The translations under genes and the position numbers were made by a program. 37,047 nucleotides of DNA. Origin: Dehalococcoidia bacterium. GTDB lineage: Bacteria; Chloroflexota; Dehalococcoidia; GIF9; AB-539-J10. The notes beneath the pieces were generated by a model. It did not search any database, was not told where the DNA came from, and saw only the letters and a list, made by a program, of their open reading frames with translations. This document shows positions 1 through 37,047 of the stretch, piece by piece (the stretch's first letter is position 1; every line of letters starts with the position of its first letter). Location: NCBI GenBank assembly GCA_030611085.1, contig JAUWQI010000014.1, forward strand, positions 1-37,047, in the 5' to 3' direction.

Positions 1-105
1 TATCTATATTAGCATAGTAGTGTTATTTGTTTAATAAAATGTAGCATGAGGCTTTAGCCTCGCGCAATTCTCCTCTTGTCATTGCGAGCGGAGCGTGGCA
101 ATCTC
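1..105. repeat. R1 spacer repeat, copy a
   Basis: First of four copies of a repeat that starts TATCTATATTAGCAT, continues through GTTATTTGTTTAATAA, and ends in a palindromic core GAGGCTTTAGCCTC. Other copies start at 3244, 3679 and 5028, all in the same orientation. In this copy the core is followed by a TCATTGCGAG-type dispersed repeat and then by R2. Read on the minus strand the AT-rich part resembles a promoter, so this copy probably drives a minus-strand gene that lies left of the window. Confidence 0.75.
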
Positions 106-120
106 GGTCAACCCCATCGC

Positions 121-170
121 CAAACGGCTTTGCTGGATTATGCAAGTTTGGTTCAATATGGGGAAGAGCT
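121..170. repeat. R2 repeat, copy a
   Basis: Contains GGCTTTGCTGGATTATGCAAG followed by GGTTCAATATGGGGAAGAGC. Six related copies occur in the same orientation near 121, 1208, 2034, 3299, 4413 and 5424, with a fragment near 632. This copy abuts the 3' end of the relE-like gene at 181. Confidence 0.75.
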
Positions 171-180
171 GCAATTATCG

Positions 181-438
181 CTACTTAATCTTATAAATTT
201 CTCTTCTGTGCCCTACAAATTGAATTGCGACGGTCTTACCTTCTAGTGTATAAACTACTCTCCAATCTCCTATACGCAACTTGAATGCCCCTTTAAATCC
301 ACCAGTTAAAGGCTCAGGAATAACTCTTTCAAAATTATTAGAAGACCAAGTAATCCTTGCTAAGATTCTTCGGGCTATTGGCGTATCAAGCTTTTCAAGG
401 TCTCTTAGTGCTCTCTCAGTCCAGGTAACCTTAACCAA
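181..438 (-). CDS. RelE/ParE-family toxin
   Basis: An 85-residue protein with the layout of the RelE/ParE toxin superfamily: an N-terminal WTERALRDLEKL helix, then LTGGFKGAFKLRIGDWRVVY, the usual family core with the GDWR(V)VY strand, and a C-terminal VGHRREIYK. Characterised RelE members cleave mRNA on the ribosome, while ParE members inhibit gyrase; the sequence does not decide which. The start is TTG at 438, overlapping the last 8 bases of the upstream antitoxin gene, which implies coupled translation. Length is normal and no frameshift is seen. The 3' end abuts repeat R2. A remnant of a related gene end lies at 1263-1305. Confidence 0.85.
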   Translation of the reverse strand: MVKVTWTERALRDLEKLDTPIARRILARITWSSNNFERVIPEPLTGGFKGAFKLRIGDWRVVYTLEGKTVAIQFVGHRREIYKIK

Positions 439-619
439 AGCTTTCTAGTACCTCTTCATGAGGGATTCTCTTAGAGGGATTTTCCAAGCGCTCCTTCAGC
501 TCCTCTTTAAATTCCTCCTTGAGTTCTAGCCCGGAATCAGGGTCACCAAGAACCTCTAAGATTTTTTGCTCTATTAAATATTCCAACTCATCAATGGTTA
601 AATCTTTAACTTTTGCCAT
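431..619 (-). CDS. Putative antitoxin of the RelE-like module
   Basis: A 62-residue acidic, helix-rich protein that starts MAKVKDLTIDEL and ends in EVLESFG. I chose ATG at 619 rather than the upstream in-frame ATG at 667 because AGGAGA lies 7 bases before it. It contains LIEQKILEVLGDPDSGLELK followed by a charged helix, a pattern seen in small antitoxins encoded just upstream of RelE toxins. No classic ribbon-helix-helix or HTH motif is obvious. It overlaps the toxin gene by 8 bases. The role as antitoxin is inferred from position, size and the toxin partner. Confidence 0.75.
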   Translation of the reverse strand: MAKVKDLTIDELEYLIEQKILEVLGDPDSGLELKEEFKEELKERLENPSKRIPHEEVLESFG

Positions 620-955
620 CCGTATCTCCTTTTCTGGATTATACAACTTTAGCTCCCGTATTACCATTACGAGCGGAGTGTGGCAACATTACAAGGCGGG
701 GATAAACCCCGCCACTACAGTTGTTGACATCTAAATTCAAATATCAAAATGTAAAATGACAAGGCAAAATCCCAAAATGACTAGTTAATCCTCTCCCATC
801 AAGGGAGAGGAACTTTATACGAGCTTATGCGGTTAACTATAATTTTTTATCTTTAGCCTTTGATATTGTTTAGGTTTCGTGCTTAGGATTTATCATAACT
901 TTGCTTTGTCATTTTGCATTTTTGCTTTTGCCTTCCCTTTAAGGTTTCCCTTGTT

Positions 956-1005
956 GTAGTTGCCTGATTTATCAGGCAGGGTAGCCCAATAAATTGGGCA
1001 ACTAC
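956..1005. repeat. Double-hairpin palindrome GTAG...CTAC (P2)
   Basis: The ends are inverted repeats, GTAGTTGCC and GGGCAACTAC. Inside are two separate hairpins, GCCTGATTTATCAGGC and GCCCAATAAATTGGGC. Together with the DNA up to about 1046 it interrupts a longer repeat that is uninterrupted near 5309-5330, so it looks like a nested insertion. Confidence 0.7.
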
Positions 1006-1043
1006 AGGGATTGCTTCGGCACTTTGTGCCTCGCAGTACCCTC

Positions 1044-1100
1044 GTAGGGGAGGGGCTTGTCCCCTCCCCATTTGCGGGAGCCCACAAGGGGCTCCCCTAC
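1044..1100. repeat. Double-hairpin palindrome GTAG...CTAC (P1), copy 1
   Basis: A 57-bp element that begins GTAGGGGAGGGG and ends GGGGCTCCCCTAC. Each half folds on itself (AGGGGCTTGTCCCCT and GAGCCCACAAGGGGCTC). A nearly identical 57-bp copy lies at 5320-5376. This is a REP/MITE-like architecture with no coding capacity. Confidence 0.8.
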
Positions 1101-1207
1101 AGACTTTCCATATTGTCCATTGCGGTGAGCCGAAGCAATGTCATTGCGAGCGAAGCGTGGCAACCTCGTAGCGAAGGGGAAGCGTGGCAATCTCGGTCAA
1201 CCCCATC

Positions 1208-1262
1208 GCCATAAAGCTTTGCTGGATTATATAAGGTTGGTTCGAGATGGGAAGGGCAGCAA
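1208..1262. repeat. R2 repeat, copy b
   Basis: Carries GCTTTGCTGGATTATATAAG followed by GGTTCGAGATGGGAAGGGCAGC. The match to copy a continues without a break into the relE-like remnant at 1263-1305, so gene end and R2 were duplicated together. Confidence 0.7.
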
Positions 1263-1305
1263 TTACTGCTGCTTAATTTTGTAAATTTCTCTTCTACATC
1301 TTAAT
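1263..1305 (-). pseudogene. RelE-like toxin, 3'-end remnant
   Basis: The minus strand encodes RCRREIYKIKQQ and then a stop at 1263-1265. This matches the GHRREIYKIK end of the intact RelE-like gene, where the native TAG stop has become CAG. Downstream sequence also matches that of the intact gene (121-180 against 1208-1270). The rest of the toxin is absent. The remnant shows that a second module of this family was once here. Confidence 0.65.
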
Positions 1306-1327
1306 CAGCTCTCTTCACTTTTATGAT

Positions 1328-1357
1328 TTGACAACCGCTGGCACATTCGGTTACCCT
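1328..1357 (+). promoter_or_regulatory. Possible promoter of the protease module
   Basis: A perfect TTGACA at 1328-1333 is followed after 18 bases by TACCCT, a weak -10. It is the only reasonable promoter-like site before the two-gene module that starts at 1379. Confidence 0.35.
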
Positions 1358-1378
1358 TCTTCTTAGAGAGGTGGGAAG

Positions 1379-1606
1379 TTGGTCGAAACTGATGTTCTTG
1401 AGATAGAGAAACAATATCCCGATGAGTGGCTTCTGTTCGAGGTCTATGAGGTTGATAAATTGGGGCGTCCCGTAAAAGGTAAGCTTCTAGCTCATAGTCC
1501 CAGCCGAGTTGCTCTGGATGAATACTGGGACAAGATTGAGGTGAAGTTACCTTATGTAACTTATGCTGGTCAAAGACCAAGAAGAGGCATGGCGGTAGTA
1601 TTGTGA
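1379..1606 (+). CDS. Small protein of unknown function paired with the protease
   Basis: A 75-residue protein that I cannot assign to a named family. It starts at TTG (1379) with AGAGAGGTGGGAAG just upstream. It contains PDEWLLFEVYEVDKLGRPVKG, then LLAHSPSRVALDEYW, and ends GMAVVL. This looks like a compact alpha/beta fold without membrane segments or Cys motifs. The stop overlaps the GTG start of the next gene (GTGA), so the two are translationally coupled. The pairing with a retropepsin-like protease suggests a partner, substrate or inhibitor role, but that is inference only. Confidence 0.7.
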   Translation: MVETDVLEIEKQYPDEWLLFEVYEVDKLGRPVKGKLLAHSPSRVALDEYWDKIEVKLPYVTYAGQRPRRGMAVVL

Positions 1607-1989
1607 CTCGATTAACTTTCGACCCCAATGCCTCCCTCCTTATTTTCCCTTGCCAGGCTGAATATCGCCGTCGTATTCTGTTGGACCTTGCCCTGGATAC
1701 TGGCGCTTCTACTACTATTATCTCCACTAAAGTAGCCAAGGAAATTGGATATGAGCTTTCTCAAATAACTGCGCTTGCTTCCTTCGGTGATGCTTCCCAG
1801 ACTCACCTTGTCCCCAAGGTAACTCTGAAATCCCTGAGTTTGGCTGATGCTAGGGTGGAAAATATTGAAGCCTTGTGCTATACCCTCCCTGAGGAGCACG
1901 GCATTGATGGCGTTATCGGCCTTAATTTCCTGCGTCAGTTCAATATCGGACTCGACTTTAAGCAAGGAATCCTCACGCTTAGTCGCTGA
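1603..1989 (+). CDS. Retropepsin-like aspartic protease family protein
   Basis: A 128-residue single-domain protein with the aspartyl protease signature LDTGASTTIIS (Asp32-Thr-Gly) and a second diagnostic segment, GVIGLNFLRQFNIGLDF, near residues 104-120. Retropepsins act as dimers, each chain giving one catalytic Asp, and this size fits one retropepsin unit. There is no signal peptide or membrane anchor, so it should be cytoplasmic. The GTG start at 1603 overlaps the stop of the preceding small gene. The cellular target is unknown. Its place among TA-type modules raises the possibility that it belongs to an analogous two-gene module. Confidence 0.85.
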   Translation: MTRLTFDPNASLLIFPCQAEYRRRILLDLALDTGASTTIISTKVAKEIGYELSQITALASFGDASQTHLVPKVTLKSLSLADARVENIEALCYTLPEEHGIDGVIGLNFLRQFNIGLDFKQGILTLSR

Positions 1990-2033
1990 TATGCACGACC
2001 CTGAAAGGTCACATTAGTTTCTTCAATTCAACC

Positions 2034-2088
2034 TTGCCAAACGGCTTTGCTGGATTATATAAGGTTAATTTCAATATAGAGAAGAACA
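2034..2088. repeat. R2 repeat, copy c
   Basis: Carries CCAAACGGCTTTGCTGGATT, then a diverged TATAAGGTTAATTTCAATAT, and AGAGAAGAAC. It lies between the protease gene and the AF2212-like antitoxin gene. Unlike the other copies it is not at the 3' end of a minus-strand gene. Confidence 0.7.
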
Positions 2089-2156
2089 TCTCATTTATTC
2101 AGTCGTTGCTCTTGTTTTTTCTATTCCCCTTTGCTATCCTCAGAGTAGAGGTGGTA

Positions 2157-2372
2157 ATGTCCACAATTCAAGCAATTTATGAGAATGGGGTTCTTAAACC
2201 TTTGCAAAAGTTAGACATTCCCGAACGACAAAGGGTTGAAATTATCATTTTAGCTGATGACTTGCCTTCTTCTCTTATTGCTGAGATAGCTGAGCAGAGC
2301 GGCAGTTACACTTTCCTCAGTCATCCTAGCGAAGATATTTATACCATCGAAGATGGGGAAGGGATTGACTAA
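2157..2372 (+). CDS. AF2212-like (DUF104) antitoxin
   Basis: A 71-residue protein that opens with STIQAIYENGVLKPLQKLDI, the hallmark of the AF2212/DUF104 antitoxin family, followed by PERQRVEIIIL. The acidic tail (SEDIYTIEDGEGID) is typical for wrapping a toxin. I chose ATG at 2157 because AGAGGTGG precedes it; the longer frame back to 2034 would run through repeat R2. It overlaps the MazF-like gene by 20 bases. Family members more often pair with VapC/PIN toxins. Confidence 0.85.
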   Translation: MSTIQAIYENGVLKPLQKLDIPERQRVEIIILADDLPSSLIAEIAEQSGSYTFLSHPSEDIYTIEDGEGID

Positions 2373-2706
2373 CCTGTTAGGAACTCGCCTTAAGCGTGGT
2401 GATATTGTGCTTGTCTCCTTTCCTTTTACCGACTTGAGTGCTGAGAAACTGCGACCGGCCGTTATAATTTCTGCCGAGCCACAGGAATCTGATATTGTTA
2501 TTGCCTTTATTTCCTCTGTAGTGCCGCCCGGAGAATTGCCGATGGCTGATTTTCCGCTAGCGCCAAACCATCCTGACTTCCCCCAAACTGGTCTAAAGAA
2601 GGCTTCGATATTCAAGATGAACAAACTCTTGACTATTGAAAGAACCAAGATTATTCGCCGTCTTGGTAAGGTCAGCCCCGCCATACAAAAAGAACTTGAT
2701 AGGTGA
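2353..2706 (+). CDS. PemK/MazF-family toxin
   Basis: A 117-residue protein with the MazF/PemK core: LKRGDIVLVSFPFTDLSAEK at residues 13-32, RPAVIIS, and VIAFISSVVP, then a C-terminal TGLKKASIFKMNKLLTIERT with IIRRLGKVS. These match the RGDI(V)xVxFPFT(D), RPxVVIS and KLFTIDxxxI-type motifs of type II endoribonuclease toxins that cleave RNA at short sites. The start at 2353 lies inside the antitoxin gene; the TTG in LTNLLG or the ATG used here are both possible. Translation is coupled to the antitoxin. Confidence 0.9.
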   Translation: MGKGLTNLLGTRLKRGDIVLVSFPFTDLSAEKLRPAVIISAEPQESDIVIAFISSVVPPGELPMADFPLAPNHPDFPQTGLKKASIFKMNKLLTIERTKIIRRLGKVSPAIQKELDR

Positions 2707-2793
2707 CTGAAAGAAGCCCTTAGCTTATAAATTTCGAAGATTTAGTGAAGCTATAGATAAATCTATCTTTGGGCGCAATGCCCTTCACACCTT

Positions 2794-3006
2794 TTATAGA
2801 AGCTTTTTGAACTCCTCGATACTGAGCCCGGCATCTTGTACAATCCCAGCCATGGTGAAGGCATTAATCGGATTTGCTCTTGGAATGGTGATAACACACT
2901 CCCCATCGGTCATCGTGATATGCTTGCCCTGCCGTGCAATCCAGAAACCTGCCTTTCCAAAAGCACTAACAGCTCGCTGATGGTTTACACCCGGAAGTTT
3001 GGGCAT
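2794..3006 (-). CDS. hicA: HicA-family toxin
   Basis: A 70-residue double-stranded-RNA-binding-like toxin. Family features are the N-terminal PKLPGVNHQRAVSAFGKAGF, the motif RQGKHITMTDG containing the catalytic His, and a C-terminal MAGIVQDAGLSIEEFKKLL. HicA toxins bind and cleave mRNA, and the active-site His sits in the GKH motif here. The start ATG at 3006 lies 3 bases after the hicB stop, so the order is antitoxin first. Length is normal. Confidence 0.9.
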   Translation of the reverse strand: MPKLPGVNHQRAVSAFGKAGFWIARQGKHITMTDGECVITIPRANPINAFTMAGIVQDAGLSIEEFKKLL

Positions 3007-3009
3007 ATT

Positions 3010-3204
3010 TTACCCTACTTCTACATAACGGGACTCTTTATTTTTGCTTAATTCTCCGACAGTTTCCAAGTAAGCCTGAATGGCATCTTTTATGTTCTCC
3101 AGTGCCTCCCCTTCTGTCTCTCCCTGCGACCAACAGCCAGGCAGTCCAGGACACCAAACAGCATAACCTTCATCGGTCTTTTTAATATTGACTTTATATC
3201 TCAT
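3010..3204 (-). CDS. hicB: HicB-family antitoxin
   Basis: A 64-residue protein with the partial RNase H fold of HicB antitoxins: YKVNIKKTDEGYAVWCPGLPGCWSQGETEGEALENIKDAI. The motif PGLPGCWSQGET is diagnostic. It lacks a C-terminal DNA-binding domain, as is common for short HicB forms. Upstream on this strand, repeat R1 copy b supplies a promoter-like sequence with TTAAAC, 17 bases and TAATAT, so hicBA is probably transcribed from the repeat. Confidence 0.9.
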   Translation of the reverse strand: MRYKVNIKKTDEGYAVWCPGLPGCWSQGETEGEALENIKDAIQAYLETVGELSKNKESRYVEVG

Positions 3205-3243
3205 AGCACGCCTGGCAACTTATATTATGTTCATCTTAAGTTT

Positions 3244-3343
3244 TCTATATTAGCATATTAGCATTGTTTGTTTAATAATGTAGTGTGAGGCTTTAGCCTT
3301 GCTAAATGGCTTTGCGGGATTATACAAGCTTGGTTCGAGATAG
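3244..3343. repeat. R1 copy b joined directly to R2 copy d
   Basis: R1 starts TCTATATTAGCATATTAGCA at 3244 and runs through the GAGGCTTTAGCC core to about 3305. R2 (AAATGGCTTTGCGGGATTAT and following) runs to 3343, where the vapC remnant stops. This is the cleanest example of the complete spacer between two modules, about 100 bp long. Confidence 0.75.
3247..3275 (-). promoter_or_regulatory. Leftward promoter in R1 copy b, for hicBA
   Basis: Reading the minus strand gives TTAAAC, a 17-base spacer, and TAATAT preceded by TGC (an extended -10). It lies about 45 bases upstream of the hicB start. The same arrangement is found in the R1 copy at 5028. Confidence 0.5.
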
Positions 3344-3440
3344 CTACTTTAGAATCCTTAAATTTCTTACTCTCCCAAACTCCCTGATATTATCGGTCAA
3401 AAGAGCAAGCTCGTGATGAAGGCAAGATGAGATATTTCAT
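3344..3440 (-). pseudogene. vapC (PIN-domain toxin) collapsed by an internal deletion
   Basis: The minus strand has ATG at 3440 overlapping the antitoxin stop as ATGA and starts M-K-Y-L, as PIN toxins often do. After a few codons the frame shifts, and the +1 frame encodes CLHHELALLTDNIREFGRVR and then NLRILK and a stop at 3344-3346. That is the C-terminal signature of tRNA-cleaving VapC toxins (LLTxNxREFxRVxxL). About 100 internal residues, with the acidic active site, are missing. The length, 97 bases, is out of frame. Confidence 0.75.
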
Positions 3441-3667
3441 AATTTAACTTCTGGCCTTCTAGCAGAAAGTCGGCGACCCTCGTAAATATCTTTAATTAAC
3501 TGTTCACAATCAATCGTTCCTTTCCAACCTCCCATTGCTTTCTCAAATCTATCCTCTAAAGGAGTTTCTTTGATGGTAATGGTGATTTCCCTGCCGTCTT
3601 CCAAATTTAATTTTTCCAAAGGTTTAATCATCCCTCCTGAAACCTTTGCCCTTATTTCTATTGCCAT
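3437..3667 (-). CDS. AF2212-like (DUF104) antitoxin, orphaned
   Basis: A 76-residue protein with the family opening: AIEIRAKVSGGMIKPLEKLNLEDGREITITI. The middle part (EKAMGGWKGTIDCEQLIKDI) and basic end (YEGRRLSARRPEVKL) resemble antitoxins that pair with VapC. The start at 3667 has GGAGGG 6 bases upstream, inside the edge of repeat R1 copy c. Its toxin gene is reduced to a remnant that overlaps by 4 bases. The antitoxin frame is intact, so it may still protect against related VapC toxins elsewhere; that is inference. Confidence 0.85.
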   Translation of the reverse strand: MAIEIRAKVSGGMIKPLEKLNLEDGREITITIKETPLEDRFEKAMGGWKGTIDCEQLIKDIYEGRRLSARRPEVKL

Positions 3668-3678
3668 GGTTCCCTCCT

Positions 3679-3755
3679 TATCTATATTAGCATATTAGTG
3701 TTATTTGTTCACTGTCGTAGTGTGAGGCTTTAGCCTCGTGCAATCCCCTTTGTCA
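3679..3755. repeat. R1 spacer repeat, copy c
   Basis: Starts TATCTATATTAGCATATTAG and includes the GAGGCTTTAGCCTCG core and a TCATTGCGG-type repeat. It lies immediately upstream of the ribosome binding site of the AF2212-like antitoxin. The -10-like TAATAT is kept, but the -35 region is changed (GTGAAC where other copies have TTAAAC). Confidence 0.75.
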
Positions 3756-3836
3756 TTGCGGTGAGCCGAAGCCCTGAGTGTAGGGGAAATTGGGGTCATG
3801 TCATTGCGGTGAGCCGAAGCCCTGAGAGGGGAAATT

Positions 3837-4349
3837 GGGGTCAGGTCTTGTAGTGCTACTTTTTGTCTTTCCCCTCTACACGCTTTATCACTCTACTTAT
3901 CGTAGCGTAATGCACGCCCAGATATTTCTGCTATCTCCTTCTTTTCTGCAAAGCTATCTCCCCCAAGAAATACCTGCCCCCTTAACGCCCTCCACGGCGA
4001 ATCTTCCTTTAAGCCTTCATACACAAAAGCCCTGTACTCGCTGGTCGCCTCCCCTCTCCCTTCATCGAACTGCGAAAGTAGCCAGTCTGTTGTGAGGCAT
4101 GCGATTGCCCTTCTTTCATCAATTGTTCCTTCGTAGCTACTCCACCACCATTCTTCAGGACTACTCACCAAACCTGCTCTCACCGGATTTAAAACCACAT
4201 ATCGACACAGCTCAAGTAAATAACTGTCTTTATCTACCAGTATAGCTTTGTATCTTCCGTGCAGAAGGTATCCCATCTTGTTGTGTCTGCGGTTAAAGTG
4301 CTGTGCATAAACTCCATTCAATTAATGTTGCGTTTCAAGACTTGACCCC
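3837..4349 (-). mobile_element. Decayed REP-associated (RAYT) transposon with inverted ends
   Basis: The ends are GGGGTCAGGTCTTG at 3837-3850 and the reverse complement of GGGGTCAAGTCTTG at 4336-4349, matching at 13 of 14 positions. Between them is a truncated Y1-type transposase. A third, partial copy of the end (GGGGAAATTGGGGTCATG) lies at 3783-3800. The element splits an R1 spacer: the GAGGCTTTAGCCTCG core appears on both sides (3723 and 4355). Confidence 0.7.
3893..4321 (-). pseudogene. REP-associated tyrosine transposase, N-terminus deleted
   Basis: About 142 residues match the C-terminal part of IS200-like/RAYT transposases: NGVYAQHFNRRHNKMGYLLH, GRYKAILVDKDSYLLELCRY and VVLNPVRAGLV, then a variable tail. 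Full-length members have about 80 more N-terminal residues with the HxH metal motif (MPNHxH); these are missing. A TAA stop lies directly before the TTG at 4321, and the sequence 15 bases further is the element end. The deletion therefore joined the left end to mid-gene. It cannot encode an active single-strand transposase. Confidence 0.8.
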
Positions 4350-4351
4350 GA

Positions 4352-4470
4352 GTTGCGAGGCTTTAGCCTCGTGTGGTAGGAATGCACGACCGCACTGCAT
4401 TCAATCAATCAGCCTTGCCAAATGGCTTTGCTGGATTATACAAGCTTAGTTCAATAGGGGGGAAGAGCAA
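4352..4470. repeat. R1 core plus R2 copy e
   Basis: GCGAGGCTTTAGCCTCGTG at 4353-4371 is followed by R2 from about 4413 (CCAAATGGCTTTGCTGGATT and on to GGGGGGAAGAGC). R2 ends about 20 bases before the stop of the DUF2283 gene. This is the right part of the spacer that was split by the transposon remnant. Confidence 0.7.
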
Positions 4471-4488
4471 TGCGGCTTTAATTGAGCT

Positions 4489-4707
4489 TCAAGTGACAAT
4501 TGCCTCTACAGGAAGTTCTTGCAAACTTGCCCCGACTTCAGGAGAAAGAAAGTTGAGCCTTTCAAAGCCAATAACCTTCCCTTCTTTATCTTTAACCAAG
4601 ATTACCTCTTCGCTTGTTTCCTCACATATATATTCTTTCTCAGGGTCATCAAACCATACATTTAGAGTATTGCCTTGCTTATCGTAGAAAATTCTTATTT
4701 TTTCCAT
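4489..4707 (-). CDS. DUF2283 domain protein
   Basis: A 72-residue single-domain protein. It shows the DUF2283 pattern: IRIFYDKQGNTLNVWF, then EETSEEVILVKDKEGKVIGF and ERLNFLSP. Members are small beta-rich proteins often encoded next to RelE-like or DUF4258 proteins, and an antitoxin role has been suggested for them from gene context. It overlaps the upstream partner by 13 bases. A second DUF2283 gene lies at 9063-9269. Confidence 0.8.
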   Translation of the reverse strand: MEKIRIFYDKQGNTLNVWFDDPEKEYICEETSEEVILVKDKEGKVIGFERLNFLSPEVGASLQELPVEAIVT

Positions 4708-4997
4708 ATTACCTCCCCTACTTTCACTGCCTCGGTGAAATAGGCAGTTATCAAAAATCCTTCGTCATTAAGATGCCTTACCACAGCACAAATGAAATGC
4801 TTTTCTATTGGCTTATAGTATAAATAAACACTGGAATCTATTCCGCTCCTCCTTACCTCAATAGCATTCTGAAGAGCATCTTGAACTTCCCTCTCCTTGC
4901 CTCTCATTCCAGGATGCTTAGTAGTGACTAGTTTTTCCCAGTAAGCCTTAGTAGTCCTTATTCTCTTTCCTAAAACGCTGGTAACCTCGAAGTACAA
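4695..4997 (-). CDS. DUF4258/RelE-like putative toxin partner
   Basis: A 100-residue protein of nuclease-toxin type. It contains TTKAYWEKLVTTKHPGMRGK, a block of acidic and basic residues, IEVRRSGIDSSVYLYYKPIE and VVRHLNDEGFLITAYFTEAV. Proteins of this kind are related to the DUF4258 and RelE-like nuclease folds; I am not certain of the exact family. The start is uncertain: TTG at 4997 follows an in-frame TAG by five codons and has GAAGAG nearby, while the strong AAGGAGGA is 23 bases away. It overlaps the DUF2283 gene, which suggests a two-gene module. Confidence 0.65.
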   Translation of the reverse strand: MYFEVTSVLGKRIRTTKAYWEKLVTTKHPGMRGKEREVQDALQNAIEVRRSGIDSSVYLYYKPIEKHFICAVVRHLNDEGFLITAYFTEAVKVGEVIWKK

Positions 4998-5027
4998 CGA
5001 CTCTTCAGATATCTAACTTTTCCTCCT

Positions 5028-5096
5028 TATCTATATTAGCATATTAGTGTTATTTGTTTAATAATGTAGTACGAGGGTTTAGCCTCGTGCAATGCC
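5028..5096. repeat. R1 spacer repeat, copy d
   Basis: Starts TATCTATATTAGCATATTAG and carries GAGGGTTTAGCCTCGTGCAA. AAGGAGGA for the minus strand begins at its left edge. The palindromic elements at 5133-5151 and 5320-5376 separate it from R2 copy f. Confidence 0.75.
5033..5061 (-). promoter_or_regulatory. Leftward promoter in R1 copy d
   Basis: On the minus strand the -35 is TTAAAC (5056-5061), the spacer is 17 bases, and the -10 is TAATAT (5033-5038) preceded by TGC. It would drive the DUF4258-like/DUF2283 pair. Confidence 0.5.
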
Positions 5097-5319
5097 CATT
5101 TGTCATTGCGAGCGAAGCGTGGCAATCCTAGAGGCGGGGATAAACCCCGCCACTACGGGTGTTGACATCTAAACTCTAAATTCTAGCAAATATCAAAAAT
5201 CAAAGATAAAATTTTGCGAAGCAAAAAGGGGACTAAATAAGGAACATTCATTTTAGCTTTGATTTGTCATTTTGCATTTTTACTTTTGCCTTTTGATTTT
5301 CTTTAGGGTTTCCCTTGTT
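5097..5319. repeat. Mixed dispersed repeats
   Basis: No gene is seen. It holds a TCATTGCGAGCGAAGCGTGG repeat at 5102-5121, the GGCGGGGATAAACCCCGCC hairpin at 5133-5151, and an AT-rich degenerate segment matching 720-950. Confidence 0.7.
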
Positions 5320-5376
5320 GTAGGGGAGGGGCTTGTCCCCTCCCAATTTGCGGGAGCCCACAAGGGGCTCCCCTAC
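5320..5376. repeat. Double-hairpin palindrome GTAG...CTAC (P1), copy 2
   Basis: The 57-bp twin of 1044-1100, with one or two base changes. Its left flank (TTTCCCTTGTTGTAG) matches the sequence left of the P2 insertion at 946-959. Confidence 0.8.
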
Positions 5377-5423
5377 AGACATTAGTTGGCAGATATTGCC
5401 TCTACATTTAGGCAATCCAGCCT

Positions 5424-5478
5424 CGACAATTGGCTTTGCTGGATTATGCAAGGTTAGTTCGAGATAGGGAAGAGCAGC
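5424..5478. repeat. R2 repeat, copy f
   Basis: Carries TTGGCTTTGCTGGATTATGC, then AAGGTTAGTTCGAGATAGGG and AAGAGCAGC. It lies about 85 bases beyond the 3' end of the PilX-like gene. Confidence 0.75.
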
Positions 5479-5561
5479 AAAAACTAGACGCCGTGGTAGT
5501 TTTGTTGGCTTGTTTGGTAGGGGAAAGTGCTTGCTGTGGTTGCCCTGTCTTCACCTTTGGA

Positions 5562-6698
5562 TTAAACTGACGGATTAATGCTGTAGGTTTTAACTTCCAA
5601 TCTACCTGGAAGACTGCCAGGCAATTCGATCGGGCTGGAGCTTGGGATGTAGGTAAAGGAACCTTCCTTATCCGCTTGAATTTCTGCCCCGACCACACCT
5701 CCAATTACAGTAGCCGATTTGTCAAACGAAATTGTACCGTTAGGAGCATATATCAGCGCCTCTATGGTGGCTTCCTTCTTAAAAGTAATGTTGCCGTTGA
5801 GAGACATAATAATAGAGTCACCTCCGATACCGTAATCCGCCAGCTTGCTCAGGTAGATATTACCTACGGCAACTATGGAACCCGACCCTGTGACTGTATA
5901 GTCCTTTTTCGCTGTAATACTGCCTTCGACGTAGATTGTCCCCGTAAGGTTGATTGTAACGTCTTGAGTGATGTACAAGTCCCCATTGATATATTTTGGT
6001 CCTAATTCAATATCAGAGTCTACCGTCAGGCCGGGCAGGGTTCCCCCAACCAATGCCTCGTCCTTAAGTTTTTGAGCAAATTCCTCATCGTCCTCTTGGG
6101 TAGGGAATGCTTCTGGCCCAACCTCTATTACCTCTCCATCATTATGCGTAAAACCACTGCCATGAGTAAATGTTCCGCCATAATAGATGTCGCCTGTTAC
6201 CGTAGAGTCCTTGCCCAACGATATGTCACCCTTACTGGAAAGAGCACCACTAAAGATATCAAGATTGCCTCCAGGGATACTCTCCACATATGATTCAACT
6301 GTGGTGCTGCCAGCTGTGGAGGTAATCTTGTAAGTTTGGGCGTCGACCCTTACTACAGTAACATACACAGTTTTGTCATTTACTTCCAGAGGTGGGTCCC
6401 GTTCCCAAAGGTTCTCGTCGGCATTCCATGTCCAAGGTACTCTTGGCTCCCCACCTTGCTGTGACCAGTTTTCTATCAGCCAATGCTGTAGCCAATAGAA
6501 GGCGTCTTCTACCCCAGAATCGGCGGCGTAAAGCTCCATGGTTTTCGTCTCAGTAACCTGGTGCCCCTTGAGGCTGGTGGAGGCATAGTTGAGGGTGGGG
6601 ATGATGAGGAGCCCACCTAAAACCAGCAGAATCAGGACTATAGGCAAGACTTGCCCCCTTTGTCCTTTGATTATTTTTCTCAATGTTCCTTTTGTCAT
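5562..6698 (-). CDS. PilX-like pilus assembly protein with bactofilin-like repeats
   Basis: A 378-residue surface protein. Residues 15-40 (GQVLPIVLILLVLGGLLIIP) form one hydrophobic segment like the PilX N-terminus, and MELYAADSGVEDAFYWLQ follows, the usual PilX-type AxxAG-like sequence. From about residue 150 it contains hydrophobic-turn repeats (GDISLGKDSTVTGDIYYGG, GDLYITQDVTI, GNITFKKEATIEALIYAP) that look like a right-handed beta helix as in polymer-forming cytoskeletal proteins. It is last in the minus-strand pilus cluster. It is likely a minor pilin or pilus-associated protein; exact role unknown. Confidence 0.75.
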   Translation of the reverse strand: MTKGTLRKIIKGQRGQVLPIVLILLVLGGLLIIPTLNYASTSLKGHQVTETKTMELYAADSGVEDAFYWLQHWLIENWSQQGGEPRVPWTWNADENLWERDPPLEVNDKTVYVTVVRVDAQTYKITSTAGSTTVESYVESIPGGNLDIFSGALSSKGDISLGKDSTVTGDIYYGGTFTHGSGFTHNDGEVIEVGPEAFPTQEDDEEFAQKLKDEALVGGTLPGLTVDSDIELGPKYINGDLYITQDVTINLTGTIYVEGSITAKKDYTVTGSGSIVAVGNIYLSKLADYGIGGDSIIMSLNGNITFKKEATIEALIYAPNGTISFDKSATVIGGVVGAEIQADKEGSFTYIPSSSPIELPGSLPGRLEVKTYSINPSV

Positions 6699-6871
6699 CC
6701 GTATCCTTATTATGCCACTTCTGCTACTACATCTTACCGTCTTCTTTGGGGCACTTTAGCACTAATTCCATTTTACCATGTCCCAGGCTCATGTCAATTC
6801 CATTATCTTTACTTTACCTCCAAAGCTCGGACAAAAAGTGCTACTCTCTTGGGACTTTTCGGGATCTAGAT

Positions 6872-7495
6872 TCAGTCAGGGCGAGATTTAGCTTGAAATG
6901 CTCTCTTCTCCTTTCCTCCATCATAATCTTCAGGGTATTCAGTTCTCATTTCATAGTCCCTATCATTGCAGGCGGTTATATTCATCTTAAGAACTCGATT
7001 CTCATATGGGTCACACCAGGTATCATGATATGCAGGGTCATCAGGAGGCTCATTGCAAGGCGGAACGATATTCGTCGCTATGAAAGTTGTTGCCTCAAGT
7101 AAATCATCATCAGGATAATAATGCTCCCGCACTAATTCCGTAAGCCCACTAGAGCCATAACTGTCAAGTTTATAAATAACCTTGTGTTGTTTAGTATCAT
7201 CTTCAGGGTCAGGCCATGTTAGGGTAAGAAACTTTGTTAAGTCACTATTATCTGGACTTACAGTCTGAGCCATGAGCACATCCCTGCTAATCCAGTGACC
7301 AGCGTTGCGCACTTGATTTATAGCGGTGTTTGTGTCATTGCTGAGTGTAGTACCGGTAAGCACTTGATGTATGCTCATAGCAGCGGCAGCGGCAATAATG
7401 CCCGTTAAGGCGATGACTATTATCAGTTCAAGCAGGGTGAAGCCCTTTTGGCTCCTCTCCAGTCTCCTTAGCATTGAAGGCTTTTTCATTTTCAT
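6872..7495 (-). CDS. Prepilin-like protein (type IV pilin/pseudopilin)
   Basis: A 207-residue protein with a class III signal: RSQKGFTLLELIIVIALTGI, with cleavage expected after Gly18 and Glu at +5 of the mature protein. The hydrophobic helix runs to about residue 45. The mature domain is acidic, with four Cys residues spread over CNEP, WCDP and ACND segments, and is about the size of PilW/GspJ-type minor pilins. The start is ATG at 7495, with a second in-frame ATG at 7489. It lies between the PilX-like and PilV-like genes. Confidence 0.85.
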   Translation of the reverse strand: MKMKKPSMLRRLERSQKGFTLLELIIVIALTGIIAAAAAMSIHQVLTGTTLSNDTNTAINQVRNAGHWISRDVLMAQTVSPDNSDLTKFLTLTWPDPEDDTKQHKVIYKLDSYGSSGLTELVREHYYPDDDLLEATTFIATNIVPPCNEPPDDPAYHDTWCDPYENRVLKMNITACNDRDYEMRTEYPEDYDGGKEKRAFQAKSRPD

Positions 7496-7763
7496 TTACC
7501 TAAACTAACCTTGCTTTTCTCCTGTCATTGCGAGACACGCTAGTGCCAAAGCAATCTCACGAGATTGCCACGCCTTCGGCTCGCAATGACATTATCACCC
7601 TCATCTTAGTTCCTTCGCGGAGTTTATCCTGAGCGAGATGAGATTCTTCGCTACGCTCAGAATGACAGAAAGCGAAGGGCTCAGGACTTCGCCTCACCTC
7701 CCTTCGAGGGAGAGGAGATTGCGGCGTCGCTTTGCTCGTAATGACATAGCGTGGGCCTCTTTA
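7496..7763. repeat. Dispersed repeats between prepilin genes
   Basis: Contains an inverted pair of TCATTGCGAG and CTCGCAATGA at 7525-7590, a GATTCTTCGCTACGCTCAGAATGACA repeat at 7640-7667, and a CTCACCTCCCTTCGAGGGAGAGGAG repeat at 7693-7717. No gene is seen. Confidence 0.75.
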
Positions 7764-8219
7764 TCACCGGTTTACTTTATAGTCCTGCAATGTAAGCACT
7801 TCGTTTTCAATACAATCTTCATTATGATAAACGGTGACTGTTATCTTGCGAATGCCTTCTTCACTATCAATTTGTCCAGCCTCGACCTTAACGCAATAGC
7901 CAGCGTAGGCATCAGGAAGAGCATGACTCGAGTCAAACCAAGGTAATGGTGCATCTGATGAGCTAGAACCAGAGGTGGTAACTGTGTAAGACCAGCCAAC
8001 AACGGTGGAGTACTCCTGGCTCTTAACATACTCCATCTGGCTCGTAGCTAAGCTTTGAGCAGTTGAGCGCTCATCAGAGACGAAGACAGCTTTGAGAGAG
8101 GTGGACAAGCCGCCGAGAAAGGCAACGGCGATTACGCCCAGAATAGCCAGGGCTATTAGCACCTCAATAAGGCTTACACCCTTAGAGCTGCCTCGGAGAG
8201 CTTTCGTTATTTTGTTCAT
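7764..8219 (-). CDS. PilV/GspI-like prepilin
   Basis: A 151-residue prepilin: SSKGVSLIEVLIALAILGVI gives the cleavage site after Gly14 and Glu at +5. The hydrophobic helix is followed by LSTSLKAVFVSDERSTAQSLATSQMEYVKS, which resembles PilV/GspI-type minor pilins. The rest is a small beta-rich domain with two Cys. It is the first prepilin gene downstream of the TA-type modules that separate it from pilC. Confidence 0.85.
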   Translation of the reverse strand: MNKITKALRGSSKGVSLIEVLIALAILGVIAVAFLGGLSTSLKAVFVSDERSTAQSLATSQMEYVKSQEYSTVVGWSYTVTTSGSSSSDAPLPWFDSSHALPDAYAGYCVKVEAGQIDSEEGIRKITVTVYHNEDCIENEVLTLQDYKVNR

Positions 8220-8229
8220 TTGCTGACTG

Positions 8230-8362
8230 CACCCTCACCTTAGTTCCTTCCCCTTCACTTTGTTCAGGGCTTTGGCTCACTCGCTCAGGACTTCGCCTCA
8301 CCTCCCTTCAAGGGAGAGGAGGCGGAAATGAAGTGTGCACGAGGCTAAAGCCTCGCACTACA
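8230..8362. repeat. Dispersed repeats, including inverted R1 core
   Basis: Holds CTCACCTCCCTTCAAGGGAGAGGAGG near 8297 and GCACGAGGCTAAAGCCTCGC near 8338, which is the R1 palindromic core in the opposite orientation. Confidence 0.7.
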
Positions 8363-8376
8363 TTTTTTCGCCTCTC

Positions 8377-8607
8377 TCATTTTCTAAGCATTCTTCTGAA
8401 GGCGCTCTCATCGATGCCAGCCTGCCGCAGCATTTCATAGAAAGTCCCTTTCGGGATATTCCTTTTACCTTTATGGCTAATTCTTACCTGAAGAATAGAG
8501 CCATTCTGCAGGATTCTTTCCCATGTTTCGTGCTTTCTAGCTCTGACAAGTTCAAAACCAAGTTTCCCCAGAACATAGCGCATATCATCATAGGTGTAAA
8601 TGCCCAT
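8377..8607 (-). CDS. HicA-like toxin
   Basis: A 76-residue protein. YTYDDMRYVLGKLGFELVRA, ARKHETWERI (with the His expected for catalysis) and the C-terminal PKGTFYEMLRQAGIDESAFR match the HicA pattern of a short dsRNA-binding-like fold. It differs enough from the HicA at 2794-3006 to be a separate subfamily. The start ATG at 8607 lies inside the upstream gene (20-base overlap). Confidence 0.75.
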   Translation of the reverse strand: MGIYTYDDMRYVLGKLGFELVRARKHETWERILQNGSILQVRISHKGKRNIPKGTFYEMLRQAGIDESAFRRMLRK

Positions 8608-8923
8608 ATCGTATCCCGATAAGTTCCATAATCTCCCATTCGTCCTGGCATGCTGTAATTTTGTCTATATATGGCTTATGGTGTGCTCTGTTAGGGCTTT
8701 TGAGGTATATTTCCTCTCGGGCTTTATAATCCTCGGCATACTCCCTTATGAGTTCCACTATAGCCTCTAACGCTTCCTCTTTGGTATCCATTTCAGTAAC
8801 CAGGTCCAATTCAGGACACTTAGCCATACATCTGCCGTTGTCTTTGACAATTAGCACTGTTAAAAGCGAACCCGTGGTAATCGCACCAGTCCAGCTTTTC
8901 TCAGGTGTTTCAGCTCTTTTCAT
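8588..8923 (-). CDS. HicB-like antitoxin
   Basis: A 111-residue protein with a HicB core: LTVLIVKDNGRCMAKCPELD, then LVTEMDTKEEALEAIVELIR. The usual CPxLxxxxxxGxTxEEAL motif is modified to CPELDLVTEMDTKEEAL. A C-terminal extension of about 35 residues (HHKPYIDKITACQDEWEIME) is unlike short HicB forms. GAGGT lies 7 bases before the ATG at 8923. It precedes and overlaps the HicA-like gene, as in other hicBA modules. Confidence 0.75.
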   Translation of the reverse strand: MKRAETPEKSWTGAITTGSLLTVLIVKDNGRCMAKCPELDLVTEMDTKEEALEAIVELIREYAEDYKAREEIYLKSPNRAHHKPYIDKITACQDEWEIMELIGIRYGHLHL

Positions 8924-9062
8924 AACATTACCTCACTAAATGGCTATAGCTATTATTACCTAAATAAGGCCTACGCCCCTAGAGCTGCCTCGGAAAACTC
9001 TTGTTATTTTATCCAGCATTATTTAATGCAATGCCAAAATGGCAGTCAGAATGCCCATGTTG

Positions 9063-9269
9063 CTATCTTTTCAACGGGGCTAATTCTATAGAAAAGAGAT
9101 TCTTAATAGGCAATCGGTGGCTGGCATCGAAAATCTCAATGCCTACAATCTCGTTTTGTGCTGTAGTATCTAGAACCAACCCTTCATCTATCTCTATAGC
9201 TCCATTTGGTTTTTTACCGGAAAAGCAAATATATGCTATGTCATATTTCTTGTCGTAGCTTACTTTCAT
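9063..9269 (-). CDS. DUF2283 domain protein (second copy)
   Basis: A 68-residue protein starting MKVSYDKKYDIAYICFSGKK, then IEIDEGLVLDTTAQNEIVGI and EIFDASHRLP, the DUF2283 pattern. I chose ATG at 9269 because GGGAGG lies 8 bases upstream. The frame stays open to 9347, but that part encodes a piece of another family and is listed separately. It follows pilC on the same strand. Confidence 0.8.
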   Translation of the reverse strand: MKVSYDKKYDIAYICFSGKKPNGAIEIDEGLVLDTTAQNEIVGIEIFDASHRLPIKNLFSIELAPLKR

Positions 9270-9347
9270 TAGTCGTGCCTCCCATATCCCATACAATCTC
9301 ATTCGCCTTCTGGCATGGCGAGAGTAAGTTATTTTAACATTATTCAC
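9270..9347 (-). pseudogene. DUF4258-like N-terminal remnant fused in frame to DUF2283
   Basis: The 26 codons before the DUF2283 start read MNNVKITYSRHARRRMRLYG and IWEARL. The ITYSRHARRRM part is the characteristic N-terminus of DUF4258 proteins (xxTxHAxxRMxxRGI). About 60-70 residues that should follow are missing. An internal deletion would account for it. A fused 94-residue product is also possible. Confidence 0.55.
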
Positions 9348-9367
9348 AACAGTAGTTTGCTTAAATA

Positions 9368-10573
9368 CTATACCTGGCCATAGATGGAATACATAGCTGA
9401 AAGCAAAGCTATGGCGATAAGGCCAACTATCGCACCAATTATTACCGTCATAGCTGGAGTGATGAGGGCAACCATGGTCTTGGTTTTATCATCTGCCTCA
9501 ACTTCGTAGCTCTCAGCCACAGTGGTTAATGTGTTATCCAGGTTACCCGTGCCCTCGCCCACAGCAGTCATCTGTACCATAAGGGGCATAAAAAGCTTAT
9601 TCTTTGCCATAGGACCGGATAAGCCTCCGCCGGCAATCATACCTTGCTGGACTTCGGTTAATGCTAGTTCCATAGCTTTATTATTTGTGCCCTGAATTAC
9701 CATGGTCATTATTTCAGGCAGGGGTAAACCGCTGCCAAATAACAATGCCATACTGCGGCAGCAGCGTGAGAGCTCGTTAAGGAGGTTGATATGCCCGATG
9801 TGGGGGAAAGTAAGCATTAGCTTACCCCACTGCAACTTGCCCGCAGGCGTCTTGGTATAGGCATATCCCGCAGCAATGGCAGCCACTATGACCAACAAGA
9901 GCCAGATACCATAGCTCTGCAGCCAACTAGTGCCGGCGATAAACGCTCTGGTTATTGCAGGTAACTGGACATCAAAGGAAGCATACAGGCTGGTAAAGGC
10001 GGGTAGAACAAAAGTGACCATTATCCCGATAACTATAATAGCTAGAATTACAAGGATAGCAGGATAAACTAAGGCGCTCTTGACGCTTTTCTGGGTCGTA
10101 GCGGTCCTTTCCATATAATCAGCAGCTCGCCTTAATACCACTTCGAGATTTCCCGTTTTTTCCCCCACGGATACCAGCCGATGATAAAATGGAGGAAAGG
10201 CATGAGGATGCTTGCTCAGAGCTTGAGATAAAGGGCTGCCACCACGAACATCGTCAACTACCTCACCAATTATTTTCTTTAAGTTGCGATTGCTTATCTG
10301 AGCCTGTAATAGCTCTAAGGAGGTAACAACATCGGTACCTGATTCCAGCAATAAAGCTAACTGACGAGAGAACATTACTATCTCCATTGGGTTTATGCGG
10401 GAAAAGCGAGCAGTTAATTTTTCAGCCTGGAAAAATGGCGTGACTCCCTTGAGGCTAAGCACTCGATAGCCGCTATAGGCCAATATATCACTGGCGGCTT
10501 CTTCACCAGCGGCAGAAAGCTTGCCTTTGACTACTCTATTATCCTCAGTGCAGGCTACATAATGATAGTTCAT
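9368..10573 (-). CDS. pilC: Type IV pilus / type II secretion platform protein (PilC/GspF)
   Basis: A 401-residue inner-membrane protein with two T2SSF domains, at about 66-190 and 265-390, each ending in a hydrophobic hairpin. Visible features are MFSRQLALLLESGTDVVTSL (first domain), LVSVGEKTGNLEVVLRRAAD, and the matching LLNELSRCCRSMALLFGSGL and VGEGTGNLDNTLTTVAESYE of the second. It recruits the assembly ATPase to the pilus base. GAGGAG precedes the ATG at 10573. It is separated from pilB by 284 bases of repeats, which is unusual. Confidence 0.93.
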   Translation of the reverse strand: MNYHYVACTEDNRVVKGKLSAAGEEAASDILAYSGYRVLSLKGVTPFFQAEKLTARFSRINPMEIVMFSRQLALLLESGTDVVTSLELLQAQISNRNLKKIIGEVVDDVRGGSPLSQALSKHPHAFPPFYHRLVSVGEKTGNLEVVLRRAADYMERTATTQKSVKSALVYPAILVILAIIVIGIMVTFVLPAFTSLYASFDVQLPAITRAFIAGTSWLQSYGIWLLLVIVAAIAAGYAYTKTPAGKLQWGKLMLTFPHIGHINLLNELSRCCRSMALLFGSGLPLPEIMTMVIQGTNNKAMELALTEVQQGMIAGGGLSGPMAKNKLFMPLMVQMTAVGEGTGNLDNTLTTVAESYEVEADDKTKTMVALITPAMTVIIGAIVGLIAIALLSAMYSIYGQV

Positions 10574-10857
10574 AATAACTCCTCATCAGCACTCAAATCC
10601 TAATATCTAAACTCTAAATCCTAAACAAATTGAGATTGCTTCGTCGCTAAAGCTCCTCGCAATGACATTATTCTAAATTCAAATATCAAATTTGCCCTTT
10701 GGGCAAAATCAGTTGAACTTATTTAATTCCTCCTCCCCACCCTTTTTTGCCTTTGGCAAATTGTTTTGGATTTTGGTCATTAGTGGTTCGATATTGTTTA
10801 GCATTTTTACTTTTGCTCTTTTATCATTTCACTCACATTTTAACTGTACTCATCATT
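10574..10857. repeat. AT-rich degenerate repeats between pilB and pilC
   Basis: Contains a GAGATTGCTTCGTCGCTAAAG...CTCGCAATGAC unit at 10632-10665, and AT-rich stretches similar to 720-950 and 5160-5320. I see no gene. Confidence 0.6.
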
Positions 10858-13302
10858 CTACTCTATGGAATAAGCGTTGCGCAGGATTTCAGAAGGAGTG
10901 GTGATGTCTGCCTTTACTTTGAGCATGCCATCTTTAATCAGCGGCACCATCCCTTCCTCAATTGCCTGGTGTCGAATCTCAGCAGTACTGGCATGATTAA
11001 GTATTTGCATTCTTATCTTGTCGCTTATAGGTAAGATTTCAAAGAGTCCTGTTCTTCCTCGATACCCAGAATAGTTACATTGCTCACAGCCAGCGCCGTA
11101 GGGAAACTTGGTCCGTTTTTCCCCCATCTCCTTGGCATAAGCTAATTGCTCCATTAGGGGAGCTTCCTTATTGGTGGAGCAATCGGGGCAGATGCAGCGC
11201 ACCATACGTTGAGCCACCACACCAATAACTGCCGAAGATACCAGGAAGGGCTCTATGCCTAAATCGAGGAGGCGGAAGATAACGCCTATAGTATCATTAG
11301 CGTGGATAGAGGAGAGCACCAGATGCCCTGTTAAAGCTGACTGAATGGCTATCGCGGCAGTTTCAGCATCACGAATCTCGCCTATTAGTATAATATCGGG
11401 GTCGAGACGCAATATGGATCTTAAGCCGCGAGCGAAGGTAAGCCCCGCTTTAGGATTGACCTGAATTTGGTTCAAGTTAGCAAAGCGGTATTCCACAGGG
11501 TCTTCGATGGTGATTATGTTTCGGGAAACTTTATCCAGCTTATTTACCGAGGCATAAAGAGTGGTAGTTTTGCCTGCCCCGGTAGGACCACTGATTAAAA
11601 TCATGCCGAAAGGGACTTTAAGCATATTTTCATACTTAGCTAAAGCCCCAGGAGAAAAGCCTAGCTGAGGTAAATCTATAATGCCTAATGACTTATCCAG
11701 GAGGCGCAGCACCGTAGATTCACCACGCACAGTAGGGACGGTAGCAACACGAACATCTATAGGTCTGCCTTTAGACTCAATGGAAAACTGCCCATCTTGA
11801 GGGCGAAGATGGTCGGCAATATTCATATCAGCCATTATCTTGATTCGGGAGGTAAGGGGAAGATGTATTTTTGAGGGCAGGGACATAACATCCTGAAGGG
11901 TGCCATCAATGCGATAGCGAATCCTTAATTTATCCTCCTCAGGCTCAATGTGAATATCGGAGGCTCTGGCTTTACTTGCCTCGTCAATTATGATACGCAA
12001 GGCACTAGCTACTGGGGCATCCTCACTAGCCTCAATTAATGTTTGGCCCGCAACTGTCTCCGTGCCCGGAATGCGCAATATTTGTTCCTCCATTTGCCCA
12101 AAGCCTTTGTAATTGAAGTCAATGGCTTCCCGAACTTCCTTCTCACTGGCAGCTATAGGTTCTATGCGCATGCGGCTTTGTGATGCCAATGCCTCCAGGG
12201 CAAAGATGTCAGCAGGGTTTGCCATAGCCACTTGTAAAGTGTTATCTACAATAGCTATGGGCATGGCATTGAATTTTCTTGCCATAACTTCGGGAATCAA
12301 CTGTAAAGCTTCAGGCTGAGGTCTGCGATTGGGTGCTTTCTTCTCTGGTTGCTCCTCTGGAGCAGTGGGTAGTAAGTTCTCAACAGTGCTTTGTCTGGTT
12401 AATAATTCCTCAACAGCGCTTTGAAGGCTAGATATTTCCAGCTCTTGAGGAACTTCTTCAGCAAGTGGCTTTTGGCTTGCAGCTGTTTCCTGAGAAAGCT
12501 TCTGCCTAGCGGTAGATTCTCGCCCTTGTGGAGCCGCCTCTTCTGCAACGGGCGACTTCTCAGCCTGGCTGCCAAGTTTGATAACCCTTATCCTCTGCTG
12601 TTGAGCGAATTTCTCAGCTTCGGGGGTAAGTTTCCCCGAGATAAGCAGAACTTTGTTATACATCTCAGTGTCATAAGCCTTGGTATCAAATAAGGATACC
12701 CGGTTTAGGCTCACTTCGTCGTTATCTATTATATCTATACCCAGTTTGTGTACTATAAAGCCATCGTCCAGGTTGGCCAGAATATCGAAGGGATACTCTG
12801 TGCCAGACTTACCCTTGACCCTGGCATTTTCCTCCACATTGTAGCCAATGTCGATAAGAGCTCGCAGGAATTCAAGTTTTGTGTTAAACGCGGTAGGGGC
12901 AATTTTCTTACCTTGCCTTACAGGTGGTGAGGCTAAAAGGGCCTCCAATGCTTCCTTATCAAAGACTTTTATTCGCTGTGACTGAGCAAAACGAGCGGCT
13001 GCAGAATCGACTTTGGGAAAAGCTATAAGCACCTTATCTCGAATGCCACAGTCATAGCATTTATCATCGAAAGCGAAAACTTCACCCAAGCCCACCTCCT
13101 GGTTGTCCTCGTGTACAATGTCTACAGCCATGGTATAGGCGATAAAACCGTGGCTTTTATGTGCCAGAATGCCGAAGCTATGCTCAGCGCCAGATTTGCC
13201 CGTTGGGGTAGCATCGCGCTCCACTTCATAGCCGTGGCTTTCGAGCTTCTCTATAAGACGCTCTTCTAGCTTCGGTTTAGATTCTGACTTTAATCCCTGC
13301 AT
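10858..13302 (-). CDS. pilB: Pilus assembly ATPase (PilB/GspE) with two N-terminal Mrr-like domains
   Basis: An 814-residue protein. Residues 10-118 and 140-245 are a tandem pair of nuclease-like repeats: both have a GKSG-E-x-F-IL-A opening, a VDI or IDI strand and a FDDKCYD or FDTKAYD motif with Asp-x-Lys. Residues 246-330 are a Glu/Ala/Pro-rich linker. An MshEN-like domain covers about 330-400. The ATPase follows: Walker A GPTGAGKTT (572-580), ITIEDPVEY, Walker B ILIGEIRD, the His box GHLVLSSIHAND, and a zinc site of Cys705, Cys708, Cys739 and Cys742. It powers pilus or pseudopilus extension. The extra N-terminal domains are not part of standard PilB. Confidence 0.93.
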   Translation of the reverse strand: MQGLKSESKPKLEERLIEKLESHGYEVERDATPTGKSGAEHSFGILAHKSHGFIAYTMAVDIVHEDNQEVGLGEVFAFDDKCYDCGIRDKVLIAFPKVDSAAARFAQSQRIKVFDKEALEALLASPPVRQGKKIAPTAFNTKLEFLRALIDIGYNVEENARVKGKSGTEYPFDILANLDDGFIVHKLGIDIIDNDEVSLNRVSLFDTKAYDTEMYNKVLLISGKLTPEAEKFAQQQRIRVIKLGSQAEKSPVAEEAAPQGRESTARQKLSQETAASQKPLAEEVPQELEISSLQSAVEELLTRQSTVENLLPTAPEEQPEKKAPNRRPQPEALQLIPEVMARKFNAMPIAIVDNTLQVAMANPADIFALEALASQSRMRIEPIAASEKEVREAIDFNYKGFGQMEEQILRIPGTETVAGQTLIEASEDAPVASALRIIIDEASKARASDIHIEPEEDKLRIRYRIDGTLQDVMSLPSKIHLPLTSRIKIMADMNIADHLRPQDGQFSIESKGRPIDVRVATVPTVRGESTVLRLLDKSLGIIDLPQLGFSPGALAKYENMLKVPFGMILISGPTGAGKTTTLYASVNKLDKVSRNIITIEDPVEYRFANLNQIQVNPKAGLTFARGLRSILRLDPDIILIGEIRDAETAAIAIQSALTGHLVLSSIHANDTIGVIFRLLDLGIEPFLVSSAVIGVVAQRMVRCICPDCSTNKEAPLMEQLAYAKEMGEKRTKFPYGAGCEQCNYSGYRGRTGLFEILPISDKIRMQILNHASTAEIRHQAIEEGMVPLIKDGMLKVKADITTPSEILRNAYSIE

Positions 13303-13352
13303 GTTACTCTCTCGATATCTTTAGACTGACTTACACACTAATATATTCTAGC

Positions 13353-13454
13353 TTACATAACTAGTTTGGGGGTGTCAATAAAATTAGCCTCCTGGCGCCT
13401 ACCTTCGCCGGGAATGGCTCTACATAGTCGCTCCGCAAAATCTATAGCTGCCAT
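13353..13454 (-). CDS. Candidate small ORF upstream of pilB
   Basis: A 33-codon frame: MAAIDFAERLCRAIPGEGRR, then QEANFIDTPKLVM. GAGGAG lies 10 bases before the ATG at 13454. It ends 50 bases before pilB. I do not recognise it, and chance cannot be excluded at this length. Confidence 0.25.
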   Translation of the reverse strand: MAAIDFAERLCRAIPGEGRRQEANFIDTPKLVM

Positions 13455-13460
13455 GTTTTG

Positions 13461-13577
13461 CTATCTCCTCATCTCCTTATCTTCACCTTTTTTCTTCGGA
13501 ACCACATGCATCAATCTAAAGTTAATTGTAGTGGTGGCTGAGCTTGCTGTAAATAGCCTATTAGTCCCGATTGCCAT
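13461..13577 (-). CDS. Candidate small basic ORF upstream of pilB
   Basis: A 38-codon frame starting MAIGTNRLFTASSATTTINF, then RLMHVVPKKKGEDKEMRR. It ends 6 bases before the next small frame on the same strand. I see no clear ribosome binding site. It could be a gene remnant or a leader; no function is proposed. Confidence 0.2.
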   Translation of the reverse strand: MAIGTNRLFTASSATTTINFRLMHVVPKKKGEDKEMRR

Positions 13578-13594
13578 CGTATTTTAGTACTGTA

Positions 13595-13623
13595 TTGACA
13601 CGATGCGATTTATTGGCAATAAT
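13595..13623 (+). promoter_or_regulatory. Promoter of the beta-propeller gene
   Basis: TTGACA at 13595-13600, a 17-base spacer, then AATAAT at 13618-13623. Both hexamers are near consensus. Initiation would be expected at about 13630, at or next to the start codon, which would give a leaderless mRNA. Confidence 0.5.
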
Positions 13624-13627
13624 GCAT

Positions 13628-16600
13628 ATGGTGAGAAAGCTTGCATATTCGAAATTATGGATTTATTTGGTTACCTTACTCTTGCTTCTTAGCCTCTTTC
13701 CTTTAATAAGCAATAACCCAGTTTCAGCTAATCCCGGTAAGCTGGAGTGGTCCATTGTGGACACTCCCAGCGAAGAAGACTATGTGGTGCTTAGCCCCAG
13801 CGAAATAAACGCCATTGCGATTGGCTCCGATGATGAAACCTTCTATACCATAGATATTCCGAATGGCAAAGTTTACAAGTCAATCGATGCTGGTATCACC
13901 TGGAAAGACGACTTAACTGAGGCTCTCAGCGATGAAGGCGCTACTTTGCCCGCATGGGATATAGCTGTGGCGCCGGACAATCCAGAATTGGTAGCTGTGG
14001 TTACCAATGCCAGGCAAGAAGTTTATGTCTCCGGAGATGGTGGAGATAGCTGGATGGACACCGATATTTCGGAGGCTGCAGGCTGGGGTGCCAGTTTGCT
14101 CATTGCCGATATCACCTTCTCCCCGAAATATACAAAAGATGGCAATAGTAGATGGGATATTGCCATAGGCACAAGAAAGCCCGATGGTAGCACCAACGGC
14201 GATGTCTGGGTGAGACGGCTGCTAGTGGATGAGGGGCGCATTGCATTCGTTGAGGGATGGGATGCTCAAGAATTGAATATGGATGTCACCTCGGTTTGCT
14301 TCTCACCCAATTATTCCACAGATAATAACACCATACTGGCTGTTGCCAGTGATGTTGATGACACTTATCTCTGCACCGGGACGAGGAATATCAATACAAA
14401 TACCACAGATTGGAATGTGACCACCCCCAGTGTGGTGGAGATAAGCGAAGCCCCAGAAGATTCACCTAGCCAAAGCCAGATCATATTCTCAGACCTGGCG
14501 CTGCCTTCAAATTATTCGGGGAAAGCTGCAAGCAGTCGCACTGTATATGCCAGCTATAGCGCAGAAAACACGACCGCTGATGATGTTTACCTTATAGATG
14601 ATAATGATGCCTTCAGGATGAACGTAAAAGGCGACGAAGGGGTTCCCATAGCCTCCATTGCTTATAACAATGGCAAGCTCCTGGCTGGAGGAATGACTAA
14701 TATAGCAGGTACAGCCAATGCTTTAATTCGCATTTGTGCCAATCCTGTGGTTTGCCCTCTCAAACCGAAATGGGAAAGTCCAAGTAAGCCACCCACGGGA
14801 GGCGCTGTTTCCGGCTATGCCAACGCTCAAGTTGCCTGGAGTAGTAATGGCGAGATGGCTTACTGCGGAACCAGCAGTAGTAATGTAGCGAGCGCCAGTG
14901 ATTGGGCAGATACAGATGTATCCAGCGGTCATCCTTGGTCTGGTACCAGACTCGATGAGAGCGCCTTCTCCCGAAGCGACGATGATGGCGATACCTGGAA
15001 TCAACTTAGCCTCATAGATACTGAAATGGAATACCTTCGCGATTCTGCTCTATCAGTGGATACTGAAGGTACCAAGACTCTTTATTATCTTTACCTGGCT
15101 TCAACGGGCAGCGGCTTTGATAGCATATGGCGAAGCGAAAGCAAAACACTGGATGAAGAAACTTTGGAAAATTTGGATTGGGAGAGGATATTATGCTTGA
15201 ATAGCAAAACTGACGATATAATTCTGAGGCCAAGTGCTAAGAAAGATGAGCTGAGGCTTTTTCTTGCAGTTCGCGGTACTGACGATGTACGCTATTTTGA
15301 TAAGGATACCCAGGGTAAATGGCAATGGGAGCGATTCTGGGATTGCCCCGATGTTACTGACCTGGCTGTGGTCAATGATGAAATGTTTTATGTCCTCGAT
15401 GACAATGAAGTCAATAAATGTTCCTGGAATGAGGAACTGTGGGGAGGTATATGGGAATGGCAAAGAGACATAGATACCGGGTTGCGTCATGGATATACCA
15501 TAGCCGCAAGCGGTAAGAATTCTGTCTTCGTTGGTGAGAGCGAAAATGGCGAAAGCAGAATAGCTTATTCCACTAATGGTGGAGCCACTTTTAAACTTAC
15601 CAAGGCTGTACCCGAACCAGGCAACATATGGGGGACACCCGATGAGGAATTCGCCAGCAATCGGTTTATTTACGTTGCCAGTGAAGGATATGGAATTTAT
15701 CGGTGGGCTATTGGAAGAAGCACTTCATGGGAGAACCTAAATCTCGGATGTTGTTTGAGCTGTTATGGTTTGGCACAAAAGGGAGGTGCCCTTTACGGAC
15801 TTTGTAGGTTTGGCATTAGTCGCACCTTAATCCCCCATGAAGAAATAGTTACTCCCAGCGACTGGGATAGCCTTACTGTAGGGCTACCAGAGCCGCCAAA
15901 GAATCCTGTTGCCTTCAAGCCCGGCTCACTAAAGGCGCTGAAGGTAATAGGCAAGGATATCATAGCCTTACGAGCAATTGACGACAATGAATACTTCAGT
16001 GGCACTTTAGACCCCGATGCCTCGGGGTATGACCCCAATGTAGGCCGCCTTTGGATTTACTCTGATATCTTTGTCCTGCGAGCCCCCTGGCCAACTTCTC
16101 CGGCTCTAGGCAAGTTGCTGCCATGCGACCACTGCACTTGCCAGGCTGAGGTGTTTTGCTTCCATTGGCGAAGATTACCCTTAGCTGAGAAATATGACTT
16201 GTGGATAGCACTGGATGAAGAATTTACTGCCATACTAATCAAGGTGGGGAATATGACTCCTGATGACCTCTATAGTCCAGCGTGGTGTCCCCCTACAGGT
16301 TCTCCCCGCCTTACTTGTGGCAAAACTTATTACTGGAAGGTGAGAAGCTGCCAAAGCACTGAAGATGAGCGGGTTCACAGCAGGTGGTCACCGCCAATGC
16401 ACTTTACGGTGAAAACCTGCAGTTCAGTAGAAGAGATGCATCTTGCCCCTTTACTGAAGGCTCCACAGAAGGGCGGCAAGAATGTTTCCAGGTCGCCCGG
16501 GTTCTCCTGGATAGGCTTCCCTGACACAACAAAATATGAATTTGTCCTGGCTAACGATGCCGCTTTAACGCAGATAGTGGTTAAAGAAGAAGTGTCTACC

Positions 16601-16837
16601 TCTGCTTACCACTACAGCGATAGGCTTGACTGGGGGGCAACCTACTTCTGGCAGGTGAAAGCCATTGAACCAGTGCCTAGCGAGCCTGCTACAGGCACTT
16701 TTACTGTTAAGCCAGAGCCAGCCGCGCTGCCAGCGCTGCCAGCAGCGCCTGGGACTCCGCTTTGGATATGGCTTGTCATTGGCACACTTTCCTTATTGAT
16801 TATAGTGGTTATTGTGCTTTGCTTTGTCAAGCGGTAG
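13628..16837 (+). CDS. Exported beta-propeller protein with C-terminal membrane anchor
   Basis: About 1069 residues. The N-terminus has a basic start, a hydrophobic core (LWIYLVTLLLLLSLFPLI) and a likely cleavage after VSA. The next 750 residues have repeated Asp-box/BNR-like or YCF48-like blades, for example KVYKSIDAGITWKDD, VYVSGDGGDSWMD, FSRSDDDGDTWNQ and IAYSTNGGATFK. Two fibronectin-like domains follow, each with a YDLWIALDEEF or YEFVLANDAAL opening and a YYWKV or YFWQV strand. A Pro/Ala linker leads to a C-terminal membrane helix (LWIWLVIGTLSLLIIVVIVL) and KR. It is probably an anchored cell-surface protein. The longer frame from TTG 13571 seems less likely than ATG 13622 or 13628. Confidence 0.75.
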   Translation: MVRKLAYSKLWIYLVTLLLLLSLFPLISNNPVSANPGKLEWSIVDTPSEEDYVVLSPSEINAIAIGSDDETFYTIDIPNGKVYKSIDAGITWKDDLTEALSDEGATLPAWDIAVAPDNPELVAVVTNARQEVYVSGDGGDSWMDTDISEAAGWGASLLIADITFSPKYTKDGNSRWDIAIGTRKPDGSTNGDVWVRRLLVDEGRIAFVEGWDAQELNMDVTSVCFSPNYSTDNNTILAVASDVDDTYLCTGTRNINTNTTDWNVTTPSVVEISEAPEDSPSQSQIIFSDLALPSNYSGKAASSRTVYASYSAENTTADDVYLIDDNDAFRMNVKGDEGVPIASIAYNNGKLLAGGMTNIAGTANALIRICANPVVCPLKPKWESPSKPPTGGAVSGYANAQVAWSSNGEMAYCGTSSSNVASASDWADTDVSSGHPWSGTRLDESAFSRSDDDGDTWNQLSLIDTEMEYLRDSALSVDTEGTKTLYYLYLASTGSGFDSIWRSESKTLDEETLENLDWERILCLNSKTDDIILRPSAKKDELRLFLAVRGTDDVRYFDKDTQGKWQWERFWDCPDVTDLAVVNDEMFYVLDDNEVNKCSWNEELWGGIWEWQRDIDTGLRHGYTIAASGKNSVFVGESENGESRIAYSTNGGATFKLTKAVPEPGNIWGTPDEEFASNRFIYVASEGYGIYRWAIGRSTSWENLNLGCCLSCYGLAQKGGALYGLCRFGISRTLIPHEEIVTPSDWDSLTVGLPEPPKNPVAFKPGSLKALKVIGKDIIALRAIDDNEYFSGTLDPDASGYDPNVGRLWIYSDIFVLRAPWPTSPALGKLLPCDHCTCQAEVFCFHWRRLPLAEKYDLWIALDEEFTAILIKVGNMTPDDLYSPAWCPPTGSPRLTCGKTYYWKVRSCQSTEDERVHSRWSPPMHFTVKTCSSVEEMHLAPLLKAPQKGGKNVSRSPGFSWIGFPDTTKYEFVLANDAALTQIVVKEEVSTSAYHYSDRLDWGATYFWQVKAIEPVPSEPATGTFTVKPEPAALPALPAAPGTPLWIWLVIGTLSLLIIVVIVLCFVKR

Positions 16838-16917
16838 GCAAAAAACAACTCGTAGCTTCAACGCAACTTCCGATTATACTTCAACTGGCAGACCTGCGGG
16901 CTTGCTTCTATATTGAT
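16838..16917. other. Short intergenic stretch
   Basis: The segment between the propeller gene and the ribosomal promoter has no gene or clear terminator hairpin. Confidence 0.5.
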
Positions 16918-16946
16918 TTGACATTTTTATTCCTCTGTGTTAGATT
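16918..16946 (+). promoter_or_regulatory. Promoter of the rpsL super-operon
   Basis: TTGACA at 16918-16923, a 17-base spacer, and TAGATT at 16941-16946 (TTAGAT one base earlier is an alternative). It precedes a leader of about 140 bases before rpsL. Confidence 0.65.
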
Positions 16947-17091
16947 CCTACTTTGGTGTCTACTGAAGGTTAAAGGATTAGAGAGTTAGAAAAGGCTGGC
17001 TGGCTGAAGCCGAGCGGAATTCTCAGAAGGAGTAGACCGGCGTATAACCAGACGGCTTTTTGATTGTCTAGAATATTGGAAGGAGTATAAA
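16947..17091 (+). promoter_or_regulatory. Leader of the rpsL operon
   Basis: About 145 bases without a gene. It holds GGCTGGCTGGCTGAAGCC, which can form a hairpin, and CCGGCGTATAACCAGACGGCTTTTT, which ends in a T run and could be an attenuator-like structure. AAGGAG precedes the rpsL start. Its regulatory role is inference. Confidence 0.35.
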
Positions 17092-17508
17092 ATGCCGACA
17101 GTTAATCAACTCGTGCGTAAAGGGCGGCGGAAGCCTGTGAAGCGAACTAAGGTGCCGGCATTACATTTCACTTATAATGCTATGAAAGGCAAAACCAAAT
17201 GGACTCCGGGGTCGCCTCAAAAAAGAGGTGTGTGTATTCAGGTCAAGACTGTTACACCCAAGAAACCCAATTCAGCATTGCGTAAAGTTGCTCGCGTAAG
17301 GTTAACTAATGGCATAGAGGTGAATGCTTATATTCCTGGCGAGGGGCACAATTTACAGGAACACTCGGTAGTTTTGATTCAGGGAGGCAGGGTTAAGGAT
17401 GTCCCTGGAATTCGTTATCATATTATTCGTGGTGTTTTAGATACTGAAGGAGTAGCCAATCGAAAGCAAGGTCGAAGCAGGTATGGTACCAAGCGACCTG
17501 AAAAGTAG
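17092..17508 (+). CDS. rpsL: 30S ribosomal protein uS12
   Basis: A 138-residue decoding-centre protein of the small subunit. Conserved blocks are [39 protein letters not shown] and [10 protein letters not shown], and the [20 protein letters not shown] loop with [13 protein letters not shown]. The lysines at the classical streptomycin positions (the KKPNS and GRVKD segments) are the wild-type residues. GGAAGGAG lies just upstream of the ATG. It is the first gene of the operon and is followed by rpsG after 12 bases. Confidence 0.98.
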
Positions 17509-17520
17509 TAAGGTTCTCGA

Positions 17521-17997
17521 ATGCCAAGAAGAGCTATAAAGGTAGTAAAAAGACTAGCGCCTCCTGACGCTAAATATGGTAGTGTCTCTATAACTAGGTT
17601 TATTAATAAGGTTATGTTGCGGGGGCAAAAGGCTACGGCTCAACGTATTGTCTATGATGCCTTGCAGCTTGCTGGGCAGCAACTGGAGAGCAGCAATCCC
17701 ATGGAAGTTTTGGAGCAAGCAATTAAAAATGCCACGCCGCTTCTTATGGTTAAACCGCGCCGTGTTGGAGGTGCCACTTATCAAGTTCCTATGGAGGTGG
17801 AATCGGAGCGTGGGCAAACTTTAGCCATGCGCTGGATCATTACTTCAGCGCGAGCTCGTAATGGCAAATCTATGGCAGAGAAGTTAGCCACGGAGTTAGT
17901 TGATGTTGTTCAAAATCGGGGAGCAACGGTTAAGAAGCGTGATGATATGCATAAGATGGCTCAAGCTAACAAAGCTTTTGTTCATTATCGTTGGTGA
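17521..17997 (+). CDS. rpsG: 30S ribosomal protein uS7
   Basis: A 158-residue protein that nucleates assembly of the 30S head and contacts the E-site tRNA. It begins MPRRAIKVVKRLAPPDAKYG, then has ITRFINKVMLRGQKATAQRI and the PRRVGGATYQVPMEVESERG block diagnostic for the family. Length is normal. In other bacteria uS7 represses its own operon. It lies between rpsL and fusA, as in the standard str operon. Confidence 0.98.
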   Translation: MPRRAIKVVKRLAPPDAKYGSVSITRFINKVMLRGQKATAQRIVYDALQLAGQQLESSNPMEVLEQAIKNATPLLMVKPRRVGGATYQVPMEVESERGQTLAMRWIITSARARNGKSMAEKLATELVDVVQNRGATVKKRDDMHKMAQANKAFVHYRW

Positions 17998-18039
17998 GAA
18001 ATGGTATTAAAGACGATACTCGAGGCGAAGGGTAAGTTT

Positions 18040-20121
18040 ATGTCACGAAGATTTCCTTTGGAAAAGATACGAAATATAGGAATCATTGCTCACATAGATG
18101 CTGGCAAGACTACAGCTACGGAGAGGATTCTTTATCACGCGGGGCAGACTTACAAAATTGGGAGTGTGGATGAGGGTACAGCCGTAATGGATTGGATGCA
18201 GCAGGAGAGGGAACGAGGTATTACTATTACTTCAGCAGCTACCACTTGTCGCTGGGGTGAGCATTCCATCAATATCATCGATACCCCTGGCCATGTGGAT
18301 TTCACCGCTGAGGTGGAGCGTAGCCTTCGCGTATTGGATGGTGGCGTTGTAATCTTCGACGGCGTATCTGGGGTGGAAGCTCAGACGGAGGCTGTATGGC
18401 ATCAAGCAGATAAATACAAAGTGGCGAGGATTTGCTTTGTTAATAAGATGGATAGGACTGGTGCTGATTTCTATCGCACAGTGGCTATGATTAACGAAAG
18501 GTTGCGAGCTAATGCACTGCCTATTCAGCTTCCTTTAAGCACTGACAACCTTTTTCGAGGTGTTATTGACCTCGTGGAAAATAAAGCTATTGCTTTCCTT
18601 GATGGCCCTAATTCGACGTCAGTGGAGGAAGTTATACCAGAAGGAGACAAGGCTGTTGTGGCTAGTTACCGCCAAGCGTTGCTTGAGAAAGCAGCTGAGA
18701 GTGATGACCAGATTATGCTGATGTATCTTGATGGGCAAGATATTCCTGTTTCTCAACTTAAGGCAGCCATAAGAAGGCTGACCATTTCTAGTCAGGTAGT
18801 GCCTGTCCTTTGTGGCAGTGCTCTGAGGGGTAAAGGTATTCAGCCGCTGCTCGAAGCCATTGTAGACTATCTTCCTTCCCCTTTAGATATCCCTCCTACC
18901 TACGCCGGCAAGGTTAAAGGAGAGGGAGAAATCCTTTGTCAGGCGAGCGACGATGAGCCCTTTTCCGCTTTAGCGTTCAAAACGGTTTCCGACCCATTTA
19001 TGGGAAGGTTGACCTATATGCGGGTATATTCGGGTAAAGCAAAGGCTGGAGCTCAAATTCTCAATTCCACCAAGAGTGAAAAAGAGAGGTTGGGAAAATT
19101 ATATATTATGCACGCTGATCATCGTGAGGAAGTTGACTATGCTGATGTCGGGGGCATTGTAGCTACTTTGGGACTTAAAAAAACATCCACGGGGGATACT
19201 CTCTGCGAATCTACACGGCCTGTGCTCTTTGAGCCTATAAGATTTGTTGAGCCTGTACTCTCTATGGCTATTGAACCCAAGAGCAAAGCTGACCAGGATA
19301 AATTAGATGATGTCTTGGGTAAACTTACTGCTGAAGACCCTAGCTTTAAGACTTACCATGACCAGGAAACAGGTCAAACCCTTATTTCGGGGATGGGGGA
19401 GCTCCATCTTGAAGTGTTGGTAGAACGCATGTTCCGTGAATTTGGCGTGAGGGTGAATGTTGGTAAACCCCAGGTAGCTTATAAGGAAACAATTACTGTT
19501 CCAGTAGAATCTGAAGGAAAATTTATTCGCCAGTCAGGCGGCAGGGGACAATATGGACATGTTTGGCTTAGACTTGAGCCTGGCGAGCGAGGTAGCGGAT
19601 TCGAGTTTTGCCAGAAAATTCGGAGCGGAGCTATACCTAAAGAATTTGTTCCTCCTGTGGAAGCTGGCGTCAAGATGGCTCTACAAAACGGTGGATTAGC
19701 TGGCTACCCTGTGGTAGATGTTAAAGTGACTTTGTATGATGGTAGTTTCCATGAAGTTGATTCTTCAGAGCTAGCTTTTAAGATGGCGGCTTCCATCGCA
19801 GTAAAGGAAGGAGCGAGGAAAGCTAAGCCTGTTCTTCTCGAGCCTGTTATGAAGATGGAAATAATGGCTCCAGCTCAGTTTTTGGGAGACATTGTTGGCG
19901 ATTTAAGTTCCCGAAGGGCTCATATTGAAAACATTGAGAGTTATGTTGCTCTCTCCACCATCCGTTGTCTTGTTCCTCTAGCGGAAACCTTCGGCTTTGC
20001 CACTGATTTAAGGTCGCTTAGTCAGGGAAGGGCAACTTACACTATGCAGTTTCATTGCAATGAAGAATTGTCTGATAGCTTGGCAGAAGGAATTGTGACT
20101 AAGGTGGGGCGAGGTAAATGA
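18040..20121 (+). CDS. fusA: Translation elongation factor G
   Basis: A 693-residue GTPase that drives translocation. G motifs are AHIDAGKTT (G1), [12 protein letters not shown] (G2), DTPGHVDF (G3), NKMD (G4) and GSAL (G5). Domains II to V follow in the usual order; domain IV has [10 protein letters not shown] and domain V has [12 protein letters not shown] chose ATG at 18040 ([14 protein letters not shown]) since it matches family N-termini and has GAAGGG upstream; the frame is open from 18001. Its last bases overlap rpsJ by 4. tuf does not follow, unlike in the E. coli str operon. Confidence 0.97.
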
Positions 20122-20426
20122 CTAACCAGAAAGTTCGCGTTAAGATCAAAGGCTTTGACCATAGGTTAGTTGACCAGGTGACAGAGCAAATAGTAGAAGC
20201 ATTGGAGCGCACTGGTGCCATAATCGTTGGGCCAGTGCCTTTACCCACGCGTATTGAAAAATTTTGTGTTATCCGCTCCCCCAATATTGATAAAGATTCC
20301 AGGGAGCAGTTCGAAATCAGAACCCATAAGCGGTTGATCGATATTTTGCAGCCAAGTTCTAAGACTATAGATTCTTTGACCCAGCTTAATTTAGCTTCTG
20401 GAGTGCAAATAGATATCAAGATGTAA
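20118..20426 (+). CDS. rpsJ: 30S ribosomal protein uS10
   Basis: A 102-residue protein of the 30S head that also acts as NusE in antitermination. It has [20 protein letters not shown] and [20 protein letters not shown], with the loop [20 protein letters not shown]. The start overlaps the fusA stop (ATGA), which couples the str part to the S10 part. Confidence 0.98.
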
Positions 20427-20452
20427 AAAGGAAATAAAAAGCAAAGTTGTAA

Positions 20453-21079
20453 ATGATGGGTATTATTGGTAGGAAACTAGGTATGACACAGCTGTTCCCA
20501 GAGAACGGAGAGGCAATAGCAGTGACTGCCATTGAGGCGGGACCTTCTGTGGTAACTCAGGTAAAGAACCGGGCTAAAGATGGATACAACGCTATTCAGC
20601 TAGGCTTCGTTGCGAGTGGGGTAAAGCAATTACATCTTACCGCTCCAGAAAAGGGGCATCTTAAAGGCATAGATGAAGTTCGCTATCTTCGCGAATTCAG
20701 AACTGAGGATATTAGCTCAGTCAAGCGTGGTAGTAAAGTGGATGTTGGTTTTCTAAAGCCAGGTGATTTAATAAATGTAAGCGGTTTCTCCAAAGGCAAA
20801 GGTTTTGCTGGTGTGGTGAAGCGCTATCATTTTGCCGGAGGGCCCAAAACCCATGGCCAAACTGATCGTCATCGCGCTCCCGGCTCAATTGGTGCTACTA
20901 CATCTCCTGGTAGGGTGCTTAAAGGGAAGCGCATGGCAGGACATATGGGGAATAGAAAAGTAACAGTGCGTAATCTTGAAGTAATTGAATCTGACCCAAG
21001 TCGAAATTTACTTTTAGTAAAGGGGGCAGTACCCACAGCCAAGGGGGGTCTGCTAATTATTGAGAAGGCGAGGTGGTAA
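20453..21079 (+). CDS. rplC: 50S ribosomal protein uL3
   Basis: A 208-residue early-assembly protein near the peptidyl transferase centre. It starts MMGIIGRKLGMTQLFPENGE; the second ATG (20456) may be the real start. The conserved loop FAGGPKTHGQTDRHRAPGSI and GRVLKGKRMAGHMGNRKVT are intact, including the Gln that is methylated in some bacteria (in THGQTD). Length is typical. Confidence 0.98.
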   Translation: MMGIIGRKLGMTQLFPENGEAIAVTAIEAGPSVVTQVKNRAKDGYNAIQLGFVASGVKQLHLTAPEKGHLKGIDEVRYLREFRTEDISSVKRGSKVDVGFLKPGDLINVSGFSKGKGFAGVVKRYHFAGGPKTHGQTDRHRAPGSIGATTSPGRVLKGKRMAGHMGNRKVTVRNLEVIESDPSRNLLLVKGAVPTAKGGLLIIEKARW

Positions 21080-21082
21080 AAG

Positions 21083-21754
21083 GTGCAGCAGGTCCCAGTT
21101 TATAGATTAACAGGCGAGGTCGTTGAGCAAATGGAGATTAGAGAGGATGTTTTTGGGCTTCCCTTCAATCATGCAGTAGTTCATCAGGCAATGGTGAGAC
21201 AGTTAGCCAATAGACGTCAGGGAACTGCATCCACCAAAATGCGAGGAGAGGTTAGAGGGAGCACGAGGAAACTTTTTAGCCAGAAGCATACTGGCAGAGC
21301 ACGAAGAGGAGATATAAAATCACCCCTCCTTAGAGGAGGTGGGGTAGTTTTTGGCCCTAAGCCACGCTCCTATCGCCAGGCAATGCCCAAGAAAATGAGG
21401 CGTTTAGCTATAAAATGCGTCCTTTCTGCTAAAGTTAGAGAAGGTAATATAAGGCTAATAAGGGAGCTTGATTTTAAGGAGCCAAAAACAAAAGATATGC
21501 TCAAAGTTTTAGCATTGCTTGGCATTGGTTCTTCCGTTTTGATCCTTACCGAGAACGTGATACCCAATGTGGTTAAATCAGCGGCTAATTTACCCCAGGT
21601 CAAAGTTCTACCTTCAACTCTAATCAATATAGTGGATTTACTTTCTTATGAAACGCTATTAATTACTGTACCTGCGATACAAAAGGTAGAGCAAATTTGG
21701 AGTCGGGAAAATAGAAGCAAGGAGATCCCGAAAACCCCCAGAGTTTTTGAGTAA
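21083..21754 (+). CDS. rplD: 50S ribosomal protein uL4
   Basis: A 223-residue protein lining the exit tunnel. It starts at GTG 21083, 3 bases after rplC. Conserved parts are VVHQAMVRQLANRRQGTAST, the tunnel loop GSTRKLFSQKHTGRARRGDI and RGGGVVFGPKPRSYRQAMPK. A C-terminal tail of about 20 residues (EQIWSRENRSKEIPKTPRVF) makes it longer than the common 200-210. In E. coli uL4 represses the S10 operon; I see no evidence for that here. Confidence 0.97.
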   Translation: MQQVPVYRLTGEVVEQMEIREDVFGLPFNHAVVHQAMVRQLANRRQGTASTKMRGEVRGSTRKLFSQKHTGRARRGDIKSPLLRGGGVVFGPKPRSYRQAMPKKMRRLAIKCVLSAKVREGNIRLIRELDFKEPKTKDMLKVLALLGIGSSVLILTENVIPNVVKSAANLPQVKVLPSTLINIVDLLSYETLLITVPAIQKVEQIWSRENRSKEIPKTPRVFE

Positions 21755-21759
21755 AAGTC

Positions 21760-22044
21760 ATGCATCATTATGAGGTTTTACGACATCCTTTAGTTACGGA
21801 GAAGGCTACTTCGCTTCAAGAAGGAGATAAATATTCTTTTGAGGTAGCTAGTGCAGCTAGCAAGCCTCAAATTAAGGAAGCAGTAGAGCGAGCTTTTGAA
21901 GTGAAGGTAGCCAAAGTCAATGTGATGACTATTCCGGGAAAAACAAGGCGGGTGGGGAGGCGACAGGTAACGGCTTCTCCTTGGAAGAAGGCAGTGGTTA
22001 GCTTGGAGCCAGGACACAAAATCACTTTTTTTGAAGGTGTTTAG
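21760..22044 (+). CDS. rplW: 50S ribosomal protein uL23
   Basis: A 94-residue exit-site protein that docks trigger factor and SRP. It has YEVLRHPLVTEKATSLQEGD, KYSFEVASAASKPQIKEAVE and RAFEVKVAKVNVMTIPGKTR. Length and order are standard. Confidence 0.97.
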   Translation: MHHYEVLRHPLVTEKATSLQEGDKYSFEVASAASKPQIKEAVERAFEVKVAKVNVMTIPGKTRRVGRRQVTASPWKKAVVSLEPGHKITFFEGV

Positions 22045-22050
22045 TAAGCG

Positions 22051-22146
22051 ATGGGTTCAGTTATTAAGTGGAGAAAGAAAAAAATGTCGAAGCATCAGCA
22101 TAAGAAGCTTCTCAAGAAGACTCGCTGGCAAAGGAAGCATCCATAA
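22051..22146 (+). CDS. AURKAIP1/COX24-domain small ribosomal protein (bS22-like)
   Basis: A 31-residue, very basic protein: [20 protein letters not shown] followed by [11 protein letters not shown]. The pattern GSVIKxRxKxMSKxxHxKLLKxTRxQR is that of AURKAIP1/COX24-domain proteins, which include bS22 of actinobacterial 30S subunits and mitochondrial mS38. In those ribosomes it sits near the decoding region. It lies 6 bases after rplW and 14 before rplB, so it is made with the S10 operon. It is short enough to be missed by ordinary gene calling. The identity is from pattern recognition. Confidence 0.85.
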
Positions 22147-22160
22147 ATGAGGGTTGTCTC

Positions 22161-22982
22161 ATGGCATTAAAGACTTATAATCCAAGCTCCCCAGGCAGGA
22201 GATCTATGACTGGTGCCACTTTTGAGGAGCTAAGCAAGGTGGCTCCAGAGAAATCGCTGCTTAGGCCGTTGAGAAAAAAGGCAGGGCGGAATAATCGCGG
22301 TGTGATAACAGTACGTCACCGAGGTGGAGGAAGGAAACGCAAGCTTCGTATTATTGATTTCAAGAGGAATAAAAATGTTATCCCAGGGAAAGTGGCCTCT
22401 ATTGAATATGATCCTAATAGGTCGGCTCGGATTGCCCTGATTCATTATGTTGATGGGGAAAAGCGTTATATCCTTGTTCCTTTGGGTCTTAAGATAGGTG
22501 ATACAATAATGGCAGGTAGCGATGTTGAGACGAGACCAGGAAATGCTTTGCCACTGGGCTCTATTCCTGTAGGAACCTTAGTGCACAACGTTGAGTTTGA
22601 GCCAGGCAAAGGAGGGCAACTTATTCATAGCGCTGGAACTTCAGCCCAAATTATGAGTAAAGAATGTAAGTATGTCTTGCTTAGACTCCCTTCAGGGGAA
22701 TTACGCAAATTTCATAATAGGTGCCTGGCTACTGTTGGTCAGATAGGCAATGTTGATCATGGAAGTATAACATTGGGTAAAGCCGGGCGTAAACGGTGGC
22801 TAGGTTTTCGCCCTTCAGTTAGAGGGGCTGCTATGACTCCTCGCGATCATCCTCATGGAGGTGGTGAGGGCAGAGCTCCACGAGGAATGCCTCCCAAAAC
22901 ACCTTGGGGGAAACCGGCTTTGGGTCATAAGACGCGCCGTAGCAAAATATCGAACAAGATGATCCTTAAACGGAGGAGGTAG
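22161..22982 (+). CDS. rplB: 50S ribosomal protein uL2
   Basis: A 273-residue protein required for subunit joining and peptidyl transfer. It has [37 protein letters not shown] and the C-terminal [20 protein letters not shown], which contains the conserved His of the active-site region. Length is normal. GAGGG lies upstream of the ATG. Confidence 0.98.
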
Positions 22983-22983
22983 T

Positions 22984-23268
22984 ATGTCACGGTCTCGTAA
23001 GAAAGGCCCTTTTTGTGATGCTAAATTGTTTAAGAAAATAGAAGCTCTTAACAATTCAGGTGAGAAAACAGTGATAAAGACTTGGGCTCGCGCCTCCACT
23101 ATTTTGCCTCAGATGATAGGGCATACTATTGCTGTGCATAATGGTAGGAAGCATGTGCCCATTTTTATCACCGAAAATATGGTGGGGCATAAGTTAGCGG
23201 AATTTGCCCCAACTCGGACATTTAGAGGACATACCACTAAGGGTAAGGTAACAGCGGCAAGGAAATAG
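22984..23268 (+). CDS. rpsS: 30S ribosomal protein uS19
   Basis: A 94-residue protein of the 30S head that works with uS13. [60 protein letters not shown] and [13 protein letters not shown] are all typical. GGAGG precedes the ATG. Confidence 0.98.
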
Positions 23269-23269
23269 G

Positions 23270-23608
23270 ATGAAGGTAAGAGCTGTAGCTAAGGATATCG
23301 GCATTTCATCTCGGAAAGTTCGTTTGGTGATAGATATGGTTAGAGGTAAAAAAGTCGATGAAGCTTTAACTATTCTTGCTTTCCTGCCTACCCCAACAGC
23401 CAAAACTGTAGCTAAGGTGATTAAATCAGCAGTTGCCAATGCTGAGAACAATCTTCAAATGTCACCTGCTGATCTTAAAATCACCGATATCTTTGCTGAC
23501 CAAGGACATACCTTAAAGAGGTTTCGACCGAAGTCTAGAGGGCGGGTGAGCCCTATCTTGAAGCGCTCAAGCCATATTACGGTTTTCGTTAGCGAGGAGG
23601 AAAAGTAG
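23270..23608 (+). CDS. rplV: 50S ribosomal protein uL22
   Basis: A 112-residue tunnel-wall protein. It has VRAVAKDIGISSRKVRLVID, MVRGKKVDEALTILAFLPTP and the beta-hairpin end of the family, LKRFRPKSRGRVSPILKRSS. It starts 1 base after the rpsS stop. Confidence 0.98.
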   Translation: MKVRAVAKDIGISSRKVRLVIDMVRGKKVDEALTILAFLPTPTAKTVAKVIKSAVANAENNLQMSPADLKITDIFADQGHTLKRFRPKSRGRVSPILKRSSHITVFVSEEEK

Positions 23609-23610
23609 CT

Positions 23611-24291
23611 GTGGGACATAAGGTTCACCCTTGCGGTTTTAGGCTAGGTATTAGTCAGGATTGGCAGGCCAAGTGGTATGCAGAGAAGGATTATGCTCGG
23701 TTTTTACTGGACGATTTGAAGCTGCGACGGGCTGTGGAACAAAAATCCCCCGGGGGTGGCATTGCAAGAATAGAAATAGAACGACCAGGCGATGAGGTAT
23801 GTATAACTCTTTATTCTGCTCGCCCTGGCATCTTGATTGGCCGGGGAGGACAGAATGTGGAAGCACTGAGGTCAGAACTGGAAAAGATTAGCCGAGAGAA
23901 AATTAGATTGACTATCAAAGAAGTTGGACGACCTGAACTTGAAGCTTGTTTAGTGTCTCGAAACCTAGCTGAGAGGCTTGAAAATAGGATACCTTTTCGT
24001 CGAGCTATGAAACAAGCGGCTTTCCGAACTTCACAGGCTGGCGCTAAGGGGATAAAGATAACATGTGGGGGAAGACTTGGTGGGCTTGAAATCGCCAGGT
24101 CTGAGACCCTTCGCCAAGGTCGAATGCCATTACATAAATTGTATGCTGATATCAGCTATGGTTTTACTGAAGCTCGTACTGTGATGGGACATATTGGAGT
24201 TAAAGTCTGGATTTATAAAGGTGATATTCTTCCTGAAGTGAAGGAGAAAAGTGTTACAGCCGAAACGAGTGAAGTATCGCAAAGTTCATAG
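23611..24291 (+). CDS. rpsC: 30S ribosomal protein uS3
   Basis: A 226-residue protein at the mRNA entry channel. It has [20 protein letters not shown], the KH-domain motif [20 protein letters not shown], and [20 protein letters not shown]. It starts with GTG at 23611. The C-terminal tail overlaps rplP by 41 bases. Confidence 0.98.
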
Positions 24292-24676
24292 AGGGAGATT
24301 AAAAGGTAGAGCCCATAGAGGGAATACTGTTGCCTTTGGTGATTTTGGTTTGAGGGCTGAGGAGTCTGCTTGGGTAACAGCGAGGCAAATTGAGGCAGCT
24401 CGCCGTGTATTTGTGCGCTATTTGCGTCGGGGTGGTAGATTATGGATACGCATTTTCCCTGATAAATCTGTGACTAAAAAACCTGCAGAGACAAGAATGG
24501 GTAGTGGTAAAGGTGCTCCTGACCATTGGGTGGCGGTAATTAAGCGAGGTAGAGTTATGTTTGAACTAACTGGCATTAAGGAGGAGATCGCTCGGGAAGC
24601 AGTGCGCTTTGCCTCTCACAAACTTCCCATAGCTACCAGTTTCGCCACAAAAGAAGGAGAGAAAGTTGAAGGCTAG
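24251..24676 (+). CDS. rplP: 50S ribosomal protein uL16
   Basis: A 141-residue protein near the A-site tRNA elbow. It starts [20 protein letters not shown] at GTG 24251, inside rpsC, and has [20 protein letters not shown] and [20 protein letters not shown]. The long overlap with rpsC is common for this gene pair. Confidence 0.97.
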
Positions 24677-24863
24677 TGAAATTCGCGCCCTTAATAGTGA
24701 GGAGTTATTAACAAAGCTAGAAGAGGCTCATGAAGAATTTTTTAACCTTCGCTTCCGCCTGGCAACTCGGCAGTTGGTGAATCATTGTGAGATACCCAAA
24801 GTGAAGAAAAAGATCGCTAGAATGGAGACTATTCTAAGGGAAAGAGAGCTTGGCATAAAATGA
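24666..24863 (+). CDS. rpmC: 50S ribosomal protein uL29
   Basis: A 65-residue two-helix protein at the exit tunnel. It starts at TTG 24666, overlapping rplP by 11 bases, with AAGGAG upstream. [20 protein letters not shown] and [14 protein letters not shown] are typical, and the [17 protein letters not shown] helix closes it. Confidence 0.96.
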
Positions 24864-25135
24864 CGAAACGTAAGGTAAGGTTTGGCTCTGTAGTAAGTGA
24901 CAAGATGGACAAAACTGTGATAGTGGTTGTAGAAACTAGGAGAGTGCATCCACTTTATAAGAAAAGTATTAAAGTCACTAAAAAATATAAAGCTCATGAT
25001 GAGAATAAGGCTTGCAAGATCGGGGATAAGGTAAAAATTATGGAGACTCGCCCTTTGTCTAAGGAAAAGAGATGGATAGTGGTGGGGACAATGCCTCGAG
25101 GTGAAGCTACTTTGGGCGATAGTAAAGGGGCTTGA
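24860..25135 (+). CDS. rpsQ: 30S ribosomal protein uS17
   Basis: A 91-residue OB-fold protein. It has [40 protein letters not shown] and [24 protein letters not shown] overlap with rpmC. The 39 bases after it are gene-free. Confidence 0.97.
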
Positions 25136-25174
25136 GATTCTTAGCTGCATTTAGGATGACACGCATGGAGGAAA

Positions 25175-25543
25175 ATGATTCAGACTTATACCAGGCTTAA
25201 GGTAGCTGATAACACGGGAGCCAAACAGGTTATGTGCATTAATGTACTCGGTGGGACGAGAAGAAGATATGCACATGTAGGTGATATTATTGTGGTTACG
25301 GTAAAGCGGGCTGTGCCTCACGGGGAAGTGAAAGCGGGTGAGGTAATGCGAGCTGTGGTTGTACGTGTGGCTAAGCCTTATCGTCGCCTTGATGGCTCTT
25401 ATATTAGATTTGATGAAAATGCTGCAGTCATTCTTGGTGATAAAAATAACCCGAAAGGTAGCCGAGTTTTGGGTCCCGTAGCCCGGGAACTTAGAGACAA
25501 AAGTTTTACTAAGCTAATATCCCTGGCTCCAGAGGTTCTTTGA
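25175..25543 (+). CDS. rplN: 50S ribosomal protein uL14
   Basis: A 122-residue protein at the subunit interface, standard length. Typical blocks are [40 protein letters not shown] and [25 protein letters not shown] lies before the ATG. Confidence 0.98.
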
Positions 25544-25544
25544 G

Positions 25545-25856
25545 ATGAAAATCAGAAAAAACGATACTGTCATCATCCTTGCTGGTAAGGATAGGGGAAA
25601 AAGAGGGAAAGTACGTCGTGCTCTCCCTGGGAAGAATAGAGTGCTGGTAGAAGGACTCAATATGATTAAACGTCATTCCCGAGCTCGTAGGGCAGCTCGA
25701 CAAGCTGGCATAATTGAGCTTGAAGCTCCACTCCATGTATCTAATGTGATGCTGCTGTGTAACAAATGTGGTAAACCCACGCGAGTTGGTTTTCGTTTTC
25801 TTGATGATGGCAAGAAGGTTCGGGTTTGCCGTTCCTGTGCTGAAGCGATTGACTAG
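25545..25856 (+). CDS. rplX: 50S ribosomal protein uL24
   Basis: A 103-residue assembly initiator with a KOW motif (VIILAGKDRGKRGKVRRALP). The end has a CNKCGKPTRVGFR...RVCRSC pattern, two CxxC pairs that could bind zinc, as in some other bacterial uL24 proteins. It starts 1 base after rplN. Confidence 0.97.
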   Translation: MKIRKNDTVIILAGKDRGKRGKVRRALPGKNRVLVEGLNMIKRHSRARRAARQAGIIELEAPLHVSNVMLLCNKCGKPTRVGFRFLDDGKKVRVCRSCAEAID

Positions 25857-25871
25857 GAGGATTTGCTTACG

Positions 25872-26414
25872 ATGTCTGGTTTGAAAGAAAAATATTTAAC
25901 AAAATTGGTTCCTGAACTTAGAACTAAGCTTGGTTATAGTAACTCAATGCAATTGCCTAAGTTGGAAAAGATTATGCTTAGTATAGGTTTAGGCGAAGCA
26001 ATACAAAATCCCAAAGCCCTTGAGGCGGCAGAGGGGGACTTAGCTACTATCTCGGGACAGCATCCCGTCATTACGCAGGCAAAAAAATCCGTTGCTTCCT
26101 TTAAGTTGAGGGCCGGTATGTCTATTGGAATGATGGCGACGCTGCGAGGTAAACGGATGTATGATTTCTTTGATAAATTGGTTAATGTTGTCTTGCCCCG
26201 CTTTCGCGATTTTCATGGCGTATCTAAAGATTCTTTCGATGGCCGAGGGAACTATAGTCTAGGCATAAAAGAGCAAATAGTTTTCCCTGAGATTGATTAT
26301 GATAAGATAGATAAAATTCGTGGTCTCCAGGTAACCATAGTTACTACTGCCAAAAATGATAATGAAGCCGGGGGTTTGCTAGAACTTATGGGCATGCCCT
26401 TTAGGAGAGATTAA
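25872..26414 (+). CDS. rplE: 50S ribosomal protein uL5
   Basis: A 180-residue protein that binds 5S rRNA. ATG at 25872 is preferred over the in-frame TTG at 25863, because AGGAGG at 25855-25860 would be only 2 bases from the TTG. It has [40 protein letters not shown] and [20 protein letters not shown]. Confidence 0.97.
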
Positions 26415-26600
26415 ATGGCGAAGACATCCCAGATTGTGAAGTCAAAACGGGCACCAAAATACAAAGTGCGGCAACACAATCGTTGTCAATTGTGTGGCAG
26501 GCCCCGTGCTTATATGCGCAAATTTGGCTTATGTCGTATTTGTTTTCGGAAATTCGCTGTAACTGGTGTAATCCCTGGAGTAAGGAAATCAAGCTGGTGA
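26415..26600 (+). CDS. rpsN: 30S ribosomal protein uS14, zinc type
   Basis: A 61-residue protein of the zinc-binding (type Z) form: the two pairs CQLCGRP and CRICFRK provide four Cys ligands. [20 protein letters not shown] and the end [11 protein letters not shown] are diagnostic. It starts directly after the rplE stop. Confidence 0.98.
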
Positions 26601-26633
26601 AGCGAAGTCCTGAACGTAATAAAGGAGCTAGAG

Positions 26634-27029
26634 ATGGCAGTTACTGACCCAATTGCTGATATGTTGACTCGGATACGTAACGCTGTGATGGCAAATCATG
26701 ATAGTGTGCTTGTGCCTGCTTCTCGAGCAAAGCTTTCTATCACCAGAATACTTAAAGAGAAAAGCTTTATCGAACATTATGAAGTTCTCAAGGGGAAACC
26801 ACAACCAATGATAAAGATTCACCTCAAATACACAGATAGCTGTCCAGCAATCTTAGGTTTAGAAAGAGTAAGCAAGCCTGGCCTAAGGGTCTATGTGGGA
26901 CAACGCGAAATACCTCGCGTTTATGGGGGATTAGGCATTGCCATTTTAACGACATCTAAAGGCATTATGACTGGTCAAGAAGCATGGCGGCGTCGCTTTG
27001 GTGGTGAACTTCTATGCTATGTATGGTGA
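26634..27029 (+). CDS. rpsH: 30S ribosomal protein uS8
   Basis: A 131-residue protein that binds the central domain of 16S rRNA and represses spc operons in E. coli. It has [40 protein letters not shown] and [26 protein letters not shown] precedes the ATG. Confidence 0.98.
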
Positions 27030-27046
27030 ATTAGGAGCTATGAACT

Positions 27047-27595
27047 ATGTCTCGAATTGGATCTTTCCCTATTTCTATACCTCAAGGTGTTGAAGTAGAG
27101 ATTAAGGGGAGTGAAGTAAGAGTAAAAGGTGCTAAGGGGGAACTCTATCATCGTTTCCCCCCTGGCATTTCTGTTGCATTGGAGGACGGGAAACTGATTG
27201 TGACTCGATCTAGCGATAACAGGATTCATCGTTCTTTACATGGGCTTACGCGAAGCCTTCTGGCAAACATAGTTGAAGGGGTAAGTGAGGGCTTTGAGAA
27301 AATCTTAGGAATAAATGGCATAGGTTACAGAGCACAGAAAGTTGGTGATAAATTGTCGCTCCAGGTTGGTTACGCCAATCCTATAGAGTTTTCCCCTCCC
27401 TCCGGTATTAGTATCACCGTGGAAGGCGTAAACCGCATACATATTACTGGAATTGATAAAGAAACTGTTGGAGAGGTCGCTGCCAGAATTCGGGCTTTAC
27501 GCCCCGCTGATTGTTATAAAGGGAAGGGCATTAAATATGCTGAGGAGAAACTGCGACTCAAACCTGGCAAGTCAGGTAAAATAGGTAAGAAATGA
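27047..27595 (+). CDS. rplF: 50S ribosomal protein uL6
   Basis: A 182-residue two-domain protein near the GTPase-associated centre. [20 protein letters not shown], the middle [20 protein letters not shown] and the end [20 protein letters not shown] are characteristic. It overlaps rplR by 4 bases. Confidence 0.98.
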
Positions 27596-27960
27596 CTAAG
27601 AGGAATTTAAGGTTAGCCAGAAAAATACGGCACAGAAGGGTGAGGCAAAGAGTAGCGGGTATAGCAGCTAGGCCGCGATTATGTGTCTTTCGAAGCTTAA
27701 ACCATATCTATGCCCAAGTTGTAGATGATACTGTAAGCCGAACTTTGGTTTCAATGAGCACTCTTGATTCTCAGGTGAGAAGCGAGATGGATGATGTGGT
27801 GAAAAAAACCAGGAAGGCTGAAGTGGTAGGAACTCTGCTTGCTGAGAAAGCACTAAGCAAAGGAATCAAGCAAGTAGTTTTTGACCGCGGTGGGTATAAA
27901 TATCATGGCAGAGTTAAGGCTTTAGCTGAAGCTGCCAAGCGAGGTGGATTGGAATTTTGA
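27592..27960 (+). CDS. rplR: 50S ribosomal protein uL18
   Basis: A 122-residue 5S rRNA-binding protein. [34 protein letters not shown] and the end [28 protein letters not shown] are typical. It starts in the ATGA overlap with rplF. Confidence 0.98.
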
Positions 27961-28537
27961 GAAACGAGCGAGTTATTTTATGAAAGCAGTTACTAAAATA
28001 AGGGGCAAAAAGGCTAAAGTTGATGCTTCAGAGTTAACTTTGGAAGAGAAGTTATTAAGCATTGACCGCATAACTAAAGTGGTTAAGGGTGGCAGACACC
28101 TTCGGTTCAGAGCTTTAGTGATAGTTGGTGATGGCATGGGACATGTGGGATTTGGTTTGGCTAAGGCAACAGAGGTTCCTGAAGCAATCCGCAAAGCGAG
28201 TACTGCAGGAAAAAAAGAGCTCATTGAGGTGCCTATTATAAATGAAACCATTCCTCACGAGATTCTAGCCAAGTTTGAGGCATCCAAGATTCTGCTTAAG
28301 CCAGCATTACCTGGCACCGGCCTAGTTGCCAGCAATACTGTTCGAGCAGTGCTTGAATTGGCTGGTATAGGGAATATCCTTAGCAAATCCCTGGGTAGTT
28401 CAAACAAGGTCAATGTAGTCAAAGCGACGCTGCTTGCTTTGGCTAATTTGAGGAAACCTGAAGAACCCGGAGTCTTGAGCCTATCGAAGGATCTCCAAAC
28501 TGAAGCTCAGGAAGGTAAAGTGAATGAAACAGAATGA
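27944..28537 (+). CDS. rpsE: 30S ribosomal protein uS5, with C-terminal extension
   Basis: A protein of up to 197 residues from GTG 27944; ATG at 27980 would give 185. It has the N-terminal dsRBD-like part ([20 protein letters not shown]), [20 protein letters not shown] and a C-terminal [20 protein letters not shown]. uS5 lines the mRNA entry and affects accuracy. After LANLRKPEE, about 25 residues ([15 protein letters not shown]...) follow that are not typical. They are partly encoded by a GTCTTGAGCCTATCGAAGGATCT sequence resembling a dispersed intergenic repeat. It overlaps rplO by 14 bases, so no rpmD (uL30) is present. Confidence 0.95.
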
Positions 28538-28967
28538 ATTAAGGCCTCCTGTAGGGGCCAAGCATAAAAGGAAGCGTGTGGGTCGAGGAAACGGTAGTGG
28601 ACATGGCACCTATTCTGGACGAGGTTGCAAAGGACAGAAGTCCCGTTCCGGGGGTGGAGTGCGCCTTGGTTTTGAAGGTGGTCAGTTGCCCCTAATAAAA
28701 CGATTGCCAAGAAAGAGAGGTTTCACCAACATCTTCAAAATTGAATATAATGTTGTCAATATAAGCAAGCTCGATGTTTTCCCCTCAGGAGCTGAGATAA
28801 CTCCCAGAGAATTACTCCGAGCAGGGTTGATTAAGTCCCTCTCCCATCCCACCAAAATTCTAGGCAGTGGCGACATTAAATATCCCTTATTAGTTATGGC
28901 CAACAAGTTCTCTGCTACCGCAGAGAGAAAGATTGTTGCTGCTGGGGGAAAGATAGAGAGGGCTTAG
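28524..28967 (+). CDS. rplO: 50S ribosomal protein uL15
   Basis: A 147-residue protein. It has LRPPVGAKHKRKRVGRGNGS, GHGTYSGRGCKGQKSRSGGG and GFEGGQLPLIKRLPRKRGF. The start lies within the end of rpsE. secY follows after 1 base. Confidence 0.97.
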   Translation: MKQNELRPPVGAKHKRKRVGRGNGSGHGTYSGRGCKGQKSRSGGGVRLGFEGGQLPLIKRLPRKRGFTNIFKIEYNVVNISKLDVFPSGAEITPRELLRAGLIKSLSHPTKILGSGDIKYPLLVMANKFSATAERKIVAAGGKIERA

Positions 28968-28968
28968 A

Positions 28969-30285
28969 ATGCAACGCAGGGAAAAACAACCACGCCTCAT
29001 CCAGGCAATGATAGATATTTTTGCGTTGCCCGATTTGAGGCAAAAGATTCTTTTTACCCTAGCCATCCTCGTGGCTTTTCGTTTCATAGCTCATGTCCCT
29101 TTGCCCGGGGTAGAGGCTGAGGCTTTACGCAGTTTCTTTCAGGGGAATCCGCTCTTCGGCATGCTTGACCTTTTCAGTGGTGGTGCCATGCAAAGGTTCA
29201 GCGTGGCTGCTATGGGGGTTTACCCTTATATTACCGCTTCCATAATTATGCAATTGCTGGTTCCAGTTATCCCTAGTCTTCAGTCGATATCTCAGCAGGG
29301 AGAAGCCGGTCACCGCAAAATAAATCGAATTACTCATCTCTTAACTGTGCCCTTAGCCGCCCTTCAAGGCTATGGTATGCTAACTCTGCTACGAGGTCAG
29401 GGTGCTATTATTGGTCACATTGAGCCATTAACTACTGCCTGCATAGTGATATCAATGACCGCTGGCACGGTATTTCTTGTCTGGCTAGGCGAATTGATTA
29501 CCGAGCGGGGGGTGGGAAATGGGATATCAATAATAATTTTTGCTGGCATTGTTGCTAGCCTGCCAAGTATGGTTGGACAAGGCTTTATAGCTGGGAGAGA
29601 CCCTCTGGGTTTAACTGTCTTTATCATACTGGGACTGGCTACTTTAATACTCATAGTTGTACTTATCGAAGCGCACCGCCGTATTCCGGTGCAATATGCG
29701 CGCAGTACTTTCCGCAGTGGCCGCATGTATCGGCAATCGGGCTCAACCTACATCCCACTGCGGGTATATACCGCGGGAATGATACCTCTTATTTTCGCTA
29801 TAGCTTTAATGCAATTTCCGGCAACAATAGCTACCTGGTTTATGAATCCGGCAGGAAACCCAAATTTCTGGAATACCATCGCTAATGTCTTCAATCCTGA
29901 GAATGGTGGCTTTCTAGGCTTGGCTTATTGGTTACCATACTTTTTCTTGGTAATTGGTTTTACTCTCTTTTATACTATGATTATATTTGAACAAATGAAC
30001 TTGCCCCAAACCTTACAGCAGCAAGGCGGCTTCATCCCTGGAGTTCGTCCCGGAAAAATGACTGCGGACTATTTGAATAAGACCATAAAGCGTCTCACCT
30101 GGGGTGGCGCTCTCTTTCTCGCTATGGTGGCAATCATGCCCTTTATCGCTAGGGAAATTACCGGCGTCGTAGTGTTGACCATCTCCAGCGCTGCCTTACT
30201 TATAGCTGTTGGCGTTGCCCTGGATACTATGAAGCAATTAGAAGCGCAGTTAACCATGCGACGCTACGAAGGTTTCTTGAAGTAG
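28969..30285 (+). CDS. secY: Preprotein translocase subunit SecY
   Basis: A 438-residue membrane channel protein of the Sec pathway with ten expected membrane helices. Visible features are the plug and TM2 region (PLFGMLDLFSGGAMQRFSVA, MGVYPYITASIIMQLL), the loop EAHRRIPVQYARS, the FIPGVRPGKMTADYLNKTI loop that contacts ribosome and SecA, and the final MRRYEGFLK. Length is normal. It sits in its standard place between rplO and adk. Confidence 0.98.
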   Translation: MQRREKQPRLIQAMIDIFALPDLRQKILFTLAILVAFRFIAHVPLPGVEAEALRSFFQGNPLFGMLDLFSGGAMQRFSVAAMGVYPYITASIIMQLLVPVIPSLQSISQQGEAGHRKINRITHLLTVPLAALQGYGMLTLLRGQGAIIGHIEPLTTACIVISMTAGTVFLVWLGELITERGVGNGISIIIFAGIVASLPSMVGQGFIAGRDPLGLTVFIILGLATLILIVVLIEAHRRIPVQYARSTFRSGRMYRQSGSTYIPLRVYTAGMIPLIFAIALMQFPATIATWFMNPAGNPNFWNTIANVFNPENGGFLGLAYWLPYFFLVIGFTLFYTMIIFEQMNLPQTLQQQGGFIPGVRPGKMTADYLNKTIKRLTWGGALFLAMVAIMPFIAREITGVVVLTISSAALLIAVGVALDTMKQLEAQLTMRRYEGFLK

Positions 30286-30294
30286 GAGGTAAGA

Positions 30295-30942
30295 ATGTAC
30301 ATCATTATGTTAGGTGCTCCAGGAGCAGGAAAGGGAACACAGGCAGATATCGTGTGCCACGAGATGGAATTGCCGCACATAGCTTCGGGTGACTTGTTCC
30401 GGGAGGCATTGGAGAAGAAGACCGAGCTAGGCCTCTTAGCCAAAAGTTATATGGAGAAAGGAGAGCTAGTTCCCAATGCGGTAACTATAAAAATGATTCT
30501 GGAAAGGATTAGTGACCCTGATTGTGTCTCAGGCTGCCTCTTCGATGGCTTCCCCCGAACTTTGGAACAAGCTGAAGCGTTAGATAAGGCTTTTGCCGCT
30601 CAGGGGAAGAGCGTAGATAAAGCGATATACATTGAAGTGCCCGATGGAGAATTGATAAAACGCCTCAGTGGGAGGTGGATTTGCCGCAATTGTCAGACAC
30701 CTTATCATCTAGTGAACTCGCCGCCGAAAGTACCAGGGAAATGCGATAAATGCGGCGGTGAATTGTATCAGCGGGCCGATGATACAGAGGGAACGGAGAA
30801 GAAACGGTTGAAGGTTTTTCATAACCTGACTGTTCCTATTCTTGATTATTACAGGAAGCAGAGCAAAACTATTGAAGTCAATGGCAATTTGGGAATACAG
30901 GAGGTGGCTAAGGAGGTAATCTCTGCGCTCAAACAGCGCTAA
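30295..30942 (+). CDS. adk: Adenylate kinase, zinc-LID type
   Basis: A 215-residue enzyme interconverting ATP + AMP and 2 ADP. The P-loop is GAPGAGKGTQ (residues 7-16), the AMP part has ASGDLFREAL and FDGFPRTLEQAEAL, and the LID has CRNCQTPYH...CDKCGG, a four-Cys zinc site. GRWICRNC and YQRADDTEG are typical. TAGGAGG lies before the ATG. Length is normal. Confidence 0.98.
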   Translation: MYIIMLGAPGAGKGTQADIVCHEMELPHIASGDLFREALEKKTELGLLAKSYMEKGELVPNAVTIKMILERISDPDCVSGCLFDGFPRTLEQAEALDKAFAAQGKSVDKAIYIEVPDGELIKRLSGRWICRNCQTPYHLVNSPPKVPGKCDKCGGELYQRADDTEGTEKKRLKVFHNLTVPILDYYRKQSKTIEVNGNLGIQEVAKEVISALKQR

Positions 30943-30973
30943 TGTCATTGTGAGCAAAGCGAAACAATCTCAA
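30943..30973. repeat. Dispersed repeat at the adk-map junction
   Basis: TGTCATTGTGAGCAAAGCGA followed by AACAATCTCAA is a copy of the TCATTGCGAGCGAAGCGTGGCAATCTC repeat seen at 78, 1141, 5102 and elsewhere. It fills the space in which the map ribosome binding site would be expected. Confidence 0.7.
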
Positions 30974-31711
30974 ATGGTTATTATAAAGTCTCCCGAGGAA
31001 ATAGTTATTATGCGCCAAAGTGGTAGGATTTGGGCAGATATTGTGGATAGATTAAGAGAAGAAGTGAAACCGGGAATCAAAACTCGCCAGCTAGATGTGA
31101 TTATGGCCGAAGAATGTGAAAAAAGGGGGGCTAAGCCGTCCTTTAAAAACTACCAGGGTTTTCCGGCAAATTTATGTGTTTCTGTGAATGATGAGATAGT
31201 CCACGGTATCCCCGGCGAAAGAGTGTTGCAGGGAGGAGATATTGTCTCTCTAGATGTGGGGGTAGAATTTAATGGCTTTCACGCGGATGCAGCTATAACT
31301 GTTGGTGTGGGCGAGATAAGCCGAGAAGCTACAGAACTTATTTCGGTCACAGAGGATAGTTTGAAAGCTGGCATTGCTCAAGCTACCTCAGGGGCACATG
31401 TTGGAGACATTTCAGGTGCGATTCAAAATTATGTTGAGTCAAGAGGGTTTTCCGTTGTTAGAGAGTACACAGGACATGGAGTAGGCCGAAGTTTGCATGA
31501 AGAACCTCAAGTTCCTAATTTCGTTCTGGGAAGGGGTGTCTTGCTTCGCAAAGGCATGACTCTGGCTATTGAACCCATGGTTAATGCTGGAGGCTGGCGT
31601 AGCAGATTGGCTCCTAACCGCTGGACAGTGCTTACAGCCGATGGAAGTCTTTCAGCTCACTTTGAACATACTATTGCTATCACTGATGGAGTGGCTGAGA
31701 TACTCGCTTAG
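30950..31711 (+). CDS. map: Methionine aminopeptidase, type I
   Basis: A metallopeptidase of 245-253 residues that removes the initiator Met. Metal ligands are visible in VSLDVGVEFNGFHADAAITV (two Asp), YTGHGVGRSLHEEPQVPN (His), LAIEPMVNAGG (Glu) and AHFEHTIAITDG (Glu). The start is unclear: GTG at 30950 or ATG at 30974. Both lie in a copy of the dispersed TCATTG(C/T)GAG...CAATCTCA repeat that occupies the start region, and neither has a good ribosome binding site. Confidence 0.96.
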   Translation: MSKAKQSQMVIIKSPEEIVIMRQSGRIWADIVDRLREEVKPGIKTRQLDVIMAEECEKRGAKPSFKNYQGFPANLCVSVNDEIVHGIPGERVLQGGDIVSLDVGVEFNGFHADAAITVGVGEISREATELISVTEDSLKAGIAQATSGAHVGDISGAIQNYVESRGFSVVREYTGHGVGRSLHEEPQVPNFVLGRGVLLRKGMTLAIEPMVNAGGWRSRLAPNRWTVLTADGSLSAHFEHTIAITDGVAEILA

Positions 31712-31720
31712 ATTTTAAGT

Positions 31721-31936
31721 ATGGCTAAGAAGGAAAGGATAGAAGTTGAGGGCAAAGTGATTGTATGCTTACCTAATACCATGTTTCGAGCTGAGTTAGC
31801 TAATGGCCATGTAGTATTGGCTCACATTTCAGGCAGGATGAGGAAACACTATATCAAGATCTTACCTGGGGATAGGGTCTTAATAGAGCTTTCCCCTTAT
31901 GATTTGAACCGTGGCAGGATTACCTATCGGCTTTGA
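31721..31936 (+). CDS. infA: Translation initiation factor IF-1
   Basis: A 71-residue S1-like OB-fold protein that binds the A site during initiation. [40 protein letters not shown] and [20 protein letters not shown] are diagnostic. It starts at ATG 31721, 9 bases after map. A 122-base gap with a promoter separates it from rpmJ. Confidence 0.98.
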
Positions 31937-32003
31937 ATGATTTGCTATGAGGCTTATTATCGCCATTTTGAGCTCTCGTGGGCGAAGATTTCCCAGCAAA
32001 GTT

Positions 32004-32032
32004 TTGACAGGTTAACGAAGAAGGTTTATTAT
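32004..32032 (+). promoter_or_regulatory. Internal promoter before rpmJ and the alpha operon
   Basis: TTGACA (32004-32009), a 17-base spacer and TATTAT (32027-32032): five or six of six matches for each hexamer. It lies 27 bases upstream of the rpmJ start in the only large gap of this part of the operon. It should drive rpmJ-rpsM-rpsK-rpsD-rpoA-rplQ. Confidence 0.75.
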
Positions 32033-32058
32033 AGTAGGGTTTGTTTTGGTAATCGAAA

Positions 32059-32172
32059 ATGAAAGTGAGGGCCTCAGTCAAGAAGCGGTGTAAAAAATGC
32101 CAAATTGTTAGGCGGAAAGGCATAGTGAGGGTTATCTGTGAGAATCCCAAGCATAAGCAAAGACAAGGGTGA
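32059..32172 (+). CDS. rpmJ: 50S ribosomal protein bL36
   Basis: A 37-residue zinc-ribbon protein: [20 protein letters not shown] then [17 protein letters not shown]. Ligands are Cys11, Cys14, Cys27 and His32, as in the zinc (C+) type. The usual place between infA and rpsM is kept. It is short enough to be missed by gene calling. Confidence 0.97.
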
Positions 32173-32178
32173 TAAATA

Positions 32179-32568
32179 GTGGCACGCATTGCGGGTATAG
32201 ACCTGCCTAAAGGTAAGCCAATTAGGGTAGCGTTACAGCATGTGTATGGTATTGGTTCTGCATCAAGCCAACGCATTTTAGCTGCCACGGAGATTGACCC
32301 TGGCATCAGAGTTAAGGACCTTACTGAAGAACAAGTTGGCCTGCTTCGTGCTGCCATTAGTAAAAATTATAAAGTGGAAGGCGACCTCAGACGCGAGGTT
32401 CAGTCAAATATAAAACGGCTTATCGAGATAAGTTGTTATCGCGGCACGAGACTCCGTATGAATCTACCAGTTCACGGTCAAAGAACACGCACTAATGCTC
32501 GTACTAGAAGAGGTGTACGGAAGACAGTGGCTGGTAGAGGCCAAAGGCGCGGTGTAGCTAAGAAATAA
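32179..32568 (+). CDS. rpsM: 30S ribosomal protein uS13
   Basis: A 129-residue head protein that contacts the P-site tRNA. It starts at GTG 32179 ([20 protein letters not shown]), with [40 protein letters not shown] and [14 protein letters not shown]. The end is slightly extended with QRRGVAKK. Confidence 0.98.
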
Positions 32569-32637
32569 ATTTAGAGTTGGTAGAGTTGCTAACCCAACAA
32601 ATTCAGGGAGCTCAAGAAACTCTTGCAGGAGTAGTAA

Positions 32638-33030
32638 ATGCCTAAGAAAAGGAAGACCGGGACAGGCAAAAGAGCCCGAAAGGGGATTATTGAAGGTAAG
32701 GCTTATATCCAATCTACCTTCAACAACACTATTGTTACCCTCACTGATTTGCAGGGGAATGTTATTGCTTGGGGAAGCTCTGGCACTGCTGGATTTAAGG
32801 GTTCCAGGAAAGGCACTCCTTACGCAGCCCAATTAGCTGCTCGAGAAGCCGCACGACGTGCAGCAGGCGATGGCTTGCGCCAAGTCGAAGTTTATATTAA
32901 GGGTCCTGGAAGCGGGCGCGAAGCAGCTATTCGAGCTTTACAGGCTGCGGGGCTTACCATTACCAGCATTAAAGATGTAACTCCTATCCCGCATGATGGT
33001 TGTCGTCCTCGGGGAAGAAGAAGGGTGTAA
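32638..33030 (+). CDS. rpsK: 30S ribosomal protein uS11
   Basis: A 130-residue platform protein. It has [60 protein letters not shown] and the end [19 protein letters not shown] 69-base gap with GCAGGAG before the ATG separates it from rpsM. Confidence 0.98.
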
Positions 33031-33032
33031 AA

Positions 33033-33662
33033 ATGGCACGATATACAGGACCTGTTTGCCGCCGATGTCGCCACCTTGGGGAGAAGCTCATGCTTAAAGG
33101 GGAGAAATGTACCACTCCTAAATGTCCTCTTGAGAAAAGGAATGCTCCCCCCGGAGGACGTTCTATGAGGCGACGCAGGCGGGTTTCTGACCGTGGGCTC
33201 CAGTTACGAGAAAAGCAAAAAATTCGCTTTAGTTATGGTGTTCTAGAGCGGCAATTTCGCAGGTTTTTTGCCAAGGCAGGAAAAGCTCCCGGTATTACTG
33301 GAGAGAGCCTGCTTATATTACTGGAACGACGGTTGGATAATGTGGTTTATCGCTTGGGCTTTGCCGACTCGCGTCCCCAAGCAAGGCAAATAGTTCGGCA
33401 TGGTCATATCATTGTTAACGGGCGCAAAACAGATATACCTTCCTATCTGGTAAAATTAGGAGAGGTTATTTCATGGAAAAAAGCCAGTATTGAGACTGAA
33501 TATTACAAAACCGTGGTTGAGAAAATTAAAGGGAAAGTTATCCCTGGCTGGTTAAGCCTGGATGAAGAAAAAATGCTAGGTAGTGTTTTAGCTCTGCCTG
33601 GTAAGGATGATATTGACACTAAGTTTGATAGCAAAGCCGTTGTAGAATATTACTCGAGGTGA
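33033..33662 (+). CDS. rpsD: 30S ribosomal protein uS4, zinc type
   Basis: A 209-residue protein that begins [20 protein letters not shown]. Four Cys (CRRC, then C and C in KCTTPKCPL) form the zinc knuckle of the C+ form. The S4 RNA-binding domain has [20 protein letters not shown] and [21 protein letters not shown] chose ATG at 33033 over the longer frame from 33000, which overlaps rpsK. GAAGAAGAAGGG lies upstream. Confidence 0.98.
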
Positions 33663-33665
33663 TAT

Positions 33666-34604
33666 ATGTCTGAATTGCCTATACCTAGTGTAAAGTGTGT
33701 TGAAGGCGCTGGTAATTATGGTCGTTTTCTTGCTGAACCTCTAGAGCCAGGTTTTGGCGTTACTTTAGGCAATTCCCTGCGGCGTGTAGTTCTTGGTTCT
33801 CTACCTGGGGCTGCGGTGACTTGGGCCGAAATTGAAGGAGTTCAGCATGAATTCTCCACCATTCCTTATGTCAAAGAGGATGTCATGGAATTCTTATTAA
33901 ATGTCAAGGAGCTAAGACTTTGTCCCCTTTCCCATCAACCAGGGAAATTGTTTTTAGAAGCAGAGGGGGAAGGGAAAGTTTGCGCCGGTGATATTAAACC
34001 ATCATCCGATTTTAACATTGCTAATCCTGAACTTTGCTTAGTTACCTTAGACTCTTCTCAAGCCAGGCTTTATGCCGAATTTAATGTGGAACTAGGAAGA
34101 GGTTATGTGCTAGCTAAGTCGGTTGATGGTTTGCCTGTAGGAGCGCTACCAGTAGATGCCACTTTTACCCCGGTGCGAAAAGTCAATTTTTCTGTAGAAC
34201 CTATTAGGCATGGTCAGGAGGGAGGTCCAGAAAGGCTCATCTTGGAGATTTGGACTGATGCCACTATCTCTCCCTGGGAGGCGCTCCGCCAAGGTGCAAG
34301 CATCTTAATTAATCAATTTTCCTCTTTTAGGGATGTCGAAATTCCAGTGGCTGAGGAGGCAGGTTTTGGCAAAGCTTTGTCCATTCCTCCCGAACAATAT
34401 GATACTCCTTTACAGGAACTAAATTTATCAACTCGTGCACATAATAGCTTGAAAAGGGGAGGCATTTCCACTTTGGGGCAACTATTAGAGGGAAGCAGAG
34501 AGGGTTTGCCACCATTACACGGCTTGGGGGCGAAATCTCGAGCCGAAGTGGAAGAGCTATTGGCAAAATTAGGCTTCCCTGTTTCTAACGGGAAGGAGAA
34601 ATGA
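33666..34604 (+). CDS. rpoA: RNA polymerase subunit alpha
   Basis: A 312-residue protein. The N-terminal assembly domain has [40 protein letters not shown] and [13 protein letters not shown]; the C-terminal domain has [40 protein letters not shown], which binds UP elements and activators. Length is normal. It overlaps rplQ by 4 bases. Confidence 0.98.
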
Positions 34605-34957
34605 GGCATAAGCTAGCAGGGCGGAAATTGGGTAGACCAGCAAATCACCGCTGGGCGCTATACCGGTGTCAGGTAACTGCACTCTTGGCTTATGAAAAGC
34701 TCACCACCACTGAAGCTAAAGCTAAGGAAGTTCGCAGCTTGGCTGAAAAAGTAATCACTTTGGGGAAAGATGGTAGTCTTGCTTCAAGGCGGCGAGTCTT
34801 GGCTTTTATTACTGATAAAAAGGTAGTGGAAAAGCTGTTTAATGAAATTGCCCCCGATTATGCTGACCGATCTGGTGGTTATACCAGGTTAGTGAGATTG
34901 GGTCCTCGACCTGGCGATAATGCCCCTATAGTTCAGATTGAACTGGTTAAACGGTGA
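34601..34957 (+). CDS. rplQ: 50S ribosomal protein bL17
   Basis: A 118-residue protein near the tunnel exit. [40 protein letters not shown] and the end [20 protein letters not shown] are typical. ATGA overlap with rpoA; truA starts in its stop codon. Confidence 0.98.
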
Positions 34958-35871
34958 ACTTTACCAAATTTGTTTTGCTTATAGAGTATGATGGCACCCG
35001 GTATCATGGATTTCAATGGCAAGCTAACTTGCCTACTATTCAGAATGAACTGGAGCAAGCTATAAAAAAGTTTTGTGGAGGGAGCAGTCGAGTCATAGTA
35101 GCTAGCAGGACTGATGCTGGTGTCCATGCTAAAGGGCAAGTAGTGAGTTTTTGGGAGAAATCTGTATTGGATACTGCGACGATAGTCAAAGCATTAAATT
35201 ATCATTTGCCCCGGGATATTGTAGTCAAGGCGGCTTATAAGGCTGACGACAATTTTAATGTCCGACGCGACGCTTTGAGTCGGGAATATCGTTATTGTAT
35301 TTTGAATGACGATACCAGGTCGCCATTTGGTCAGAGTTTTTCTTTGTTTATGCCTAGAATGCTGGATATAGAAGCGATGAATGAGGCCTGCCAACTTATC
35401 CGAGGTGAGCATGATTTTAAATCCTTCGCTAGTTCCTTGTTATTGCGAGTAAAGCAAAGCAATCTCAAAAAAGGTACGCGGCGTAATGTTTATGAGGCGT
35501 CTGTCCTTGCGGTCAGCCAAAGCCCTGAACCCTGCGCTTCCTGTCATTCTGAGGGAGCAAAGCGACCGAAGAATCTCGCTCAGGGTGAGATCCGCGAAGG
35601 GGAAGCGCAGCAATCTCACAAAAAGGCGCGGTTTGTCGTCTTCCGTGTGGTAGCCAATTCCTTCTTGCCTCACCAGGTACGCAATATTGTAGGCCTCTTA
35701 ATCAGGTTAGGTCTAGGGAAGATAGACATTGGAGATTTTCGAGATATTATGGAGGCGAAGAGGCTGGGTTTAGCTGGTCCTACAGCCCCTGCTTGTGGCT
35801 TATGCCTCATGAAAGTTAGTTATCCTAAACCATTGGATGTAATCTCCTCTCCCTTGACGGGAGAGGATTAA
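34954..35871 (+). CDS. truA: tRNA pseudouridine(38-40) synthase, with repeat-derived insertions
   Basis: A 305-residue enzyme that modifies U38-U40 of tRNA anticodon stems. The catalytic Asp54 is in [37 protein letters not shown] and [18 protein letters not shown] are also diagnostic. Bacterial TruA is usually 245-270 residues. The excess is in two internal blocks (residues about 162-172 and 188-226) and the C-terminus (297-305), all encoded by copies of intergenic repeats but in frame. It starts at GTG 34954, overlapping rplQ. Confidence 0.95.
35436..35470. repeat. Dispersed repeat in truA, first insertion
   Basis: TTATTGCGAGTAAAGCAAAG followed by CAATCTCA matches the TCATTGCGAGCGAAGCGTGGCAATCTC family. 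It encodes [10 protein letters not shown] in frame, in the loop between [11 protein letters not shown] and [11 protein letters not shown]. Confidence 0.7.
35540..35625. repeat. Dispersed repeat in truA, second insertion
   Basis: TGTCATTCTGAGGGAGCAAA followed by GCGACCGAAGAATCTCGCTC is the repeat seen at 36772 and 36801, and inverted at 7640. It continues into GGGGAAGCGCAGCAATCTCA. It encodes [20 protein letters not shown] and [10 protein letters not shown] in frame. Confidence 0.8.
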
Positions 35872-35880
35872 GGTGAGGGA
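35838..35880. repeat. Dispersed repeat at the truA C-terminus
   Basis: CCTCTCCCTTGACGGGAGAG followed by GATTAAGGTGAGGG corresponds to repeats near 788, 7693 and 8297. It supplies the last codons and stop of truA (SPLTGED) and the space before rplM. Confidence 0.75.
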
Positions 35881-35883
35881 GAC

Positions 35884-36321
35884 ATGAAAACTTATAGTCC
35901 TAAAGCTAAAGATATCAAGCGCGAGTGGTGGGTAGTTGATGTTGCAGATAAAACTTTGGGAAGAGTAGCATCCCAGATAGCTAATTTACTTATGGGCAAA
36001 CATAAGCCAATTTATGCTCCTCACATCGATACCGGAGATTATGTTGTGGTAATTAATGCTGCCAGCGTCAAGGTGACTGGGAAGAAGGCAGAGCAAAAGA
36101 TTTATTATAGGCACTCAGGGTACCCTGGCGGCTTAAAGAGTCCAACTTTCAAAGAAGTATTTGCTAGCCACCCTACTCGTGTGTTGGAATATGCAATTAA
36201 AGGGATGTTACCTAAAAATAGGTTGGGTAGAGCTATGTTTAAGAAACTTAGAGTTTATTCTGGAAGTGAACACCCCCACCAAGCCCAGATTATAAAAAGG
36301 GAAGGCAAGTCTAATGAGTGA
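35884..36321 (+). CDS. rplM: 50S ribosomal protein uL13
   Basis: A 145-residue early-assembly protein. [57 protein letters not shown] and the [20 protein letters not shown] block are characteristic. It overlaps rpsI by 8 bases. Confidence 0.98.
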
Positions 36322-36742
36322 AGAAAGCAATGTCACTACAAACGAAGAGAAGCAGTCTCAGTATATTTGGGGAACAGGTAAACGCAAGTGTGCTATAGCC
36401 CAGGTTAGGCTTTTCTCTGGAGAGGGGGAGATAATTGTCAATGGCAAGCATTATCAAGAAGTTTTCCCTCGTCTTGAGCATCGCCATATGGTTGAGCATC
36501 CTTTTCTGGCTACCGATACTGTGGGTAAGTTCCATATTGTAGTAAAAGTGAAGGGTGGTGGGATAAGTAGTCAAGCCTGTGCCATTCGTCATGGCATCGC
36601 TCGAGCTCTAGCCAAGGAGAACGAGCTATTCAAACCCATGTTGCGTAAAGAAGGCTTGCTTACTCGAGATGCCAGAATTAAAGAGCGCAAGAAGTATGGG
36701 CTTAAGGGAGCTCGTAAGGCACCACAATACACCAAGCGTTAA
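36314..36742 (+). CDS. rpsI: 30S ribosomal protein uS9
   Basis: A 142-residue protein of the head whose C-terminus reaches the P-site tRNA. An N-terminal segment of about 15 residues precedes the core [40 protein letters not shown] and the end [17 protein letters not shown] are diagnostic. No clear intrinsic terminator follows. Confidence 0.98.
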
Positions 36743-36769
36743 TTTCAGTTTCCCGCTTTACCATCGCTT

Positions 36770-36909
36770 TGTCATTCTGAGGGAGCCCTTCACTTCCTCT
36801 GTCATTCTGAGCGCAGCGAAGAATCTCTTATGCCCGCTCATTCTTTGTCCTCCTTCGTACTGTCTGAGCCATCCCAGGCTACATCCGGTGTCATTGCGGT
36901 GAGCCGAAG
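36770..36909. repeat. Dispersed repeats after rpsI
   Basis: Two copies of TGTCATTCTGAG (36772 and 36801), the second continuing CGCAGCGAAGAATCTC, and TGTCATTGCGGTGAGCCGAA at 36890, which is cut by the IS end. Confidence 0.8.
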
Positions 36910-37047
36910 TGGCCTGCCCCCCGAAAATAGGACCACCTTGAATGCGAGACTCCTGTAAAATAAGAACAGGAGGAAGCATAAGTGAAAGTAAGAAGGTACT
37001 CGGAGGCACAGATATTCAGGATTCTCAAGGAAGTTGAATCGGGAGTG
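36910..37047 (+). mobile_element. IS3-family element, left end (partial)
   Basis: The end reads TGGCCTGCCCCCCGAAAATA then GGACCACC, with the terminal TG and C-rich start of IS3-family inverted repeats. It is followed after 60 bases by the first transposase ORF. It interrupts a dispersed repeat, and the rest lies beyond the window. Confidence 0.75.
36982..37047 (+). CDS. IS3-family transposase OrfA, N-terminal part
   Basis: The first 22 codons: GTG start with AGGAGG 8 bases upstream, then KVRRYSEAQIFRILKEVESG. The RRYSxxQIxRILKExExG sequence is the N-terminus of the OrfA helix-turn-helix protein in IS3 elements of the IS407/IS51 type. In intact elements OrfB, a DDE transposase, follows by frameshift. 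The product is cut by the window edge. Confidence 0.8.
   Translation, partial: MKVRRYSEAQIFRILKEVESGV

Follow-up and report, generated by a model that had tools for sequence, protein, structure and literature searches.

An orphan AF2212-like antitoxin beside a vapC remnant in a Dehalococcoidia bacterium, and toxin loss among related VapBC modules

Toxin loss with retention of the antitoxin is already known elsewhere at rates similar to those found here, and the locus described below is a further case. The toxin gene was reported as lost or disrupted in 52%, 27% and 23% of the homologues of xre-res, higBA and brnTA respectively (PMC7280312), and the same paper cites a figure of about 30% for ccdO157 of E. 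coli (Mine et al. 2009). In these systems of Pseudomonas putida and its relatives, as in ccdO157, truncated or missing toxin genes lie beside antitoxins that have been kept, at rates near the 9/28 found here; they belong to other families and to cultured proteobacteria, whereas the present locus is an AF2212-VapC pair in the Dehalococcoidia for which the break point has been mapped. No published count for AF2212-VapC modules was found among the open-licence papers searched.

Antitoxins that stand alone have been described in several contexts. A survey of Klebsiella gave 2253 orphan antitoxin occurrences and proposed anti-addiction, regulation or a remnant state to account for them (PMC7192599); anti-addiction and decay are both described in PMC2654758, and decay is reviewed in PMC7167474. 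The COG2880-PIN modules were defined by Makarova et al. (PMC2701414), who also drew attention to the likeness of their antitoxins to AbrB and to the abundance of solo antitoxins. The present locus resembles the orphan and solo antitoxins of PMC7192599 and PMC2701414 in having an intact antitoxin without its toxin, but differs from them in that the toxin remnant can be read on either side of the deletion, which fixes how this orphan arose. With the COG2880 (AF2212, DUF104)-PIN module, for whose antitoxin there is a structure (2NWT), it shares the antitoxin family and the ATGA overlap between the two genes; here, however, the toxin is dead.

The antitoxin gene and the remnant of vapC

The window is a whole contig of 37,047 nucleotides, from a Dehalococcoidia draft genome of 1.16 Mb in 30 contigs that is 83% complete. 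The antitoxin lies on its reverse strand at 3437..3667 and encodes 76 aa of the PF01954, COG2880 type, scoring 38.3 bits against the Pfam AF2212-like model (cut-off 21.6) and agreeing with all 12 columns that are invariant when 13 family members are aligned. The family profile matches structure 2NWT with an E value of 5.2e-5, whilst searches of PADLOC and NCBIfam with the antitoxin gave no match. The C-terminal half is retained together with the conserved end RRLSARRPEVKL, and the ATG is preceded by a good ribosome-binding sequence, AAGGAGG (AAGGAGGGAACC). A preliminary description of this locus had called the antitoxin frame intact and allowed that the antitoxin might prove decayed as well; the open reading frame is whole. 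As frame, start and ribosome-binding site are all whole, the orphan antitoxin is probably still made.

The antitoxin TGA (3439-3437) overlaps an ATG (3440-3438) that opens the 16 aa frame MKYLILPSSRACSFDR (3390..3440, reverse strand), which starts as vapC with MKYL(I) and is then frameshifted to a stop. Only the first 4-5 codons of vapC are left on this 5' side, the first 14 and 15 bases being the same as in two other loci, L056 and L082. The antitoxin's frame, continued past its TGA as the +1 frame, reads ISSCLHHELALLTDNIREFGRVRNLRILK and ends at 3344; it holds about 28-29 codons of the 3' end of vapC (3344..3430, reverse strand) with TAG as the stop. The overlap and M-K-Y-L start which had been noted previously are the same as those of L057 and L009, and the coordinates 3344-3667 given for the locus were correct.

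The suggestion that the +1 frame encodes the end of the toxin is borne out by three lines of evidence. When 84 genomes of the order were searched with the intact 131-aa VapC of genome G003, the remnant was picked out independently (E 5.1e-4), with 48% identity between the window tail and residues 97-129. A profile built from nine intact relatives matches at 3350-3430 over columns 104-130 of 132 (E 8e-7), and 2000 dinucleotide shuffles of the tail's 101 bases all fell short of its 24.8 bits, the best scoring 6.2. A Pfam run on the short tail peptide alone gave no match; its recognition required the family profile. At about 24.8-24.9 bits the tail scores slightly under all 19 intact tails scored (26.0-43.1), and the deletion may therefore not be recent. 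A scan near 3344 revealed no terminator-like site, and promoter matches were weak.

Intact modules with the ATGA overlap and the MKYL start are found in G003 (L009 and L057), a genome of the same family, and those of G005, also of the same family, have a slightly longer start (L008 and L053). Alignment to such intact AF2212-VapC modules, which the preliminary description had advised, locates the deletion: 296 bp are absent from the window vapC relative to L009 and L008, which is not a multiple of 3 and amounts to 98.7 codons where about 100 had been estimated. Base 17 of the remnant lines up with base 313 of intact L009, and to the same place in L008 once two extra start codons are allowed for. 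The junction zone, TCATC (3426..3430, reverse strand), contains 3-5 bases that fit both sides, and the tail side begins at a serine codon, for which L056 and L082 both have TCA. From these letters a short-homology deletion at the join, with 3-5 bp of possible microhomology, is likely.

The acidic residues of PIN domains have a catalytic role. Those that are invariant in the nine intact relatives (D6, D8, E41, E44 and D98) all lie within the part that has been lost, such that the PIN toxin of the window locus is neither complete nor in possession of these residues; as they and the reading frame are gone, no toxin is made, and whatever product vapC still encodes is predicted to be unable to act as a PIN nuclease. 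The locus can nonetheless be placed as a type II VapBC module with an AF2212 antitoxin, by virtue of the PF01954 match and the overlapping downstream vapC start, and as an orphan, by virtue of its intact antitoxin, its toxin remnant and the lack of a same-type toxin in a genome that is 83% complete.

Intact and broken modules among relatives

Decay of this kind is not unusual among relatives of the same pair. When 393 genomes of the class were searched with the antitoxin profile, 28 matches reached 1.6e-13 and the DNA downstream of each was read; weaker matches were left out, being mostly short or partial, and six of them (L083-L088) lack a family VapC. The vapC gene is intact beside 19/28 of these antitoxins and broken or missing beside 9/28, with each break being different. 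As well as the 296-bp deletion of the window, the broken cases comprise an internal deletion with a frameshift (G165, L048), genes of which only ~17 (G140) or ~35 (G425:C8) codons are left, a frameshift (G198) and an internal TAA (G151), whilst vapC is absent from G127:C192:24233, G230 and G181.

Other samples gave comparable figures. Among 400 genomes of the phylum there were nine further antitoxins, 4/9 of which lack an intact vapC. A scan of GTDB gave 15 loci, four of which it has in common with the class sample (L047, L048, L053 and L057); with L058 (a different toxin) and L059 (a contig end) set aside, 4/13 usable loci are broken (L046, L048, L051 and L056). L046 has an internal vapC deletion, and L051, from Nitrospira, has one that joins the antitoxin directly to the final 8 codons of VapC. 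In L056 (3213-3737) the antitoxin is intact and vapC is interrupted by about 130 bp that resemble a dispersed palindromic repeat of the genome, and thus the toxin was inactivated by insertion, not deletion.

The same 393 genomes were also searched in reverse, giving 30 VapC matches that score 118 bits or more, two of them to broken genes. The examination covered 27 of the 28 intact VapC (G250:C13 was left out), and immediately upstream of 26/27 lies an open frame that matches the family antitoxin, the exception being L165, where an unrelated ORF lies upstream of an intact VapC and no AF2212 antitoxin can be recognised. Single antitoxins therefore outnumber single toxins 9:1 (one-sided binomial p 0.011), a ratio to be read in the light of the different detection limits of the antitoxin and toxin profiles. 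The previous proposal that the toxin is lost before the antitoxin thus describes the commoner order in these genomes, at 9/28 against 1/27. The Nitrospira genus was kept out of the rates, as its counts are biased by the genus having been chosen for the broken L051.

The broken cases are dispersed across the tree of antitoxins. On a tree of 54 antitoxins, 19 of which lie beside a broken or missing toxin, 15 changes of state are needed compared to a mean of 15.9 for shuffled labels; the tree was built from 86 columns and has many weak forks, with at least 8 changes forced by its well supported branches alone. In one genus (g252) the module is intact in L176, whilst L177 and L180 share one deletion at the same locus. 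The window antitoxin pairs with that of L135 (1534-1764) in G127 (support 92/72), the two having the stretch EDRFEKAMGGWK in common, and this closest relative has no recognisable vapC. An intact module of the same type lies ~17 kb from L135 on the same contig of G127.

The genome from which the window comes contains eleven PIN matches and four AF2212 matches. The preliminary description had proposed looking for a VapC of the same type elsewhere in this genome, and the profile search found none, a result that is not final at 83% completeness: no PIN protein passes 1e-20 against the family profile, and the best other full-length match reaches 62.1 bits compared to 208.9-229.3 for the nine intact members. 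The nearest VapC (C8:7850-8209), with 37% identity to the G003 toxin, was rejected as partner of the window antitoxin because the ORF upstream is of a different kind. In a second AF2212-PIN pair of the genome (C12:8115-8762) the toxin has 163 aa and is not of the window type. On contig C12 of this genome (G000), locus L043 (558-2178) contains a second, very similar AF2212-PemK pair followed by an AF2212-PIN pair with a 163-aa toxin, also of another type, such that the genome holds paralogous cassettes. Among the genomes with a broken copy, the toxin profile search found an intact same-type copy elsewhere in 2/19 (G127 and G425) and none in the remaining 17/19, within the limits of draft genomes.

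Selection, the shared leader and the origin of the orphan

On its own the window locus is a routine pseudogene. The AF2212-VapC family, though, has intact, deleted and orphan states in close species (L176, L177 and L180), and such a series allows one to ask if an antitoxin without a toxin is selected or drifts. Since their shared deletion the antitoxins of L177 and L180 have acquired 9 synonymous and 9 nonsynonymous differences (dN/dS 0.34, Fisher p 0.026), whilst their vapC remnants differ at 14/205 bases, 6 of them in third positions, which is about the unconstrained expectation; total divergence is alike in the two parts (18/234 in the antitoxin, 14/205 in the remnant) and the constraint is therefore modest. 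In two species of Nitrospira (L129 and L130) a shared deletion took both vapC and the C-terminal half of the antitoxin, leaving the N-terminal AbrB-like half with a dN/dS of 0.10 (p 0.0003). L051 and L128 give 0.21; with break points six bases apart the two may have been deleted separately, and a clear ATG start is missing from L128.

For pairs whose toxins are intact, dN/dS lies between 0.05 and 0.26. With dN/dS below 1 in two orphan pairs that share a deletion, some orphan antitoxins may be kept by selection. These first figures point to weak constraint on orphan antitoxins, and from the one truncated pair it seems that retention can be confined to the DNA-binding half. For the window antitoxin and its nearest relative L135 dN/dS is unusable, as synonymous sites are saturated.

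Immediately before the window antitoxin is an 82-nt leader repeat (3670..3751, reverse strand), of which there are four copies in the 37 kb (1-68, 3233-3314, 3670-3751 and 5019-5100). Three of these lie immediately upstream of operons, namely the orphan, a HicBA operon (from 3204) and a DUF2283 pair (from 4997), and the copy at 1-68 is at the contig end. The leader includes the ribosome-binding sequence in two of the three toxin-antitoxin-type operons. Its 17-nt core has 4 matches where 0.23 would be expected, and the long form is found on the window contig only. Inside the leader is a dispersed element, GAGGCTAAAGCCTC, which occurs elsewhere in the genome too.

We consider that the toxin decayed ahead of its antitoxin, with vapC losing ~296 bp in one deletion and the orphan antitoxin being left behind, and place the probability of this at roughly 0.87. 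The module would have been a type II VapBC in which an AbrB-like AF2212 antitoxin is followed by a PIN-domain RNase toxin, and the deletion probably ran from one short match near codon 5 to its counterpart near codon 103. The locus would then be one case of a recurrent decay in this order, which can be understood if a dead toxin is costless beside its antitoxin whilst loss of the antitoxin would free the toxin. An error of assembly or sequencing, with the real genome carrying a full vapC, would be conceivable in a draft assembly of an uncultured lineage that is 83% complete, yet it is very unlikely: the join shares no more than about 5 bases and the 296 bp that are absent are not a repeat in the relatives, which would give an assembler no obvious path to skip them, the window tail scores below the intact range, and like losses with other break points occur in independent assemblies. 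The deletion allele might in principle be a minority variant. It is harder still to credit that the antitoxin TGA is passed and the VapC tail serves as an extended antitoxin C-terminus. The tail is in the antitoxin's frame, and the Nitrospira antitoxin of L051 is fused directly to VapC codons, but such agreement of frame arises by chance one time in three and the TGA is the ordinary stop, as it is in L009 and other intact modules that have the ATGA overlap.

What the orphan now does, if anything, is a separate matter. It is rather unlikely that it has been kept as an anti-addiction factor, a role which the preliminary description had suggested, to neutralise related VapC toxins arriving on mobile elements. 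The C-terminal half, assumed to bind toxin, is kept in the window, the antitoxins of L177 and L180 are constrained where their vapC remnants have little third-position bias, and relatives of VapC are found on 201/72,556 plasmid records. These plasmid relatives all have <60% identity, though, and about 35-36% among the 15 matches listed. As a rule type II antitoxins are specific for toxins close to their own cognate, which tells against a role towards such distant toxins, as does the absence of a same-type VapC from the source genome, and the constraint on L129 and L130, which lack the C-terminal half, would be left unexplained. Phage records matching VapC are few (3/50,697, again all <60% identity), and no relative emerged when viral contigs were scanned with the antitoxin alignment, such that a phage origin is unsupported.

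Use of the orphan as a putative DNA-binding regulator, controlling its own gene and perhaps the HicBA and DUF2283 operons, we also regard as unlikely. In its favour are the same leader before all three operons with its over-represented core, the AbrB likeness of AF2212 proteins (PMC2701414) and the constraint on L129 and L130, in which no more than the N-terminal half is left. Against it, the leader has the dispersed element inside it, and recombination or insertion that copied a segment would explain the leader equally well. The broader proposal that AF2212 antitoxins are repeatedly freed by vapC deletions and then selected as stand-alone DNA-binding regulators, with the window orphan acting in trans on neighbouring operons that share its leader, is likewise unlikely. 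Under toxin-first decay the orphan is most likely a persisting leftover, which through its AbrB-like half may still bind the DNA of its own leader.

The surrounding region

The window contains a dense cluster of toxin-antitoxin-like pairs from 181 to 8923. From the ORF list and Pfam these are a ParE-type pair (181-667), an AF2212-PemK pair (2034-2706), HicBA (2794-3204) and the DUF2283 pair (4489-4997), with a possible HicA/HicB-like pair (8377-8923) recognised by eye. Between them, at 3893-4321, is a fragment of a REP-associated tyrosine transposase that matches the end of the model only and scores below the cut-off. ORFs with prepilin-like N-termini (GFTLLELIIVIAL and others, again identified by eye) lie at 6872-8219, which suggests that a type IV pilus or pseudopilus cluster adjoins the toxin-antitoxin region.

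Follow-up and report, generated by a model that had tools for sequence, protein, structure and literature searches.

A tandem pair of probably inactive Mrr-type domains in place of the MshEN_N half of PilB-type pilus ATPases in one Dehalococcoidia clade

In model systems, the N1 domain of PilB is a regulatory domain that faces the stator; in pilus motors, this part of the extension ATPase is poorly understood (PMC11656802). Its c-di-GMP-binding half is MshEN_N, a receptor that is defined by two 24-residue motifs (PMC5013675). A second domain with links to pili is TackOD1 (PF18551, arCOG06883), a double-zinc-ribbon domain that was defined in archaea and is known there from type IV pilus loci, thaumarchaeal ones among them, and from two-component systems, including links to REC domains (PMC5847659, PMC4858521). 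A term search of these two papers returned no mention of Mrr or restriction endonuclease (REase) domains in connection with TackOD1. Inactive families of the REase fold have been described as well, such as NA-iREase1 (NACHT-associated inactive restriction endonuclease, PF22722). In the open-access literature that was searched, which mostly did not extend to subscription journals, there was no description of Mrr together with PilB, or of type IV pili together with an inactive restriction-endonuclease fold.

The window that was analysed here is a stretch of 37,047 nucleotides from a 1.16-Mb metagenome-assembled genome (labelled G000:C7) of the Dehalococcoidia, a class of mostly uncultured bacteria. 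The protein under study and its parts, together with the pilus genes that follow it, are:

10858..13302, minus strand: PilB/GspE-type assembly ATPase of 814 aa with an N-terminal tandem Mrr-fold pair (ORF, Pfam)
12940..13269, minus strand: Mrr-type, probably inactive REase domain D1, residues 12-121 (Pfam, profile, AF2)
12559..12882, minus strand: Mrr-type, probably inactive REase domain D2, residues 141-248 (Pfam, profile, AF2)
12331..12558, minus strand: low-complexity linker, residues 249-324, at the place of MshEN_N in an ordinary PilB
12106..12330, minus strand: MshEN_C/N2-like domain, residues 325-399 (Pfam MshEN, profile positions 10-85)
10879..12030, minus strand: T2SSE motor domain, residues 425-808 (Pfam; Walker A, GEIRD and zinc motifs intact)
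9368..10573, minus strand: PilC (T2SSF) platform protein, the next gene downstream on the same strand (Pfam T2SSF, 7e-59)
7764..8219, minus strand: prepilin-like protein (N_methyl, 9.6e-7)
6872..7495, minus strand: prepilin-like protein (N_methyl, 1.1e-8)

The reading frame has no internal stop, and the region 12550-13302 corresponds to residues 1-251. Pfam recognised T2SSE (E=1.5e-122), MshEN (6e-16) and Mrr_cat (1e-7) in the protein. The motor has the Walker A/B and zinc motifs that characterise the PilB/GspE assembly ATPases, with Walker A (GPTGAGKT) at residue 572, GEIRD at residue 641 and the zinc pairs CPDC/CEQC all intact. In NCBIfam, the C-terminal part fell in the GspE/PilB family but under both equivalog cut-offs (521.9 bits against 630 for GspE and 500.4 against 676 for PilB), and hence the assignment is safe at the level of the family, but not at that of an equivalog name. 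The protein is like the PilB, MshE and GspE ATPases (TIGR02538, TIGR02533, PF05157) in its motor, MshEN_C/N2, zinc motif and pilC-prepilin neighbourhood, but, unlike in these, the c-di-GMP-binding four-helix MshEN_N is replaced by the tandem Mrr pair. A second T2SSE match, whose type was not assigned, is present in the same genome, and pilT was verified in the relatives G155 and G356.

The original prediction, which had described residues 10-118 and 140-245 as a duplicated alpha/beta unit of the Mrr-type restriction-endonuclease fold attached to PilB, was borne out in all three respects, with profile borders at residues 12-121 and 141-248. D1 and D2 share 46% identity over 91 aa (BLASTP, E=6e-26). 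The pair matched Mrr_cat (PF04471) with 37.8 bits (E=2.3e-9; curated cut-off 21 bits), while singly D1 scored 27.7 bits, which is above the cut-off, and D2 14.3 bits (E=0.046), which is below it; each single domain from a set of 15 family members matched Mrr_cat. Moreover, when a profile of 140 copies of the module was aligned using hhalign with one of 27 canonical Mrr domains from the same class, the probability was 96.6% (E=5e-10). The AF2 model of the pair, which was built on two sequences only (pLDDT 72, pTM 0.64, far better than the other four models), shows the order alpha-beta-beta-beta-alpha-beta-alpha-beta in both halves, with less clarity in the second. Its nearest PDB entry was AF1548 (1y88; Foldseek E=1e-5), with a Z of 14.4 over 112 residues of D1 compared with 10.0 for the next-best match, and a resemblance to the REase domains of Cdn1, Can2 and Card1 was also found by fold comparison. 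A model of a single domain from a 4-row alignment (pLDDT 61) was left out of the fold searches. Sequence searches of the PDB with the module gave no significant match, and only the fold comparison gave one. Together, the sequence profiles and the predicted structure confirm the pair as a tandem duplication of an Mrr-type PD-(D/E)xK domain. Among the extracted reading frames, the Mrr domains and the ATPase were found in one continuous protein in dozens of genomes, including closed ones; because this domain order recurs so widely, and in several single-contig genomes, the fusion is not an assembly artefact.

Although the module is like the Mrr_cat restriction endonucleases in fold and sequence profile, it is unlike them in its active site. 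The canonical Mrr site combines a Glu on alpha1 and the Asp of 'GID' with a Q-x-K on the strand that follows. Alignment with the 27 canonical domains sets iAIxI of the module against the catalytic strand vQxK, a register on which the profile-profile and the joint multiple alignments agree. The active-site Asp is retained in 127 of the 140 domain copies, but the catalytic Lys column has Lys in only four, the other residues there being Leu, Ala, Glu or Ile. A Lys or Arg replaces the canonical alpha1 Glu in 114 copies. D1 of the window protein has Gly44 at the Asp position, Asp61, and Val63 at the Lys position, and D2 keeps Asp173 and Asp190 with Ile192 at the Lys position. The D...(D/E/Q)xK nuclease site with its catalytic Lys is thus absent from the module, and, since just 4/140 copies have Lys at the true catalytic column, both domains are, judging from their sequences, most likely dead as nucleases. 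Another difference from Mrr_cat is that the module nearly always occurs in tandem and has a new helix motif, which in the window is found at:

13051..13071, minus strand: FDDKCYD, residues 78-84 of D1, a family-specific helix motif rather than a nuclease motif (column counts, register)
12670..12690, minus strand: FDTKAYD, residues 205-211, the same helix motif in D2 (column counts, register)

These are the Asp-x-Lys motifs that had been taken as signs of a nuclease fold. They lie where they had been placed and are conserved, as the family motif F-D-x-K-A-Y-D has Lys or Arg in 128/140 copies, but it sits on the helix that follows the active-site strand and was absent from the canonical Mrr domains examined; going by this register, it is not the PD-(D/E)xK signature, and it is probably functionally important. 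The suggestion of a degenerate interaction module gained support and could be extended.

To determine what the pair stands in for, MshEN_N was sought using a scored motif with a maximum of 11. In nine of ten ordinary Dehalococcoidia PilBs, the best score was 7-9, and the two motifs had a spacing of 29 residues; the tenth, from G190, is a divergent protein of 544 aa. The tandem motif pair was found in none of the 34 Mrr-PilBs, whose best scores were 4-7, and the window protein, with a best score of 5, lacks the two motifs of a c-di-GMP receptor. Between the Mrr pair and the motor, the Mrr-PilBs have 117-642 residues of low-complexity linker and MshEN_C. Two of the proteins, of 1169 and 1282 aa (loci L042 and L043, genomes G213 and G203), have 474 and 642 residues there. 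A further group of short PilBs (n=11, 518-533 aa) has neither MshEN_N (scores of 3-5) nor Mrr. In a motor-domain tree, which came from a quick search with SH-aLRT support and without bootstrap, the Mrr-PilBs and the short PilBs formed one clade (SH-aLRT 100) that was separate from the MshEN_N PilBs, and therefore the loss of MshEN_N marks one PilB lineage. The Mrr pair has replaced the MshEN_N half of N1 as a domain swap within this clade. Genome G256 has one PilB of each kind. In G229 and G372, a short PilB was found with neither the fused module nor a TackOD1-Mrr protein seen, which indicates that the clade can do without the module.

The presence of GGDEF domains did not separate the genomes with an Mrr-PilB from the others. 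In several genomes, a GGDEF protein of about 1000 aa was observed at most about 10 kb away from pilB-Mrr or TackOD1-Mrr, which suggests that c-di-GMP metabolism stays by the pilus genes despite the loss of MshEN_N:

L034 10843-13884, minus strand: GGDEF protein with an HD-GYP-like end (read by eye)
G155:C11:68596, G188:C32:18545, G330:C54:68476 and G048:C39:11135: further GGDEF sites

The module also occurs in a second family of about 453 aa, in which TackOD1 is followed by the Mrr pair, and some versions, e.g., in L040, have a response-regulator receiver domain added in front. TackOD1 was above the cut-off 39 times in the class, with the Mrr pair directly after it by position in 36; a 37th case (G188) was confirmed at the protein level, and the remaining two matches are partial. 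The Dehalococcoidia TackOD1 is like the archaeal one in its double zinc ribbon and its links to pilus loci and receiver domains, but differs in bearing a C-terminal Mrr pair; because TackOD1 was already reported from archaeal pilus loci, its link to pili is independent of the present analysis. In nine genomes, the TackOD1-Mrr-Mrr gene is directly upstream of a short PilB that has no MshEN_N or Mrr. The gap between the two genes is 9-27 nt in seven of these genomes and 167 nt in another, and in the remaining one possible starts overlap. Besides these, about nine genomes have TackOD1-Mrr near pilD, pilT or pilM. It lies beside or near one of pilB, pilD, pilT or pilM in about 19 genomes; in the window's own genome (L034), it is beside the prepilin peptidase gene. 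Fused and split forms occur in one locus in G177, with three tandem Roadblock/LC7-like genes between them (L104, 11292-13051, minus strand) that have a weak MAPKK1_Int match under the cut-off. A similar gene is upstream of pilB in G086 (L046, 4905-5324). In G381 (L114), TackOD1-Mrr occurs in a genome with three PilBs, all of which are without Mrr and none of which is adjacent. In the module tree, the PilB-borne and TackOD1-borne copies split once (support 94), and hence frequent exchange of the module between the two proteins was rejected. Family f16, which includes closed genomes, has an Mrr-PilB but no TackOD1 protein, and so TackOD1 cannot be a universal partner.

The module was present in 65 of the 393 sampled Dehalococcoidia genomes, and the 18 positive genomes among 400 sampled Chloroflexota were all Dehalococcoidia. 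Beyond Chloroflexota, the scope was a single scan using exact short patterns, which is uninformative on distribution; this contig scan returned one close relative, 'Dehalococcoidia bacterium CG2_30_46_9'. Genome G086 encodes a PilB fusion with four Mrr domains. No relative of the module was found among the viral contigs, the plasmids or in PADLOC, and thus nothing points to an origin in mobile elements or defence systems. The likeness to NA-iREase1 is that of one inactive REase-fold family to another: one TackOD1-Mrr protein scored 28.2 bits against the PF22722 cut-off of 27, and one of 15 members matched when scanned singly. Unlike NA-iREase1, however, the module has no NACHT or defence context and no PADLOC match, and the window protein, which had neither a PF22722 match nor a NACHT domain in Pfam, is not a member of that family.

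We consider it the best explanation, with a probability of roughly two in three, that a catalytically dead Mrr module replaced MshEN_N in one clade of Dehalococcoidia PilBs and that it docks or controls the motor. As N1 is regulatory and faces the stator in model systems, docking or regulation of the motor as a substitute N1 domain is, by analogy, the most likely role of the pair. It would sit at the periphery of the PilB hexamer, where it would dock and control the motor by holding it to a partner, presumably a cytoplasmic regulator or the PilM/PilN stator; such docking may determine the timing of pilus extension. Some lineages encode TackOD1-Mrr as a separate protein upstream of pilB, which probably acts in trans on the same motor and is the strongest candidate for a trans-acting counterpart of the Mrr part. 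A broader proposal, to which we give somewhat less than even odds, is that the pair is an undescribed receptor or adaptor that is interchangeable with MshEN_N and shared by the motor (in cis) and the TackOD1 regulator (in trans), with extension answering a signal other than c-di-GMP. If this receptor or adaptor reading is true, extension in these Dehalococcoidia is governed by that other signal. The replacement of the c-di-GMP half of N1 by an unrelated fold, which is elsewhere on a neighbouring gene, offers a clean test of the requirement for N1, and TackOD1, whose function in archaeal pilus loci is obscure, is now placed next to pilB in bacteria, with a concrete hypothesis for its role.

One point against docking is that Asp173 and Asp190 of D2 are near-invariant, which is beyond the need of a pure scaffold. 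Among 33 PilB-borne D2 copies, Asp occupies the Asp173 position in 28 and that of Asp190 in 32, and 31 have Lys at Lys208. Taken together with the known migration of the catalytic Lys within the PD-(D/E)xK superfamily, this could mean that D2 of PilB is still a nuclease that holds a metal on Asp173 and Asp190 and uses the helix Lys208 (FDTK) instead of the strand Lys. We regard this as very improbable, because in 31-32 of the 37 TackOD1-borne copies Gly stands in for Asp190, but these copies keep the helix motif, which is therefore not tied to a two-Asp metal site; moreover, Lys or Arg has taken the place of the canonical alpha1 Glu, and a nuclease would bring no obvious gain to a pilus motor. 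A ligand-binding role would also fit the data. The pair may bind a small ligand, such as a nucleotide or second messenger, in the old active site and thus be a sensor that replaced the c-di-GMP receptor. It occupies the place of a nucleotide receptor, polar residues are conserved family-wide (S-G at 37/38, H/Y at 41, Asp at the 44 position and F-D-x-K-A-Y-D), and its fold is like that of the REase domains of Cdn1, Can2 and Card1, which are activated by cyclic oligoadenylates. In those proteins, however, the ligand is bound by a domain other than the REase, we know of no ligand for Mrr-fold domains themselves, and the Asp is lost in D1 of the window (Gly44), which makes a sensor unlikely.

Binding of DNA without cutting it, which would couple the pilus to DNA uptake or the nucleoid, appears improbable to us. 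The Mrr ancestry speaks for it, as does the presence of ComEC and type IV pili in the same genomes, but ComEC is also found in genomes with an MshEN_N PilB, and the pair is acidic (median net charge of -2.5 per 100 aa compared with +0.8 in canonical Mrr). Both of these arguments are weak; to our knowledge, there is also no path for DNA through the cytoplasmic pilus motor. The role in DNA uptake that had been put forward for the module is thus unsupported. That the pair is a functionless, passive remnant of a gene fusion is scarcely credible. The conserved Asp is gone in D1 of the window, there is a stop inside the module copy of G113 and only one domain in G356, but across many families, in which the identity of the module is 34-78%, the motifs are strongly conserved in both copies, and such retention is not random decay.

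Two further neighbours of the pilus genes were noted. The first is encoded next to the window's pilB, in the opposite direction:

13571..16837, plus strand: divergent large protein of 1088 aa (signal and anchor from the sequence; weak Sortilin-Vps10 match)

It has an apparent N-terminal signal and a C-terminal anchor, its Sortilin-Vps10 match is below the cut-off, and 12 other loci examined have a homologue next to pilB or TackOD1-Mrr, whether the form is fused or split. It is a candidate pilus-associated surface protein. The other is a LuxR-type response regulator, a candidate for another partner of the Mrr pair, whose gene is directly upstream of pilB in f16 and several other families. It was observed directly upstream of pilB-Mrr in L036, L037, L047, L049, L050, L105, L107-L111, L115 and L116, and in the genome of the window a homologue is located beside the prepilin peptidase (L034, 2155-2829).
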